Assembly: GCF_004798705.1 (NCBI RefSeq)
Contig: NZ_CP039290.1
Span: 1,178,001-1,242,000 of the forward strand
Origin: Arthrobacter sp. PAMC25564
Lineage (GTDB): Bacteria > Actinomycetota > Actinomycetes > Actinomycetales > Micrococcaceae
Length of the DNA stretch: 64,000 bases
Reading direction: 5' to 3'
Below, piece by piece: positions 1 through 64,000 of the stretch; position 1 is the stretch's first letter; each line of letters starts with the position of its first letter. Under the pieces are notes generated by a model. That model had not been told where the DNA came from, did not search any database, and worked only from the letters and a program-made list of their open reading frames with translations. The translations under genes and the position numbers were made by a program.

Positions 1-135
1 CTCCCAGATGTGAAGATCGGTGCCGCAGAGGGTGACGTTGTGGACGCGGACCAGGGCGCGGCCCGGTTCCGGCACCGGTTCTGCAACCTCTTCATAGCGG
101 ATGGTTTCCTTGGCGACGGTGCGTGCCGTGAGCAT
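1..135 (-). CDS. Zinc-dependent medium-chain dehydrogenase, N-terminal fragment (runs off window)
   Basis: Only the first 45 codons lie in the window. Reading leftward from the ATG at 135, the peptide begins MLTARTVAKET, has an acidic-proline stretch (EVAEPVPEPG) and reaches CGTDLHIWE at the window edge. The CGTD-H-x-x-E pattern is the catalytic zinc-binding start of medium-chain (threonine 3-dehydrogenase / sorbitol dehydrogenase type) enzymes, where the Cys binds catalytic zinc. It starts 12 bases after the stop of the YciI gene on the same strand, so the two probably form an operon. The substrate cannot be judged from this fragment. Confidence 0.75.
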   Translation of the reverse strand, partial: MLTARTVAKETIRYEEVAEPVPEPGRALVRVHNVTLCGTDLHIWE

Positions 136-147
136 GGTCCGGGCCGC

Positions 148-438
148 TTAGTTAGACTCGGCGCCGAAGAAGATGTTCCACTGCCGGATGTTCCGCTCTT
201 CGATGAGGTTGTTCCGGAAGAACGGGTCCTGGTCCATGAGGGCTTCAACCTCTTCTTTCGACTCGCCCGTGATGATCAGCAGGGCGCCCGGATTCTCGTC
301 GGGACCGAACGGTCCGCTCTTGACCAGCCGGCCGCCGTCGAACTGGGTTTTCAGGAATTCCACGTGGCTGGGGCGGTGCTGGTCCCGGTCCACGGAGGTG
401 GCGGGAGAGTAGTCGTAGGTGACGGCGAAAGTTGCCAT
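148..438 (-). CDS. YciI family protein
   Basis: A 96-residue protein of the YciI/YCII fold, a small ferredoxin-like dimer related to muconolactone isomerase-type proteins; the biochemical role of most members is unknown. It begins MATFAVTYDYSP, has the usual central D-x-x-RPxH pattern (DRDQHRPSHVEFL), and carries the GPFGPDENPGALLII segment typical of the family. The ATG at 438 is chosen over an upstream in-frame ATG because it is preceded by AGAGGAT at a suitable distance and matches where the family fold begins. The next gene downstream is the partial dehydrogenase, suggesting a two-gene transcript, possibly accessory to an oxidation step. Confidence 0.85.
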   Translation of the reverse strand: MATFAVTYDYSPATSVDRDQHRPSHVEFLKTQFDGGRLVKSGPFGPDENPGALLIITGESKEEVEALMDQDPFFRNNLIEERNIRQWNIFFGAESN

Positions 439-558
439 TGGTAGATCCTCTTCATTGAGTGAGCGCGGGGAACGGGCCGCCTGGGGCCGGTCACATCCTT
501 GGTGTTCCTCCATGATGGGGATCCGATTGTGACTTGTCCAATACTTACTCAGTCATTG

Positions 559-581
559 ACTATGTGTTCAAAGTACATAGT
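559..581. promoter_or_regulatory. Operator-like inverted repeat upstream of the YciI operon
   Basis: ACTATGT (559-565) and ACATAGT (575-581) form perfect 7-base arms around a 9-base spacer. The site lies in the gap between the end of the broken LysR gene and the start of the YciI gene, in a locally AT-rich patch where a promoter for the leftward operon would be expected. It could bind a GntR, TetR or MarR-type regulator; which one is not visible. Confidence 0.4.
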
Positions 582-596
582 TGGCTGGGTCCGGGC

Positions 597-1492
597 TCAG
601 CGCGCCGGGGTCGGCAGGACCTCCTCCGCCACGTCGAGCGCCAGTTGCAAGGCCGGGGAAACGAGGTCCGGATGCCAGGCGATCCCCGAGACCAGCATCG
701 GGGCCGTTCCGGAGAGCGGGACGTAGACGGTCCCGCCCGGCATAATGCCTGCGACCGAGTCCGGCATGAGGCTGACTCCCACTCCGCCGGCCACGAGGGA
801 CAAGGCTGTGTAGGGATCGGACACTTCCTGGACCACCCGGGTGCGGAAGCCCGCGGCCGTGCAGGCAGAGAAAGTGACTTCCCGCAGGGTGGAGCCCTGC
901 GCCTCCGGCATGGTCACGAAGCCGTCCCCGGCCAGTTCAATCAAGGCGACCGACGGTCGGGCGGCGAGAGGGTGATCCACCGGAAGGGTGGCGCCGAGCG
1001 GCTCCACGGCGATCCGCCGGGTGGCCAGGGATGGTGCGTCCACGGGCAGCCCGATGAAGGCGAGGTCCAGCGCCCCGTTGCGCAGCCGGTCCACCGCGTC
1101 CTGGGTGAGGAGCCCGCCGTGCAGGGCCAGGGCCAGCTCCGGATAGCGGTGCCGCAACGCCCGGGTCAGCGGCGGGAGCGTCCGGTGGTTCAGCGCGCCG
1201 GAAAACCGATGCTGAGGCGTCCGTAGAAGGCGCCGCTGTCCGTGGTGGCCGCACGCCGGGCGAGGTCCAGCTCCTCGAGGATCTTCCGGGCATGCGGGAG
1301 GAAGGCGAAGCCTGCTGTGGTCAGGGAAACGGCCCGGGTGTTGCGCTCGAACAGCTCCGTGCCGAGGTCCTTCTCCAGCTTCTTGATCGTCTGGCTCAAA
1401 GGGGACTGCGCCATCCGGAGGCGGTGCGCGGCCCGGCCGAAGTGCAGTTCCTCGGCCACGGCAAGGAACGACTCGATCTGCCGCAGTTCCAT
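597..1492 (-). pseudogene. LysR family transcriptional regulator, frameshifted
   Basis: The first 95 or so codons encode a classical LysR winged helix ([20 protein letters not shown], then [15 protein letters not shown] and LFERNTR) followed by the linker helix. The frame closes soon after ...GRLSIGF at about 1200. The effector domain continues in another frame ([21 protein letters not shown]... to the stop at 597). Joining the two requires one added base near the run of four A at 1202-1205, giving about 298 residues, normal for LysR proteins. The downstream part is fully conserved with no stop codons, so the lesion is recent or a sequencing error in a homopolymer. The gene is divergent from the IclR gene at 1606 and lies next to the YciI/dehydrogenase operon, which may be its target. 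Confidence 0.8.
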
Positions 1493-1605
1493 GCTGCCCC
1501 TCCTTCTGTTGGTCCCAAGGTTACTTCCCGGCTGCGGGCGATGGCTCCGCGCTATATTGGCAGAAAGGCCCCGACCGCGGGCCGTGATGGGGGCGGGAGG
1601 AACGG

Positions 1606-2418
1606 ATGGCGAACTCGGCCTCGGGAGAGTCCGTCATCCAGCGCGTCGTCAGGATCCTCGACGCGTTCTCCAAGGGACGGCCGCGGCTGACGCTCAGTGA
1701 CCTGGTCCGCGCCACCGGCATGTCCAGCAGCACAGCGCACCGGCTGGCCAACGACCTCGTGGGCAGCGGCCTGCTGGAACGCGGCCCCGGAGGGGATTAC
1801 GGCGTCGGCATGAAGATGTGGGAGCTCGCGGCACGGAGCAACCCCCTGGAGGATCTCCGCCGCCGGGGCCTGCCGTTCCTGGAAGGCGTGCACGCCGCCG
1901 TCCGGCAGAACGTCTCCCTGTCCATCCCCGACGTCGAAACCGGCAGCGTGCTGTACGTGGAGCGGCTGGACCAGCATGGATCGGTGCTCAATCTTGGCGA
2001 CGTCGCCGGCCGGCTGGATATCCACACGACGTCCTCGGGCATGGCGATGATGGCCTACATGCCGGGCTGGGTCCAGGACCGTTTCCTGGCACGCCCATTG
2101 GAGAAAACCACCCCCGGTACGGAAACAGATCCGGTGCGCATCCGCGCCCACCTGGCCCTGATCCGGGAACGCGGCTACGTCCGAATGGCCGGGATCCTGG
2201 TGCCGGAGAACACCGCCTACGCCGTCCCCGTGTTCGGCGCGGGAAACACCGTGATCGGGGCGGTCGCCGTCGTCGTCCCCGCCGCCGAAGAGCAGCGCGA
2301 CCTCATCCTGCCCGTCCTGGTGGCGGCCGGCCGCGGCCTCTCACGGACGATGGGAGCAGAGCGCCGCCCCTACGGCACGAGGCCCTGGCTCGAGGGGCAC
2401 GGCCCCCGGCCCGCTTGA
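1606..2418 (+). CDS. IclR family transcriptional regulator
   Basis: A 270-residue IclR-type regulator. Residues about 8-65 form the N-terminal winged helix ([12 protein letters not shown], then [20 protein letters not shown]), and residues about 80-250 form the GAF-like effector domain with the family pattern [13 protein letters not shown] and [12 protein letters not shown]. IclR proteins are usually local repressors or activators of catabolic operons and sense a pathway intermediate. It stands immediately before, and on the same strand as, the permease and dehydrogenase cluster, which is its likely target. GGGAGGAACGG before the ATG is a good ribosome binding site. The C-terminal about 20 residues are Pro/Gly-rich and probably disordered. 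Confidence 0.9.
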
Positions 2419-2449
2419 CACCACCGGTAACACCACCGGGCGTATCCCA

Positions 2450-2480
2450 TTGAACGGGAAGTTCCTCCTGATGCTATGAC
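2450..2480 (+). promoter_or_regulatory. Candidate promoter/operator of the catabolic operon
   Basis: TTGAAC (2450-2455) and TATGAC (2475-2480) are 19 bases apart, a long but possible -35/-10 pair. Overlapping the -35 box is a small inverted repeat, GAAC-N5-GTTC (2452-2464), which could be the IclR operator. It sits 32 bases after the IclR stop and about 150 bases before the permease start, leaving a long untranslated leader. Prediction from pattern only. Confidence 0.35.
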
Positions 2481-2631
2481 GGCGGTCCTACAGTTTTTTC
2501 TCAGAGCTCCAAACGCCTGTGACACCGAGCACACCACGCGGGACTCGACCGAAACTTCACGCAAGCGGCCCCGGCGGCGGCTTCCGGACACCACCACTCA
2601 CGACCAGCGTGACACTCAACGAGGAGACACC

Positions 2632-4026
2632 ATGGGACTTGTTCAGCAGCCCCCAAGCGCGGGCGCCGAGCCGACCACCATCCTGGAGCGGGCGCAGAAC
2701 CTTCCGGCCAAGACCCCGAAGAAGGCAGCCCTTGCCTCCTTCCTGGGATCCACCCTGGAGTACTACGACTTCTTCATCTACGGCACCGCCGCCGCCCTCA
2801 TCTTCCCGAAGATCTTCTTCCCCGGCGGCGACCCCGTCGTCGCCCTGCTCGGCGCGATGGCCACCTTCGGCGTCGGATATCTGGCACGTCCCCTCGGCGG
2901 CATCGTCATGAGCCACTTTGGCGACAAGCTGGGACGCAAGCAGGCCCTGATGATCACCCTGGTGATCATGGGCGTGGCGTCCATCGGCATTGGCTTCCTG
3001 CCCACCTACGGGCAGATCGGCTACTGGGCCACCGCGCTGCTGCTCGTGGGGCGCCTGGCCCAGGGCTTCTCCGCCGGCGCCGAGGCCGCCGGCGCTTCCA
3101 CGCTGACCATGGAGCACTCCCCGGAGGGCCGCCGCGGGTTCTTCACGAGCTTCGTGATGACCGGTTACGCCTCCGGCATGGTCCTGTCAACCATCGTGTT
3201 TATCCCGCTTGCCGCACTCCCGGAAGACCAACTGCTCAGCTGGGGCTGGCGCGTTCCGTTCTGGATGTCCGCCGTGGTGCTGCTGGTCGCCTACTGGATC
3301 CGCACCCGGCTGGATGAAACGCCTGTCTTCGAAGAGGTCAAAGCCGCCGACGTAGCCTATTCCGCCCCGGCTGCCCGGGTCCTGAAGACCCAGTGGCGAG
3401 ACGTCCTGCGCGTCAGCGTGGTGATGCTCTTCTCCGTCATGCAGACCACCTTCACCGTCTACGCCCTGGCGTACGCCACCGGCAAGGGAATCGGGCTGGA
3501 CCGGACCCTGATGCTCTCCGTCAACGCGATCACGGTTGGATTGTCCATGTTCACCATCCCCGTGGCCGGGCTGGTCTCGGACAGGATCGGCCGCAAAAAG
3601 GTGCTCCTGGTGGGTGCTGCCGGCTGCGCGGTGTCCTCCTTCGGCTACTTCTGGGCGATCAGCGAACACAACATTCCGATGATCTTCCTCTTCGGCTTCC
3701 TGAACATGTCCCTCTTCTACTCCTGCTGGAACGGCGTCTGGACGGTGTTCTTCCCCGAGATGTTCCCGGCCCCGGTCCGGTACTCGGGCATGGCCATCGG
3801 CAGCCAGGTCGGCCTGATCCTCACCGGCTTCGCCCCCGCCATCGCCACCTTGCTTGCACAGCCCGGCCCCGACGGATGGATGCCGGTGGCCTGGTTCACG
3901 GTGATCTGCATGGGTCTGTCCGCGATCGCCATTGCCACGGCCCGCGAAACCCACAAAACCCCGCTCGAAGAGCTCGGCCTGCCGCGCTCCAAGGGGACCA
4001 GGCAGACCACCCGCCGCGCCGACTAG
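2632..4026 (+). CDS. MFS permease of the metabolite:H+ symporter (MHS) family
   Basis: A 464-residue 12-helix major facilitator permease of the MHS group, which includes shikimate (ShiA), alpha-ketoglutarate and proline/betaine symporters. Family marks are LGSTLEYYDFFIYG at the start of helix 1, the loop motif HFGDKLGRKQALM between helices 2 and 3, and GLVSDRIGRKKVLL in the second half. The ATG at 2632 is chosen over the far upstream frame opening because GAGGAG precedes it and the N-terminus then matches the family. It imports the cluster's substrate, most likely a small organic acid or polyhydroxylated ring acid by proton symport. It is the first structural gene of the plus-strand cluster. 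Confidence 0.9.
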   Translation: MGLVQQPPSAGAEPTTILERAQNLPAKTPKKAALASFLGSTLEYYDFFIYGTAAALIFPKIFFPGGDPVVALLGAMATFGVGYLARPLGGIVMSHFGDKLGRKQALMITLVIMGVASIGIGFLPTYGQIGYWATALLLVGRLAQGFSAGAEAAGASTLTMEHSPEGRRGFFTSFVMTGYASGMVLSTIVFIPLAALPEDQLLSWGWRVPFWMSAVVLLVAYWIRTRLDETPVFEEVKAADVAYSAPAARVLKTQWRDVLRVSVVMLFSVMQTTFTVYALAYATGKGIGLDRTLMLSVNAITVGLSMFTIPVAGLVSDRIGRKKVLLVGAAGCAVSSFGYFWAISEHNIPMIFLFGFLNMSLFYSCWNGVWTVFFPEMFPAPVRYSGMAIGSQVGLILTGFAPAIATLLAQPGPDGWMPVAWFTVICMGLSAIAIATARETHKTPLEELGLPRSKGTRQTTRRAD

Positions 4027-4072
4027 CAGCCCCAGGCACCGGAACCCCCAGTATCAGAAAGTTGCTCCTCCC

Positions 4073-5254
4073 ATGACCTCATCAGCATCCGTCAGCACCC
4101 GTACCTTCCGCGTCGGAATCGTAGGCTGCGGCGCCATCTCCGGCAACCATCTCGAGGCCTTCGGCGCCTTGGAGAACGTCCGGATCGTCGGCGTCTGCGA
4201 TATCGACCTGGACCGGGCCCGCACCACCGCCGAGGCCTGGGACGTCCCCAACGCCGTGAACACCGTCGCCGAGCTCCTGGACCTCGGCGTGGATATCGTC
4301 TCCGTCTGCACCCCGCACCCCACCCACGAAGCGGTGGTGCTGCAGGCGGCTGCCGCCGGCGTCCACGTCCTCTGCGAGAAGCCGATCTCCACGGACCTTC
4401 CCTCGGCCGAGCGGATGGCTGCAGCCTGCGCCGACGCCGGGGTAAAGCTGGGCGTGCTGTTCCAGCGCCGCTTCTGGCCCGGTGCGCAGCGCATCCGTGC
4501 GGCGATCGACGACGGCACGCTGGGCCGGCCGATCATGGGCCAGTGCTCGGTCATGCTGCACCGCGAGCCGGAGTACTACTCCAAGGACGCCTGGCGCGGG
4601 ACCTGGGCGAACGACGGCGGCGGGGTGCTGATGACCCAGGCCATCCACTACATCGACCTCCTCCAGTGGTTCATGGGCGACATCGCCGAGGTCTACGGCA
4701 AGATCAACAGCTACAAGCACGGCGCCAACATCGAGGTGGAAGACTCCGCCACGGCGGTCCTGACCTTCACCTCCGGCGCGATGGCAACCCTGGAAGCATC
4801 GACGGCGGTCTCACCCAGCCTGGGCGTGCAGATCCGGATCACCGGGGAGACCGGGGCCTCGGCCTCACTGAGCGAATTCCCGGAAGGCAGCGACGGGCGC
4901 GTGGACCTGTGGGCCGTGGGCCGGGAAATCACGACGGAACCCGTCCACCCGGCGGGAATCGAGCCCAACGTGGACCTCGCCAGCATCAACGGCCAGCTCA
5001 TCCCGCACCACACCAGCCAGGTCCGCGACTTCGTGGCGGCGCTGGAGAACGGCACCGAACCGGCGATCACCGGCGAGGACGCCACGAAGGCCCTGCGGAT
5101 CCTGCTGGCCGTGTACGAATCCTCCCGGACCGGGGTCCCGGTCCGGTTCGCAGCGGTGGACCAATTCCGCATCACCGGGCAGGAGCACCCTCCCGCGGCG
5201 CCCGCCGCCGGACCCGGCGTCTTCAGCAACAGCCTCACTCCGGTTGCAGGCTAA
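4073..5254 (+). CDS. Gfo/Idh/MocA family NAD(P)-dependent dehydrogenase
   Basis: A 393-residue protein with the N-terminal Rossmann fold VGIVGCGAISGNHLEAF (GxGxxS/G type) and the conserved CEKPISTDL segment, whose Lys belongs to the family's EKP catalytic motif. The C-terminal alpha/beta domain includes GGGVLMTQAIHYIDLLQW, where the His-Asp pair is the usual active-site element. The family oxidises or reduces sugars, inositols and related polyols. The start at 4073 is the first ATG matching the Rossmann strand; the track upstream overlaps the permease. It follows the permease by 46 bases and precedes the next gene by 11, so it is operonic. Likely role: first oxidation of the imported substrate. 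Confidence 0.88.
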   Translation: MTSSASVSTRTFRVGIVGCGAISGNHLEAFGALENVRIVGVCDIDLDRARTTAEAWDVPNAVNTVAELLDLGVDIVSVCTPHPTHEAVVLQAAAAGVHVLCEKPISTDLPSAERMAAACADAGVKLGVLFQRRFWPGAQRIRAAIDDGTLGRPIMGQCSVMLHREPEYYSKDAWRGTWANDGGGVLMTQAIHYIDLLQWFMGDIAEVYGKINSYKHGANIEVEDSATAVLTFTSGAMATLEASTAVSPSLGVQIRITGETGASASLSEFPEGSDGRVDLWAVGREITTEPVHPAGIEPNVDLASINGQLIPHHTSQVRDFVAALENGTEPAITGEDATKALRILLAVYESSRTGVPVRFAAVDQFRITGQEHPPAAPAAGPGVFSNSLTPVAG

Positions 5255-5265
5255 GGAACAAGACC

Positions 5266-7347
5266 ATGGCCGCCAGAGAACGCTACGCCGCCCGTCCGCT
5301 GGCCCTTGGCCGTAACGGCCGGACCCCCCGGACCCTCCGGAACCGCCTGGCCGCCGCCCCGATGGAGCGCAACTACGGCGCCACCGACGGCTCTATCACT
5401 GAGCAGTACATCGATTACCTCGTCACCCGTGCCAGGGCCGGCCTCGGCCTGGTCACCACCGAGGCCACCTATGTCCGCGCCGACGGCAAGGGCCGCACCC
5501 ACCAGCTCGGCCTGCACACGGACGGCATGATCCCCGGGCTACGCCGGCTCACCGACGCGCTGCACGCCGAAGGCGCGCTGGCCGCCGTCGAAATCAACCA
5601 CGGCGGCCGCACCGCGCAGGCTGCGGTATCCGGGTTCAAAAACCTGGCGCCCTCACCGGTAGCATGCGAAGTGGCCGGCGGCGAGGTCCCGCGGGAACTC
5701 ACCGTCCAGGAGTGCCATGAGCTGGTGGAAGCCTACGCCCAGGCCGCCCGCCGCGCCGTCGAGGCAGGCTTCGACGTCATCAATATCCACGGCGCCCACG
5801 GCTACCTGATCCACCAGTTCATGTCGCCCCTCTCCAACCACCGGACGGACGAGTTCGCCGCCCCCGAACGTTTTATGAATCTGGTGATCGATGCTGTGCG
5901 GGCGGCGGTCCCGGACACCATTGTGGGCATGCGCGTCTCCGTGGTGGAGGGGCCGGCGGACGGCATCTCCGCCGAACAGCAGGTGGCCATCATCGCGAAG
6001 GCGCACCTGGAGCACCTCGACTTTTTGGACATCTCCGCCGGCAGCTACGAGGCCGGCGAATGGATCGTCCAGTCCGGTGAATGGAAGCCGGGCATCCTGG
6101 CCGACTACGCCAAGGCCTACCGGCAGTTCGGGCTTCCCCTGGGCATGGCCGGCCGGCTGAACTCCCCGGCGATCATCGAGGAAGTGCTCCGCACGGGGAC
6201 CTGCGACTTCGTCAGCCTGGCCCGCGCCATCCACGCCGATCCCGCCTTCACCGGGGCCGTGCTGCGCGATGAGCGCTACCGGTCCTGCATCGCCTGCAAC
6301 GTCTGCATCGACAACCTGGGCCTCGGCCAGGTCACCTGCACGGTCAACCCGGCCGTGGGCCGCTCCCGCGTCCCCGTCCCGACACCCGCCGTCCGGGCGG
6401 GCTCCCGCGTGGTGGTGGTGGTGGGTGCCGGACCCGCCGGCCTCACTGCCGCCCGCGAACTCGCCGAAGCAGGGGCGAAGGTGACCGTGTTCGACGACGG
6501 CGCCCGCCCCGGCGGCCAGTTCGCCATGGCCGAACGGATGAAGTCCACCCCGGACTTCCACCGCTTCGCCGAATGGTCCGCCGGGGAAAACGCCCGGCTG
6601 GGCATCGAGGTCCGCCTCGGCACGCACATGGATACCGAGGACGTCGCCGCCTTGGCCCGCGAAACCGGTGCCGATGCCGTCGTGCTGGCCACCGGCGGGC
6701 TCCGTCCGGGAGCCGTCTTCACCGGCGGCGATTCGCCCAACGTCGTCGACGTGCGGCAGTGGCTCGCGGCCCACCCCGAGGCGCTCGCTGCTGCCAACGC
6801 GAGTGGGGACGTGCCGGACGCGGTGACCATCTGGGGCGCGGATTCCGTGGCCATGAGCGTGGCCGACACCCTCGCGGACCGTGGCACCGCCGTGCTGCTC
6901 GTCGGACCTCAGGAAGTCCTCGCCCCCGAGGCGGGCCGCCGGGCCAAGATCCTGGCCGTTCCCCGGCTGCAGGCCAACCCCCGGGTCCGGATCCGGCTCG
7001 GTGCCGGCATCGAGGAATACGACGGCGCCCGGATCCGGATCACCGGTCCGGGCCTTCCGCCCGGCGGCGAATGGCTGGACGCCCCAGGCGCCCTCCTGGT
7101 CTCCCGCTCGGTTGTGCCGCTGGACGGTTCCGTGCCGGCCCGGGAGCGGGACGCCAGTCTCAGCCAGGCGGCCGGAATTCCGGTGACCCTTGCCGGAACC
7201 GTCGTCGACCAGACTGCCGCGATCGCGTCAAACGCGGTCAAGAGCGGTTATGATGCCGCCCAGCGCGTCGCCTTCCTGCTGGCCGGCGCGGCAGGCGCAG
7301 CCAGCCGCGAAGGCTTCGAACTGACCCTGAACGGAGCGCCATCATGA
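5266..7347 (+). CDS. Old-yellow-enzyme-type NADH:flavin oxidoreductase with FAD/NAD domain (2,4-dienoyl-CoA reductase-like)
   Basis: A 693-residue three-part flavoprotein. Residues about 1-350 form the FMN TIM barrel (NRLAAAPMERNYG, VEINHGGRTAQAA, HGAHGYLIHQFMSPLSNHRTDEF). A cysteine cluster for one 4Fe-4S centre follows (CIACNVC, then a fourth Cys in VTCTVNPAVG). From about 385, a glutathione-reductase-like FAD domain begins (VVVVGAGPAGLTAARELAEAG). This layout is that of 2,4-dienoyl-CoA reductase and trimethylamine dehydrogenase, in which NAD(P)H electrons pass via FAD and Fe-S to FMN. It probably reduces or rearranges an enone or dehydrates an intermediate of the pathway. Its last four bases (ATGA) overlap the next start. 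Confidence 0.88.
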   Translation: MAARERYAARPLALGRNGRTPRTLRNRLAAAPMERNYGATDGSITEQYIDYLVTRARAGLGLVTTEATYVRADGKGRTHQLGLHTDGMIPGLRRLTDALHAEGALAAVEINHGGRTAQAAVSGFKNLAPSPVACEVAGGEVPRELTVQECHELVEAYAQAARRAVEAGFDVINIHGAHGYLIHQFMSPLSNHRTDEFAAPERFMNLVIDAVRAAVPDTIVGMRVSVVEGPADGISAEQQVAIIAKAHLEHLDFLDISAGSYEAGEWIVQSGEWKPGILADYAKAYRQFGLPLGMAGRLNSPAIIEEVLRTGTCDFVSLARAIHADPAFTGAVLRDERYRSCIACNVCIDNLGLGQVTCTVNPAVGRSRVPVPTPAVRAGSRVVVVVGAGPAGLTAARELAEAGAKVTVFDDGARPGGQFAMAERMKSTPDFHRFAEWSAGENARLGIEVRLGTHMDTEDVAALARETGADAVVLATGGLRPGAVFTGGDSPNVVDVRQWLAAHPEALAAANASGDVPDAVTIWGADSVAMSVADTLADRGTAVLLVGPQEVLAPEAGRRAKILAVPRLQANPRVRIRLGAGIEEYDGARIRITGPGLPPGGEWLDAPGALLVSRSVVPLDGSVPARERDASLSQAAGIPVTLAGTVVDQTAAIASNAVKSGYDAAQRVAFLLAGAAGAASREGFELTLNGAPS

Positions 7348-8177
7348 CCACCCCGAAGCGCCTGCTGGGCCTCGCCCAGCTCTCCCTTGTGAATACGGCC
7401 CCGCCGGAGCTGGTGACGATCGCCGCGCAGGCCGGCTTCGACTTCATCGGTGCCCGCGTGCGCCCCGTAACCGCGACCGAACGCCGCTATGACATGCAGC
7501 CGGGCTCGGCCATGCTGAAGGAGACCCTGGCGCGGATGCGGGATACCGGCGTGACCGTGCGGGACATCGAATTCCTGCTGCTGGACGGCAGCGGGCAGCG
7601 CGAGGCTTGGCTGCAGATGATGGAAGCCGGCCATGCCCTCGGCGCGAGCTCGGTGACCATTGCCTGCGCCGATCCGGACACCGCCCGCTTTGCCGACAAC
7701 CTCGCGCGCATGACCGAGGACGGCCGCGGCTTCGGGATCACGCCCACCCTCGAACCGATCTCCTACCAGGTGGTTGACTCCATCCCGGCCGCCGCGGATC
7801 TTGCCCGGAAGGCAGGCTGCCGGATCGTCGTGGACGCGCTGCACCTGAACCGCTTCGGCGGGACTGTGGACCAGCTCGAGGCCAACCTGGACCTGGTGCC
7901 GCTGCTGCAGCTGTGCGACGGACCGTTCCGCCGCCCGGAGGGCCGCGACGGCCTCGTCGCCGAATCCCGCTCGGAACGCGGGATCCCCGGCGAGGGCGAA
8001 TTCGACCTCGCGGGGCTTGTGGCGGCCTTCCCGGCGGGCCTTCCCGTGAGTGTGGAGTCGCCGTCGGACCGGCGGGTCGCCCAGTTCGGAGAACTAGGCT
8101 GGGCACGGCGGCTGAAGGCTGCTGCCGACGCCGTCCTGGCGGCGGCGGACAAACTGGAGAAGGTCGGAAAAGCATGA
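7344..8177 (+). CDS. Sugar phosphate isomerase/epimerase-like TIM-barrel protein
   Basis: A 277-residue protein of the xylose-isomerase-like TIM barrel family (AP endonuclease 2 fold). Metal-binding acid/His residues are seen in PTLEPISYQVVDS, IVVDALHLNRFGGT and LLQLCDGP, and a late VSVESPSDR gives the last metal-site Glu. Family members include inosose dehydratase, dehydroshikimate dehydratase (AsbF type) and sugar epimerases, so it may dehydrate or isomerise a ring ketone made by the dehydrogenases. Start and stop overlap neighbours by ATGA on both sides (7344-7347 and 8174-8177), indicating translational coupling. The precise reaction is unknown. Confidence 0.82.
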   Translation: MTTPKRLLGLAQLSLVNTAPPELVTIAAQAGFDFIGARVRPVTATERRYDMQPGSAMLKETLARMRDTGVTVRDIEFLLLDGSGQREAWLQMMEAGHALGASSVTIACADPDTARFADNLARMTEDGRGFGITPTLEPISYQVVDSIPAAADLARKAGCRIVVDALHLNRFGGTVDQLEANLDLVPLLQLCDGPFRRPEGRDGLVAESRSERGIPGEGEFDLAGLVAAFPAGLPVSVESPSDRRVAQFGELGWARRLKAAADAVLAAADKLEKVGKA

Positions 8178-9016
8178 CTTCATCGCACGGCACAGCAAGC
8201 ACGACGGCGGAGCTGGCCCCCGGCGTCTCCATTCCCCTGATCGGGCTGGGGACCTGGCCAATGACCGGGGAGGAAGCCACGGACGCCGTGGCCCGTGCCA
8301 TCGGGAACGGCTACCGCCACCTCGACACGGCAGAGAACTACGCCAACGAGGAAGCCGTGGGGGAGGGAATCCGCCGCAGTGGCATCGATCGCGGCGAGAT
8401 CTTCCTGACCACCAAGTTCAACAAGGAATGGCACAGCCGTGACGGCGTTCGCCAGGCGTTCGGCAACGCGAGCAAGCGGCTCGGCACGGAGTACCTGGAC
8501 CTGTTTCTCATCCACTGGCCGAACCCTTCCCAGGGCCGGTTCGTCGAGGCGGCGGAGGCCCTGAAGGAACTGGCGGACGAGGGCCTGATCAGGTCTTGGG
8601 GAGTATCCAATTTCAAGCCTGTGCACCTGCGGAAACTGGAGGAAGCAGGACTCGCGGCGCCCATCAACCAGGTCCAGATTGATCCCGAGCACGCCCAGGC
8701 CGAACAACTGGCCTTCCACCGAGAGCACGGCATCCTCACCGCCGCCTACAGCCCGCTGGGCCGAAACGGCGGCTTCATGTCAGCTCCGGCCGTCACCGGG
8801 CCGGCGCAGCAGTACGGCAAGACACCGGGCCAGATCGTGCTCCGCTGGCAGGTCCAGTCGGGCCGCGTCGCCATCCCCAAATCCGCGAACGACGCCCGCC
8901 AGCGCGAAAACCTGGACATCTTCGGCTTCGCCCTGACAGCCGGGCAGCTGGCCGCCATTGACGCGCTGGACACCGGCGCCGGACCGCGCCTGGACTCAGA
9001 CGAATTCGGACACTGA
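8174..9016 (+). CDS. Aldo/keto reductase
   Basis: A 280-residue (alpha/beta)8 NADPH-dependent aldo/keto reductase. The catalytic tetrad is visible: Asp and Tyr in YRHLDTAENYANEEAVG, Lys in IFLTTKFNK, and His in LFLIHWPNP. NADPH-binding residues lie in the C-terminal VAIPKSANDARQRENLDIF. It interconverts aldehydes/ketones and alcohols. The ATG overlaps the preceding stop by ATGA. A 65-base gap separates it from the flavoprotein, which has its own ribosome binding site. Its closeness to 2,5-diketogluconate reductase-type enzymes fits catabolism of an oxidised carbohydrate or cyclic polyol; substrate is inferred. Confidence 0.88.
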   Translation: MTSSHGTASTTAELAPGVSIPLIGLGTWPMTGEEATDAVARAIGNGYRHLDTAENYANEEAVGEGIRRSGIDRGEIFLTTKFNKEWHSRDGVRQAFGNASKRLGTEYLDLFLIHWPNPSQGRFVEAAEALKELADEGLIRSWGVSNFKPVHLRKLEEAGLAAPINQVQIDPEHAQAEQLAFHREHGILTAAYSPLGRNGGFMSAPAVTGPAQQYGKTPGQIVLRWQVQSGRVAIPKSANDARQRENLDIFGFALTAGQLAAIDALDTGAGPRLDSDEFGH

Positions 9017-9081
9017 CGGCAGGCCAATAAAAACCAGCCACTGACCGCTGCCAACCACCAAGAACAACCATGGAGAACCCG

Positions 9082-10884
9082 ATGAACGAACCCGCAGACC
9101 GCATGGCAACTGCGTCATCCCAACGCCGTACCCTCGACTGTGACGTCCTGGTGATCGGATCGGGTGCCGGAGGACTCTCGGCCGCCGTGACCGCGGCCTA
9201 CCATGGGCTCAAGGTCATCGTGGTGGAAAAGGCCGAAGTCTGCGGCGGCGCCACGTCCTGGTCAGGCGGCTGGGCCTGGACCCCGGGCAACCCGCTGGCC
9301 AGGGCCGCCGGCGTCAACGAGGACAAGGAAACCTTCCGCACCTACCTGCGGCACCGCCTGGGCGGGCAGTACCAGGCGGACAAGGTGGATGCTTTCCTCG
9401 AGGCCGTCCCGCACATGGTGGGCTTCTTCCAGGACAAGACCAGCCTGCAGTTCGTGCCCGGCGCCAGGATCAACGACGTCTACGGCAACACCCCCGGCGC
9501 CGGCACCGGGAACCGCTCGGTGGGCCCCGAGCCCATCAACGCCCGCAGGATCCGGCCGGAACTGCGTGCCAAGATGCGCCACCAGCTGTACGAAACGTCC
9601 TTCCTGGGCATGGGAATCATGGCCGGCCCCGACCTGGGCAAGTTCCTCTCCGCCTCTCAGGGCAACCTCCAGGGCCTGTTCCATGCCGGCTGGCGCTCCG
9701 CCTTCCACCTCCTGGACCTGGTCACGCACCGCCGGAACATGCAGCTCGTCAACGGCACCGCCCTGACCGGCCGGCTGATGAAGTCTGCCGACGATCTCGG
9801 CGTGGACCTCCGCGTCTCCACCCCGGCCCGGCGCCTGCTGACCGATGCCGCCGGCAAGGTGACCGGCGCCGTCGTCGATTCACCCGAAGGGGGGCTGCAG
9901 ATCAACGCCTCCCGCGGCGTGGTGCTGGCGGCCGGCGGCTTCCCGAACGACGTGCAGCGCCGCAAGGAGCTGTTCCCCAATACACCCACCGGCCGGGAGC
10001 ACTGGACGCTGGCGCCCAAGGAGACCAACGGCGACGGCATCAGCCTGGGCCAGTCCGTGGGCGCCCGCTTCAAGACCGATGTGAAGTCCGCGGCCGCCTG
10101 GTGCCCCGTCTCCCTGGTCCCGTACCGCAACGGCCGCACCGGCACCTTCCCGCACATCATGGACCGGGCGAAGCCCGGCAGCATCGGTGTGCTGCGCACC
10201 GGGAAGCGCTTTGTCAACGAGGCCAACGGCTACTACGACTATGTCGCCGCGATGCTGGAGGCCACCCCGGAGGGCGCGACGGCGGAGTCCTGGCAGATCG
10301 CCGACAGCCGCTTCGTGCGCCGGTTCCCGCTCGGCATGGCCAAGCCGCTGCCCGTGCCGCTCTTCCCCTACCTGCGCTCCGGCTACCTCAAGAAGGGCCG
10401 CACCATCGAGGAACTCGCCGCGAACTGCGGGATCGATCCCGCGGCACTGCAGCAGACGGTTGCGGAGTTCAACGAGAACGCCCGCCGTGGCGTGGATCCG
10501 GACTTCGGCCGCGGCGAGACCGCGTTCAACCGCTACGGCGGGGACGCCAGGACCCAGCCGAACCCGTCCCTGGGGCCGATCGAGCAGGGCCCGTTCTACG
10601 CCGTGCGCGTGGTGCCCGGCAGTTTCGGCACCTTCGCCGGCCTGGATGCGGACGCCCGCTCCCGGGTGCTGGACCACAACGGTGAGCCGATTGCCGGACT
10701 CTACGTCGCCGGCAACGACCAGGCCAATGTGATGGGCGGGCACTACCCGGCCGGCGGCATCAACCTCGGCCCCGCGCTGACCTTCGGCTACATCGCCGGC
10801 CGCGACCTCGCCGGTGCGGCAGCGTATGAGGATGACGGCACCCTGCCGGACGCCGTCCCGGAACCGTCCGGCTCCGCGGCCTGA
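9082..10884 (+). CDS. FAD-dependent flavoprotein, 3-ketosteroid dehydrogenase / fumarate reductase-like
   Basis: A 600-residue flavoprotein. The dinucleotide-binding start VLVIGSGAGGLSAAVTA is followed by VVEKAEVCGGATSWSGG. Near the end, GLYVAGNDQANVMGGHYP and PAGGINLGPALTFGYIAGR match the KstD/fumarate-reductase C-terminal FAD loop. In ketosteroid Delta1-dehydrogenases the corresponding Tyr-Pro-Gly-x-Gly region is catalytic, so this enzyme probably introduces or removes a ring double bond next to a ketone. The ATG at 9082 is preferred over that at 9070 because GGAGA lies at the right distance. It is the last gene of the plus-strand cluster. No steroid genes are nearby, so the substrate is probably a smaller ring ketone. 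Confidence 0.82.
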   Translation: MNEPADRMATASSQRRTLDCDVLVIGSGAGGLSAAVTAAYHGLKVIVVEKAEVCGGATSWSGGWAWTPGNPLARAAGVNEDKETFRTYLRHRLGGQYQADKVDAFLEAVPHMVGFFQDKTSLQFVPGARINDVYGNTPGAGTGNRSVGPEPINARRIRPELRAKMRHQLYETSFLGMGIMAGPDLGKFLSASQGNLQGLFHAGWRSAFHLLDLVTHRRNMQLVNGTALTGRLMKSADDLGVDLRVSTPARRLLTDAAGKVTGAVVDSPEGGLQINASRGVVLAAGGFPNDVQRRKELFPNTPTGREHWTLAPKETNGDGISLGQSVGARFKTDVKSAAAWCPVSLVPYRNGRTGTFPHIMDRAKPGSIGVLRTGKRFVNEANGYYDYVAAMLEATPEGATAESWQIADSRFVRRFPLGMAKPLPVPLFPYLRSGYLKKGRTIEELAANCGIDPAALQQTVAEFNENARRGVDPDFGRGETAFNRYGGDARTQPNPSLGPIEQGPFYAVRVVPGSFGTFAGLDADARSRVLDHNGEPIAGLYVAGNDQANVMGGHYPAGGINLGPALTFGYIAGRDLAGAAAYEDDGTLPDAVPEPSGSAA

Positions 10885-10980
10885 GCGCCGGGGCCTCCTG
10901 GCGAAACCTACCGGCCCCGTCGTTTTTGGGGCAGGATAAGCACCGTAAACAGGCACCGTCCCGCTGCAAGGAGTCCATAG

Positions 10981-11394
10981 ATGACCACGCTGAACCCCTA
11001 CCTCGGCTTCCGCGACAACGCGAAGGAAGCCATGACTTTCTACCAGGCGGTCTTCGGGGGTGAGCTGAATATGAGCAGCTTTGCCGAGTACCACGCCAGC
11101 GAGGACCCGGCCGAGCAGGACAAGATCATGCACGGCATGCTGACCACGGAAAACGGCATGGTGCTGATGGGGGCGGACACCCCCAACAGCATGGACTACA
11201 CGCCGGGAAACAATTTTTCCGTGTCCCTCAGCGGCTCCGACGAGGCCGAACTGCGCGGCTACTTCGACAAACTGGCCGACGGCGGCACCATCGCCGTACC
11301 GCTGGCGAAGGCGCCGTGGGGCGATACCTTCGGCATGTGCAAGGACAAGTTCGGGGTGGACTGGCTGGTCAACATCGCGCCGGCCGCAGGCTAG
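10981..11394 (+). CDS. VOC/PhnB-like glyoxalase-fold protein
   Basis: A 137-residue protein of the PhnB-like VOC group (paired beta-alpha-beta-beta-beta modules), starting TLNPYLGFRDNAKEAMTFY and ending KAPWGDTFGMCKDKFGVDW, both hallmark stretches. Related proteins include small methyltransferase-like and resistance-like proteins; most have no known substrate. AAGGAG precedes the ATG. It is followed by a large hairpin at 11401-11449, so it is probably a single-gene unit. Confidence 0.88.
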   Translation: MTTLNPYLGFRDNAKEAMTFYQAVFGGELNMSSFAEYHASEDPAEQDKIMHGMLTTENGMVLMGADTPNSMDYTPGNNFSVSLSGSDEAELRGYFDKLADGGTIAVPLAKAPWGDTFGMCKDKFGVDWLVNIAPAAG

Positions 11395-11400
11395 GCGCGG

Positions 11401-11449
11401 CGGTTCCCTGCGCACACCACGTTCCCACCGGCGTCGGCGCAGGGAACCG
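11401..11449 (+). terminator. Long stem-loop after the VOC gene
   Basis: CGGTTCCCTGCGC (11401-11413) and GCGCAGGGAACCG (11437-11449) form a perfect 13-base stem with a 23-base loop, starting seven bases after the VOC stop codon. There is no T tract, so it is either a U-less terminator or a 3'-end stabiliser. Confidence 0.6.
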
Positions 11450-11547
11450 TCGAAATGGCGTTCTCAAGCCGCCCGCCCGCGGCTATCCTGAACCTGTCAG
11501 GACACCGCATGATCGAGTCCTTTCTTTCCGGCCCAGAAAGGCGTGCC

Positions 11548-11757
11548 ATGACCGAGAAGTTGCACCTCACACCGGAAGACGAATTCCCCGAAGACCTGAG
11601 CAAGATCGAGGACAAGGAACTGCAGGTCCTCGACAGCCAGGTCCAGCGCCAGCTTGACTACGAATACGTTGCCGAGGGCGAACCCAATCCGGAAACCGAG
11701 TTCCGGCACTATGACCTCGATGAGGAATTCAGCGAGCGGGACAAACGCGACGACTAG
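11548..11757 (+). CDS. Small acidic hypothetical protein
   Basis: A 69-residue, very acidic protein (many Glu/Asp, e.g. TPEDEFPEDLSKIEDKEL and DLDEEFSERDKRDD) with no membrane segment. Not recognised. The ATG at 11548 is preferred to upstream in-frame ATGs because GAAAGG precedes it and the upstream segment has no acidic character. It is probably cytoplasmic and highly soluble. It stands alone between the VOC gene and a hydrolase. Confidence 0.65.
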   Translation: MTEKLHLTPEDEFPEDLSKIEDKELQVLDSQVQRQLDYEYVAEGEPNPETEFRHYDLDEEFSERDKRDD

Positions 11758-11874
11758 CCTGCGCGGCGGCGTTGTCGGAGCGGAGCGTGCAGCTCAGCAT
11801 GCTTACTACAATGGGTGAACCAGGAGCAGCTCGCCAGAGACGCTGAGCCACAACGCTGCAGAAACGAGTTCCCC

Positions 11875-12714
11875 ATGAGCAGCCCCGTCCGCTTGGAGAT
11901 CGAGGCCGGGGGACACCTCGGCCACGTGTTTGCCTCACGGCGGCCCTCGGCCGGCCTTCCGGACACCCGGACGTCAGGCCCCGACGGCGGGCCTGGTACC
12001 GACGCCGGATCCGCCGTCGTCCTCCTCCACGGGATCGGTGCGTCGCACCGTTACCTGCGCAGGCTACACGGGCTGCTCGCCGGGTCCATCGATACGTATT
12101 CGATCGACCTGCCGGGCTTCGGCGCCACGCCCCGGCCCGGGCGCACCCTGTCGGTCGCGGACCACGCCCGCTACATCCTCGGCGCCATGGAACAGCTCGG
12201 CGTACCGCAGTTCGTGATTGTGGGGCACTCGATGGGGACCCAGTTCGCCGTCGAGGCCGCGCTCCAGCAGTCGGCGCGGATTCCATCCGTGGTGCTGATG
12301 GGGCCGGTGGTGGATTCCAGGCGCCGCACGGTGGCGCAGCAGGCCCTGTCGCTGGGCAAGGATTGCCTGTTTTTCGAGAGCCCGTCCTCAAACTTCCTCG
12401 TCTTCACCGACTATCTGCGCTGCGGTCCGTCCTGGTACCTCAAGACCCTCCAGGTCATGATGGACTACCCCACGGAGGAGCGGATTACCGGGGTGACGGC
12501 GCCGGTCCTGGTGGTGCGCGGCGCCAACGATCCGGTGGCCACCTCGGACTGGTCCCGCCGGCTGGCCGGGCGGGCCGCAGCCGGACAGTTGCTGGAAATC
12601 CAGGGCGCCGGCCACGTGGTGCAGCACAACCGGGCCGTTGAGGTCGCCGGGGCCATCACATCCTTCGCCGGCCTTCCGGCCGGCAGCGGGAATCCCCGGG
12701 AGTTCATGGCCTGA
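11875..12714 (+). CDS. Alpha/beta hydrolase
   Basis: A 279-residue alpha/beta hydrolase. VVLLHGIGASHRY gives the oxyanion His-Gly. The nucleophile elbow is VIVGHSMGTQF (Ser). The acid is in VRGANDPVATSDWS and the catalytic His in GAGHVVQHN. The pattern fits an esterase, lipase or C-C hydrolase; no substrate can be assigned. The start at 11875 is the ATG just before the first domain strand; an upstream GTG would add 20 residues of no recognised fold. Confidence 0.85.
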   Translation: MSSPVRLEIEAGGHLGHVFASRRPSAGLPDTRTSGPDGGPGTDAGSAVVLLHGIGASHRYLRRLHGLLAGSIDTYSIDLPGFGATPRPGRTLSVADHARYILGAMEQLGVPQFVIVGHSMGTQFAVEAALQQSARIPSVVLMGPVVDSRRRTVAQQALSLGKDCLFFESPSSNFLVFTDYLRCGPSWYLKTLQVMMDYPTEERITGVTAPVLVVRGANDPVATSDWSRRLAGRAAAGQLLEIQGAGHVVQHNRAVEVAGAITSFAGLPAGSGNPREFMA

Positions 12715-12750
12715 GCGGGGCCCCCGGCGCCGGCCCGGTGCGGAGCGGAA

Positions 12751-15231
12751 TCAGTCGCGGGCCCGGATCCGGCCCAGGACCTCGACGGCGACGCTGGCGG
12801 CAAAGGAGGCAACAAGCGTTGCCATTAGCAGCGGAGCAGGCGGCCATTCGATACCGAGGAAGTCAGCCACGGCCGGGACTCCCAGCACGAAAGCCAGCGC
12901 GGCGTACATGGCGCCAATAATGCCCAGGCGGCGCAGATCGAACGGCCGGGACAGGACCGAAAGAATCCACAGCCCCGTCAGCGACAACGCCAGCACTGAC
13001 GCCGTCCGCACCGCGTCTTCGGTAAAGCCTCCGCTGACCCGGGCGTAAAGCGAGATGGCAAGAATCGTGGCGGTGACGATCAGTCCGGCCGGCACGGCGA
13101 AGGACAGGGACCGCCGGAGGAATCCCGGGCGGTACCGGCGCAAGTTCGGCATCAGCGCGAGGAAAAACGCCGGGATGCCGATAGTCAGTCCGTCGGTCGC
13201 CGACAGTTGCCGGGGGAGGAACGGAAACCCCCACAACAGGGCGCCGAAGACGACGGACAATCCGACGGCATAAGCGGTCTTGGCGAGGAACAGCATGGAC
13301 ACGCGCTCAATGTTCGCGATGACCCGGCGTCCCTCCGCCACCACGCCCGGCAGGCGGTCGAAGCGGCCGTCCAGCAGGATCAGCCGGGATACCGCCTTCG
13401 TGGCGGCCGCGGCCGAATCCATGGCGATGCCGATATCCGCCTCCTTGAGGGCCAGCGCATCGTTGACACCGTCACCGGTCATGGCAACAACATGGCCGGA
13501 GCGGCGGAGCGCAAGGACCATGTCTTTCTTCTGCGAAGGTGTCACCCGGCCGAACACTGTGTGCTGCTCCATCACAGTTGCCAGTTCGTCAGGATCCCGG
13601 GGGAGCTGCCTGGCATCGTAGCCGCCGTCGGACTCGAGCCCGACCTCGCGGGCCACCGCTGCCACGGTCCGGGGGTCGTCGCCGGAAATGACGCGGAGCC
13701 CGACACCTTGCTCCCGGAAATAGGCCAGGGTCCGTGCCGCATCCGGGCGGATCTTCTCCCGGAAGGTCAGGAGCGCAGCCGGAACCAGCCCATCCGGCAG
13801 CGACGGGGTTCCGGCGTCGGGGACCTTCAGGGTGCCCGCAGCGTGGGCCAGCACGAGGGTGCGGAGGCCTGAGGCGGCAAGGTCCGATGCCGTCCCCAGG
13901 GCGGCTTCGGTTTCCGCCCCGCCGTCAAGCACTATGTCCGGCGCCCCGAGCACCCACGTGCCCGCGGCGTCCTCGCTGCCGGCGCCGCCGGACCCCGTGG
14001 ACACGTCCGCGCCGGCAGGGGCAGAGCCGAAGCTGACCGCGCTCCATTTTGTCGCCGACGAGAACGCGACGGTGGAGACCGGGACGAGGGCCTCAGGATG
14101 GGGAAAATGCGGGGCCACGCACCGGGCAGTGGCATTGGCCTGGGGGTCGGCGCCGAACCACCCGAGCGCCAGTTTCCATCCTTCGGGCGGGGTGCCGCCG
14201 GCGGGGTGGACGGCGTCGAAAATGATCCGGCCCTCGGTGAGTGTGCCCGTCTTGTCCAGGCACAGGACATCGACCCGGGCAAGGCCCTCCACGGCGGCCA
14301 GTTCCTGGATGAGGACTTTCCCTTGGGCCAGGCGGAGCCCGCCGACGGCGAAGGCGACGCTGGTCATCAGCACCAGGCCCAGCGGGATCATGGCGATGAC
14401 GGCCGCCACCGACCCTACCGCCCCGGTCGGCCAGCTTCCGGTGCGGAAGGCTTCCTCCCAGCCGCCCAGGGCCTGCATCTGGCCGTTGACGACGATGGCC
14501 ATGATGGGCAGGAGCGCGAAGGTGATCCATCGCAGGATCCGGTTGAGGCTGTCCCGGATCTCCGAATGGACCAGGGAAAAGAGCTTCGCCTGCGCGGTCA
14601 GCCGGCCGGCATAGGAGTCGGCGCCCACCCGGATCACGCGGGCCCTGCCGTGGCCGGCGACCACGCTGGAGCCGGACAGGACCTCCATGCCCGCGTTCTT
14701 GCCCACCGGCCGGGATTCCCCGGTGAGCAACGATTCATCCAGCTCAAGGCCGTCCTCGTCGAGGACGGCGGCGTCCGCGGGGACCTGGTCGCCGGTCTGA
14801 AGCTCAAGGATGTCGTCTTGGACCACGTCCGCAGGCCCGATCACCTGGACGGCGCCGTCCCGCAGGACACGCGCGGTGGGCGAATTGAGGACAGCCAGCC
14901 GGTCCAGCTGAATCTTGGCCCGGAACTCCTGGACCACGCCGATGATCGCGTTTCCGACGGCGGCGAAACCGAAGAGCGCATCTTTCCATTGGCCCAGGAA
15001 CAGCAGGAGCAGGAAGCTGGCGCCCACGATCCCGTTGAAGAGCGTCAGCACGTTGGCCTGGAAGATGTGCCACAGGCTCCGGCTCGTGTTGTTGGGAACG
15101 GCGTTGCTCCGGCCGTCGCGGACGCGGTCAGCGACGTCGTTGGCAGTCAGCCCACGACGGGTCAGCGCCTTCAGGGAGTGCCGGGCCGGACTCCGGTGGC
15201 CGGCCACGTCCTGGGTGCCTCGCTGAGCCAT
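12751..15231 (-). CDS. P-type cation-transporting ATPase (CtpE-like)
   Basis: An 826-residue P-type ATPase. Visible motifs: actuator-domain LLTGESRPVG, phosphorylation site CLDKTGTLTEG, and hinge MTGDGVNDALALKEADIG. About 8-10 membrane helices are spread before the actuator, around the centre (ALLPIMAIVVNG) and in the last 200 residues. It lacks N-terminal heavy-metal domains and CPC motifs, so it is not a copper/zinc type; it best resembles the actinobacterial CtpE group, for which calcium transport is reported in mycobacteria. The ATG at 15231 is chosen over the TTG nine bases upstream. It is divergent from a second P-type ATPase at 15364 with about 130 bases between them. Confidence 0.88.
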   Translation of the reverse strand: MAQRGTQDVAGHRSPARHSLKALTRRGLTANDVADRVRDGRSNAVPNNTSRSLWHIFQANVLTLFNGIVGASFLLLLFLGQWKDALFGFAAVGNAIIGVVQEFRAKIQLDRLAVLNSPTARVLRDGAVQVIGPADVVQDDILELQTGDQVPADAAVLDEDGLELDESLLTGESRPVGKNAGMEVLSGSSVVAGHGRARVIRVGADSYAGRLTAQAKLFSLVHSEIRDSLNRILRWITFALLPIMAIVVNGQMQALGGWEEAFRTGSWPTGAVGSVAAVIAMIPLGLVLMTSVAFAVGGLRLAQGKVLIQELAAVEGLARVDVLCLDKTGTLTEGRIIFDAVHPAGGTPPEGWKLALGWFGADPQANATARCVAPHFPHPEALVPVSTVAFSSATKWSAVSFGSAPAGADVSTGSGGAGSEDAAGTWVLGAPDIVLDGGAETEAALGTASDLAASGLRTLVLAHAAGTLKVPDAGTPSLPDGLVPAALLTFREKIRPDAARTLAYFREQGVGLRVISGDDPRTVAAVAREVGLESDGGYDARQLPRDPDELATVMEQHTVFGRVTPSQKKDMVLALRRSGHVVAMTGDGVNDALALKEADIGIAMDSAAAATKAVSRLILLDGRFDRLPGVVAEGRRVIANIERVSMLFLAKTAYAVGLSVVFGALLWGFPFLPRQLSATDGLTIGIPAFFLALMPNLRRYRPGFLRRSLSFAVPAGLIVTATILAISLYARVSGGFTEDAVRTASVLALSLTGLWILSVLSRPFDLRRLGIIGAMYAALAFVLGVPAVADFLGIEWPPAPLLMATLVASFAASVAVEVLGRIRARD

Positions 15232-15363
15232 ATGCGCCAATCTTCGGTGGTCCTGGGTGCTCCAAGCTGGAGCCCGACGCTTTCAGTGTGGCATGGCTTT
15301 GGCGCCCATTCAGCTTGAGGACGTACCCTGAGCGGTAACTTGAACTTGTCGAATGGATTCCGC

Positions 15364-18099
15364 ATGCCAGAGCTCGACGTACAGGAGTCGCACTCCCCGC
15401 CGGTAACCATCGCCGACGCCGCCAGACTCCCCCTGAACGAGGTCCTGGAACAGCTGGGCTCCAGCGTGGACGGGCTGAGCGGCGCCGAGGCCGCCAAGCG
15501 CTTCGCGGAGGTGGGTCCGAACGCGGTCCGGACCCACCGGGCCAGCGGCTGGGCTGTCCTTGGCCGGCAGTTCGGCAGCCCCATCCTGATCCTGTTGCTC
15601 ATCACCGCCGGGCTCTCGCTCTTCCTGGGGGATGCCACGAATTCCATCGTCATCGGTGTGATCCTGCTGGTCAGCGTGGGGCTGGGATTCAGCAACGAAT
15701 TCCGGGCCGAACGCGCCGCCGAGGCATTGCATTCGCGCGTCACGCACCGCGCCGTTGTCGTCCGCGACGGGTCGGCCGGCGACGTTGACGTCACCGCCCT
15801 GGTGCCGGGCGACGTCGTTCATTTGGGGATCGGTGCGATCATCCCGGCCGACATGCGGGTGCTGACGGCCAAGGACCTGCTGTGCGATGAAAGCATCCTG
15901 ACCGGGGAATCGCTGCCGGCCGGCAAGGACCCGGCACCGGTGCCCGGCGGCGCGGCGCTGGGCGACCTGACATCCTGCCTTTTTATGGGAACCGTGATCC
16001 AGTCGGGCAACTGCACGGGCGTGGTGGTCGCCACCGGCGGCCGGGCCGAATTCGGCCGGATCGCCCTGGGCCTGGGCCAGCGGCAGCCCCAGACCGAGTT
16101 CCAGCTGGGCCTCAAGCGCTTCTCCTACCTGCTGCTGCAGGTGGCGATCGCCCTCACCTCGCTGATCTTCATCGCGAACCTGCTGCTGCACCGGCCCGTG
16201 ATCGAATCGCTGCTGTTCTCGCTGGCGATCGCCGTCGGGATCACCCCGCAGCTGCTGCCCGCCGTCGTCAGCACCAGCCTGGCCACCGGCACCCGCCAGC
16301 TGGCCAGGCGAAAGGTCCTGGTCAAGCGCCTGGTCTGCATCGAAGACCTCGGCGACATGGACATTCTGGTCACGGACAAGACCGGCACGCTGACGGAAGG
16401 ACGGATCAGCTTCACTGGGGCACTGCCCGCCACCCCGGGGATCTCCGACGGCGATCTCCTCACCCTGGGGCTGCTCGCCACCGAAGCCGAGTATTCCGAG
16501 GCGAAGGCGTCCGCCGTGGGCCTGAACCCGCTGGACGCCGCACTGTGGGCGTCAGCGCAGGCCGCAGCCTTCGATCCGGCACGCTACGAGCGCCTGGACG
16601 TGATCGATTTTGACCATCAGCGGCGCCGGACCAGCGTGCTGGTCCGCGACGCCGGCGGCCCCGCCCGGATGATCACCAAGGGGTCCCCGGAAGACGTCCT
16701 TGCGTTGTGCGTCGATACCCCGGCGAGCGTGCAGGCCCTGCTGGATGAGCAGTTCGACGCCGGATCCCGCGTGGTGGCGGTGGCCACCCGCCCGGCCGCC
16801 GGTCTGGAGGACATGACGCCGGCCGACGAGAAGGACCTGGTCCTGGCCGGCTTCCTCATCTTCCTGGACCGGCCCAAGGCCAACGCCCGGGCCTCCCTGG
16901 ACCAGCTTGCGGCGCTCGGCATCACGGTCAAGATCGCCACCGGTGACAACGCCAAGGTCGCCGAAAAGGTCTGTGACGAGCTCGGTGTGCTCTCGGGCGG
17001 GACGCTCACCGGCACCGAGGTGGAAGCCATGTCCGACGCCGAACTGGGCGCAGCGGCACGGGAGGCAAGCATCTTCGCGCGTGTCTCGCCCGAACAGAAG
17101 GCCCGGATCATCCGGCTGCTGCGCAAGAGCGGCGGTGCCGTCGGTTTTATGGGCGACGGCGTGAACGATGCGCTTGCCCTGCACGAAGCGGACATCGGCA
17201 TTTCCGTGGACAGCGCCACCGATGTCGCCAAGGACGCAGCCGACGTCGTGCTGCTGGACAAGGACCTGGGGGTCCTCGCCGAAGGAGTGATGGAAGGCCG
17301 GCGGATCTTCGCCAACACCATCAAGTACGTGCTGATGGGGACCTCGAGCAACTTCGGCAACATGTTCAGCGCGGCCACCGCCTCCGTGGTGCTGAGCTTC
17401 CTGCCGATGCTTCCGGGGCAGATCCTGCTGAACAACCTGCTCTACGACACCGGCCAGCTGGCCATTCCGGGCGACCGTGTCGACAAAGAACAGTTGCTGG
17501 CCCCCTCGCACTGGAACATCGGGTTCATCAGGCGCTTTATGTTCCTGTTCGGACCGATCAGCTCCCTCTTCGACTTTGCGACGTTCGCCCTGATGCTCTT
17601 CGTCTTCGACGCGGTCCCCGGGGAATTCCGCGCCGGCTGGTTCATCGAATCCATCGCGACGCAGACGCTGATCATCTTCGCCATCCGGACCCGGCGCGTG
17701 CCGTTCTTCCGCAGCAGGCCGTCCTTGGGCCTGGCCGGCGCTTCCCTCGGGGTGGTGGCACTCGGGATCTTCCTCCCACTCTCGCCGCTGGCCGGGGTGC
17801 TGGGTTTCGATCCGCTTCCCGTCCCGTTCTTCCTTGCCCTGCTGGGCATGACCGTGGTGTACCTGGTCCTGGTGGAAACCGCCAAGCGCTGGTTCTTCTC
17901 CCGGGCGGCGCAGCAGCCTGCCGTTCCGAAGCCTCCTGTGGTGCGGCGCCGCGGCAGGACCCACCACATCGCCCGCCGGGCCGCACGCTTCAGTATCCCG
18001 GCCGCCGGCCCGTTGCTCACCAACCGGGGCCCGGGGCAGCGTCGAAGGCGCAAAACCGGGCACAAAGGCCCTCGCCCGGCCACGGTGTCCGGCGGATAG
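15364..18099 (+). CDS. Magnesium-translocating P-type ATPase (MgtA/MgtB-like)
   Basis: A 911-residue type IIIB P-type ATPase. It shows the N-terminal cation-ATPase domain (GLSGAEAAKRF), actuator LTGESLPAGK, VTDKTGTLTEGR and GFMGDGVNDALALHEADIG. Two MgtA-specific marks are present: ITPQLLPAVVSTSLA before the phosphorylation site, and FNM..ATASVVLSFLPMLP followed by LLNNLLYDTGQLAIP. The family imports Mg2+ using ATP and is normally induced by low magnesium or stress. The C-terminal about 60 residues after the last helix are basic and unusual, rich in Arg and Pro (RRRGRTHHIARRAARF). The ATG at 15364 is preferred over an upstream TTG. Confidence 0.9.
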   Translation: MPELDVQESHSPPVTIADAARLPLNEVLEQLGSSVDGLSGAEAAKRFAEVGPNAVRTHRASGWAVLGRQFGSPILILLLITAGLSLFLGDATNSIVIGVILLVSVGLGFSNEFRAERAAEALHSRVTHRAVVVRDGSAGDVDVTALVPGDVVHLGIGAIIPADMRVLTAKDLLCDESILTGESLPAGKDPAPVPGGAALGDLTSCLFMGTVIQSGNCTGVVVATGGRAEFGRIALGLGQRQPQTEFQLGLKRFSYLLLQVAIALTSLIFIANLLLHRPVIESLLFSLAIAVGITPQLLPAVVSTSLATGTRQLARRKVLVKRLVCIEDLGDMDILVTDKTGTLTEGRISFTGALPATPGISDGDLLTLGLLATEAEYSEAKASAVGLNPLDAALWASAQAAAFDPARYERLDVIDFDHQRRRTSVLVRDAGGPARMITKGSPEDVLALCVDTPASVQALLDEQFDAGSRVVAVATRPAAGLEDMTPADEKDLVLAGFLIFLDRPKANARASLDQLAALGITVKIATGDNAKVAEKVCDELGVLSGGTLTGTEVEAMSDAELGAAAREASIFARVSPEQKARIIRLLRKSGGAVGFMGDGVNDALALHEADIGISVDSATDVAKDAADVVLLDKDLGVLAEGVMEGRRIFANTIKYVLMGTSSNFGNMFSAATASVVLSFLPMLPGQILLNNLLYDTGQLAIPGDRVDKEQLLAPSHWNIGFIRRFMFLFGPISSLFDFATFALMLFVFDAVPGEFRAGWFIESIATQTLIIFAIRTRRVPFFRSRPSLGLAGASLGVVALGIFLPLSPLAGVLGFDPLPVPFFLALLGMTVVYLVLVETAKRWFFSRAAQQPAVPKPPVVRRRGRTHHIARRAARFSIPAAGPLLTNRGPGQRRRRKTGHKGPRPATVSGG

Positions 18100-18207
18100 T
18101 TGAAGGGAGCGGCCACCGGGTCCATTCCCGAGCCTGCGGAATTCGCCAGTTGGCGACCGCGGTGCCGATGAGGCCAACGGCCGACGTCTCGACGGGGAGC
18201 CACGGCG

Positions 18208-19563
18208 ATGAGCATTTTTAGGGACAGGGTTGACGCGGGCCGGCAATTGGGAAGGCGGCTGGCGGAACTGCGGGGCCAGGACATCGTGGTCCTGGGGCTT
18301 CCCCGCGGCGGCGTCCCGGTAGCCTTCGAAGTTGCCGCCGCCCTGGACGCACCGTTGGATGTGATCGTGGTGCGGAAGCTCGGACTTCCCTATCAGCCCG
18401 AGCTCGCCATGGGTGCCATCGGGGAGGGCGGGGCGCGGGTGCTGGAAGAGCATGTGCTGGCCCAGGCCAGGGTATCGGACCAGGAACTGCAGGCCGTCGA
18501 AGAGCGTGAGCGCGCCGTGCTGGAGAAGCGGGTGCTGCAGTTCCGGAAGGGCCGGACCCGGGCGGACCTCACCGGCCGCATCGCGGTGATCGTCGACGAC
18601 GGGATCGCCACCGGCTCCTCCGCACGGGTGGCCTGCAGGATAGCCCGGAAGCTGGGGGCCGCTAGGGTGATCCTGGCCGTGCCCGTGGCGCCGGCAGACA
18701 CCCTCGCGGCCCTGACTGAACCGGACGAGGTGGTCTGCCTGGCAACGCCGCGGCAGTTCACCGCAGTCGGCTACCACTACCGTGATTTCTCGCCGACCGA
18801 CGACGAGGAGGTGGTGCAGCTGCTCGACCTCGCAGCCAAGCGGCTGCAGGATTCGCCGCCCGATTCGCGCAATGCGGCGGCAGCCGAGGCCAGCGACCCC
18901 GTCGACCTCGATGAGGAAGTGGAGATCCCGTCGCGGGGCGTCCGGCTCCAGGGCCAGCTCCACCTGCCGGTCCCGGCCACAGGCGTGGTGATTTTCGCGC
19001 ACGGAAGCGGCAGCAGCCGCCACAGCCCGCGGAACCGGTTCGTGGCTTCGGTCCTGCAGAAGGCGGGACTGGGCACCCTGCTGCTGGACCTGCTGACCCC
19101 CGGTGAGGAACGTAACCGCGCCAACGTCTTCGACATCGAGCTCCTTGCGCGCCGGCTGTCCTCGGCAACCGATTGGCTCGCGACCCGGGGCGACACCGCC
19201 TCCTGCAGGGTCGGCTACTTCGGTGCCAGCACGGGTGCCGGGGCTGCGCTGTGGGCGGCGTCCGAACCCTCGGCGCGGATCGGCGCCGTCGTCTCGCGCG
19301 GGGGCCGTCCGGATCTGGCTGGTCCCCGGCTTTCGGCCGTTACCGCGCCGACGCTGCTGATCGTTGGCAGCCTCGACCACGAGGTCCTGGAGCTCAACCG
19401 CCAGGCCAAGGCCATGCTCCGCTGCCCCAACCAGCTGGCCGTGGTCCAAGGCGCCACCCATCTGTTCGAGGAACCCGGTACGCTGGCGGCGGCGGCCATC
19501 CTCGCGAGGGACTGGTTTGTCAGCTATCTGTTGCCTTCGGCTGAATCTAATCCCCAGGAGTAA
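18208..19563 (+). CDS. Phosphoribosyltransferase - alpha/beta hydrolase fusion protein
   Basis: A 451-residue two-domain protein. Residues about 1-215 are a type I phosphoribosyltransferase: ..VLGLPRGGVPVAFEVA.. and the PRPP loop IAVIVDDGIATGSS. Residues about 230-450 are a dienelactone-hydrolase-like domain with VIFAHGSGSSRHS, nucleophile elbow YFGASTGAGAAL, acid in LIVGSLDHEVLEL and His in VQGATHLFEEP. The same fusion is known in actinobacteria, and related phosphoribosyltransferase-domain proteins occur in the mycobacterial dormancy regulon; the reaction is not known. GGGGAG precedes the ATG. A DUF302 gene follows after three bases, so they are co-translated. Confidence 0.85.
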   Translation: MSIFRDRVDAGRQLGRRLAELRGQDIVVLGLPRGGVPVAFEVAAALDAPLDVIVVRKLGLPYQPELAMGAIGEGGARVLEEHVLAQARVSDQELQAVEERERAVLEKRVLQFRKGRTRADLTGRIAVIVDDGIATGSSARVACRIARKLGAARVILAVPVAPADTLAALTEPDEVVCLATPRQFTAVGYHYRDFSPTDDEEVVQLLDLAAKRLQDSPPDSRNAAAAEASDPVDLDEEVEIPSRGVRLQGQLHLPVPATGVVIFAHGSGSSRHSPRNRFVASVLQKAGLGTLLLDLLTPGEERNRANVFDIELLARRLSSATDWLATRGDTASCRVGYFGASTGAGAALWAASEPSARIGAVVSRGGRPDLAGPRLSAVTAPTLLIVGSLDHEVLELNRQAKAMLRCPNQLAVVQGATHLFEEPGTLAAAAILARDWFVSYLLPSAESNPQE

Positions 19564-19566
19564 TCC

Positions 19567-19989
19567 ATGAGCTATACCTACACCGCCGTCGTTCCTCTGA
19601 GCTGGGAGAACGCACTGGAGAAGACGCGTGCAGCGCTCGCCGCCGAGGGCTTCGGCATCCTTTCGGAAATCAACGTGCGGGCCACCTTCGCGGCCAAGCT
19701 CGGCGAGGACGCGGCAGAGGAACTGGGCGACTACATCATCCTCGGCGCCTGCAACCCGCAGCTCGCACGGCGCGCCCTGGCCGCCGAGCCGGAAATGGGG
19801 GCGCTACTGCCGTGCAACGTTGTGGTGCGGCGCGGAACCGGGGCTACGGAGACCATCGTCCATGCCGTCGATCCGCAGACCATGGTGCAGCTCAGTGACA
19901 GCCCGGCGGTTCGTGAAGTAGCGGACGACGCCGGGACCCGGCTCCGCGCGGTCATGGCGGACCTCGCGGGGACGGCTGCTGCGGTTTAG
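19567..19989 (+). CDS. DUF302 domain protein
   Basis: A 140-residue DUF302 protein (SYTYTAVVPLSWENALEK, ..EGFGILSEINVRATFAAKLGE, ILGACNPQLARRALAAEPEMGALLPCNVVV). This is a small alpha/beta fold of unknown biochemistry, often found next to redox or stress genes. AGGAG precedes the ATG, which lies three bases after the stop of the phosphoribosyltransferase-hydrolase fusion; both are likely expressed together. Confidence 0.88.
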   Translation: MSYTYTAVVPLSWENALEKTRAALAAEGFGILSEINVRATFAAKLGEDAAEELGDYIILGACNPQLARRALAAEPEMGALLPCNVVVRRGTGATETIVHAVDPQTMVQLSDSPAVREVADDAGTRLRAVMADLAGTAAAV

Positions 19990-20339
19990 CGGTATTACCC
20001 CCGTACCCCTCGCAGACCCACGGTCCTCTTCGCGGCGGGAGGACATGCCCAGTCTTCGCGCCCGGGACCGGGCATAACCGGAATATATCCACTCGCTGAC
20101 CCCTGAGTGGGGCATGCCCGGATCAGCGGGCGCGCTCCTTCCCGGTTGCTTGCCGCCGGACCGCCTGCGGGTCCCGGAAAAGCCCCGATTTCGGCGGCCC
20201 GTCTGTGCCGGGCGCTGAAGCAACCGGGGAGCAACGTCACGGCATCTGCCCGACACCGCCTGCGGCCAGGTCCTGGCCGACCCCGCCGCCTGACACCCGA
20301 CGCACTAATGACAAGGCCCACTGGCCGCGCTGTCCCGGT
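19990..20339. other. Intergenic stretch without a supported gene
   Basis: 350 bases between the DUF302 stop and the end of the leftward membrane-protein gene. It contains GGACATGCCC (20041-20050) and GGGCATGCCC-type palindromes near 20110, and several GC-rich short inverted repeats that could end transcription of the converging genes. Short open frames on both strands have no recognisable protein character. Confidence 0.6.
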
Positions 20340-21131
20340 CTAGGAGCCGTGCGCCTTCCGGCCGCCACCATGGCGGGTGCGCAAGGCATACGTCAGCAGG
20401 GCCAGGCCGGCCAGCACCATGACCGCCGGAATCACAAAGTCCATCGTTGTGAGGAGCACAGTGGCCTGCAGCGCGAAAATCAGGCCCAGGGCGGCAAGGA
20501 CCCCGGCCGGGAGCAGGGGCCATTTCATCCGCGCTGTTTCGCGAGGACGGGACAGTTCCGGTGCGACGGCGGTTGATGACAACGGCAGTTCTGGGACCGG
20601 CGGTCCTGGCACCGCGGCCCCTTGCACGGCCGCCGCGCCCGGATGGTGGGCGGTATGGACCGGAACCAGGGACAGCGCGCCGAAGGTGGCGGCCAGGCCG
20701 AGGAACAGTACGGCCGCCACCGGCATGCCCTGGAGCTCGCCGGGGAGCGCCACGATCAGCGCCAGCGTGAGCATCACGCCGCAAGGAATTAGCGCCCACC
20801 AGTTGCCGTGCCCGCGCAGGAACACTGCGCCGAACCCGGCCCCCATGAACAGGAACAGTAAGGACCCAGCACGGTCCGCGGCAGGACCGGGCCAGAGCTG
20901 GGCGGTCAGGATGACCGCCGCCACGCCCAGGAACACGGAGCCGGGAATCGCGGCCCACCAGTGGTCCCTGCGGCGGAAGAACAAAGTGAGGAACGCGGCC
21001 CCGGCCACGCCGAAGATCAGCGGCCATACCAGCACGGCGCTGTTCATGATTCCGAGCAGGTCCATCAGCATCAGGATTCCGGCCAGCATCAATACAACGC
21101 CTGCAATGATGCTCGTTCTTGCCGGTTTCAC
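20340..21131 (-). CDS. Multi-pass membrane protein, function unknown
   Basis: A 263-residue protein with about eight predicted membrane helices, e.g. SIIAGVVLMLAGILMLMDLL at the start and a last pair near residues 205-250, plus an Ala/Pro-rich soluble loop in the middle. It resembles actinobacterial DUF5668/LiaF-like N-terminal helices but no catalytic motif is visible. The start codon is GTG at 21131. It overlaps the stop of the upstream gene (GTGA) and has GGAGG before it, so translation is coupled to that gene. Last gene of a four-gene operon headed by a universal stress protein. Confidence 0.7.
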   Translation of the reverse strand: MKPARTSIIAGVVLMLAGILMLMDLLGIMNSAVLVWPLIFGVAGAAFLTLFFRRRDHWWAAIPGSVFLGVAAVILTAQLWPGPAADRAGSLLFLFMGAGFGAVFLRGHGNWWALIPCGVMLTLALIVALPGELQGMPVAAVLFLGLAATFGALSLVPVHTAHHPGAAAVQGAAVPGPPVPELPLSSTAVAPELSRPRETARMKWPLLPAGVLAALGLIFALQATVLLTTMDFVIPAVMVLAGLALLTYALRTRHGGGRKAHGS

Positions 21132-21850
21132 CGTTTGCCTCCCCGGACCCGGCCCTCCGCCCGGGACCGGATGCCCAGCAGCATCCGCCGCTCCATCAGG
21201 AACTGCAGCGGTTCCAGCACCGGACGGAGCACAAGCCCCAGCGCCACAGGCGAATAGTCATACCGGGTCCGGGACAGGAGCCGGGTGGTGTGGGCGTCCA
21301 CCGGCTGCAGCACAAAGGTCCAGCCGAGGTCCAGCCGGGGGCCGGTCCCGGGGACGCCCGGCAGTGCGATCATCCCGCTGCGGGGATCCATGGTGCCGCC
21401 AAGGCCCAGCACCGCCTCGACCTCCAGCCGCCGGACCGGAATCCCGCCGTCGGGGGACAGCGGGATGATGTCCCCGACGGCCAGGTGCTGGAATTCGGGC
21501 AGGATCCGGTCCGCGCTGTGTATCCCCAGGCCCGCAGCATTTTCCAGCGCATCGTAGCTGTACATGCCGCCGCGGCCGGCACCCAGCTGGACAAGCCACG
21601 GCCACACACGGGCCGCCGGGGCAGCGATGGTGACCGCACGGGTGGATTGCATCCGCGGCGTCCGGACAAACTCGTCACCGGGAAGCGGACCCGCGGCTTC
21701 CTGCGGGGTCGCGCCCCAGCGCAGCAGCCGGGGCCGGACGGCCAGGACATAGGCTGCCGCGGCGGCCGCCGCCGTCAACGCAGCCAGCGGTCCGCGCAGC
21801 CGTGCGGGCCTTGTCGTGGGATTCTTTCCGGGACGCAAGAACGTGGCCAT
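21128..21850 (-). CDS. SRPBCC-family membrane-anchored protein
   Basis: A 240-residue protein. A short basic N-terminus and one membrane helix ([15 protein letters not shown]) are followed by a START/SRPBCC-like domain: [26 protein letters not shown], typical of polyketide-cyclase-like ligand-binding folds, and later [23 protein letters not shown]. It probably binds a hydrophobic ligand at the membrane face. It begins five bases after the stop of the preceding membrane protein and overlaps the next gene by GTGA. Function unknown. Confidence 0.78.
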
Positions 21851-21855
21851 GGCTC

Positions 21856-22704
21856 CTACCTTTCCGTCCCGGCCAAGGCCCCGGCACTGCCGGTGTGCGG
21901 GCGGTGCGTCTCGTTGCGCCGCATCACGCCCAGCTCCAGCTTCCCCAGATGCAGGGCGCCCAACACCAGGAAGAACGCGGACAGCGCCAGCGAAGAGCAG
22001 AGTGACACCGCCGACACGGCGACGCTGAAGAACGGCTTGAACAGCTCGCCCAAAGCGAGGGAGAAGATCAGGGCGAAGCCGAGCAGGTACAGGGCGGGCG
22101 CATAGACGAGCCCGGGCCAGCGTCCCCTGAAGGTCAGGACGGACAGGATCAGGAACGCGGGCATAACGAAGCACAGGTCCAGGATGAAGACAGAATAAAG
22201 CGAGTCGATCTGCTCGCCGGACTGCATAAGCGGCAGCAGCATCGCGATCCACAACGGATAGAAGATGAGCGGCTGCAGCAACGCGCCCGACGCCGAGAGC
22301 ACCCTGACACCTTTCAGCAGCCTCGCCCGTTCCGGCCGCTCCGCGCGCAGCTTCAATGCGCCGTAGACCAACCCCCAGAAGGTCAGGGTGAAGACGGCCA
22401 TGTACACGAGACAGAAGCCGTTGTAGGTCCGCTCGATCACGTAGATCCCGTAGGCGTAGAACAGGTAGCCGAGGATTCCCAGGGCGGAGATCTGTAGCTT
22501 GGGGCGGCCGCCGCGGGCAAGGAAGGCCAGTACGAGCAAGGAAAACCCGGCGATGGCGGAAATCAGATCCTGCGAGAGGGCGCCGGGAACCAGATCGGGG
22601 CGCACGACGCGCGCGTAAATATCGGGGAACAACAGCCCCGTGGCGGCCGCGATAACGGTCAGAACGCCGGTGAGTGCCCGGAGCGGCCACCGGCCGGGGC
22701 TCAT
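21856..22704 (-). CDS. Multi-pass membrane protein, function unknown
   Basis: A 282-residue protein with about eight hydrophobic segments and few charged residues between them, e.g. ALTGVLTVIAAATGLLF, AIAGFSLLVLAFLA and the last near residue 240. No catalytic or transport motif is recognised. The ATG at 22704 overlaps the stop of the universal stress gene (ATGA), so it is translationally coupled. Its partners (stress protein, SRPBCC, another membrane protein) suggest an envelope-stress unit, which is inference. Confidence 0.72.
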   Translation of the reverse strand: MSPGRWPLRALTGVLTVIAAATGLLFPDIYARVVRPDLVPGALSQDLISAIAGFSLLVLAFLARGGRPKLQISALGILGYLFYAYGIYVIERTYNGFCLVYMAVFTLTFWGLVYGALKLRAERPERARLLKGVRVLSASGALLQPLIFYPLWIAMLLPLMQSGEQIDSLYSVFILDLCFVMPAFLILSVLTFRGRWPGLVYAPALYLLGFALIFSLALGELFKPFFSVAVSAVSLCSSLALSAFFLVLGALHLGKLELGVMRRNETHRPHTGSAGALAGTER

Positions 22705-23174
22705 CCCGCTGCCTGGGAGCCCTGCTGCTCCGCGGCCTCCTGGCCGACCACCAGCACCGGGCAATGGGCGTGCGCTGCACAGGCCCCGCTGACCGAGCCC
22801 ATGACCTGGGCGAGGAAGCCGCCGTGCCCACGCCGGCCAACCACCAGCAGCTGGGCGTCCCGGCTCTCATCGATAAGGACCTTGGCTGGCGGCCCGAACT
22901 TCACTTCCCGGGTGAGTCCTTCCGGCCGTGCGTCGCCGAAGGCCCGTTCCAGTGCCTGGTCCACGAGGCGCTTAGCCGCCTCCTCCAGCTGGGAAGGGGT
23001 GGGGGTGCTCTCCGGCGGGAGGTGGGATGCCAGAAAGAAATCCGAAGTGCCCAGGCAGGTGACAACCGCCAGCGGCGCATTCAAGCTGGTGGCCAGCCGA
23101 CCGGCAAGCCGGAGGGCCGTCGTTGAAAACTCGGATCCGTCCACGCCCACGACTATGCGCTGATCAGCGTTCAT
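22701..23174 (-). CDS. Universal stress protein (UspA family)
   Basis: A 157-residue single-domain universal stress protein. It begins NADQRIVVGVDGSEFSTTALR and carries the ATP-binding G-x2-G-x9-G-S motif as GRRGHGGFLAQVMGSVS, followed by CPVLVV, so it is likely an ATP-binding member. The ATG at 23174 is taken because the family begins there; an upstream in-frame ATG adds 14 residues. It heads a four-gene minus-strand operon (stop/start overlap ATGA with the next gene). UspA proteins aid survival under starvation, hypoxia or oxidative stress. Confidence 0.92.
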   Translation of the reverse strand: MNADQRIVVGVDGSEFSTTALRLAGRLATSLNAPLAVVTCLGTSDFFLASHLPPESTPTPSQLEEAAKRLVDQALERAFGDARPEGLTREVKFGPPAKVLIDESRDAQLLVVGRRGHGGFLAQVMGSVSGACAAHAHCPVLVVGQEAAEQQGSQAAG

Positions 23175-23292
23175 GGCCCCAGCCTGCCCCTGGCGGCCGA
23201 TGCTGCCTAGGGCCAAAAGTCACGGGCCGCGGGGGCTGTGCGGCAACGCCTGCGGCCCTAGGGTGGAACCACGACCAGCAGAGGAGATCCTG

Positions 23293-24165
23293 ATGATAAT
23301 TGCAGTCACCGGAGGAAGTGGAAAGCTGGGCCGGAGCGTTGTCCGCCGGCTCATCGAGGACGGTCACCAGGTGACCAATCTGGACCGCACCGGCGAACGC
23401 GGGCCCGGCTCCACCCAGGTCGATCTGCGCAACTACGGCCAGGTGGTGGACGTTTTCCTGGGCCTGGAGGACCGGCACGCCGGCTTCGACGCCGTCGTGC
23501 ACCTGGCCGCGATCCCGGCCCCCGGGCATGCGCCGGACGCCGCAACGTTCGAGAACAACATGCAGTCCAGCTACAACGTGTTCCAGGCGGCCCGCCGGGC
23601 CGGAATCAAGAAAATCGTTTATGCCTCCAGTGAGACAGTGCTGGGGCTGCCGTTCGACGTCGACCCTCCCTACATCCCGGTGGACGAGGAATACCCGGCC
23701 CGGCCGGAAAGCACATACTCCCTGGTCAAGCACCTCGAGGAGCAGATGGCGATCCAGCTCACCCGCTGGGACCCGGATTTGAGCATCACAGGGCTGCGGT
23801 TCTCCAACGTGATGGATCCGGCCGACTATGAGGAGTTCCCCTCCTTCGACGCCGATGCGACGCTACGGAAGTGGAACCTCTGGGGCTACATCGACGGGCG
23901 CGACGGCGCCCAGGCGGTGGCCCGTGCCCTGGAGCACGGCCAGCCCGGGTTCGAGGCGTTCATCATCGCCAACGAAGACACCGTGATGGGCCGCTCCAGC
24001 GCCAGCCTGGCTGCGGAGGTGTTCCCGAACGTCCCGGTGGTCAAGGAACTGGGAGAGCACGAGACCATGCTTTCGATCGGCAAGGCCAAGCGACTCCTGG
24101 GCTATTCGCCCGAGCACAGCTGGCGGCACTACCACTCGAACCGCACCACTCCCACCGAAGACTGA
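23293..24165 (+). CDS. NAD-dependent epimerase/dehydratase (extended SDR)
   Basis: A 290-residue extended short-chain dehydrogenase. The nucleotide site is IAVTGGSGKLGRSVVRRLI (GxxGxxG). The catalytic Ser is in KKIVYASSETVLG and the Tyr-x3-Lys pair in STYSLVKHLEEQ. The C-terminus resembles UDP-sugar epimerases and NAD-dependent uronate dehydrogenases. GAGGAG precedes the ATG at 23293. It stands divergent from the stress operon; the substrate is not resolved. Confidence 0.88.
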   Translation: MIIAVTGGSGKLGRSVVRRLIEDGHQVTNLDRTGERGPGSTQVDLRNYGQVVDVFLGLEDRHAGFDAVVHLAAIPAPGHAPDAATFENNMQSSYNVFQAARRAGIKKIVYASSETVLGLPFDVDPPYIPVDEEYPARPESTYSLVKHLEEQMAIQLTRWDPDLSITGLRFSNVMDPADYEEFPSFDADATLRKWNLWGYIDGRDGAQAVARALEHGQPGFEAFIIANEDTVMGRSSASLAAEVFPNVPVVKELGEHETMLSIGKAKRLLGYSPEHSWRHYHSNRTTPTED

Positions 24166-24246
24166 GGGCCGGCAAGGTCCCGGGCGCCGAGTCTTCGCGC
24201 GTCCGCACGGGACCCGGGGTCCACTACACGGTCCGGTCAATCCGGC

Positions 24247-24456
24247 TCAGTGAATGAGTTCCCGGGTCATGCCGAAGGGAACCTGATCCGAAAGCGCCGC
24301 GGTGTAGTGCCCGGGCTTGAGCCGCGTGAGCAGGATGCCGTGGGTGCCCGTGACCATGGCGAGCTCCTGAAGTCCGCTCACGGCGTCGTCGAGACGCTGG
24401 TCCAGGACCTGGCGGCTGTCGACTTGGATCTCGATGCATTCGGTTGCTGTGGTCAT
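24247..24456 (-). CDS. Small hypothetical protein
   Basis: A 69-residue protein beginning MTTATECIEIQVDSRQVLDQ and ending LSDQVPFGMTRELIH. Not recognised. It is mostly hydrophilic with one hydrophobic strand (VTGTHGILLTRL). The ATG at 24456 fits best; another ATG at 24480 is possible. An operator-like palindrome lies 50 bases upstream (24508-24528), suggesting it is tightly regulated. Confidence 0.6.
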   Translation of the reverse strand: MTTATECIEIQVDSRQVLDQRLDDAVSGLQELAMVTGTHGILLTRLKPGHYTAALSDQVPFGMTRELIH

Positions 24457-24507
24457 TGCAATGTCTTTCTTGGAGGTCATTCTTACCGGCCCCAATGGAT
24501 TCAGGAA

Positions 24508-24528
24508 CACTAAATGATATTTATAGTG
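24508..24528. promoter_or_regulatory. Operator-like inverted repeat before the small hypothetical gene
   Basis: CACTA (24508-24512) and TAGTG (24524-24528) flank an 11-base AT-rich core. On the minus strand a TTGACG element lies just outside it, with TATAAA inside, so the site overlaps a probable promoter for the gene at 24456. It is not a CIRCE element: the spacing and outer bases differ. Confidence 0.4.
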
Positions 24529-24548
24529 CCGTCAAGTCCAGGGCAGGC

Positions 24549-25637
24549 CTAGGTTCGGACCATAAACCCGGTCGGAACGTAGCGCACGCCGTTGACCTGC
24601 AGTTCGAGTACGTGCGGACCCGGATAGTGGACCCTGGTGGTCATCTGGCGGAAGGCATGCCGCTTCGAGAATGTCCTGGTCTCGCCGGGGCCGAGGACCG
24701 GCGTTCCCAGCTTGAAAACCTTCTCCGAGAGATCCCCCTTCGCTTTCATGTAGTGCACCGCATAGTCGACCGCGAGGCGGACCTCTGCGGGGCCGTTGTT
24801 GGTGATCTCAAACTCAAAACCCAACTCGCCCGGGAGTTCGACGGCGGTGCGGTCCAGCCGGGGCGGTGACACCCCGAGCGATGCCGGAGGGAATCCCAGC
24901 AGGGCGAGTGCGCCGGGATGGGCCTTCTTCAGCAGGGTCCGGAGCCCGTGCCGGACAACCCGGGGCGTGTTCAGATCCGGCGCTGCCATCCAGCCGGCCG
25001 CCGCTGCCACCGCTTCGTCCGGAGCATGGCGGGCGAGGTCATTCAGATGGTTGGCCACCGAGCGCCGGACGTCCGCCTGCTGGTCCCGGTACAGGGCGTT
25101 GAGGATCGGCAGGGTGGCTGCCGGCCGGGCCGTGATCTCGGGGACGCGGATGGCCCACGGCAGGTACGGGCGGGTGCCCTCGCTGGCGAGGCGGCGGACG
25201 TGCCAGTCAGGATGGGACGTCCAGGGCTGGATGGCTGCCAGCGCCCGGTCCAGATCGGCGGCGAGGAGTCGCCGGATCGCGAATTCTCCGGTGAGCCGCG
25301 GCGTGAGTTCGGCGAGCAACTGCAGGCAGTCCTCGACGCCGCCGGGGTCCGTAGACGCCAGGGCCAGGGAGGCGGCTGTTTCCGACACCGGCCAGATCAT
25401 CCAGCCGGTGAAGTCCGGATCGGCGAGTGCCAGGCGGAAGGTTCCTGCCGCCGTCGTGTAGTCCTCCGGCAGATCCGCCAGGAGGGCACGGCTGATGAGG
25501 TCCGTCCGTTCCCGCAGGCTCAGTTGATCCAGTTTCCCGGCGGCCCTGGCCAGGTGCGTCCAGCCGGCGTGCGGTGACGCTGCGGCGAGGATCCGCCCGA
25601 GCGAGCCGACAACGGCCTGATTGATCAGTTCATTCAT
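24549..25637 (-). CDS. DNA alkylation repair-like HEAT-repeat protein with Ig-like tail (AlkC-like)
   Basis: A 362-residue protein. Residues about 60-265 are HEAT-like helical repeats of the AlkC/AlkD glycosylase group (e.g. HPDWHVRRLASEGTRPYLPW, DQQADVRRSVANHLNDLA). The last about 95 residues (LGFEFEITNNGPAEVRLAVD ... LGPGETRTFSKRHAFRQMT) form a beta-sandwich, as in AlkC proteins that carry an Ig-like domain. The group excises N3-methyladenine and related bases without base flipping. The ATG at 25637 is preferred over that at 25646, where the purine-rich SD is too close. It is a single gene convergent with the PAP2 gene. Confidence 0.8.
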   Translation of the reverse strand: MNELINQAVVGSLGRILAAASPHAGWTHLARAAGKLDQLSLRERTDLISRALLADLPEDYTTAAGTFRLALADPDFTGWMIWPVSETAASLALASTDPGGVEDCLQLLAELTPRLTGEFAIRRLLAADLDRALAAIQPWTSHPDWHVRRLASEGTRPYLPWAIRVPEITARPAATLPILNALYRDQQADVRRSVANHLNDLARHAPDEAVAAAAGWMAAPDLNTPRVVRHGLRTLLKKAHPGALALLGFPPASLGVSPPRLDRTAVELPGELGFEFEITNNGPAEVRLAVDYAVHYMKAKGDLSEKVFKLGTPVLGPGETRTFSKRHAFRQMTTRVHYPGPHVLELQVNGVRYVPTGFMVRT

Positions 25638-25787
25638 GACGCCCATGCCCTCAGGCTACCGGTGCCTGCCGCCGGGAGCCGGATATGCAGGGCCGGCCAC
25701 CAGCCTCCCGGGAACGCCAAAGATTCCGGAATCACTGTAATCTTCACCGGAGAATGTCCACATACGGCGCTGAGGCGGAGATGGAAA

Positions 25788-26570
25788 ATGGCTGAGGATC
25801 GAACAGGCAAATCGCCGGGCTGGTGGCGGATCTTCCACGAGAAGTTCGTGGTCGAAGAACGCTTCATGAGCGCGCCGGCGCGCAGGAATCTTTACCGCAC
25901 CTCCGCCGCGCTGGTGATCCTGGGCGCGGTGATGTTCGTCGTGATCCTGGCTGGCGTCCTCCAGCAGGGCGGCGTCTCCGCCGGCGACGAACCCGTGCGC
26001 TCGTGGCTCGTGACGCTGCGCGCCGAACCCACCACGACCATCATGATCATCCTCGCGATCGTTTTCGGTCCGGTCGGCCTGCCGATCATCGTCCTCGTGG
26101 TCACCGTGGCCTGGGGTCTCCTGGCCAAGCACGCCTGGCGGCCGATCCTGCTCGCGGGGGCCATGCTGACCGGCGTCATCCTGGCCCAGATCATCGGCCA
26201 CCTTGTGGGCCGCCACCGCCCTCCGGTGGACCTCATGCTCTTCGGGGCTGACTCGACCTTCTCCTTCCCGTCCGGGCATGTCCTGGGCGCCTGCGATTTC
26301 CTTCTCGTCACAACGTTCCTGGTCTTCTCGCGGCGGAGCAGCCCCCGGGCCGCCGTCGTCGGTTTCATCGTGGCCGGAATCGGTATTTTCTTCGCTGCGG
26401 CCAGCAGGCTGTACCTGGGTTACCACTGGCTGACCGACGCCCTGGCATCGTTCTCGATCTCGCTGGTGGTGCTGGGCGCCGTGATCGCGCTGGACACCTG
26501 GCGGACCGCCCGGATTCCGGGCGAACGGGTCACCGGGACGCTCTCGAAGGCCGACACCAGCCCGGAGTAG
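25788..26570 (+). CDS. PAP2-superfamily membrane phosphatase
   Basis: A 260-residue protein with about six membrane helices. The three-part acid phosphatase signature is present: GRHRPPVD (end of motif 1), SFPSGHVLG (motif 2) and SRLYLGYHWLTD (motif 3, with the catalytic His). It is expected to dephosphorylate a lipid such as phosphatidate or undecaprenyl pyrophosphate at the outer membrane face. GGAG precedes the ATG at 25788. It is divergent from the AlkC-like gene. Confidence 0.88.
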   Translation: MAEDRTGKSPGWWRIFHEKFVVEERFMSAPARRNLYRTSAALVILGAVMFVVILAGVLQQGGVSAGDEPVRSWLVTLRAEPTTTIMIILAIVFGPVGLPIIVLVVTVAWGLLAKHAWRPILLAGAMLTGVILAQIIGHLVGRHRPPVDLMLFGADSTFSFPSGHVLGACDFLLVTTFLVFSRRSSPRAAVVGFIVAGIGIFFAAASRLYLGYHWLTDALASFSISLVVLGAVIALDTWRTARIPGERVTGTLSKADTSPE

Positions 26571-26601
26571 GCAGGAGCCGGCATCGGCGGCCGCCCGCAT
26601 C

Positions 26602-26889
26602 TCAGCGCCCCCGGGCTCGCTCCAGCGCGGCCTGCAGCCGGGCATTGGCGGCTTCCAGTTCCAGCACTTTGGCCACTCCGGCCAGGTTCAGCCCCTCATC
26701 CAGCAGTTCGCTAATCCGCCGGAGTACCGCCAGATCCGCGTCGCTGTACTGGCGGGTGCCACCCGCCGTGCGGTCCGGGGTGAGCAGGCCCTTGCGCTCA
26801 TAGAGGCGGATATTCTGCTGCCCGGTGCCCACCAGGTGGGCCACCACGGAGATCGCGTAGAGTCCCATCTCCTGCGCACCTTCCGTCAT
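26602..26889 (-). CDS. MerR-type regulator, HspR-like
   Basis: A 95-residue protein with the MerR helix-turn-helix. It starts [21 protein letters not shown] and continues [22 protein letters not shown], then a coiled-coil dimerisation tail ([24 protein letters not shown]). This closely follows HspR, the actinobacterial repressor of heat-shock genes. It is divergent from hsp20 at 27030 across a 140-base control region, so it is the likely regulator of that gene. GGAGGACC precedes the ATG. Confidence 0.85.
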
Positions 26890-26921
26890 GGTCCTCCTTC
26901 AAGCCGTCCGCCAGATTCCCC

Positions 26922-26950
26922 TTGCAACAGTCTTGCACCGGTGCTATAAA
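26922..26950 (+). promoter_or_regulatory. Likely hsp20 promoter with central palindrome
   Basis: TTGCAA (26922-26927) and TATAAA (26945-26950) are 17 bases apart, a near-consensus housekeeping promoter. Within the spacer, GCACCGGTGC (26935-26944) is a perfect 10-base palindrome, the position where MerR/HspR-type regulators commonly bind. Transcription would run towards hsp20. Confidence 0.6.
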
Positions 26951-26957
26951 AAATCTA

Positions 26958-26992
26958 TATCCACCACAACAGATAATCGGTCTAGGTGGATA
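26958..26992 (+). repeat. Inverted repeat in the hsp20 leader
   Basis: TATCCACC (26958-26965) and GGTGGATA (26985-26992) form perfect 8-base arms with 19 bases between, in the untranslated leader just ahead of the hsp20 ribosome binding site. It could be a second operator or an RNA hairpin affecting translation. Confidence 0.5.
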
Positions 26993-27029
26993 CAGGAGAA
27001 ACACAGAACTCGCGCTGAAGGAGTGGGAA

Positions 27030-27458
27030 ATGATGTTGATGCGTACAGACCCGTTCCGTGAATTCGACCGGCTGGCCCAGCAGGTCTTCGGAACGCCGGC
27101 ACGGCCTGCGGCCATGCCGATGGATGCCTGGCAGGAGGACGGCGAGTTTGTCGTCGCCTTCGATCTGCCGGGGGTCAATGTCGACTCGATTGACCTCGAT
27201 ATTGAACGCAACGTCCTGACCGTTCGGGCCGAACGGCGGGATCCGACCCAGCCCAACGTCGAACTGGTCGCCTCAGAACGTCCGCGGGGCGTCTTCAGCC
27301 GGCAGTTGATCCTTGGCGAGACCCTCGACACAGGAAAGGTCAAGGCGCACTACGCCGACGGCGTCCTGACCCTCCGCATTCCGGTGCTGGAACAGGCCAA
27401 GCCCCGCAAGATCGAGATCAGCCACAAACAGGACACGATGCAGGAGATCGGCAAGTAG
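27030..27458 (+). CDS. Small heat shock protein (Hsp20 / alpha-crystallin)
   Basis: A 142-residue Hsp20 protein. The alpha-crystallin domain spans about residues 40-130 ([23 protein letters not shown], ..[23 protein letters not shown]), ending with the I-x-I-like tail. Small heat shock proteins hold denatured proteins as ATP-independent chaperones. AAGGAG precedes the ATG at 27030. A J-domain protein is downstream, so the two may cooperate in protein rescue. Confidence 0.93.
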
Positions 27459-27467
27459 CCGAGGGAA

Positions 27468-27536
27468 GCGGCGGGCGGCCCCCCGCCTCGGGTAACCGGG
27501 GCGGCAACCGGGGCCGCCTGGCCCTTCGCCCGCCGC
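27468..27536 (+). repeat. GC-rich inverted repeat between hsp20 and the J-domain gene
   Basis: GCGGCGGGCG (27468-27477) and CGCCCGCCGC (27527-27536) are perfect 10-base arms enclosing 49 bases that hold further GC hairpins. It may end or attenuate the hsp20 transcript. Confidence 0.45.
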
Positions 27537-27593
27537 CGCCCACGACCCGCTGATCCCGTTGTTGCCCGTCCCGGTCCCGAGAGAGCTGGAACC

Positions 27594-27938
27594 ATGCACG
27601 GTGACTCGCGCGGCTATTACGCCGCACTCCAGGTGGCACCCGACGCGACGCAGCAGGAGATCAGCCGCGCCTTCCGGGCATTGATGCGCGTGCGCCATCC
27701 CGACGTCGGCAATCCAGCAGGCGCGGACGACGTGCGTCCCGTCCTGGAGGCTTTCGCCGTGCTGCGGGATCCGAAGTCCCGGGCAGCCTACGATCTCGCG
27801 GAGGGCCACGCGGACGGGCCGCGCGGTCAGGCCGACGGTCCCCGGGACATCCCGGTGCGCCACATCCGGCACCGGGGGCCGCTGTTGCGTGTCACCCCGG
27901 TCCGCTGGGAGCGCGGCCCCTGGCTCGGTCCCCGCTAG
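27594..27938 (+). CDS. J-domain (DnaJ-like) protein
   Basis: A 114-residue protein. Residues about 7-68 form a J domain (YYAALQVAPDATQQEISRAF.., RHPDVGN, ..YDLAEG). The essential HPD tripeptide that stimulates DnaK ATPase is present. The C-terminal about 45 residues are basic and Gly/Arg/Pro-rich with no zinc-finger or substrate-binding domain, so this is a J-protein of the minimal, not the full DnaJ, kind. It lies after hsp20. Confidence 0.85.
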   Translation: MHGDSRGYYAALQVAPDATQQEISRAFRALMRVRHPDVGNPAGADDVRPVLEAFAVLRDPKSRAAYDLAEGHADGPRGQADGPRDIPVRHIRHRGPLLRVTPVRWERGPWLGPR

Positions 27939-28020
27939 CGCTCACGACGGGACGGGCCGGGCGGCGACGAGGAGCAGCAGCAGTGCATAAGAGTAGGACC
28001 GCAAGAGAAGGAGTGCAGCC

Positions 28021-28401
28021 ATGAGTGCATGGCGGCGTTACGATTCCCACCTGATGCCGGTATTCCACGAGCGGTTTGAGAGGCGGTGGGGCAAGGGTAC
28101 GGCCCCTTTCCTGGACCCGGAGGCCCTCGAAGCGCCGCTTCCCCGGGCGCAGTGGATCAATATTGACACCGGTGCGGCCCTGGCGGTGGTCCCCATCTGG
28201 GCCGCCGAGGACAGCCAGCGCCGCTCCTTCGGCGTGTTCTATCTGCCACCGGCGGGCGACATCTGGGTGCTGCGGCCCGGCTTCACGGACTACCTAGAAC
28301 CCTCGACGGCCGAGGCGGAGCATCTGCGGAACGACGCGTTCAAGAAGGCCGTGGCGCACGCCAGGGAGTTCATCTTCGGGCCCGAGACCGTGGGCTACTG
28401 A
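28021..28401 (+). CDS. Hypothetical protein
   Basis: A 126-residue soluble protein (MSAWRRYDSHLMPVFHERFE start, HAREFIFGPETVGY end) with alternating hydrophobic strands. Not recognised. AGAAGGAG at a good distance before the ATG and codon use like its neighbours support it as real. It stands between the J-domain gene and the GH1 gene. Confidence 0.7.
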   Translation: MSAWRRYDSHLMPVFHERFERRWGKGTAPFLDPEALEAPLPRAQWINIDTGAALAVVPIWAAEDSQRRSFGVFYLPPAGDIWVLRPGFTDYLEPSTAEAEHLRNDAFKKAVAHAREFIFGPETVGY

Positions 28402-28506
28402 CGCCGGAGTATTACGCCGGGGCATGGCGGCGCCGGTCGTGGCGTGAGGGTCCGCCGCGGCCTAGAATCAGTCAACCGCCTGCAGAACTACAGAGGGAAT
28501 CCAGCG

Positions 28507-30054
28507 ATGACTGCTTCCGCCAAAGAGCTGGCCGCCCGGCTCCCGCCACACTTCACCTTGGGCGTGGCGACAGCCGCCTTCCAGATCGAAGGCGCGCTTG
28601 ACGAGGACGGACGCGGCCCGTCCGGGTGGGATGTCTTCGCCGCCAAGCCAGGCGCGATCGTCGACGGCCACAGCCCGGCCGTCGCCTGCGACCACTACCA
28701 CCGGATGCCCGAAGACGTGGCGCTGATGAAGGAACTGGGGATCGATTCCTACCGGTTCTCGCTGTCCTGGTCCCGCATCCAGCCCGGCGGCAGCGGCCCG
28801 GTCAACCCCGCCGGACTGGACTTCTATGACCGGCTGATCGATCTGCTGCTGGCCAACGGGATTTCCCCCATGGCCACGCTGTACCACTGGGAGACACCGC
28901 TGCCCCTCGACGAGGCCGGCGGCTGGATGAACCGGGACACGGCCTACCGGCTTGGGGAATTCGCCGCCATTGCGGCGGCCGCCTACGGCGACCGGGTGGC
29001 CCGGTGGGTCACCGTCAACGAACCGGCCACCGTCACCACGAACGGCTATGTCCTGGGCGTCCACGCGCCGGGTGAATCACTTATGCTCAAGGCACTGCCG
29101 AGTGTGCACCACCAGTTGCTGGGCCATGGGCTGGCCACGCAGGCGCTCCGGGCGGCGAAGGTGGCCGGCGGGATCGGCATCACCAATGTCTACTCCCCGA
29201 TGGTCCCGGCCTCCGCCAACCCGCTGGACAAGGTCAGTGCCGGGCTCATGGACGTGGCGCAGAACCGGCTCTATGCCGACCCGGTCCTCCTGGGAAAGTA
29301 CCCGGATGTGATCCGCGCGGCCACGTTCTTCTCGTCATTCAGTCCGTCCAGCGAGGACATGGAGCTGATCTCGCAGCCGCTGGACTTCTACGGCCTGAAC
29401 TACTACATGCCCACCAGGGTGGCGTCCGGCCCGGGCGAGGGTGCCGTGCCGGAGGGTATGGCCGAGGCGATGGGTGATGACCTGGGCGGCACTCCCGGTG
29501 CGCCGTTCCACATTGAAGCCTTCCCCGACACCGAGACGACCGCCTACGGCTGGCCGATCAAGCCGGACTACATGGCCGTGGCCCTGGCCGAGATGGCCGA
29601 CCGGTACCCGGACCTGCCGCCGGTCTACATCACCGAAGGCGGAGCCAGCTTCGAGGACCTGGAGATCCGGGACCCGGCGGCGGACCGGCTCATCATCCCG
29701 GATGAGCGCCGCGTTCAGTACCTGGCGGACCACATCGAGAGCGCCATCGCAGCGACGTCGCCCGGGGGTGCCGCCGAGGGGATTGAATTGCGCGGCTACT
29801 ACATCTGGTCACTGATGGACAATTTTGAGTGGTCCGCCGGCTACAAGCAGCAGTTCGGCCTGTTGCACGTTGACCGTGGCACCATGGTGCGGACGCCGAA
29901 AGCCTCCTACTACTGGCTCCAGGAACTGCTCGCGGCCCGGACCGGCCGGGCACCGCAGGCTCCCGGCGCGCACGCCCCCGGCGCCCAAGTCCCCGGCACC
30001 GGAGAACCGGTGGAGGACGCCGACGTCGAACCTCCCGCCACGGCGGACCGGTGA
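28507..30054 (+). CDS. Glycoside hydrolase family 1 (beta-glucosidase type)
   Basis: A 515-residue GH1 enzyme. FTLGVATAAFQIEG opens the barrel. The catalytic acid/base is the Glu of TVNEPATVT, and the nucleophile is the Glu of VYITEGGASFED. In most GH1 enzymes this second motif is I/V-T-E-N-G; here Asn is Gly, a notable departure next to the nucleophile. The C-terminal about 40 residues are Pro/Ala-rich. The start at 28507 has GAGGGA at the right spacing. It hydrolyses beta-glucosides or beta-galactosides in the cytoplasm; the exact sugar is not fixed. Confidence 0.9.
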   Translation: MTASAKELAARLPPHFTLGVATAAFQIEGALDEDGRGPSGWDVFAAKPGAIVDGHSPAVACDHYHRMPEDVALMKELGIDSYRFSLSWSRIQPGGSGPVNPAGLDFYDRLIDLLLANGISPMATLYHWETPLPLDEAGGWMNRDTAYRLGEFAAIAAAAYGDRVARWVTVNEPATVTTNGYVLGVHAPGESLMLKALPSVHHQLLGHGLATQALRAAKVAGGIGITNVYSPMVPASANPLDKVSAGLMDVAQNRLYADPVLLGKYPDVIRAATFFSSFSPSSEDMELISQPLDFYGLNYYMPTRVASGPGEGAVPEGMAEAMGDDLGGTPGAPFHIEAFPDTETTAYGWPIKPDYMAVALAEMADRYPDLPPVYITEGGASFEDLEIRDPAADRLIIPDERRVQYLADHIESAIAATSPGGAAEGIELRGYYIWSLMDNFEWSAGYKQQFGLLHVDRGTMVRTPKASYYWLQELLAARTGRAPQAPGAHAPGAQVPGTGEPVEDADVEPPATADR

Positions 30055-30081
30055 ATCCGGGCTAAGGGTCCGGGGGAGGGA

Positions 30082-31152
30082 TCAGAGGAGGCCGAGGTCC
30101 TTCAGGCTTTTTGCCATCCCGGCGCCGTCCGGCGAATAGATCCACGGGACGGCGGAGCCGGTGTGGTCACCGTTTTCCGAATGGCCGCCGGCCAGCACAG
30201 CCTCGCCGGCAGAGAGCTGCCGGATGCCGATGGCCGCCACGCGGTCACCATACTGCTTGGTGAACCCGGAGTAGATCGCTTCATCGTGCTGGCCGTTGTC
30301 CCCAAACAGCAGCCAGCGCATGTCCGGGAACTCCCTGGCCAGCAGTTCCAGGTTCCGGTGCTTGTGTTCCTGGCCGCTGCGGAACCAGCGGTCGGGGGTC
30401 AAACCCCAGTCCGTCAGCAGCAGGGCGCCGGACGGGTACATATTGCGGCTCAGGAAGCGCGCCAGCGTGGGGGCGGCATTCCACGGGCCGGTGGACAGGT
30501 AGATCACCGGCGCGTCCGGATGCTCCACCAGCAGCCGGTCCATCAGGACGGCCATGCCGGGGGTCGCCATCCGGGCGCGTTCGTTCAGCACGAAGGTGTT
30601 CCACAGGGCAAGGAACGGCCGGGGGAGCGCCGTCACCATGATCGTGTCGTCAATGTCGGAAACGATCCCCATCCGGGTGTCCGGGGAAATGACGAAGATG
30701 GCGGCCTCGGCAGGCTCCGTGCCCTCGGCCCGCAGTACGGCCTTGTGCCAGCCTGGCGTGAGCGAGACCGGCACGACGACGTCCACCAGGCCGCCGCGGT
30801 CAGCCTGCACCCGCGTCGTCACGCCGCCGATCTCTATGTCGACGTCAACGAACTGGATCGGCACGGAAGTGAACGCGCGCCAGCCGCGGACGTTCTGGTT
30901 GCCGTTCTGGGCGGCCTGTTCCGCCTGGCTGCCCGGAACCAGCTTGCTCGTGAGCAGCACGCGGCCGAGCACGCGGACCCATTCGGTGGAGCCGTATCCC
31001 TGGTAAGCGATGATCTGCGGGACGAACTTCGAGCGCCTGGCAGTCTTCATCCGAAGGCGGTTGACCGTGTCCGAGGTCCAATGGGCAAACCGGAACACCC
31101 GGTTCCCGGACACCGGCCGGTGCTGCGGTGATTGCTGCGACGCCAATTCCAT
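30082..31152 (-). CDS. App1-like phosphatidate phosphatase (DUF2183)
   Basis: A 356-residue protein. The central conserved domain carries GIVSDIDDTIMVTALP, the DxDxT-like catalytic motif of HAD-type App1 phosphatidate phosphatases, and later WGLTPDRWFRSGQEHKHRNLE and LFGDNGQHDEAIY. In yeast, App1 makes diacylglycerol from phosphatidate; the bacterial role is not established. The ATG at 31152 is chosen because an upstream in-frame ATG would add ten residues lacking homology. It lies back to back with the GH1 gene (tail to tail). Confidence 0.85.
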   Translation of the reverse strand: MELASQQSPQHRPVSGNRVFRFAHWTSDTVNRLRMKTARRSKFVPQIIAYQGYGSTEWVRVLGRVLLTSKLVPGSQAEQAAQNGNQNVRGWRAFTSVPIQFVDVDIEIGGVTTRVQADRGGLVDVVVPVSLTPGWHKAVLRAEGTEPAEAAIFVISPDTRMGIVSDIDDTIMVTALPRPFLALWNTFVLNERARMATPGMAVLMDRLLVEHPDAPVIYLSTGPWNAAPTLARFLSRNMYPSGALLLTDWGLTPDRWFRSGQEHKHRNLELLAREFPDMRWLLFGDNGQHDEAIYSGFTKQYGDRVAAIGIRQLSAGEAVLAGGHSENGDHTGSAVPWIYSPDGAGMAKSLKDLGLL

Positions 31153-31211
31153 GCCTCCACTCTCCCACAGCGGCCCGCCCACCCCGGATCGGGCCGAAGT
31201 ACTGCGGAAGA

Positions 31212-31949
31212 TCAGGCGTCACCCACCAGCCGGCGCAGCGTGGCGGCGTTCCGCACGGCGTTGCCGCCGCCGTCGTTGTTGAAATACGCGAAGACCTCCT
31301 TGCCGGCCGCCTCCCATTCGCGGAACCGGTCCGCCCACCAGCCCAGCTCCTGATCCGAATAGGAGCCGCCATACAAGTGCTCATTGTCCGGTCCGTGCAG
31401 CCTGACGTAGACGAACCCGGCCGTCGCGCGCAGGACACAGGGGAGCCCTGCGCCGCTCATGACGCAGTACGCGGTCCCATGCCGCTCCAGCAGCGCGTAG
31501 ACCTCAGGATGGTCCCAGCTGGGGTGGCGCAACTCAACGCTGACCCTGATCCACTCCGGCAACGCGGCCAGGAAGTAGTCCAGCCGGGCATCGTCGCGGC
31601 CGAAGCCCGGCGGCAGCTGCACCAGGAGTACGCCGCGTTTGTCCCCGAGCTCATGCCAGCACCGGGCAATCCTCTCCGCCCAGGCCTCCGGCGCGTAGAG
31701 CAACTTGGCGTGGGTCAAGCCCCGCGGGGCCTTGGCGGAGAGGAGAAATCCCTCCGGCAGGCGGCGGCGCCAGTCCGCGAAGCTTGTTTCCCTGGGCCAG
31801 TGGTAGAAGCTGGCGTTGAGTTCCACAGTGCCGAAGTGGGCAGCATAGTATTCCAGCCGGCGGCGTGCCGGCAGCCCGGGCGGGTAGAACACGTTGTCCC
31901 AGTGGTCATAGCTCCATCCCGAAGTTCCGATATGCAGCGTGGTCAGCAT
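31212..31949 (-). CDS. DUF72 TIM-barrel protein
   Basis: A 245-residue DUF72 protein: LHIGTSGWSYDHWDNVFYPP at the start and YVRLHGPDNEHLYGGSYSDQEL, VFAYFNNDGGGNAVRNA towards the end. Both are family hallmarks of this fold of unknown activity. It is divergent from the GH15 gene and follows the App1-like gene on the same strand. Confidence 0.88.
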   Translation of the reverse strand: MLTTLHIGTSGWSYDHWDNVFYPPGLPARRRLEYYAAHFGTVELNASFYHWPRETSFADWRRRLPEGFLLSAKAPRGLTHAKLLYAPEAWAERIARCWHELGDKRGVLLVQLPPGFGRDDARLDYFLAALPEWIRVSVELRHPSWDHPEVYALLERHGTAYCVMSGAGLPCVLRATAGFVYVRLHGPDNEHLYGGSYSDQELGWWADRFREWEAAGKEVFAYFNNDGGGNAVRNAATLRRLVGDA

Positions 31950-32038
31950 GGATGGATCCTATTCCCGGGGAGAGGGAGTGCCGCAAGCAATGCCCCCGGA
32001 CCTCGTACAGGCCATCGGGGTGTGGCACTGTAAGGGAC

Positions 32039-33832
32039 ATGGCACGCATCGAGGATTACGCAATGGTCGGTGACCTGCACACCGCCGCCCTGATCAGCAC
32101 CGAAGGCTCCATCGACTGGCTCTGCCTGCCGCGCTTCGACTCGCCGGCCTGTTTCGGTGCCCTGCTGGATACGCCGCAGGCCGGCCGCTGGCTGCTGGCG
32201 CCGGCGGGTGGCGGCGAATGCACGCGGCGGCAGTACCGGCGCGGGACGCTCATCCTGGAAAGCGAATGGGAAACGGCGGAGGGCGCGGTCAGGATCATCG
32301 ACTTCATGCCGCCCCGGGATAGCGTGGCGGACATCGTGCGGATCGTCGTGGGGGTGCGCGGCACGGTCAGGATGCGCGGCGAGCTGGCCTTGCGGTTCGA
32401 CTACGGCCATATCGTTCCCTGGGTCCGCCATGACGAGCACGGGATCCACGCGGTTGCCGGTCCGGACGCGGCCTACCTGGTGACGAAGGCGCCCCTGCGC
32501 GGGGAGCGGATGCAGACGATCAGTGATTTCACCGTCACCGCCGGCGAGCGTGTGCCCTTCGTGCTGACCTGGTCTCCCAGCCATCTCTACCGGCCGCGGT
32601 CCGTGGATCCGGAGGCGGTCCTGGTGTCCACCGAGCACTTCTGGCAGAACTGGACCGCCAAATGCAGGATCACCGGCCCGTACCGTGACGCGGTCGAGCG
32701 GTCCCTCATTACCCTGAAAGCCCTGACCTACGGCCCCACCGGCGGCATCGTCGCCGCGGTGACCACGTCGCTGCCCGAGGAAATCGGCGGCACCCGGAAC
32801 TGGGACTACCGGTTCTGCTGGCTCCGCGACGCGACCCTGACCCTCCAGGCGATGCTCGCCGCGGGCTACACGGAGGAGGCAGGTGCGTGGCGGGACTGGC
32901 TGCTGCGTGCCGTCGCCGGCGACCCCGCGGACCTGCAGATCATGTACGGGCTTCATGGCGAACGCCGGCTGCCGGAGCTGGAGCTGCCCTGGCTGCGGGG
33001 TTATGAGAAGTCCGCGCCGGTGCGGACCGGGAACGGCGCGGCGGGGCAGTTGCAGCTCGACGTCTGGGGCGAGGTGCTCGACTGCCTGTCCCTGACGCGG
33101 AACTCCCTCCTGAAGCACACCGACGACGCCTGGGACGTCCAGGTGGCCTTGATGGAACATCTTGAGACGGCGTGGCGCCAACCGGACAACGGGCTCTGGG
33201 AAATGCGGGGACCGCAACGCCACTTCACCCACTCGAAGGTGATGGCCTGGGTGGCGGCGGACCGCATGGTCAAAGGGGTGCGGGACTTCGGGCTGACGGG
33301 TCCCGCGGACCGCTGGGAGGAACTCCGGGACACCATCCACGCCGAGGTCATGGCGAAGGGCTTCGACGCCGAACGCAACACCTTCGTACAGTCCTACGGG
33401 CGGCCCGAGCTGGATGCGAGCCTGCTGCTGATCCCGCGGGTTGGCTTCCTGCCGTCGGACGACCCGCGGGTGGTCGGAACCATTGACGCAGTCCAGCGCG
33501 AACTGACGCATGACGGCTTCCTCCTCCGGTACAAGCCGGCGGAAAGCGATGATGGACTGCCCGGCGGGGAGGGCGTCTTCCTGGCCTGCTCCTTCTGGCT
33601 GGTCCAAGCCCTGCTGGGGGCCGGCCGCCGTCATGAAGCCAAGGAACTGTTCGAGCGCCTGCTGTCGCTGCGCAACGACGTCGGGCTCCTCAGCGAGGAA
33701 TGGGACGTGGAGACCGGCCGGCAGTTGGGCAATACGCCACAGGCGTTCAGCCACTTCGCCCTGGTGTTGAGTGCCCTGGAACTGTCTGAAGATGCCGTGC
33801 ACCGCAGCGACACTCCGCTCCTGGGGAGCTGA
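32039..33832 (+). CDS. Glycoside hydrolase family 15 (glucoamylase/trehalase type)
   Basis: A 597-residue protein. A beta-sandwich N-terminal domain begins MARIEDYAMVGDLHTAALIS and GSIDWLCLPRFDSP. The (alpha/alpha)6 barrel carries GGTRNWDYRFCWLRDATLTL, the usual GH15 substrate-binding stretch. Mycobacterial relatives have trehalase activity, so a role in trehalose or maltodextrin use is plausible. The start at 32039 has AAGGGA just upstream. Confidence 0.9.
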   Translation: MARIEDYAMVGDLHTAALISTEGSIDWLCLPRFDSPACFGALLDTPQAGRWLLAPAGGGECTRRQYRRGTLILESEWETAEGAVRIIDFMPPRDSVADIVRIVVGVRGTVRMRGELALRFDYGHIVPWVRHDEHGIHAVAGPDAAYLVTKAPLRGERMQTISDFTVTAGERVPFVLTWSPSHLYRPRSVDPEAVLVSTEHFWQNWTAKCRITGPYRDAVERSLITLKALTYGPTGGIVAAVTTSLPEEIGGTRNWDYRFCWLRDATLTLQAMLAAGYTEEAGAWRDWLLRAVAGDPADLQIMYGLHGERRLPELELPWLRGYEKSAPVRTGNGAAGQLQLDVWGEVLDCLSLTRNSLLKHTDDAWDVQVALMEHLETAWRQPDNGLWEMRGPQRHFTHSKVMAWVAADRMVKGVRDFGLTGPADRWEELRDTIHAEVMAKGFDAERNTFVQSYGRPELDASLLLIPRVGFLPSDDPRVVGTIDAVQRELTHDGFLLRYKPAESDDGLPGGEGVFLACSFWLVQALLGAGRRHEAKELFERLLSLRNDVGLLSEEWDVETGRQLGNTPQAFSHFALVLSALELSEDAVHRSDTPLLGS

Positions 33833-33897
33833 CCCGGGGTTTTCGGGAACCGGCTGCCCGGTCGGTGGATCTATTGAGGGGTGCCAGCCGGAGGATA

Positions 33898-33913
33898 AGT
33901 AAGTACACTTACT
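33898..33913. promoter_or_regulatory. Palindromic operator before the YegP-like gene
   Basis: AGTAAGT (33898-33904) and ACTTACT (33907-33913) are exact 7-base arms around AC. A TAATAT box directly follows (33913-33918), so the palindrome overlaps a promoter. A TetR- or MarR-type repressor is the usual kind of partner; none is adjacent. Confidence 0.5.
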
Positions 33914-33953
33914 AATATCCCGGTGTGGGTAATAAGGATAGAAGGAGTGTGCA

Positions 33954-34262
33954 ATGGCTGGATATTTCGAGCTCGTTGACGCGGCCGACGGCGGCTACCG
34001 CATTCGGATGCTGGACGGAGCAGGAAGCCTGATGGCGGTTTCAGTCACGTTCCCCACCAAGAGGGCCGCGGTGGCGGGCGTGGCCCAGGCCCGGGAAATT
34101 GCCGGAACCGGCCTGATCCGGGACCGCAGCGCCGACGGCCAGTCCGCGCTGGCGGGGCAGCTCCCCCGAACGGTCCGGAGGACAGTGGGTGGCGCCGGCC
34201 GCGGCACCGCGCTGACCGGAGGCTCGTCCGCAACGGGAAAGAGAGCGCGTGCACACCACTGA
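33954..34262 (+). CDS. YegP/DUF1508-like protein
   Basis: A 102-residue protein with a DUF1508-like start ([20 protein letters not shown], ..[26 protein letters not shown]). The last 45 residues are basic and low complexity. It has a paralogue at 61754-62014 sharing the F-E-L/I ... A-V-S pattern. GAAGGAG precedes the ATG, and a palindromic operator lies 50 bases upstream. Function unknown. Confidence 0.8.
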
Positions 34263-34357
34263 GTCGGGCAGTCCGGGCGCGGGACACTGACGCGAGGTCC
34301 CTGCCGGGCATACGCTTGGCTGGAATCCGGCATCACCGAACCGTCGAGGAGCACCGC

Positions 34358-35119
34358 ATGACACGACAGCACCAGCCCGGCCGCGTCGCCGTCGTCACCG
34401 GCGCAGGCTCCGGGATCGGCCGGGCCGTTGCCCGGCTAATGCTGGCCGACGGGTACCGGGTGGCGCTGGCCGGCCGTCGCGAAACGCAGCTGCTGGAGAC
34501 CGCGGCCGGCCATGCGCAGGCGCTCGCCGTACCGTGCGACGTCACCGTGCCCGACGACGTCGAGCGGCTCTTCGCCGCGGTGGTCCGCCGCTGGGGCCGG
34601 GTGGACGTGTTGTTCAACAACGCCGGCGTCTTTGGCCCCGCCGCCTCGGTGGACGAGATCAGCCTGGCGGACTGGGATGCGACGCTGGCCGTGAACCTGA
34701 CCGGCTCCATGCTGTGCGCCGCGGCCGCGGTCCGGGCCATGAAGGCCCAGCAGCCGCAGGGCGGCAGGATCATCAACAACGGCTCCATCGCCGCACATTC
34801 GCCCCGGCCCCGGACGGTGGCCTACACGGTCACCAAGCACGCCATGACCGGGCTGACCAAGAGCATCGAGCTGGACGGGCGCGGCTTCGGCATCACCTGC
34901 GGGCAGATCGACATCGGCAACACGGCCACGGAACTGATGGACACGATCGGCGCCGGCTCCGGCGCGGTCCAGGCCGACGGCAGCCGCAAGGTCGAGCCGA
35001 CGTTCCCGGTCGACGACGCCGCCCGTGCCGTGCTGCTCATGGCCGGGATGCCGGCCTCCGCCAGCGTCGGGTCCCTCATGATCATCGCCGCCGGGATGCC
35101 GTTCATCGGACGAGGGTAG
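34358..35119 (+). CDS. Short-chain dehydrogenase/reductase
   Basis: A 253-residue classical SDR. Cofactor motif [18 protein letters not shown] motif ([11 protein letters not shown]), catalytic Ser in NNGSIAAHS and Y-x3-K in [15 protein letters not shown] preference is suggested by the basic residues in AGRRETQ. GAGGAG precedes the ATG at 34358. An insertion sequence begins 30 bases after its stop. Confidence 0.9.
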
Positions 35120-35149
35120 CCCGGGCAGCCGCCTGGCCGGCCGGCCTAG

Positions 35150-35168
35150 GGCCTGTCCTGTGAATCAT
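35150..35168. repeat. Left terminal inverted repeat of the IS
   Basis: GGCCTGTCCTGTGAATCAT, matching the right end except for T/C at its twelfth base. Confidence 0.88.
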
Positions 35169-36030
35169 CGCAGCCACAGGATGGTGGCTGCGATGATCAG
35201 TTCGGAACGGTAATAGGCGGCGCGTTTGGCGTAGCGGGTGGCGAGGTCACGGAACTGCTTGAGCCGGTTGAAGCAACGCTCGACGACGTTGCGCCTCTTG
35301 TATTCCTCAGGATCGAACGCCGGAGGCCGGCCTCCGTTGCTGCCTTTGGCATTCCGGCGGGATTTCTGGTCGGACCGTTCGGGGCTGGTGAAGCGGATCC
35401 TGCGTTTCCGCAGGGCCTGCCGGGTCGAAGGATGGGAGTAGGCCTTGTCGGCCAGAACCGCTTAGGGCCGGGAGCGCGGCCGTCCGCCCTGTTCCCGGCG
35501 GACACTGATCCCGTCCAGCAGGGGCAGCAGCTGGGGATTGTCCCCGTCCTGGCCGGGAGTAAGGATGATACTCATCGGCATTCCCCTCCCGTCCACCGCC
35601 AGATGGATCTTGCTGCTCAACCCGCCCCGGGAGCGCCCAATCCCTTCTCCGTCCACTGCGATGGCCTCGATCGCGGGCTGACAGCCCCCTTTTTCCGGGC
35701 CCCGGCAGCATGCTGGTGGGCCCGGACAACGGTCGAATCGACACTGATGATCCACTCGACCTCCCCGACGGCATCGTCCTTCACGACCGCCTCCTCCAGG
35801 ATCTTCTCCCAGGTGCCATCCATCGTCCACCTCCGCAGCCTCTCGTGCGCGGTCTTCCACGGCCCGTACCGCTCCGGCAAGTCCCGCCACGGCGCGCCGG
35901 TACGCAATTTGAACAGGATCGCGTTGATCACCTGCCGGTGGTCCCGCCACTGCCCGCCGCGCCCGGACGCCGGCAGCAACGGCTCGATCCTCGCCCACGC
36001 CTTATCAGTCAGTTCACCTCTGCCAACCAC
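35165..36030 (-). pseudogene. IS5-family transposase, two frames, with a nonsense codon
   Basis: First frame from GTG at 36030: LTDKAWARIEPLLPASG, then the DDE first Asp in ISVDSTVVRAHQHAAGARKKG. At GGAAAAAGGGGG a -1 shift enters the second frame (IGRSRGGLSSKIHLAVDGRG, ..VLADKAYSH with the second Asp, ..NVVERCFNRLKQFRDLATRY with Glu). An in-frame TAA interrupts the second frame just before AVLADKAY (near 35462), removing the rest of the catalytic core. The A5G5 run is a normal slippery site in this IS group, but the TAA is a lesion. Final stop at 35165. Confidence 0.85.
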
Positions 36031-36066
36031 ACAACAGGATTAACACAACCCCGCCCGGCGGCTCAA

Positions 36067-36085
36067 ATGATTCGCAGGACAGGCC
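36067..36085. repeat. Right terminal inverted repeat of the IS
   Basis: Reverse complement of this end is GGCCTGTCCTGCGAATCAT, pairing with the left end in 18 of 19 positions. Confidence 0.88.
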
Positions 36086-36490
36086 CTAGAGCGGCAGCAG
36101 CCCGGACAGGTCCGCGCGCAGCCCGGAGGCGGCCACCTTGCCGGCGGCGACGGCGTCGGCCCAGCTTAACCGGCCGCTGACCATTGCCAGCCAGGTGGCG
36201 GCGTCGCACTCTATGACGTTCGGGGGAGTGCCGCGGGTATGGCGCGGGCCTTCCACGCACTGTGTCACGCCGAACGGCGGGACACGCACCTCCACGGAGT
36301 TTCCCGGTGCCCGCGCGGTGACTTCCTCCAGGGTGTAGCGCACCGCCGTCGCGAGCGCGTTGCGGGACACGGCGGGAACCCCGCCGGGGAAGGACGCCGG
36401 TTCCTTCCCTGCCGGGGCGGTGGCCTCAAGCCATGCGGCCAGCGCCGCACGGCCTTCGTCGGGAGCGATCCGGCGTCGCGGAACAACCAT
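36086..36490 (-). CDS. Sterol carrier family protein
   Basis: A 134-residue protein with the actinobacterial SCP-2-like fold: SVEVRVPPFGVTQCVEG, then TPPNVIECDAATWLAMVSGR and a helical end (VAASGLRADLSGLLPL). It may bind lipid, or be related to the mycothiol-dependent maleylpyruvate isomerase C-terminal domain. Its stop codon lies within the CTAG target duplication of the IS, so the insertion left the reading frame intact. The asparaginase gene lies upstream on the same strand, 21 bases away. Confidence 0.82.
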   Translation of the reverse strand: MVVPRRRIAPDEGRAALAAWLEATAPAGKEPASFPGGVPAVSRNALATAVRYTLEEVTARAPGNSVEVRVPPFGVTQCVEGPRHTRGTPPNVIECDAATWLAMVSGRLSWADAVAAGKVAASGLRADLSGLLPL

Positions 36491-36511
36491 CAGCCTGCCT
36501 CCTGCCGATGC

Positions 36512-37543
36512 CTACTTTGCGAGGGTCTGGTCCAGGAGCGCCGATACGGCGCGGCCGAGCCGGATCTTGCCCACCGGCCGGCCGCCGCCCAGGACGGAAT
36601 CGACGACCTTCTCCAGCACACTGGACACCTCGGGAACCTCGACGGCGCCCGCGGCTGCAAGCATGGTCAGCCCGACCAGCGTCGTGGCCCGGACGTTGCC
36701 GTCGAGGACCTTGACGGCAACGGACGCACCCTGGCGGGTGGCCATCACCAGCACGCCTTCGGCGCCGACCTTGGCCAGGATGCCCAGTTCATCCATGACG
36801 ATCGTGTTGGACTCGCCGCGGCCCTGCACGGCCCACGGATAGTCCAACATGGACGTGGCTACCGTGGCCGCGCGGGCGTTGGAGTTCTTGTCCCCGGGGG
36901 CCTTGGCCAGCTTTGAATACGCCCGGGCCAGGCCCGTCAGCGAGACGGCGGCGACGGGGGCGCCGCAGCCGTCGATCCCGAGGTGGGCGATGCCCTCGCC
37001 GCAGTATTCCTCGATCACGGAGCGGATGCGCTGCTGCAGGGGGTGGTTGGGTTCAAGGTAGCTGCGGGTGTCCCAGCCGTTCTCGGTGCAGGCCCAGAGG
37101 AACGCGGCATGCTTGCCCGAGCAGTTGAAGGCCAGCTTTGACTTGCCACGCCCCGAGCGGACCAGCCAGTTCCGGGCCGTCTCGTCCTGGGGCCAATCGG
37201 GCGGGCACTGCAGCTGTTCTTCGGTGACCCCGGCGGCCTTGAGCATGCCCTCGACGACGTCCATGTGATCGAGCGAGGCGACATGGCTGCCGCACGCGAT
37301 CGCCACCTGGGCTCCGCGCAGGGGGACGCCTGACTGCATGGAGGCGAGCGCCTGCAGCGGCTTGAGGGTCGACCGGGCGAGGATCGGGGTGGTGATGTCG
37401 CCGAGTTCGGTGACCACCGTGCCGTCCGCCGCCATCACAACGGCGGATCCGATGTGACGGGATTCGACGAAGCCGCTGCGCTCGATAACTGCCAGTTCGA
37501 CGGCGGCGTCGACGGTGAAGGTGGCATGCAAATTCAGGGGCAT
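36512..37543 (-). CDS. L-asparaginase (type II-like, Rhizobium-type family)
   Basis: A 343-residue asparaginase of the thermolabile Rhizobium-type family. It has the S-x-x-K motif in ARSTLKPLQALA, FNCSGKHAAFL and IDGCGAPVAAV, where cysteines and Lys correspond to the reported metal/active site. It hydrolyses asparagine to aspartate and ammonia. The ATG at 37543 is preferred over an upstream in-frame ATG that adds 11 residues of no family resemblance. It is probably co-transcribed with the sterol-carrier gene. Confidence 0.87.
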   Translation of the reverse strand: MPLNLHATFTVDAAVELAVIERSGFVESRHIGSAVVMAADGTVVTELGDITTPILARSTLKPLQALASMQSGVPLRGAQVAIACGSHVASLDHMDVVEGMLKAAGVTEEQLQCPPDWPQDETARNWLVRSGRGKSKLAFNCSGKHAAFLWACTENGWDTRSYLEPNHPLQQRIRSVIEEYCGEGIAHLGIDGCGAPVAAVSLTGLARAYSKLAKAPGDKNSNARAATVATSMLDYPWAVQGRGESNTIVMDELGILAKVGAEGVLVMATRQGASVAVKVLDGNVRATTLVGLTMLAAAGAVEVPEVSSVLEKVVDSVLGGGRPVGKIRLGRAVSALLDQTLAK

Positions 37544-37597
37544 GGTGCAAGTGTATGGTGCCCGGGTGCCGTACACCGGTTATTCCACGATCACCGT

Positions 37598-39196
37598 TTA
37601 TTCGACCGTGACCATGACCGACTGCCAGCCGGAGGCACCGTCGGGCACCGGGTCGGCCCGCTTCTCCGTCTGCAGCTCGCCCGTCCCGTCGGTGGCCCGG
37701 GCCTTGATGTAGTGCGGTCCCGGGGTGGCGTCCCAGTCGAAGGACCACTGGCGCCAGGTGGCGACGGAGGCTTCGGCGGAGAGCACCGCCTCGGTCCAGG
37801 GGCCATTGTCGATCTGCACCTCGACCTTGGTGATACCCCGGGTCTGGGCCCAGGCCGTGCCGCCGATGGCCATCCTGCCGGCAGCGACCCTGGCGAAGGA
37901 CTTGGGGACCTCCACCCGGGCCATGGTCTTGATCGGGCCGCGTTCGGACCAGCCGCGCTGCGTCCAGTAGGCCTTGTTGTCTGCAAATCGCGTCACTTCG
38001 AGGTCGACCACCCATTTGGTGGCCGAGACGAAGCCGTACAGCCCGGGGACCACCATGCGCACCGGGTAACCGTGTTCCAGCGGCAGCGCTTCACCGTTCA
38101 TGCCGATCGCCAGCATCGCGTCGCGGCCATCCTGCAGGACCTCCAGTGGCGTGGAGGCGCTGAAGCCGTCCACGGAGGTGGAGAGCACCATGTCGGCGCC
38201 GTCCCTGGGCCGGGCCATCTTGAGCACGTCACGGATGGGCATGCCCAGCCACTTGGCGTTGCCGGCCAGGTTTCCGCCCACCGGGTTGGAGACGCACGTC
38301 AGGGAGACATGGGATTCGATGAGCCGGGCGTCCAGCAGGTCCTGGAAGCTGAGGCGCACTTCCTGCTCGACGAGGCCGTGGACCCGGAGTTCCCAGTCCT
38401 GGGCGTTGATTTCCGGCACGCTGAGGGCGGTGTCGATCCGGTAGAAGTCCTTGTTCGGCGTCAGCCACGGGGTGACCCCCGGCGCCCTGGACTGGACGCC
38501 GGCCGGCACGGCGGCGGCAGCTTTGACGGGGGCGGGCAGCTTCAGGGCTTCGCGGGCCTGCGCCACGTTGCTGCGGGCGGCGCTAAGCAGCCGGCCGCCC
38601 GTTGCGGCGGCGGCGGCGGACACCGCGGTGAGACCGGTCGTGGTGAAGAAGGCGCGGCGGCTGGTGGCGGGGCGGTCCGGCTCCTCGGCGCCGAGGTCCG
38701 ACGCCACCTCCGGCCATTCCCGCATCCGCCACAGCCGCGTGACCAGGAGCCGCAGCACCGCGAGCCCGGCCACGGTGCCGATCAGTGAAGGAATCGCATC
38801 CAGAGGTTTCACGCCGGCGCGGGTCACGACGCAGGCGACGATCACGGCGCCCATCAGCAGCACCCCGGCCACGCCGAGCAGCCATTTCCGGTAGGCCACC
38901 ACACCCAGCACACAGGCGAGGACCAGGATGGTCACCCCCATGCCCACGAACAGTGCGGCCTTGTCATTGGTGCCGAAGGCGGTGACCGCGAAGTCCTTCA
39001 TCCAGGGCGGGGTGAAGTCGATGAATGTCGAGCCGAGGGCGATCACCGGCGTCGCCCGCGCCGTGAAGAAGGCCCCGGTCAGTTCCGCGACGGACAGGAC
39101 GACGGCGGCCGCGGCCACCCCGGCCAGGGCTGCGGGGCCGGTCAGCCGCCTCGAGGGCTGCTGCGTGCTGGGCTTCTGGGCGCTGGGATTGTCCAT
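37598..39196 (-). CDS. Membrane-anchored molybdopterin-dependent oxidoreductase (sulfite oxidase-like)
   Basis: A 532-residue protein. About five N-terminal membrane helices (ALAGVAAAAVVLSVAELTG, ..FVGMGVTILVLACVLGVV, ..) are followed by an Arg-Arg segment (TSRRAFFTTTG) resembling a Tat-like junction. A sulfite-oxidase/YedY-type domain then carries the molybdenum-binding Cys in SLTCVSNPVGG. A Mo-Co dimerisation domain closes the protein. It probably acts at the outer membrane face with an oxidised small substrate; the electron acceptor is not seen. The ATG at 39196 is chosen over the longer frame. Confidence 0.85.
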   Translation of the reverse strand: MDNPSAQKPSTQQPSRRLTGPAALAGVAAAAVVLSVAELTGAFFTARATPVIALGSTFIDFTPPWMKDFAVTAFGTNDKAALFVGMGVTILVLACVLGVVAYRKWLLGVAGVLLMGAVIVACVVTRAGVKPLDAIPSLIGTVAGLAVLRLLVTRLWRMREWPEVASDLGAEEPDRPATSRRAFFTTTGLTAVSAAAAATGGRLLSAARSNVAQAREALKLPAPVKAAAAVPAGVQSRAPGVTPWLTPNKDFYRIDTALSVPEINAQDWELRVHGLVEQEVRLSFQDLLDARLIESHVSLTCVSNPVGGNLAGNAKWLGMPIRDVLKMARPRDGADMVLSTSVDGFSASTPLEVLQDGRDAMLAIGMNGEALPLEHGYPVRMVVPGLYGFVSATKWVVDLEVTRFADNKAYWTQRGWSERGPIKTMARVEVPKSFARVAAGRMAIGGTAWAQTRGITKVEVQIDNGPWTEAVLSAEASVATWRQWSFDWDATPGPHYIKARATDGTGELQTEKRADPVPDGASGWQSVMVTVE

Positions 39197-39378
39197 ACCG
39201 GCAATTCGTAGCCGGCCAGCCCGCGGATTGTCCGCCCGCCCCACGGGACATGCCCTCCGCGAGCGGCAAGGGATGGACATGGTGGCGTTGTGTCCCTTGG
39301 CCGCGGCCAGGACTGGGCATGTCCAGTGGCAGACACAGCTTAGGAGCCAGCGGCGTGCACAAAGTACCCTTGGAAACT

Positions 39379-40689
39379 GTGAAGGTACTTGTCATCGGCC
39401 CCGGCGGCCGCGAACACGCCATTGTCCGATCCTTGCTCGCAGACCCCAACGTTTCCGAGGTCCACGCGGCCCCGGGCAACGCCGGCATCAGCAAGCTGGT
39501 CCCCACCTACGCCATCGACGCGAACGACCCCGACGCCGTCGCGGCACTGGCCACGAAGCTGTCGGTCGATCTGGTGGTGGTCGGTCCCGAGGCGCCCCTC
39601 GCCGCGGGTGTGTCCGACGCCGTCCGCGCCGCCGGCATCGCGGTCTTCGGCCCCAGCAAGGCTGCTGCCCAACTCGAGGCCTCCAAGGCCTTCGCGAAGG
39701 AGGTCATGGCTGAGGCCGGCGTGCCCACAGCGATGGCCCGGGTGGCCGGCAACGCCGAGGAAGCCGCCGACGCGCTCGACGCATTCGGCGCCCCGTACGT
39801 GGTGAAGGACGACGGCCTGGCGGCCGGCAAGGGCGTCGTGGTCACCAATGACCGCGACGAGGCCCTCGCGCACGCGCAGAGCTGTTTCGACGCCGGCGGC
39901 ACCGTGGTGATCGAGGAATTCCTGGATGGCCCCGAGGTCTCCGTGTTCGTCCTCTGCGACGGCCGCAACACCGTGGCGCTCTCCCCGGCCCAGGACTTCA
40001 AGCGGATCTTCGACAACGACGAAGGCCCCAACACCGGCGGCATGGGCGCCTACACCCCGCTGGAATGGGCCCCCGAAGGCCTCGTCCAGGAAGTCATTGA
40101 CAGGGTCGCCCAGCCCACGGTCAACCAGATGGCGCACCGTGGCACGCCGTTCGTCGGCGTATTGTTCGTCGGCCTGGCCCTGACCTCCCGCGGCACCCGC
40201 GTGATCGAATTCAACGTCCGCTTCGGCGACCCGGAAACCCAGGCCGTCCTCGCCCGGCTCAAGACGCCACTCGGCGGCCTGCTGATGGCGGCAGCCAAGG
40301 GCGGACTGGACAAGGTCCAGCCGCTGCGCTGGTCCCGGGAGACCGCCGTCGCCGTCGTCGTGGCCGCCGACAACTACCCCGGCACTCCGCGGACGGGGGA
40401 CCGGATCCGAGGTCTCCGGAAGGCCGAAGCCCTCGAAGGGGTCCACGTGATCCACGCGGGCACGAAGTTCGACCACGAGGGCAAGGTGGTGTCCGCCGGC
40501 GGACGCGTCCTCGCCGTCGTGGCCCTGGGAATCGACCTGGTGGAGGCCCGTGAACGGGCGTACGACGCCGTCGGGCTGGTCCAGCTGGACGGCGGCCAGT
40601 TCCGCACCGACATCGGACGCAAGGCGGCCCGCGGCGAAATCCATGTCACGACGCCCGGCGCCCCTGCCGCCACGAAAGCGAAGGCGTGA
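39379..40689 (+). CDS. purD: Phosphoribosylamine-glycine ligase
   Basis: A 436-residue GAR synthetase, the second step of purine synthesis: phosphoribosylamine + glycine + ATP to GAR. It shows VLVIGPGGREHAIVRSLL at the N-terminus, then the ATP-grasp core (VVKDDGLAAGKGVVV, EEFLDGPEVSVFVLCDG) and GPNTGGMGAYTPLEWAP and IEFNVRFGDPETQ. The start is GTG at 39379, the first start codon at the domain boundary. purC begins two bases after its stop, so they form an operon. A 180-base untranslated region precedes it. Confidence 0.93.
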   Translation: MKVLVIGPGGREHAIVRSLLADPNVSEVHAAPGNAGISKLVPTYAIDANDPDAVAALATKLSVDLVVVGPEAPLAAGVSDAVRAAGIAVFGPSKAAAQLEASKAFAKEVMAEAGVPTAMARVAGNAEEAADALDAFGAPYVVKDDGLAAGKGVVVTNDRDEALAHAQSCFDAGGTVVIEEFLDGPEVSVFVLCDGRNTVALSPAQDFKRIFDNDEGPNTGGMGAYTPLEWAPEGLVQEVIDRVAQPTVNQMAHRGTPFVGVLFVGLALTSRGTRVIEFNVRFGDPETQAVLARLKTPLGGLLMAAAKGGLDKVQPLRWSRETAVAVVVAADNYPGTPRTGDRIRGLRKAEALEGVHVIHAGTKFDHEGKVVSAGGRVLAVVALGIDLVEARERAYDAVGLVQLDGGQFRTDIGRKAARGEIHVTTPGAPAATKAKA

Positions 40690-40691
40690 CC

Positions 40692-41639
40692 ATGGCCGAG
40701 AATAATTCCGCCAGCCCCAAGGGCGGCCTGGACACGGAAACGCTGGAACTGCCGGGCTGGCAGCATATCTATTCCGGCAAGGTCCGCGACCTTTATGTCC
40801 CCGCGGACGGGTCCATCACGGAGCGCGTCGGCCAGGACTGCGTCCTGGTCGTGGCCAGCGACCGGATCAGCGCCTACGACCACGTCCTGGCCAGCGAGAT
40901 CCCGGACAAGGGACGCATCCTGACCCAGCTGAGCCTATGGTGGTTCGAGCAGCTCGGGGTCCAGCACCACGTGCTCTCGTCCACCGTCGACGGCGGTGTT
41001 CCCGCCGCGGTGGAAGGCCGCGCCATGATCTGCAAGAAACTGGACATGTTTCCGGTGGAATGCATCGCCCGCGGCTACCTCACGGGGTCCGGGCTGGCCG
41101 AGTACAAACAGTCCCGCACCGTGTGCAGCATCCCGCTCCCGGACGGGCTCGTGGACGGATCCCGCCTTGACGAGGCCATCTTCACGCCGTCGGCCAAGGC
41201 CGAGGTGGGCGAACACGACGAGAACATTACCTATGACGCCGTCGTCGGCCTGGTGGGCGCCGATGTGGCCCACCGGCTGCGCGAGCTGACCCTCGAGATC
41301 TACACCAAGGCCGAGGGCATCGCCCGCGGCCGCGGCATCATCCTGGCCGACACCAAGGTGGAGTTCGGCGTCGACGCCGCCACCGGCGTCATCACGCTGG
41401 GCGATGAGGTCCTGACGCCGGACTCCTCACGGTTCTGGGACGCCACGACCTACAAGCCGGGCCAGGCCCAGCCCTCCTATGACAAGCAGTACGTCCGCGA
41501 CTGGCTGACCTCGGCCGAGTCGGGCTGGGACAAGTCCTCCGACGCGCCGCCGCCGGCCCTGCCGGCCGACGTCGTGGACCGCACCCGCAGCCGCTATGTG
41601 GAGGCCTACGAAAAGCTCACCGGCAGGACGTTCGCGTAG
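40692..41639 (+). CDS. purC: Phosphoribosylaminoimidazole-succinocarboxamide synthase
   Basis: A 315-residue SAICAR synthetase, joining CAIR and aspartate with ATP. Family motifs: YSGKVRDLYVPAD, VVASDRISAYDHVLASEIPDKG, MFPVECIARGYLTGSG, LADTKVEFGVD and VLTPDSSRFWDATTY. The ATG at 40692 sits two bases after purD; a GTG overlapping purD's stop is also possible. It converges on the HTH-TPR gene with only 12 bases between the stops. Confidence 0.94.
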   Translation: MAENNSASPKGGLDTETLELPGWQHIYSGKVRDLYVPADGSITERVGQDCVLVVASDRISAYDHVLASEIPDKGRILTQLSLWWFEQLGVQHHVLSSTVDGGVPAAVEGRAMICKKLDMFPVECIARGYLTGSGLAEYKQSRTVCSIPLPDGLVDGSRLDEAIFTPSAKAEVGEHDENITYDAVVGLVGADVAHRLRELTLEIYTKAEGIARGRGIILADTKVEFGVDAATGVITLGDEVLTPDSSRFWDATTYKPGQAQPSYDKQYVRDWLTSAESGWDKSSDAPPPALPADVVDRTRSRYVEAYEKLTGRTFA

Positions 41640-41651
41640 CTCTCCGCCGGC

Positions 41652-42920
41652 CTAGCTCTCCGCCGAGGCAGCGGCCTCGGCGCGGCGCTGGGCCAGCCGG
41701 ATCTCCAGCACGGCATCCATGGCCTGCTGGACCCGGTCCGAGGCGCCTGCCGCGGTGAATTCCTTCTGGGCCTCCTCGAGGTACACCAGGGCCTCGTCGG
41801 CCTGCCCGGCGGCCTTGAGTGCCTTCCCGAGCAGCAGGGATACTTCGCCGGCCGTGTGCCGGGCCAGGGAATCCTTGTCGGCGTGGATCTCGCGCAGCTT
41901 CTGGACCGCCGCCACGATGTCCCCGGTGAGGTAGAGCCACCGTGCCCTGATGAAGGCGACCTCGAGCTCGTCCGTCTTGTTCCCGCCCACGATCGAGAGG
42001 GCCAGTTCGGCGCGTTCGATCGAGGAGAGGGTCTCAGGTTCCACGATCCCGGAGGAGAGCCGGACGGCGGCGGAGGCCTTGTTGAAACGGGCCCAGAGGT
42101 CGATGTCATTCGCGGGGGAGAGCAGCTTGGCGGCGCGCTCGTGGTACTTGATCCCCTCCGGGTAGTCATGGCGCATGAAGGCGACATTGCCGATGACCCA
42201 GGCGACCTCGCCGGCGAGCTGGGACATGGAATGGTCATCCATCTGCCCGTTCATGGCCTGGCAGTACTCCCAGGCCTCGTCCAGCCGCCCGCTTTCGGCC
42301 AGCGCCCCGATCAGCGCCCGCAGCGCGCCGATGACCAGGGTGGAGCCCTGCGGCAGTTCAGCGCACAGCTTCACCGCCTCCTGTGCCTGGTCGACGGCGG
42401 CGGTCAGCTGACCCTGGCCCTGGGACGCGGCCGCCAGCATCTGGCGGGCCCTTACGCCCAGGCCGGCCGACTCGGCGGCCATGGGGTGTTCGAGCAGGTG
42501 CTGGACGATGTCCTTGCACTCCTGCCACAGGCCCTGTTTGATCAGGCATTCGGCCTGCATATAGGTCATGTTCCACCAGGCCGAGGTGTTCTTCGCCTCC
42601 AGGGCAATCCGGGCTGCGGTGGCGGCGTGGGTGGCGGCCACCGGGTAGTCCCGCAGATCCCAGGCCTGGCGGGCGTAGAGTCCGGCGAGCACATATTCGG
42701 CGTCGCTGACGGAGACCGGCTGGCTCCAGGCCTCCAGTGCTTTGGGGGCCAGCTCCAGCCGCCGGGCCAGTTCTTCGATGACATCAGCGGTCGGTTCGCG
42801 GCGGCCGGTTTCGAGCAGCGAGATATAGCTGGGGGAGTACAGGTCCCGGCCCAGCTCCGCCTGTGTCAGGCCGCGTTCAAGCCGTTCCGCGCGGAGCTTT
42901 TCCCCGAATCCGTTCCCCAC
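41652..42920 (-). CDS. HTH-TPR transcriptional regulator, candidate RRNPP-type peptide receptor
   Basis: A 422-residue cytoplasmic protein, no membrane segment. Residues about 6-60 are an Xre/Cro helix-turn-helix (LRAERLERGLTQAELGRDLY, SPSYISLLETGRREPTADVI). Residues about 70-400 are a long run of TPR-like helical hairpins (e.g. WWNMTYMQAECLIKQGLWQE, ALRALIGALAESGRLDEAWE, LSLLLGKALKAAGQADEALV). This HTH + TPR layout and length match the RRNPP class (Rgg, PlcR, NprR, PrgX), which bind imported peptide pheromones. The start is GTG at 42920, preceded by GGAGG. It is divergent from a secreted peptide gene 130 bases away whose C-terminus carries three identical octapeptides. Regulator-ligand pairing is inferred. 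Confidence 0.85.
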   Translation of the reverse strand: MGNGFGEKLRAERLERGLTQAELGRDLYSPSYISLLETGRREPTADVIEELARRLELAPKALEAWSQPVSVSDAEYVLAGLYARQAWDLRDYPVAATHAATAARIALEAKNTSAWWNMTYMQAECLIKQGLWQECKDIVQHLLEHPMAAESAGLGVRARQMLAAASQGQGQLTAAVDQAQEAVKLCAELPQGSTLVIGALRALIGALAESGRLDEAWEYCQAMNGQMDDHSMSQLAGEVAWVIGNVAFMRHDYPEGIKYHERAAKLLSPANDIDLWARFNKASAAVRLSSGIVEPETLSSIERAELALSIVGGNKTDELEVAFIRARWLYLTGDIVAAVQKLREIHADKDSLARHTAGEVSLLLGKALKAAGQADEALVYLEEAQKEFTAAGASDRVQQAMDAVLEIRLAQRRAEAAASAES

Positions 42921-42959
42921 GGATGCCTCCTGATTCCGGACAATCCTTGTACTAAATGC

Positions 42960-42990
42960 TTGACAGGCTCTGTGGAAACCATTTTACAAT
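42960..42990 (+). promoter_or_regulatory. Peptide-gene promoter within a symmetric divergent control region
   Basis: TTGACA (42960-42965) and TACAAT (42985-42990), 19 bases apart, lead to the peptide gene. A mirror-image TGTCAA (42994-42999) supplies a TTGACA on the opposite strand, as a possible -35 for the regulator. TTGTA (42947-42951) and TACAA (42985-42989) form another inverted pair. Together they suggest shared operators for autoregulation. Confidence 0.6.
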
Positions 42991-43050
42991 GTATGTCAAC
43001 AAGAGTAATGCTGACTTGGATCAGGACCCCGACCCATATTGAGGATCTCC

Positions 43051-43260
43051 ATGTTGAAGAAGATCGCAGCTGGCGCCGCTCTGGCGGCCGCACTGGCATT
43101 CTCCGCCGCGGCCCCAGCCGTCCTGTCCGCCAGTTCAAACACTGACACCCCGAGCGTCACTGCGGTCGGGAACTGGCCTGATCCGATGGGCGCGCCCAAC
43201 GCGGTCGGGAACTGGCCCGATCCGATGGCATTCGTCGGCAACTGGCCCGACCCGATGTAG
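43051..43260 (+). CDS. Secreted peptide precursor with three VGNWPDPM repeats (candidate pheromone)
   Basis: A 69-residue precursor. Residues 1-4 (MLKK) are a basic n-region, about 5-25 a hydrophobic alanine-rich core, and about 24-29 a small-residue stretch where Sec signal peptidase could cut. Residues 39-46, 52-59 and 62-69 are identical VGNWPDPM octapeptides, preceded by A, A and F, and the last copy ends at the stop codon. GAGGAT lies at proper distance before the ATG at 43051. A promoter, and a perfect 10-base-stem terminator right after, make it a self-contained unit. It is divergent from an HTH-TPR regulator. It could be a multi-copy peptide pheromone or less likely a small RiPP or secreted antimicrobial; no modifying enzyme or peptidase is adjacent. 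No homologue is recognised. Confidence 0.9.
   Translation: MLKKIAAGAALAAALAFSAAAPAVLSASSNTDTPSVTAVGNWPDPMGAPNAVGNWPDPMAFVGNWPDPM
43165..43257 (+). repeat. Three in-frame 24-base repeats encoding VGNWPDPM
   Basis: Copies at 43165-43188, 43204-43227 and 43234-43257. Their DNA differs only at a few third positions (e.g. gggaac vs ggcaac, gat vs gac), while the eight residues are identical. Synonymous-only difference is what purifying selection on the peptide would leave. Confidence 0.95.
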
Positions 43261-43283
43261 CCACACCAGGCTTCCGCCTCACC

Positions 43284-43322
43284 GCTCCGGGACGTGCGCG
43301 AACCATGTCCCGGAGCTTTTTT
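43284..43322 (+). terminator. Strong Rho-independent terminator of the peptide gene
   Basis: GCTCCGGGAC (43284-43293) pairs perfectly with GTCCCGGAGC (43307-43316), loop 13 bases, followed by TTTTTT (43317-43322). It begins 23 bases after the peptide stop. Confidence 0.92.
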
Positions 43323-43375
43323 ATGCCTGTGGTGCCTTGGACCCGCGGTGCCCCCGGCTGTCACACGGCAGACAC

Positions 43376-43410
43376 AAAAAGAGGGCCTCCCAAATGGAAG
43401 ACCCTCTTTC
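43376..43410 (-). terminator. Terminator after the tRNA-Pro gene
   Basis: On the minus strand, GAGGGTCTTCC and GGGAGGCCCTC pair with a short loop, followed by a T run (the AAAAA at 43376-43380 read in reverse). It lies immediately downstream of the tRNA, as is usual. Confidence 0.88.
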
Positions 43411-43413
43411 GAT

Positions 43414-43490
43414 TGGTCGGGATGACAGGATTTGAACCTGCGACCTCGTCGTCCCGAACGACGCGCGCTACCAAGCTGCGCCACATCCCG
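43414..43490 (-). tRNA. tRNA-Pro (anticodon CGG)
   Basis: Read on the minus strand from 43490: acceptor CGGGATG pairs with CATCCCG, D-arm GCGCAGCTTGGTAGCGC, anticodon stem CGTCG/CGACG with loop TTCGGGA, anticodon CGG, then a T-arm with GGTTCAAATCC. The 3' discriminator A is followed by encoded CCA (to 43414). It decodes CCG. Confidence 0.96.
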
Positions 43491-43584
43491 ATCCGCTGCA
43501 AAAGCAACTTCACAAGGATAGCTGATGAACGGCCCGGATGTGAAATCGGGGTGCGGGCACGCCTGCCGGCCGCGCCGGGCAGTC

Positions 43585-45417
43585 TCAGGCCAGCGAGTCT
43601 TTCCAGGCGCCGTGCAGTTGCGCGAAGCGCCCGCCGCCGCCGATCAGCTGGTCCGGGGTGCCGTCCTCGACGATGCGTCCGTCGTGGACCACCAGGACCC
43701 GGTCCGCCGTCTCCACCGTGGACAGCCGGTGCGCAATGATCAGCGCGGTGCGGCCGGCGCCGTTCTCCCGGCCGCCCTGCAGCAGCCCCGCGAGGCCGGC
43801 CTGCACGAGCCGCTCGGATGGGACGTCCAGCGAGGATGTCGCCTCGTCCAGGATCAGGACCGCCGGCCGGGCCAGGAAGGCGCGGGCGAAGCTGATGAGC
43901 TGCCGCTGCCCGGCGGAGACGCGTCCACCGCGCTTGTTGACGTCGGTGTCGTAGCCTTCCGGGAGGGCCATGATGAACCCGTGGGCACCCACCGCCCTGG
44001 CCGCGTCCTCGATTTCCTGCCGGGAGGCTTCCGGACGCCCCAGCGCGATGTTGTCCGCCACGGACCCGCTGAACAGGAAGGCTTCCTGGGTGACCATAAC
44101 GACGTTCCGCCGCAGGTCCGCCGTCGTGAGCTCCCGCAGGTCCACGCCGTCGAGGGTGATCGAGCCGGAGGTGGCATCGTAGAAGCGGGCGATCAGCTTG
44201 GCCAGTGTGGACTTGCCCGCGCCGGTCTGGCCCACCAGCGCCACGGTCTGGCCGGCGGGGATGTGCAGGTCCATCGCGGGGATAATGACCGGCCCGTCGC
44301 CGTAGCGGAACTCGACGCCGTTGAAGTCGATGCTGCCCTTCGCATCGTGCAGGGGCACGGGGTCCACCGGCGGGCGGACGGTCGGCACCTCCTCCAACAG
44401 GCCGGAAACCTTCTCCAGCGCCGCCTGCGCGCTCTGGAACGAGTTGTAGAACATGGCCATCTGGTCCACCGGCTGGAAGAAGCGCTTGGTGGAGAGGATC
44501 AGGGCGAGCAGCACCCCCACCGCGAGTTCCCCGCTGAGCACGCGGAAGCCGCCGGACAGCAGGACGACGGCGACGCAGACGTTCCCGATCAGCACCAGGC
44601 CGGGCTGGAAGATTCCGTTGAGGTTGATCGACCGCACGGTCGCCCTGCGGTAGTCCTCCGAAAGTCCACCATAGCGGGCGGCGTTCCCGCGTTCCTTGCG
44701 GAAGGCCTTGACCGCGCGGATGCCCGTCATGGTCTCCACGAAGTGCACGATCAGCCGGGCCGAGACGACGCGGGACTGCCGGAAGGCGATCTGCGAGTGT
44801 TTCTGGTACCAGCGGGCCAGGAAGAACATCGGCACGCCGGCGCCCAGCACCAGCAGCCCGCTCCGCCAGTCGAGGGCGAACACCGTGGCTGCCGTGAATG
44901 CCATGAACAGCATCCCGGAGGCCAGCGAGCTCACGCCGGAGTCGAGGAGTTCACGCAGGGCCTCCAGGTCCGAGGTCTGCCGGGCGATGATGCGCCCGGA
45001 GGTGTACTTTTCGTGGAATTCCAGGCTCAGCCGCTGGGTGTGCCGGAAAACCCGGACGCGGAGGTCCAGCAGCATCGCCTGGCTGAGTTTCGCCGTCGAG
45101 GTCACGTAGAGGGCCGTCAGGCCCGCCGTGGCGAGGGCCGCGACGAGGTACGCGGCGCCGGTCAGGACCAGCGGCAGGTTGTCGCCCGCGCGCAGCGCCG
45201 GCAGTGCGCGGTCGATCCCGAAGGCGATGAGCGCCGGCCCGGCCACCCGCGCGGCCTGGGAGAGGACGACGGCGGCGATGGTCAGCCAGAACCGGCGCCG
45301 GACGGGGCGGATCAGGGAGCCCAGCAGCGCCAGGGAACGCCGCTGCACGGTTTTGCTCTCGCTCCTGGTGAGGTGCGCGTTGTCCTCGTTGGCGGTGCCG
45401 AAGGTGGTGCTGCTCAT
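43585..45417 (-). CDS. ABC exporter half-transporter (catalytic-site Glu, atypical signature)
   Basis: A 610-residue type IV ABC exporter half. Six membrane helices (residues about 25-320) are followed by the nucleotide domain: Walker [13 protein letters not shown]-loop [11 protein letters not shown], signature RVSAGQRQL (non-canonical VSAGQ), Walker [13 protein letters not shown] with the catalytic Glu, and H-loop IIAHRLSTV. It overlaps by ATGA with the upstream half (45414-45417), so the two make a heterodimer of the multidrug/BmrCD-like type. Cargo unknown. Confidence 0.9.
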
Positions 45418-47231
45418 CGGGAGATCTCCTCGGCCTCGAAGGCTGACAGTTCCGAGTCCAGGTCCCGTGGTTCCTTCGACAGGCTCGCGATCACGTAGCG
45501 GTAGTGGCTGTTCTCCGCGAGCAGCCGGGCGTGCGTTCCGACGGCCGTGATCCGGCCGTCCTCCAGCAGCGCCACCCGGTCCGCCAGGGCCACCGTGGAC
45601 GGCCGGTGGGCCACAATGAGGGTGGTGGTGTCGGTGAGGACCTCGCGCAGCCGGGCTTCGACGCGTTCCTCGGTGTTGACGTCCAGCGCCGAGAGCGGGT
45701 CATCGAGGACCAGCACCCGGGGCCTGGCGGCGATGGCACGGGCCAGCGCGATCCGCTGCCGCTGCCCGCCGGACAGGCTCAGGCCCTCCTCGCCGATGAG
45801 GGTGTCCACGCCGTCGGGCAGGGAGTAGGCGAAGTGCGCCTGGGCGACTTCAAGGGCTTCCGCCAGGGCCGCGTCGCGGTCTTCCTCCGATCCGGCGTCG
45901 GGCGCGCCGAGCAGGACGTTGTCCCGCACCGAACTGGAGAACAGCGTGGTGTCCTCGAAGGCGACAGCGACGACCGTGCGGAGCTCCTCGACGCCGAAGT
46001 CGCGCAGGTCCACGCCGTCGATGGTGATGGATCCCGCCGTGACCTCATAGAGGCGCGGGACCAGCTGGAGCAGGGTGCTTTTGCCGCTTCCGGTGATGCC
46101 GACCAGGGCCATGGTTTCGCCGGGCCGGATCTCCAGCGTGATGTCCTGGAGGACCGGCTTGTCCGGGGCGTCTTCGAAGGCGAAGCCGGCGTGGTTGAAG
46201 CTGAGCGCGCCCTTGAGTTCTTCGGGCCGGCGCGGGTTCTCCGGGCTGGTGATGGTGTTGACCGAGTCCATGACCTCGAAGTGCCGGTCCACGGCGGTCT
46301 TCGCGGTGAGGGCCATGGCCAGCAGGGTGCCGCTGAACTCCACCGGGGCAGCAATGACGGCTGCGGTGGCGAAGAATGCGACCAGGGAGCCGATGCTCAG
46401 CTCGCCGCGGGAAGCCAGTACGACGCCGACGACGAGCCCGGCGCCGAGGGCGAGTTCGGGCAGCAGCGTCACGACCAGGCTGAAGGTGGCCAGGTGCCTG
46501 GCCTTGGCGATCTCGGTCTGCCGGAGCTCCTCGGCTTGTTCGTTGAAGTTCGCCAGGGCCTCCCGGCTGCGGCCGAAGGCCTTGAGCACGCGGATGCCGT
46601 GGACCGACTCCTCGACCGTGGTGGCAAGGTCTCCGGCCTGGTCCTGGCTGCGCCGGGCCACCTTGCTGTAGCGGGTCCGGAACCGGAAGCCGTAGACCAT
46701 GATCGGCACGGCCGCGGCCAGGAAGATCAGGGCCAGCTGCCAGCTCATCGAGAACATCACGACGACGCCGATCGCCACGGTCAGGGTGGTGACCACGAGC
46801 ATGATCGCGCCGAACGCCATCCAGCGGCGGAGGAAGTTCAGGTCCGTCATGGCGCGCGAGAGCAGCTGCCCGGAGCCCCAGCGGTCGTGGAAGGAGACCG
46901 TGAGGTCCTGCAGATGGCCGTAGAGCGAGACCCGCATCCGGGTCTCCACGGTGGTGGCGGGGTTGATGACGAACTGGCGGCGCAGCGCCACGAGGCCGGC
47001 CTCGGCGGCGCCCAGGCCCAGGATCACCAGCGACGCGGTCCACAGCGCCTGGGTGCTTCCGCCGGGCTGCAGGGACCCGTTGATGAGCACGCGCAGCACC
47101 TGGGGGATCGCCAGGGCGACCATGCTCGCCAGCAAGGCACAGAGCAGCCCCATAAAGAGCCGCGGCAAGATCGGCTTCACATGGGGATAGAGGCGGCTGA
47201 TTGAAGAGAAAAACGGAGTCTGCTTGGCCAT
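45414..47231 (-). CDS. ABC exporter half-transporter (degenerate Walker B, canonical signature)
   Basis: A 605-residue ABC exporter half. After six helices the nucleotide domain shows Walker [12 protein letters not shown], signature [16 protein letters not shown] (canonical), Walker [13 protein letters not shown] where the catalytic Glu is Asp, and [11 protein letters not shown]. Paired with the partner's Glu and VSAGQ, the two predict one working and one degenerate ATP site, as in heterodimeric exporters. It is the first gene of the pair; the next start overlaps by ATGA. The putative peptide gene upstream of the tRNA is not in the same transcript. Confidence 0.9.
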
Positions 47232-47321
47232 GCCTGCTTCTTAAGGCGCATTCTTGGGACGCACCGGATGTAGTTTCCTGTAGCAACTACCCTAGGCCAC
47301 GGGGTGACCCGGTTCACAGGC

Positions 47322-48269
47322 TCAGTTGCGGGCGGTGAGCGTAAGCAGTACGGCCTCGGGTTTGCAGGCGATGCGGACCGGGGCAAAGCGTGAGGTGCCG
47401 ATCCCGGCGGAGACGTTCACCGGCGTCGTGTGCCCGTTGCTGTCCCAGGTGTTCAGGCCCTTGGCGCGCCAGGTGGGGAGGTCGCAGTTGGCGACGAGGG
47501 CGCCGTAGCCCGGGAGGCAGATCTGGCCGCCGTGGGTGTGCCCGGCGAGCAGCAGTTCGGCGCCGTCCCCGGTGAAGTGGTCGAGCACGCGCTGGTACGG
47601 GGCATGCGCCACGGCGACGCGCAGGTGCGGGTCGGTGTCCCGGCCCCTCGTGCCGCGGGGCCAGCCGGCATACCGCTCGAGGCCCAGATGCGGGTCGTCC
47701 ACGCCGGAGAAGTCAAGGCGCAGTCCCTTGATCACGAGCGACTGGCAGCGGTTGGTCAGGTCCACCCAGCCTGACATGCCGAAGCCGGAACGCAGCCGCG
47801 GCCAGTCCAGTTTCTCCTGGACCTTCGGCCGGGAAGAGGGCCCGAGGAAATACGAGGCCGGGTTCTTGAACCGGGGGCCGAAATAATCGTTGGAGCCGGG
47901 GACAAAGACCCCGGGGAACTCCAGCAGGGGGCCAAGCGCCCTGAGCAGGGGATCCACCGCCTTGGCGTGGCTGAGGTTGTCCCCGGTGTTCACTACGAGG
48001 TCCGGTTTCAGCTCCGCCAGCGAGGCCAGCCACTCGGCCTTCCGGCGCTGGCCCGGCACGAAGTGGATGTCGGACAGGTGCAGCACCCGCAGCGGGCCGA
48101 AGCCGGGCGGCAGGATGGGCAGGGTTTCCTCGCGCAGGACGAACTGGTTCTTCTCCCACAGGCCGTAGCCCGCCAGGGCGGATCCCGCCGCGGCGCCGAG
48201 CGCGGCCGTGACGGCAAAGCCGCGGCCGAGGCTTCGGGCGCGGCTTGCCAGTGCGTTCGTGGCGGTCAT
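47322..48269 (-). CDS. Membrane-anchored metallophosphoesterase
   Basis: A 315-residue calcineurin-like phosphoesterase with an N-terminal membrane helix (FAVTAALGAAAGSALAGYGL). Metal-ligand motifs: LHLSDIHF, NTGDN, GSNDY (in place of GNHD), AHAPYQR and LAGHTHGGQI. It likely acts outside the membrane, e.g. on lipid A-like or UDP-linked substrates as in YaeI-type relatives. The penicillin-binding gene lies three bases upstream of its start on the same strand, so the two are in one operon. Confidence 0.88.
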   Translation of the reverse strand: MTATNALASRARSLGRGFAVTAALGAAAGSALAGYGLWEKNQFVLREETLPILPPGFGPLRVLHLSDIHFVPGQRRKAEWLASLAELKPDLVVNTGDNLSHAKAVDPLLRALGPLLEFPGVFVPGSNDYFGPRFKNPASYFLGPSSRPKVQEKLDWPRLRSGFGMSGWVDLTNRCQSLVIKGLRLDFSGVDDPHLGLERYAGWPRGTRGRDTDPHLRVAVAHAPYQRVLDHFTGDGAELLLAGHTHGGQICLPGYGALVANCDLPTWRAKGLNTWDSNGHTTPVNVSAGIGTSRFAPVRIACKPEAVLLTLTARN

Positions 48270-48272
48270 CGG

Positions 48273-50567
48273 CTAGGGCGCGGCGGCAGTCGATGGTGCC
48301 GGCGACGCGGCGGCGGCCGGGGCCGCTGCCGGGCTCGAGCCTTGCGTCGTCGGAGCCGGCGCGGGCGCCGAAGCAGGGGCGGACGGGACCGTCGGGCGCG
48401 GCACCACCGTGGTGCCCAGCATGCTCGACGGCGGGGCCGGGAACGGGTTGGTGCCGTAGGCCGGCGCCACCTGGGCCATGTAGTTGGAGAACTGCGGACC
48501 GGCGATCATGTAGCCGTCGATGCCCTTGTAGAACTTGCCGTTGATCGTGAGGTTCTGCCCGGGCCGGCCCTGGTTGCCCAAGGGATCGCCGAACCACGTG
48601 GCCGTCGCCAGGCCGGTGGTGTAGCCCACCACCCAGGTGGAACCGTTCGTGTCATTCGTACCGGTCTTGGCGGCAACCGGGAAGCTGGTCCGGGTGGAAA
48701 TCCTTGGCTGGATGAGCGAGCCGGAGCCACGGTTGAGCACTTCCTGCATGGCGTACGCGACGCCGCGGGCCACCTCCGGCTTGATGGCATCACGGCAGTT
48801 GGTGGCCTGGGCGGGCAACTGGGCGCCGCTCTGGTCCGTCACCGAGGCGATTGCGATCGGCTCGCAGTACTTGCCGTCGTTCGCGAAGGTGGCGAAGGCG
48901 CTGGCCATGGTCAGGGGCGCCGTCTGGGTGGAACCGATCAGGTTGCCCAGCGTGGTCATCGGCACCTTGGGGTTAGGATCGTCGGCTGTCGGCAGGCCGC
49001 CGTGGATGCCCACGGCGTCGACGATCTTCTGGATGCCGCACAGGTCCACCTGGGACGCCGAGGCGAAGGTCATCGTGTTGATGGAGTTCGCCAGACCGTC
49101 CAGCACGGACATGTACCTGTAGTAGCCGTCTTCGGCGTTCTGCAGGTCCTTGGTGCCGTTGGTGCTGTCATACCAGCCCACCGTGGGCGCCGGGCAGGTG
49201 TTCCGCCAGGGGAAGTTCTGCGGGTAGCGCCGCACGGCACCGTTGAGCTGGGTGCTCATGGACTTGCCCTCGTTCAGCCACTCCGCGAACGTGAAGGGTT
49301 TCATCGTGGAGCCGGGCTGGAAACCGCCCAGCCCGTTCAGGTCCTGGCCTTTCGCGTCCTGGCTGTCCACGTTGAAGTTCTGGGTCTGGTCGAACTTGCC
49401 GTCGGCGGGGAACCAGACGGTGTTCTGGGCCATGGAAACGATCTTGCCCGATCCGGGCTGCACCGACACCAGCGCGGCGCCCCACTTGTCGGGGTTCGCG
49501 CCGGCTGAGGCATCAACCTGGGCCTGGGCAACGGCCTGGGCTTTCGGGTCCAGGGTGGTCTTGATGGTCAGGCCGCCGCGGAAGATCTTGCGTTCACGCT
49601 CTGCCGTGTCGGCACCGTAGGCCGGGTTGTTCAGCAGCAGGTGGAGCACGTAGTCGCAGAAGTACGGTGCCGTCGTCGCGTACGCGCAGCCCTGGCGGGG
49701 CTGGGTGACCTTGGTTGTCACCGGCGTCGCCACGGCGGCGTCGTAGTCGGCCTGCTTGATCTTGCCCTGGCTGAGCATGGCATGCAGCACCAGATCGCGG
49801 CGGACTTTGGCGTTGTCCGGGTGGATGGTCGGGTCGTAGAAGGACGGGCTGTTCACGACGCCGGCCAGCAGGGCGGCCTGCGGAAGGGTCAAGTCCTTAG
49901 CGCTGGTGCTGAAGAAGAACTTGGCGGCGGCTTCGATGCCGTAGGCGTCCCGGTTGAAGAACACAATGTTCAGGTAGCCCTCAAGGATCTGCTCCTTGGT
50001 GAACTTCTTCTCCAGTGCGATGGCCAGCTTCATCTCGCGGAGCTTGTCTCCCACGCCCTTGTTAACGCCGTTGAGCAGGACCTGGTCGCCCTTGCCCTCG
50101 GCCTCAAGGGAGGAGTTGATGACGTTGTTGACGTACTGCTGCGTGATAGTCGACGCGCCCTGCTTGTTGCCGCGCGCGGTGCTGACGAGCGCGCGCAGGA
50201 TGCCTGTGGTGTCCACGCCGCCGTGCTCATAGAACCGGCTGTCCTCGATCGCGATGACCGCGTCCTTGATATAGGGGGACATCTGGTCCAGCGAGACACG
50301 CGTGCGGTTTTCCGCGTAAAGGGTGGCGATCACGCTGCCGTCCGAGGCGAGGACGGTCGTCGACTGGCTCGGCGGATCCACCTTGAGCTCGGCGGGGAGG
50401 GTGTCGAAGAACTGGATCGACCCGCTGGCGGCGCTGCCGGAAACAGCGGCCGCGGGGACCAGGAGCCCCGCCACCAGGACACCACAAATGGCGCTCACGC
50501 CCAGGAAAAGAAAGATCTTTCCGAGGGTGGTGGCCGTGTCGAATAAAGGGTTCTTACCAGTCGCCAT
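48273..50567 (-). CDS. Class A penicillin-binding protein (bifunctional transglycosylase/transpeptidase)
   Basis: A 764-residue PBP. One N-terminal membrane helix is followed by a GT51 domain with EDSRFYEHGGVDTTGILRAL and GASTITQQYVNNV. The transpeptidase has the active Ser in GGFQPGSTMKPFTFAE, the SxN in SINTM and KTGTNDTNGSTWVVGYTTG. The C-terminal about 65 residues are Pro/Ala/Ser-rich, probably wall-spanning. The ATG at 50567 is chosen because it begins the cytoplasmic tail just before the helix. It builds and cross-links peptidoglycan. Confidence 0.93.
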   Translation of the reverse strand: MATGKNPLFDTATTLGKIFLFLGVSAICGVLVAGLLVPAAAVSGSAASGSIQFFDTLPAELKVDPPSQSTTVLASDGSVIATLYAENRTRVSLDQMSPYIKDAVIAIEDSRFYEHGGVDTTGILRALVSTARGNKQGASTITQQYVNNVINSSLEAEGKGDQVLLNGVNKGVGDKLREMKLAIALEKKFTKEQILEGYLNIVFFNRDAYGIEAAAKFFFSTSAKDLTLPQAALLAGVVNSPSFYDPTIHPDNAKVRRDLVLHAMLSQGKIKQADYDAAVATPVTTKVTQPRQGCAYATTAPYFCDYVLHLLLNNPAYGADTAERERKIFRGGLTIKTTLDPKAQAVAQAQVDASAGANPDKWGAALVSVQPGSGKIVSMAQNTVWFPADGKFDQTQNFNVDSQDAKGQDLNGLGGFQPGSTMKPFTFAEWLNEGKSMSTQLNGAVRRYPQNFPWRNTCPAPTVGWYDSTNGTKDLQNAEDGYYRYMSVLDGLANSINTMTFASASQVDLCGIQKIVDAVGIHGGLPTADDPNPKVPMTTLGNLIGSTQTAPLTMASAFATFANDGKYCEPIAIASVTDQSGAQLPAQATNCRDAIKPEVARGVAYAMQEVLNRGSGSLIQPRISTRTSFPVAAKTGTNDTNGSTWVVGYTTGLATATWFGDPLGNQGRPGQNLTINGKFYKGIDGYMIAGPQFSNYMAQVAPAYGTNPFPAPPSSMLGTTVVPRPTVPSAPASAPAPAPTTQGSSPAAAPAAAASPAPSTAAAP

Positions 50568-50604
50568 GTTTTCCACTTTAGCGGCAACGGCTAGGCTTTC
50601 CCTC

Positions 50605-50760
50605 ATGACCAAATGGGAGTACGCCACGATTCCGCTCATCATCCATGCCACCAAGCAGATCCTGGACCAGTGGGGCGAGGACGGCTGGGAGCTTGTCCAG
50701 GTTGTTCCGGGCCCTGACGGAAACGGACTGGTCGCCTACCTGAAGAGGGAGAAGCAGTAG
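50605..50760 (+). CDS. DUF4177 small protein
   Basis: A 51-residue protein: TKWEYATIPLIIHATKQILD then QWGEDGWELVQVV. It matches the DUF4177 pattern (WEY ... LDQWGEDGWELV) in length and order. It is two bases before the RidA gene and probably co-translated. Role unknown. Confidence 0.85.
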   Translation: MTKWEYATIPLIIHATKQILDQWGEDGWELVQVVPGPDGNGLVAYLKREKQ

Positions 50761-50762
50761 CC

Positions 50763-51332
50763 ATGAGCACCCCAGCAGCAGCCACGCCGGCAGCCTCCGC
50801 CGCAGGCGCCAACACGGCAGGCAACACCGCAGGTGCGGGCGCGCCGTCCGCCGTCGAACAGCGTCTGGCCGAGCTCGGCCTGACCCTTCCGGACGTTGCG
50901 GCACCCGTGGCCGCCTACGTCCCCGCCGTGATTTCGGGCAACCACGTCTACACCTCCGGGCAGCTGCCGTTCATCAACGGCAAGCTCGAGGCCACGGGCA
51001 AGGTGTCCGCTGGCACGGAGGGCGCCGCGGATGAGTCCACGGTGTCCCCGGAAGCCGCGAAGCACTACGCTGCCGTCTGCGCCGTCAACGCCCTGGCCGC
51101 GGTCAAGAGCGTCATCGGCGATCTGGACCGCATCACCAGGATCGTCAAGGTGGTCGGCTTCGTCTCCTCCGATCCGTCCTTCACCGGTCAGCCCGGTGTC
51201 GTCAACGGCGCCTCCGAGCTCCTCGGCAGGGTCCTCGGCGACGCCGGCCAGCATGCGCGTTCCGCCGTAGGCGTAGCCGTCCTGCCGCTCGACTCTCCGG
51301 TTGAGGTCGAACTCATCGCCGAATTCGTCTAG
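50763..51332 (+). CDS. RidA family protein
   Basis: A 189-residue YjgF/RidA protein. A low-complexity Ala/Thr N-terminal about 30 residues precede the domain (PAVISGNHVYTSGQLPFING ... CAVNALAAVKSVIGDLDRI ... HARSAVGVAVLPLDSPVEVE). RidA proteins hydrolyse reactive enamines/imines. The long N-terminal tail is unusual, so an internal start is possible; the ATG at 50763 is kept because it has the operon spacing. Confidence 0.85.
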   Translation: MSTPAAATPAASAAGANTAGNTAGAGAPSAVEQRLAELGLTLPDVAAPVAAYVPAVISGNHVYTSGQLPFINGKLEATGKVSAGTEGAADESTVSPEAAKHYAAVCAVNALAAVKSVIGDLDRITRIVKVVGFVSSDPSFTGQPGVVNGASELLGRVLGDAGQHARSAVGVAVLPLDSPVEVELIAEFV

Positions 51333-51349
51333 AGGGCCGGTCACTTCCC

Positions 51350-52261
51350 TTGCCTCACTTAGCCCGACGCCTGTTTGCCCTTCCCCCGGATCTTGAGGGG
51401 GCAGCCCGCAGCTGGCTTGAACACGGCGAACGGACGCCCCGTGCGGCCCGCTTCGCCTCATCCGTTATCCTGCTGCGCGATTCGCCCACGGGCCTGGAGA
51501 CCTGGCTGGGTTACCGGCCCGGCTCTTCGCCGCTGGGCGTGCTCGCCTTCCCCGGTGGCTCGCTGGAGGCCTCTGACGACGACGCCGTCGGCTGGCTGGG
51601 GCCGCCGCCCCAGCATTGGGCCGAGCAGATGGGAACCTCCGACGTCGGGCTGGCGCGCCGCCATGTGGTGGGCGCCATCCGCGAACTGTTCGAGGAGACC
51701 GGCATCCTGCTCGCCGGGACGGACCTGTCCACGACAGTGGAGGGCATATCGAAGGCAGAATGGATGCGCGCCCGCGAGGCGGTGGCGGACCAGGAGAAGT
51801 CCTTCACGGATGTGCTCGCCAAACGCGGGCTTTCGGTGCGGACGGACCTGCTGAAACCCCTGGTCAACTGGCTCAGCCCCGACTTCGCGCACCGGCGGTT
51901 CAACACCCGCTACTTCGCCGCCACCGTGCCCGTGAACCAGCAGCCCTCGTTGCTGGCCAGCAAGGGTGTATGGGGGCGTTGGGTCTGCGTGCGCAAGGTA
52001 GTCGGCGAGCGCGACACCACGGCGCTCGGCGACGAGGTGGGCCAGCCGAACACCGTCGGCCGGACCCTCGGCGAGCTCCTGGTGCCCGGCTCGGAGATCA
52101 TGCTCGAGAAGATGGCCGCCGCCAACGGCTGCATCGCGTACCTCAGCTACAAGCGCAAGGCGCACGTCTACCAGCCCAAGCTCGTGGAGGAAGAGGGCAG
52201 GCTCATGCTCGAAGTCGAGGCGGCGAAAACGGTAGCCGGCGAACCCCAGCGCGAACGGTAG
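51350..52261 (+). CDS. Nudix hydrolase
   Basis: A 303-residue Nudix-domain protein. A split Nudix box begins FPGGSLEASDDD and ends ARRHVVGAIRELFEETGILL, giving the RExxEE acid pair. The fold is of NUDT19/long-insert CoA type. The start is probably TTG at 51350; an upstream GTG or TTG cannot be ruled out. It follows RidA by 17 bases and ends before a bidirectional terminator. Confidence 0.85.
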   Translation: MPHLARRLFALPPDLEGAARSWLEHGERTPRAARFASSVILLRDSPTGLETWLGYRPGSSPLGVLAFPGGSLEASDDDAVGWLGPPPQHWAEQMGTSDVGLARRHVVGAIRELFEETGILLAGTDLSTTVEGISKAEWMRAREAVADQEKSFTDVLAKRGLSVRTDLLKPLVNWLSPDFAHRRFNTRYFAATVPVNQQPSLLASKGVWGRWVCVRKVVGERDTTALGDEVGQPNTVGRTLGELLVPGSEIMLEKMAAANGCIAYLSYKRKAHVYQPKLVEEEGRLMLEVEAAKTVAGEPQRER

Positions 52262-52340
52262 CCGTCCCGGGGTCTGACATCCCCTGCGTGCTCGCTTAGA
52301 CGCACGCTGCCGGATGCCACACCCCGGTCCGTGAGCGTGC

Positions 52341-52375
52341 AGAAGGCCGGCTCCGTTCATACGGGCCGGCCTTCT
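52341..52375. terminator. Bidirectional terminator between Nudix and crp
   Basis: AGAAGGCCGG (52341-52350) pairs with CCGGCCTTCT (52366-52375) over a 15-base loop. A TTC-rich flank follows; it lies between converging genes. Confidence 0.85.
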
Positions 52376-52402
52376 TCATGCGCTGTAAGGGTGTTGTGAC
52401 GC

Positions 52403-53080
52403 CTAGCGTGAGCGCTGGCGGAGCCGCTGCATGTCGAGGATGACGACGGCGCGGGCTTCCAGGCGCAGCCAGCCGCGCTGGACGAACTCGGCGAGGGCCT
52501 TGTTGACGGTTTCGCGGGAAGCGCCGACCAGCTGGGCCAGTTCTTCCTGGGTCAGCTCATGGGCCACGAGGACACCGTCGGTCGCGGGTCGGCCAAAACG
52601 GTCGGCCAGATCCAGCAGCGCCTTGGCCACACGGCCCGGGACGTCGGAGAAGACGAGGTCGGAGAGGGAATCGTTGGTGCGGCGCAGGCGGCGGGCGAGC
52701 GCCTGCAGCAGCTGCGCGGACACCTCGGGACGGGTCCGCAGCAGGGCATTGAGGCTCTCGTTCTTCAGCCCGGCCAGGCGGGTTTCCGAGACGGCGGTTG
52801 CCGTAGCGGTGCGCGGGCTCGGGTCGAACAGGGCCATCTCGCCGAAGAGCTCGCCCGGGCCGAGGATGGCCAGCAGTGACTCGCGGCCGTCCGGTGACGT
52901 GCGGCCGAGCTTCACCTTGCCGGAGACGATGAAGTACAGCTGGTCACCCTGGTCGCCTTCCCGGAATACCGAGGCTCCGCGTGAGAGGTCCACCTCGGTG
53001 AGTTCGTCCGTCAACAGGCGGAACGCCTCGTCGTCGAGCGTGGCGAAAAGGGGTGCGCGGCGCAATACCTCGATATCCAT
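52403..53080 (-). CDS. Crp/Fnr family transcriptional regulator (Crp/GlxR-like)
   Basis: A 225-residue regulator with a cyclic-nucleotide domain (ILGPGELFGEMALFDPSPRTATATA, holding the phosphate-binding Glu and Arg) and a C-terminal winged helix (THELTQEELAQLVGASRETVNKALAE). This is the typical actinobacterial Crp/GlxR global regulator, responding to cAMP. It faces away from the marP gene, with about 200 bases between. Confidence 0.92.
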   Translation of the reverse strand: MDIEVLRRAPLFATLDDEAFRLLTDELTEVDLSRGASVFREGDQGDQLYFIVSGKVKLGRTSPDGRESLLAILGPGELFGEMALFDPSPRTATATAVSETRLAGLKNESLNALLRTRPEVSAQLLQALARRLRRTNDSLSDLVFSDVPGRVAKALLDLADRFGRPATDGVLVAHELTQEELAQLVGASRETVNKALAEFVQRGWLRLEARAVVILDMQRLRQRSR

Positions 53081-53283
53081 GAAATCTCCTGACTAACTGT
53101 GTCGGCTGGGACGCTTCAGCCATTGTTTCAGAATTTTGGCGTCCCTGTGACGTAGTTGGCACCGAAACGCCCGACGCGGCGGCACAGGGAGACCCGGGCC
53201 AGCCTGCGGGCGGCGTCAGGAGGTCGGCAAACTGTCAGCCTTCGCCGGTAGAATTGGGGCTTACCTGTCTGTGAGGAGCACCG

Positions 53284-54468
53284 GTGTTCGGCTTGACCAT
53301 CCTGGACCTGGCGTTGGTTCTGACGCTCCTGTCCTACCTGATCCAAGGCCTGCGCAACGGCTTCCTGGTGACGCTCGGCGGCATCGCCGGCTTCGCGGCG
53401 GGCGCCGTGGCCGCGTTCGTCTCCGTGCCCATTGTCAACGACCTGGTGAAAGACAGCGGCTGGCGGCTCACGGCAATCGTGGCCACAGCCGTCCTCCTGA
53501 TGATTCTGGGCCACGGGCTCGGTACCATGATCGGGCGGAAAATCCGTGGTGTGGTGCGGATCCGCCCGCTCCGGGCGGCAGACCGTGCGGTCGGCGGCGG
53601 CGTGAACGTGGTGGTGTCCGCCCTCGTGATGTCGATGTTGGCCTTTAGCGTCGGGGCGCTGGGCGTGCCCTTTGTGTCCCAGCAGATTGCCGAGTCCAGG
53701 GTGATCCGGTTCATCGACGGCATGACGCCCACCCCGGTGAAGACATCCATGGCGCAGCTGCGGTCCGCCGTGATCGGCGAGGGCATCCCGACCCTGCTGG
53801 ACGGCCTCGGCCAGAACCAGCCCGTTGCCGTGCCCGACACCAGCACGGATACCCCCGCCTTGAACAAGGCCGCCGCCTCGGTGCTGAAGATCGCCGGAAC
53901 CGCATACCAGTGCGGGCAGAACCAGACCGGGACCGGCTTTGTGGTGTCGCCGGGGCGCGTCGTGACCAACGCCCACGTGGTCGCCGGCGTGCCGGAACCG
54001 GTGGTGGAGATTCCCGGCGGGGGCGTCCTGCCCGGACGCATCGTGTACTTCGACAACCAGCACGACCTTGCCGTCCTGGCCGTGGACGGGCTGCGTGCCG
54101 CCCCGGTTCCGCTCAGCTCCGGCCTTCCGGCCGGCAGCCCCGCCGCGTTCGCCGGCTATCCGCACGGCGGCCCGTTCCAGTCCAAGCCGGCCACGGTGCA
54201 GGGCATCGCCACGGTGCTGGTCCCGGATATTTACGGCAACAACCCCGCACCCGAAGACGTCTACCGCCTCGCCGGTGACGTCCAGCCGGGCAACTCCGGC
54301 GGGCCCTTGCTGACCACCGACGGCCAGGTGGCCGGGGTGGTCTTTGCCAAGGCCACGACCGAGTCCGGCCTGGGGTTCGCGATCACCATGACTGATCTGG
54401 GCCCGGTCGTCGGGCAGGCGGCCGGCCTGAGCAACGACGTCTCACCGGGGCAGTGCATCAAGAAATAG
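53284..54468 (+). CDS. marP: MarP-like membrane serine protease
   Basis: A 394-residue protein. Four N-terminal membrane helices (CvpA-like, residues about 5-120) anchor a trypsin-like domain with catalytic His in NAHVVAGV, Asp in NQHDLAVLAV and Ser in QPGNSGGPLL. In mycobacteria MarP keeps internal pH stable in acid by processing a wall hydrolase. The start is GTG at 53284 with GAGGAG before it. Confidence 0.92.
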   Translation: MFGLTILDLALVLTLLSYLIQGLRNGFLVTLGGIAGFAAGAVAAFVSVPIVNDLVKDSGWRLTAIVATAVLLMILGHGLGTMIGRKIRGVVRIRPLRAADRAVGGGVNVVVSALVMSMLAFSVGALGVPFVSQQIAESRVIRFIDGMTPTPVKTSMAQLRSAVIGEGIPTLLDGLGQNQPVAVPDTSTDTPALNKAAASVLKIAGTAYQCGQNQTGTGFVVSPGRVVTNAHVVAGVPEPVVEIPGGGVLPGRIVYFDNQHDLAVLAVDGLRAAPVPLSSGLPAGSPAAFAGYPHGGPFQSKPATVQGIATVLVPDIYGNNPAPEDVYRLAGDVQPGNSGGPLLTTDGQVAGVVFAKATTESGLGFAITMTDLGPVVGQAAGLSNDVSPGQCIKK

Positions 54469-54531
54469 CCGGCCGGAGCCGCCGTTGCCCCGGACATTGC
54501 CGCCGCCGCGGCGGGTCCACGGGCGGCAGGT

Positions 54532-54990
54532 TCAGTCCTGCAGACCCGCGAGGTACTCCACGGCGAAGCGGTAACCCATGATCCCGGCGCCGGCAATCAC
54601 GGCCTTGCTGATGTCGGAAAGATACGAGTGGTGCCGGAATTCCTCCCGGGCATGGACATTGGTGATGTGGACTTCGACGGCTGGCAGCTGCACCGCGGAG
54701 ATGGCATCCCGGATTGCGACCGAGGTGTGTGTGTAGGCTCCGGCGTTGATGACGATGCCGACCGCCTTGCCGCGGGCGGCATGGATGGCGTCGACGAGGG
54801 CGCCCTCATGATTGGACTGGAAGCACTCGACGTCCAGCCCGTGGGCGGCGCCGGCATCTTGGGCGAGCCGTTCGACGTCGGCCAGCGTTGCGGTGCCGTA
54901 TTTCTCGGGTTCACGGGTGCCGAGCAGGTTCAGGTTGGGTCCGTTGAGGACCAGGACGGTGCCGCGGCCGGCGGGGATGGCTTCGCTCAT
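54532..54990 (-). CDS. aroQ: 3-dehydroquinate dehydratase, type II
   Basis: A 152-residue type II dehydroquinase, third step of the shikimate pathway. It shows [19 protein letters not shown] (with the catalytic Tyr), [15 protein letters not shown] and [17 protein letters not shown] (catalytic His). The ATG at 54990 is chosen because the family begins there; an upstream start adds 22 residues not in the family. Confidence 0.94.
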
Positions 54991-55152
54991 GCCTGCCAAT
55001 GTATCGCGTTGCGTGCCCGACCGCGCGCTCCTCCGCACCGGGAATGCCGCGGGCACGGGCGGTGGGAAAGGCTGCGGCTCTGGCCCGCCCCCGCCCTGCT
55101 GCCTAGACTGGAGGGACCATCGCGCGGAAAAGCCCGATCTGGGAGCGTCATC

Positions 55153-56130
55153 ATGCGCAACATATACGTTTCAGGAACGATCATCCGTCGGGCAGTTGTC
55201 GCCCTGTTCGCCTTGGCGGCATTCTCCCTGCCGGCGCCCTTGGCCGCCGCGGGCCCGGCAGGAACCGACGGGCCGTCCGTGATCACCCTCCCCGGTGCCA
55301 CCGGCGCCGAGGGCATCGCCGCGGGAGAAGGCACCACGTTCTTCGCTGGGGACCGGCTCAACGGGGACATCTACCGCGGCGACGTCGACAAAGGCACCGC
55401 CAAACGGTTCATCGAGGCCCCGGGCGGCAGGGCAGCCCTCGGCATGAAGGCCGATCTGGACAACGGGCTGCTGTTCGTGGCCGGAGGCGCCACCGGGCAG
55501 GCCTACGTCTACAGCCTCGAAACGAGGGAAACGGTGGCCGTCTACCAGCTGGCCGCGGCCGGCACAAGTTTCATCAACGATGTCACGCTGACCGAGGACG
55601 GTGCCTGGTTCACCAACTCGCAGGCCGGTGAACTGTATTTTGTCCCGGTGGACCGCCACGGTGATCCGGGGGACGCCCGGATGCTGCCCCTGAAGGGACC
55701 GGCCGGAGAACTTGAACAGGGGTTCAACCTCAACGGGATCGCGGCCGTGCGGGACGGAGACACGCTGATCGTCGCGCACACCGTCCGGGGCGCCCTGTAC
55801 ACCGTGGACCCGGACACCGGATCCAGCGCACCGATCACCCTCACCGACCATGCCGGGGCAGCCCTTGGCGTGCCGAACGTCGACGGCATCATCGTCAGGG
55901 GAGACACCCTCTGGGCGGTCCAGAACGTGTCCAACCAGGTCAGCCGCATCCGGCTGGACCGGGGGCTGTCCGCCGGCGAGGTGCAGGAGGTCATCACGAG
56001 CCCGCACTTCGATGTCCCGACGACGGCGGCGCTCTTCGGTGGCACCCTCATCCTGGTCAACTCCAAGTTCACGAACCCCGCCGCCACGACGTTTGAGGCG
56101 GTCCTCGTTGACGCCCGCCCGGGGCACTGA
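55153..56130 (+). CDS. Secreted SMP-30-like beta-propeller protein
   Basis: A 325-residue protein with a long Sec-type signal (basic start RR, hydrophobic [19 protein letters not shown], then AGPAG cut region). The mature domain shows repeating beta-propeller blades (..[39 protein letters not shown]) resembling SMP-30/gluconolactonase-like proteins. It is probably extracellular or lipid-free periplasmic-type. Substrate unknown. GGGAG precedes the ATG. Confidence 0.82.
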
Positions 56131-56178
56131 CCCTGGGGCTGCCCGGCGGGGTCCACGCCGCAGTGGACCGCAAACGGC

Positions 56179-56210
56179 GGCGGCGCCGCCCCAAAGTGGG
56201 CAGCGCCGCC
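56179..56210. terminator. Stem-loop between the SMP-30-like and acetyl-CoA synthetase genes
   Basis: GGCGGCGCCGCCC (56179-56191) pairs with GGGCAGCGCCGCC (56198-56210) with one mismatch and a six-base loop. It lies between converging genes. Confidence 0.65.
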
Positions 56211-56257
56211 GTCGACCCGGCAGGTTCACCCCGTGCGGGCCGAACCTGCGGGAGCAG

Positions 56258-58303
<2,046 letters not shown>

Positions 58304-58783
58304 GGTGAACCTCATCATTCATCGATCCGTGCTGCGCGGGCCCCGGATCTCCGCCACGCCGGGCCGCAGGCGCGACGTCGGGCAGCGGCTGATCACGGAC
58401 GTACCGCAAAGAGCTGTTCCGCACTAAACACTAATACCTCGGCCGGGTCCGACGTGTCCCCCGTCACAAAGGGTGCCGTGAGCGGTGTGTGTTAAGCGCC
58501 GAGTGGTATGGCCCTGGCGGGACTCCCCGGAACAGCCGCGGCCCCGGCCGGATGTCCGGGCCGGCGGCCCATGGGACGGCCCTGCGAGGACCGGCGGCGG
58601 CTCGTGCCGGCAAGTATTTTGCGCGTCTGCCCACGGCTTGTCAGCTAGTGATCGGCCATGCACTTGGCTAGGCTGAGATGAAGTTGTGACAACCAATGGA
58701 GGCGCCGGGACCGCTTGCGGTCTTGATCCTGCCTGCCGTTAGGCGGTGCTGTCCAGGGCGCCGCCACGCTAAGGAGAACCAGA
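58304..58783. other. Divergent intergenic region, no gene
   Basis: 480 bases between acsA (leftward) and the membrane gene at 58784. A weak Crp-like site is possible at 58453-58468 (perfect TCACA half, poor other half). An AT-richer patch near 58425 is a likely acsA promoter. No protein-coding frame is convincing. Confidence 0.55.
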
Positions 58784-60172
58784 ATGAACCAGCCAGCAAA
58801 CGGGCAACTGCACCCGCCCGTCCAGAAGCAGGGAAACATCGGTCCGGCCGGGTTTGGCGAAGAGCCGCGTTTCACGGTGGACCGGCAGTCCGGCAAGAAG
58901 AACGAGGCCGTTCTGGGACCCTTCACGATCCGCGACCTCACCGTGTTCGGCTCCACGCTGATTCTTTTTGTTGCCTCGCTGATTCCGATGTTTGGCGTCC
59001 GTTACAACCTGTGGAACCTGGGCAGCCTCTTCTTCCTGGGCCTGGGGATCGTGCTGCCACTGATCGTTTCCGCGCTTTTCGTGGCGCGCCGGGTCAGCCC
59101 GGGAACAAGGATCCGGATCGGTTCGCTGTCCGTGGACCAGTTCGCTTCCGTGGTGGCTGCCTTCTCCCTCGCCTTCTTCTTCCTGGCAGTCGCCGGTGCG
59201 TTCGCGCCGAGCATGCTGGTGGCACTCGTCGGCGCATTGGGACTCTTCGCCGCCACCGTGCTGGCTCGCCTGATTCCGTACTTCGCCGGCGATTTCCTGG
59301 GCCGCGGGGAAACCCCGGCCCATGTGGTGGCGCGTGAGGCTGCCGTGCCGGTCCGCAAACCTCGAGCACCCAAGGCTCCGGCGGCCGGCACGGAAGCCGG
59401 GCCCAAGGACGCGGCATCGAGCCCGATTGCGGGCTGGGCCAAGCGGCTCAAGCCGGGCAGCCCGGCGGCTGCCCCCGGAGCGGCCCCGCGCGGATACGGG
59501 TCCAACGGCAGCGCGCCCAGTGGCGCGGTCCCGGCTGCGGCAGTCCCGGCTGCGGCAGCGGGCGAAGAACAGACTTCCGTGCCGGCCTCCAGTGCGCCGG
59601 AAACCCATGCTTCCGACGTCGTAACGGGCGCTGCGTCTGCCACCCCGCTTGCTGCTGCCGCGCATGCTCCTGTCGAGCCGACCCTTGCTGCCGAGCCGTC
59701 CGCGACGCCGTCGACGGTCCCGTCCGGCACCCCGTCCGCCGAAGCGCCGACCCTGGCTGCCGGCGTCGAGGTGCCTTCTGCTTCCGCAGCCGGCGCCACT
59801 TCAGCACCGGAAGCGCCAGCGGTGCCTTCCGCGGTTGAAGAAACCCGTGCTGCGGATCTTCCGTCCGGTTCCGGCAGCTACGCTCCCACGACCGTCAACC
59901 CGCAGGTGCGCTTGCAGGAGCCGATCGGCGCCACCGTCGACCCGGCGAGCCGGCCCGTGGCCGACGAGGTCCAGCCGGTCCACGAGGCCTTCTGGTTCGC
60001 CGTGGCCCAGCCCCGCACAGCCGTCGACGAGCACACCGGCGTACCGGCTTTCGTCATTGAGCCCGGCGGCTGGGTGCTTGCGCTTGAGGACCGTGGCCAC
60101 GAATTCCTGGTCCAGCACACCGACGGCCGCGTGGGCGTGCTGCGCGACCTCAGCAGCATCGAACGCGGTTAG
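58784..60172 (+). CDS. Membrane protein with Ala/Pro-rich cytoplasmic tail
   Basis: A 462-residue protein. A hydrophilic N-terminal about 50 residues precede four membrane helices (about 54-170: [71 protein letters not shown]). Residues about 190-370 are disordered Ala/Pro/Ser/Thr-rich. The last about 85 residues resemble a folded module (..[21 protein letters not shown]). Not recognised. AAGGAG precedes the ATG. It is probably a membrane scaffold. Confidence 0.7.
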
Positions 60173-60182
60173 CCTGACCCCG

Positions 60183-61070
60183 GTGGCCACCCAGCCCGGC
60201 ACCCCTGAATCCGGCATCGTCAACCCCGCCGCCCGGAAGCCTGTTACCCGGAAGCCCGCCGCCCGGAAGCCTGTCACGGTCCGGGCATCGGGGGAGTCGT
60301 TGCTGGGGCTCAAGCGCCGTGCCCGCAGGATCAACAAGGCGCTCGCCGAACAGTATCCGTACGCTCATGCGGAGCTGGATTTCCGCAGCCCGTTCGAACT
60401 GGTGGTGGCCACCGTGCTCTCGGCCCAGACCACGGATGTGCTGGTCAACCAGATCACGCCCTTGCTGTTCGCCCGCTATCCGGACGCGCGGAGCATGGCC
60501 GAGGCAGACCCGGCCGAGCTGGAAGCGATCATCAAACCCACCGGGTTCTTCCGCGCCAAGGCCAGGAACCTGATGGCGCTGTGCAACCGGCTCGTGGACG
60601 AGTACGACGGCGAGGTGCCGGGACGGCTGGAAGACCTGGTGACCCTGCCCGGCGTCGGACGGAAGACCGCCAACGTTGTGTTGGGAAATGCCTTTGGCAT
60701 CCCCGGCATCACGGTGGACACCCACTTCGGCCGGCTGGCCAGGCGCTTCGGGTGGACCGGTTCGGACGATCCGGTGCGCATCGAGGCCGACGTCGCCGAA
60801 TTGTTCGCACCGAAAGACTGGACCATGCTCTCGCACCGCGTCGTGTTCCACGGACGCCGGGTCTGCCATTCGCGCAAGCCGGCCTGCGGGGCCTGCGCGG
60901 TGGCCAACTGGTGCCCGAGTTATGGTGCCGGCGAGACGGACCCGGAGAAGGCGAAGAAACTGCTGAAGTATGAGCTGGCCCCGGGACAGGAGGCGCTGCT
61001 GGCGCAATTGCTGGCTGAAACGCACCGGGCCGCCGAAATCCGGATGGAATCGCAGAGGAAGCACCGATGA
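60183..61070 (+). CDS. nth: Endonuclease III
   Basis: A 295-residue base-excision glycosylase/AP lyase. The HhH motif is [18 protein letters not shown] with catalytic Lys, Asp in [12 protein letters not shown], and the 4Fe-4S cluster C-x6-C-x2-C-x5-C as [17 protein letters not shown]. The GTG at 60183 adds a basic N-terminal tail with repeated RKP; the tail is a repeat of [10 protein letters not shown] type. A later in-frame start is possible. The next gene overlaps by ATGA. Confidence 0.92.
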
Positions 61071-61747
61071 CTGCACGCCAGGACCTGATTGACCTCGTGG
61101 CCGCCATGGAAGCGGGTACGGCGCCCGCACCGGATCCGCGCTGGCGCGAGCTCGACGTCGCGCCCGGCGAACGCATCCGCAGGGCAGCCATTCTGATGCT
61201 CTTCGGGGCGCTCGACAACGTTCCGGCCGCCTCCGTCAAGCTGCTGGCGCCGGCCGATCTGGACGTTCTCCTGCTGCAGCGCGCGCAGACCCTGGATGAC
61301 CACCCCGGACTGGTTGCATTCCCCGGCGGAGGGATCGACCCGGGTGAATCCGTCATCGAAGCAGCGCTGCGCGAGGGGGAAGAGGAAACCGGGCTGAATC
61401 CCGCCGGCGTCGAGGTCCTCGGCATCATGCCGGAACTGGCGCTGCCGCGCGGCAACTTCCTGGTCAAGCCCGTCCTGGCCTGGTGGGCCGCCCAGTCACC
61501 GGTCCGAGTCGTGGACTACGGCGAATCCGCCCAGGTCTTCCGGGTCCCGGTCCGGGACCTGCTGGACCCGGACAACCGGGTCACGGCTACCGTAAGCCGC
61601 GCCGGAGAGACTTTCGAAAGCCCCGCCTTCACCGTGAACGGGCTGGTGGTGTGGGGCTTTACCGGGATGATCCTCAGCCAGCTCTTTGACCAGCTGGGCT
61701 GGGCAGTTCCCTGGGACCGCACCCGCCGCCACGTGCTCGAGGTCTGA
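61067..61747 (+). CDS. Nudix hydrolase, CoA pyrophosphatase-like
   Basis: A 226-residue Nudix protein. The Nudix box is [22 protein letters not shown] (over 20 residues, so only its ends are given here: GGGID and EEETGL). It is preceded by [19 protein letters not shown], the CoA-diphosphatase/NUDT7-like lead. It may hydrolyse CoA or related nucleotides. It is coupled to nth by an ATGA overlap. Confidence 0.85.
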
Positions 61748-61753
61748 GGACGG

Positions 61754-62014
61754 CTAGCCGGATGTCAGCTGTTTGGCGGCCCGGGGAATGTGCGGCCGCG
61801 CCGTCGGCGCGCTGGTGGAAGGACGGCTCCCGCGGCGGGAGTGGTCCACGACCAGGCCGGTCGCGGCGTTCTCGCGTACGGCGTGGATGCCCGCAGCTGC
61901 GCCCTTGATGGTGCTAAACAATGGTGAAACGGCAAGTACCGTTCCATCCGCTGCCGTCAGCTTGAAGAAGTACGCCTCTTCTCCAGCTTCGGCGATCTCA
62001 AAAACTCCAGCCAA
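61754..62014 (-). CDS. YegP/DUF1508-like protein
   Basis: An 86-residue DUF1508-like protein (LAGVFEIAEAGEEAYFFKLT, ..GTVLAVSPLFSTIKGAAAGI). The start is taken as TTG at 62014, because GGGGAGG lies about seven bases before it; TTG at 62029 lacks this. A paralogue is at 33954. Role unknown. Confidence 0.8.
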   Translation of the reverse strand: MAGVFEIAEAGEEAYFFKLTAADGTVLAVSPLFSTIKGAAAGIHAVRENAATGLVVDHSRRGSRPSTSAPTARPHIPRAAKQLTSG

Positions 62015-62154
62015 ACTGTGCCTCCCCAATATCCATGCCTCATTGCATTGGCCGGTGGTGTGTTGTTGATCACCGGCCTGTCCAACCCTAGCGGGGGGAA
62101 CCGACAGGGCAAAACGTACCGGCGGGTACGTTACCCGGAGTTTCAGAAAGGCTC

Positions 62155-63879
62155 CTATTTGGCCTTGTCATAGGAGTCCACGACGGCGACGCTCACCGGG
62201 AATTCCACCGGAATCCTGCCGAACAGCAGCTCCTTGGCAGCATTCGCGGCCTCCTCGATGGCCCGGACGCAGTCCGGGACGGCCGCATCAGGGCAGTGGA
62301 CCATCACCTCATCGTGCAGGAAGAAGACGAGTTCCCCGGCTGGGGCGCCGTCCGCCCGCAGGGTGCGCAGCCGGCGTCGTAGTTCCGCCAGCCAGCAGGC
62401 CGCCCAGTCGGCCGCCGAACCCTGCACGACGAAGTTCCGGGTGAACCTGCCGCGCGAGCGGGCGAGGGAATCCGCCCGGCGCTGTTCCTCGGCTGTCGTG
62501 GATTGCTGGCTTTGCAGCCAGCGGTCCGACGGCGGCGGGCTGCTGCGGCCGAGGCGCGACGTGACGGTCCTGCCTGCCTCGCCCTCGCGGGCCGCCTGCT
62601 CGACAAATCCGACGGCGCGGGGATACGTGCGGGCCAGTTGGGGCATCAGTCGCCCGGACTCGCCCGTCGTGGCGCCGTAGATCGCGCCGAGCAGCGCCAC
62701 CTTTGCCTTGGCCCGGTCGCCGCCGAATCCCTGCGCTGCGATCCCCGCGTAGAGGTCCTTGTCCCGTGCGGCGTCGGCCATCCGGGTGTCCTGGGCTAGC
62801 GCCACCAGCACCCGCGGCTCAAGCTGCGAGGCGTCGGCGACGATCAGCTTGTGGCCGGGATCGGCATGCACCGCGCCGCGGATCTGGCGTGGGATCTGCA
62901 GCGCCCCGCCGCCGCGCGAGGCCCAGCGGCCGGAGACCACGCCGCCCACCACATATTCGGGCTGGAAGCGGCCGTTCTTCACCCAGGCGTCAAGCCAGGT
63001 CCAGCCGTTGGCGGTGTGCAGCCGGGAGAGCTTCTTGAAGGCCAGCAGCGGCTCTATCGCCGGGTGGGCGGATTCCTTCAGCTCCCACTGCCGGGTGGTC
63101 TTCACCTCGATGCCGTTCCGGTGCAGGGCACGCATGAGCTCCTGTGGGGAGTCCGGGTTCAGTGCGGGGGAATTCAGCAGCTGCCGCAGCTCGGCGGTGA
63201 GGGCCTCAAGTTTTGCCGGCCGGTGCCCCGGTGACGGGCGCGGGCCGAGGAAGCCGGCCAGGATCTGCTCATGCAGTTCCTCGCGCCAGGGGACTCCGGT
63301 GTGCTGCATTTCCGCGGCGATCATGGCGCCCGCGGATTCGGCGGCGAGCAGCAGTTGGAGGCGCTGCCTTCGGTTGTCGCTGTCGCGTCCGACGCCGGGC
63401 CCTCCCGCTTGGCTGAGCGCTTCCTGCTGGGCGGCATATTCGGCGCGGAGGTCCTCGGGCGAATGCCGCGGCGCCCGCCGCAGGCCGGGATCGTCAAACA
63501 GCGCGCCCTGCTCAGCCGGCGGGGGAGGCGGCTGCAGGGCCCGCGGCGGCTGCACGATGTCATCGTCCTGTGTCAGCTTTTCCGCACTGAGGGCATACGC
63601 GGTATGGGCGGTGAACTCCGAGTGCGCCAGGATGGCGCCGCACAGCGTGAGGTCGTAACAGCGTTCCAGCTCCACCCCGGCAGCCAGCAGGGCCGGGTAC
63701 CAGTCCTGGGTGCGGTGCCAGATCCAGCGCGGACGCCGCTTCTCGAGATCGAGGACGACGCCGGGCAGCTCGGCGGCGCTGATCACGCGCGGTTCCGGGC
63801 CGGCCGGGCCCGGGGCGCCGGCCGCGGTGAGCTCCTGGAGGGCTGCCCCGTCGGCATGGGCGGCGAGCAGCAGATACAT
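62155..63879 (-). CDS. polA-like bifunctional 3'-5' exonuclease/DNA polymerase
   Basis: A 574-residue family A polymerase lacking the 5'-nuclease domain. Polymerase motif A is HKLIVADASQLEPRVLVAL (with the catalytic Asp), motif B includes KAKVALLGAIYGATTG, and motif C is FFLHDEVMVHC (HDE). The N-terminal part has an exonuclease-like fold but key acidic motifs are not clear. It is a known actinobacterial type whose role is not settled. The ATG at 63879 is the only start near the domain. Confidence 0.88.
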   Translation of the reverse strand: MYLLLAAHADGAALQELTAAGAPGPAGPEPRVISAAELPGVVLDLEKRRPRWIWHRTQDWYPALLAAGVELERCYDLTLCGAILAHSEFTAHTAYALSAEKLTQDDDIVQPPRALQPPPPPAEQGALFDDPGLRRAPRHSPEDLRAEYAAQQEALSQAGGPGVGRDSDNRRQRLQLLLAAESAGAMIAAEMQHTGVPWREELHEQILAGFLGPRPSPGHRPAKLEALTAELRQLLNSPALNPDSPQELMRALHRNGIEVKTTRQWELKESAHPAIEPLLAFKKLSRLHTANGWTWLDAWVKNGRFQPEYVVGGVVSGRWASRGGGALQIPRQIRGAVHADPGHKLIVADASQLEPRVLVALAQDTRMADAARDKDLYAGIAAQGFGGDRAKAKVALLGAIYGATTGESGRLMPQLARTYPRAVGFVEQAAREGEAGRTVTSRLGRSSPPPSDRWLQSQQSTTAEEQRRADSLARSRGRFTRNFVVQGSAADWAACWLAELRRRLRTLRADGAPAGELVFFLHDEVMVHCPDAAVPDCVRAIEEAANAAKELLFGRIPVEFPVSVAVVDSYDKAK

Positions 63880-63910
63880 AGCTCAATTCTGCCCTGCCTG
63901 GCGGGGCGGG

Positions 63911-63951
63911 TTGCCCGCGGCTTGTCCACTGATTGCCCGCGGCTTGTCCAC
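63911..63951. repeat. Two DnaA-box-like direct repeats upstream of the polymerase gene
   Basis: TTGCCCGCGGCTTGTCCAC is repeated at 63911-63929 and 63933-63951, period 22. Each ends with TTGTCCAC; the second continues as TTGTCCACA, the preferred Streptomyces DnaA box. Confidence 0.75.
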
Positions 63952-64000
63952 ATAGCGCAGGCCGGACGTTACGGCGCGTCCCGGTGTCGGGCACAGTGAC

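Follow-up and report, generated by a model that had tools for sequence, protein, structure and literature searches.

What does a small secreted protein that repeats one octapeptide three times do beside a regulator built of an HTH and a TPR domain? This question is raised by a divergent gene pair at positions 41652..43260 of a 64,000-nucleotide stretch of DNA from Arthrobacter sp. PAMC25564 (the whole stretch is called the window below). In the PlcR-PapR and NprR-NprX systems, an HTH and TPR receptor lies beside a small exported precursor gene. The initial annotation had proposed a pair of this RRNPP type. We consider it likely that the pair is indeed an RRNPP-like peptide signalling system, made of a secreted, repeated pheromone and a cytosolic HTH-TPR receptor.

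The receptor and precursor genes

The ORF coordinates and the Pfam matches agree with the 422-residue HTH and TPR protein and the exact interval given by the initial annotation, and with the divergent 69-residue gene, its signal sequence and its three identical octapeptides, the last one at the stop codon (Table 1). The receptor gene starts with a GTG codon preceded by AGGAGG (by inspection of the sequence), and Shine-Dalgarno-like sequences are present ahead of both genes. HTH_31 (44.6 bits, for a cut-off of 27), HTH_3 and TPR_14 match the receptor above their Pfam cut-offs, other TPR models matching below theirs. The initial annotation saw no membrane segment in the receptor; in the AF2 model (pLDDT 88.8), the HTH helices and a series of eight helix pairs spanning residues 71-391 are the only elements. 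The receptor, which is probably cytosolic, has a length inside the 250-500 aa span of RRNPP/RRNPPA peptide receptors and carries the N-terminal HTH that this class requires (or, in Rap, a three-helix bundle instead).

The precursor begins with lysines followed by a hydrophobic stretch (seen by inspection, and in its relatives by a hydropathy scan) and matches no Pfam family. It directly adjoins the receptor gene and its 69 aa lie within the 10-100 aa of the Sec-exported propeptides of RRNPP/RRNPPA systems. The third octapeptide is followed by the TAG stop codon (43258-43260). Codons differ among the three VGNWPDPM copies; a search of the genome with GGNAAYTGGCCNGAYCC gave three matches, all at the pair, and the reversed control gave none.

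Table 1. Features of the receptor-precursor locus, in window positions
Feature	Position	Strand	Basis
HTH-TPR receptor/regulator gene, 422 aa, GTG start	41652..42920	-	ORF, Pfam, AF2 model
HTH domain, receptor residues 5-64	42729..42908	-	Pfam HTH_31, 1.8e-11
Operator/promoter-like block CTTGACA-N19-TACAAT..TGTCAACA	42959..43002	.	alignment of this locus and 80 related loci
Putative secreted pheromone precursor gene, 69 aa, ATG start	43051..43260	+	ORF; 80/80 related loci
Putative Sec-type signal sequence, precursor residues 1-26, cleavage near LSA	43051..43128	+	inspection alone
VGNWPDPM copy 1	43165..43188	+	exact sequence match
VGNWPDPM copy 2	43204..43227	+	exact sequence match
VGNWPDPM copy 3, abutting the stop codon	43234..43257	+	exact sequence match; motif at the stop in 78/81 precursors
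Intrinsic terminator of the precursor transcript	43284..43322	+	13-pair stem 43284-43316, then a T run

A near-invariant octapeptide with variable codons and linkers

When named genomes were scanned with the receptor, 139 relatives were confirmed, of which the best 80, all from Arthrobacter, Pseudarthrobacter or Paenarthrobacter, were kept. At each of these 80 loci a divergent small ORF carries the motif. Together with the precursor studied here they contain 222 octapeptide copies: 136 IGNWPDPM, 78 VGNWPDPM, 5 IGNWPDPV and 3 with GIWPDPM. The conservation of the octapeptide, which the initial annotation had proposed as a check, is thus borne out, 214 of the 222 copies being [IV]GNWPDPM. The number of copies per precursor is one in 4 cases, two in 32, three in 26 and four in 19. 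Within a precursor, the copies agree over GNWPDPM at 98.9% of residues and at 90.3% of bases; 19 of the 224 copy pairs have the same DNA sequence, and the 222 copies comprise 111 different 24-base sequences. The linkers between copies, 2 to 24 residues long, are distinct in 97 of 141 cases. As the peptide is near-invariant while codons and linkers vary, these sequences indicate that selection acts on the short peptide and not on the DNA.

The idea that a random repeat lies by chance, or by an artefact of annotation, beside a random regulator is refuted by this conservation with varied codons. Nothing more than the small size of the ORF speaks for it, and it is further opposed by the 80/80 pairing and by the conserved intergenic block and the class-wide loci with their control described below, so that we give it a negligible probability.

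In a large protein collection, 266 relatives of the precursor were found at E <= 10, and 115 of the 120 listed end with [VITS]GNWPDPM; among those listed none bears a signal-type name, most of the named ones being hypothetical proteins. Three precursors of the genus set (L029, L031 and L048) retain one internal motif and have a SKPVKDK-type tail in place of the C-terminal copy.

A conserved block lies between the two genes

Alignment of the distinct intergenic sequences of this locus and the 80 related loci revealed a block, CTTGACA-(19 bases)-TACAAT with TGTCAACA close behind, in which most columns are conserved and whose flanks vary. An inverted repeat, TTGACA (42960-42965) and TGTCAA (42994-42999), flanks the -10-like TACAAT. 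The TTGACA and TACAAT hexamers (window 42960-42990) are separated by 19 bases instead of the usual 17, a spacing common to most of the aligned genus loci, and a consensus promoter scan with a 16-18 base spacer found none in the block. The core of the block occurs once in this genome at up to 3 mismatches. Among the 57 distant loci described below, it is present within 3 mismatches in 14 of the 16 having both an HTH and a precursor; none of the 33 that have an HTH but no precursor contains it, and neither does any of the 8 HTH-less ones, whether or not they have a precursor. We read the block at 42959-43002 as a candidate operator at which the HTH receptor would exert autoregulation.

An old locus whose precursor may have been lost beside some homologues

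The pair is accompanied by the genes of phosphoribosylglycinamide synthetase (purD) and SAICAR synthetase (purC) and by two ABC transporter genes, labelled exporters from their membrane and ATPase domain architecture. purC and the first ABC gene are each found in 79 of the 80 loci, and the order purD-purC-receptor-precursor-ABC pair is kept over 16-18 kb in 5/5 first-class loci of other genera, where receptor identity is 76, 66, 63, 53 and 47%. Past the precursor, a tRNA-Pro was found in 9 of the 11 first-class loci checked. Judged from this gene order, the locus is old and fixed. Along the orthologous locus the motif runs from VGNWPDPM to VGNWPDPS/A/T/F, VGIWPNS, VWIWPD and VGDWPH, with up to eight copies. 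The two adjacent ABC genes (window 43585-47231) are convergent with the precursor, past the tRNA-Pro, and also occur as a pair in five other genera. With Rfam, the window gave tRNA alone at gathering score, and seven related loci gave tRNA and three rows below the cut-offs.

A receptor homologue is present at E <= 0.001 in 250 of the 395 genomes of the family. The initial annotation had anticipated small ORFs next to homologues of the receptor and had counted homologues without a neighbouring repeat peptide as evidence against signalling. All 80 genus orthologues keep the pair; among 57 distant homologue loci (L116-L171 and L086), a divergent secreted precursor is present in 22 and the scan found none in the other 35, some of which are paralogues or belong to a nested clade. 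When 107 receptors were placed in a tree by one FastTree run on their TPR part, with midpoint rooting, most of the precursor-less receptors nested inside precursor-bearing groups, which suggests that they reflect loss of the precursor; the clearest precursor-less clade comprises 18 receptors (L128, L129, L131, L133, L135, L136, L139, L140 and ten more). Such receptors could sense the signals of others or could have lost peptide control. L128-L163, except L138, L141, L142 and L146, are family homologues without an adjoining precursor, many of them nested among paired ones. The tandem pattern itself matched 85 of the 395 family genomes; as long linkers and motifs of other kinds escape it, this figure is no count of systems.

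A second class of receptors lacks the HTH

The genome encodes a paralogue of the receptor (4064076-4065098 of the contig; G000:C1) that is 41% identical to it from residue 67 on and matches the receptor profile at 4.8e-90. Pfam detects no HTH in this paralogue or in two relatives (3/3), and the paralogue matches no Pfam family at E <= 0.001. It faces a divergent 50-residue secreted ORF carrying VNWWPN. Divergent precursors were likewise found in 29 of the 30 best HTH-less loci of the genus (L371-L400), with one to six copies of a motif xx[WYS]WP[NDKH], mostly GWWPN, GWWPD or NWWPN, and in 7/7 further loci (L401-L407). The HTH-less proteins align with the HTH receptor from about residue 62-81 onward, and 22 of them form one clade (support 0.99) in the tree of 107 receptors. 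By anatomy only, this split mirrors that between HTH regulators and Rap in Bacillota. At L419:5639-8559, an HTH-less receptor faces a precursor ending with DDWPH, and a second gene next to this receptor faces a three-copy VGNWPDG precursor, perhaps a tandem duplicate of pairs.

These loci bear on another explanation, in which the small protein is a secreted effector (a surface peptide, an antimicrobial or a multi-core modified-peptide precursor) that is merely regulated by an HTH-TPR protein sensing something else. Repeated cores occur in modified-peptide precursors too, and many receptor homologues have no adjoining precursor. However, receptors devoid of a DNA-binding domain (by Pfam, in the three checked) nevertheless face their own precursors in 29/30 loci, the motif varies with the receptor clade (by inspection, with no formal test), and among the conserved neighbours, which are the purine genes, the tRNA-Pro and the ABC exporter pair, no modification enzyme was seen. 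We regard the effector explanation as improbable.

Some genomes carry leaderless copies of the putative signal

In 13 genomes of the genus (G009, G366, G375, G123, G341, G369, G353, G800, G806, G227, G824, G244 and G823; loci L177, L189, L183, L184, L178, L196, L191, L342, L343, L344, L347, L354 and L359), an extra ORF of about 44-83 residues carries GNWPDP motifs and, by inspection, no signal sequence. The gene upstream on the same strand encodes, in 12 of these genomes, a secreted Pro-rich protein ending with DPG[SC][SR]PD, an ending not seen for G823; Pfam returned nothing for three of these partner proteins. A search for the partner matched 26 of 81 genomes, many matches being short and of low complexity, so that this is no count of partners. 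In the genome studied here it gave a weak match alone (E 0.008), and the peptide pattern is confined to the pair.

Seven of the 13 leaderless ORFs do not contain a second-class motif. Among the six that do, it is exactly the motif of the second pheromone of the genome in three (IGWWPD in G824 and G244, IGWWPN in G123) and differs in the other three (IGYWPD in G341 and IGFWPD in G369, against IGWWPN; IGWWPR in G823, against SGWWPK). The prediction that the leaderless second motif equals the second secreted pheromone of the genome, which held in 3/6 and failed in 3/6, was dropped. If one or both signals were made in the cytoplasm, they could activate or titrate the receptors of the producing cell. 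Alternatively, the leaderless peptide would be exported by another route, as described for leaderless streptococcal peptides (PMC10518010). In the RopB/LCP system of Streptococcus, the pheromone comes from an ORF without a signal sequence (PMC10518010), which the leaderless GNWPDP ORFs of the 13 genomes resemble; SIP, however, is an 8-residue ORF that is itself the mature peptide, whereas the leaderless GNWPDP ORFs repeat a signal that is also made by a secreted precursor elsewhere in the genome.

Related loci occur beyond the family

Homologues of a VGDWPH-type receptor were found at E <= 1e-20 in 18 of 297 genomes of the order, including three from another family. At the loci of the latter, one receptor, with 28% identity to the query, adjoins three VGGSWPT copies, another adjoins an ORF ending with DTWPA and the last adjoins nothing of the kind. 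With a profile of 14 diverse receptors, 54 of 335 genomes of the class yielded a homologue at E <= 1e-20, and 48 of the 54 lie outside the order. At the best-scoring 24 of these 48 (L448-L471), a divergent small secreted ORF is present in 16, and Trp-Pro is found near the C-terminus in 10 of the 24, as in ALNWPKCC, QPDWPGMCC, ASPWQWPI and two copies of DI[EG]WP. Several of the L448-L471 ORFs end with Trp-Pro-x-Met-Cys-Cys or with another Cys-Cys. Such an ORF accompanies 1 of 167 other genes (16/24 versus 1/167, Fisher p 1.5e-16), at a score cut of 2.7 that was chosen after seeing the loci and that all 16 reach. The control genes come from 18 regions, 16 of them surrounding members of the 24 and two surrounding loci of the other family of the order; we use 16/24, the figure of 16/18 being biased as it omits eight of the 24 loci (seven of them precursor-less) and adds the two other-family loci. 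An earlier control with 99 long ORFs (window and L416-L423) gave 5, namely three receptors, the L419 gene beside a receptor and one unrelated gene. The class-wide group is distant and does not retain Asn245 of the receptor (see below).

The tandem pattern was discarded as a measure of breadth in the class: it matched 8 of 394 genomes, two of the same genus, one of the same family and five outside. From the matched letters, the five outside and the same-family match are read as chance, and breadth beyond the family is therefore judged from the receptor loci. A phage origin was also considered and set aside; at least 120 stretches of viral contigs match the tandem pattern and are taken for chance because the pattern is loose.

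Comparison with known RRNPP systems

Designed proteins aside, PlcR heads the list of profile matches to the receptor (E 2.1e-5, residues 5-184), and the PlcR-PapR7-DNA complex ranks fifth in Foldseek, where alignments show 14-16% identity. The predicted fold matches the RRNPPA receptors Rap, NprR, AimR and PlcR (Foldseek/VIA), with other TPR proteins scoring equal or higher. We call the pair RRNPP-like in its presumed manner of working; it may or may not share descent with the Bacillota members.

PlcR-PapR and NprR-NprX of the Bacillus cereus group resemble the pair in their N-terminal HTH, C-terminal TPR superhelix and adjoining gene for a small exported precursor, as described in PMC10075063. 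In contrast to them, the present pair belongs to a different phylum, is divergent, usually has 2-4 signal copies, has eight helix pairs (in the model) and has a W-P core. The initial annotation had placed the repeats closer to yeast alpha-factor than to the single-copy Phr/Pap peptides. Yeast alpha-factor is not the nearest parallel, because Phr3T and Phr105 of Bacillus phages carry more than one pheromone copy in tandem per secreted precursor, the copies being conserved while the rest drifts (PMC11343458). Rap-Phr systems share with the loci described here the multiple copies per precursor and, with the HTH-less clade, a receptor without an HTH, but they are found in Bacillota and their phages, and Rap has a three-helix bundle replacing the HTH (PMC9765709). 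AloR-AloP of Paenibacillus comprises many paralogous HTH-TPR/peptide pairs, as here, but is from Bacillota and has the peptide ORF downstream of the receptor (PMC7425212); the available part of that report does not mention repeated signals.

Asn245 of the receptor, placed by the model on the first helix of a pair, is invariant in 14/14 receptors of the order (set A2) and in 30/30 HTH-less receptors; it is also retained in 28 of 32 precursor-less receptors, and is not retained in the class-wide group. In RapF, Asn227 on a TPR helix holds the peptide backbone (PMC3601957), and Asn245 is a candidate counterpart that may or may not be equivalent to it.

A putative export-import circuit

As regards the RRNPP-type pair proposed at the outset, the conservation, the 80/80 pairing, the operator-like block and the fold and PlcR profile matches speak for it; the yeast parallel did not hold, and part of the homologues, though not the genus orthologues, lack the neighbouring repeat peptide whose absence the initial annotation had named as contrary evidence. 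In such a system, Sec would export the precursor and signal peptidase would cut first, after which extracellular proteases would release several [VI]GNWPDPM molecules per precursor. Oligopeptide permeases would then bring the octapeptide back into the cell. In line with the initial annotation, which had found no oligopeptide importer nearby, the window contains no gene for an SBP_bac_5 oligopeptide-binding import protein, and eight are present elsewhere in the genome. The octapeptide would lodge in the concave groove that the TPR superhelix forms, and would alter the DNA-binding state of the HTH, which would act on the promoter shared by both genes, by activation or repression.

The peptide may inform a population or the producing cell itself. 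In the latter case, a pump-probe or self-timing circuit, it would exit and re-enter the same cell and report on export, on proteolysis or on the state of growth. Such a circuit would be one form of the signalling pair and not a competitor to it; we hold it to be possible though rather unlikely. Pump-probe networks with intracellular peptide receptors have been described in Bacillus (PMC7055314), and in the genera inspected the locus has a fixed chromosomal place next to purine genes; on the other hand, the way the motifs vary from clade to clade would be compatible with selection for private signals, and the present evidence fits self-timing and quorum sensing alike.

Novelty and biological meaning

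The tandem arrangement of pheromone copies is as such already known from Bacillus. As far as the literature searched goes, what is new is the phylum, the Trp-Pro signal family with its HTH and HTH-less branches, and the leaderless copies. Neither GNWPDP nor NWPDPM was found in that literature (preprints and most subscription journals lie outside the search). In the parts available, no paper in it appears to treat RNPP-type receptors in actinobacteria, and a prior report may exist elsewhere. Bacillota and their phages are the groups from which cytosolic receptors of linear peptide pheromones have been described, and the surveys covered only these (PMC10075063, PMC9765709, PMC12700828): the RRNPP_detector survey dealt with Firmicutes and viruses and called actinobacterial signals typically small molecules (PMC10075063), and the scope of PMC9765709 and PMC12700828 is Firmicutes/Bacillota. 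The available text of a 2016 review of quorum sensing in Actinobacteria treats gamma-butyrolactones and cyclic or modified peptides and names neither RNPP nor PlcR (PMC4748050), and a 2026 review presents RRNPP for Bacillus and other Firmicutes (PMC13220807).

Because relatives of the pair occur in distant actinobacteria, the pair is probably part of an overlooked peptide language, between cells or self-directed. We further propose, tentatively and as a plausible rather than a probable reading, that a class-wide actinobacterial superfamily of 'WP pheromones' exists, comprising HTH-TPR transcription factors, an HTH-less, Rap-like branch, divergent secreted precursors with an often repeated Trp-Pro signal and, as a third component in some members of the genus, a leaderless polyprotein. 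The latter would supply one signal intracellularly, or both in certain genomes, and would let a cell speak to its own two receptors, or silence them, with no export step. If true, a large bacterial group, the Arthrobacter group and its relatives elsewhere in the class, would possess an unread peptide language. Concrete octapeptides are in hand for synthesis and for testing in harmless soil strains, and the HTH-less and leaderless branches would be natural experiments on how such systems diversify.
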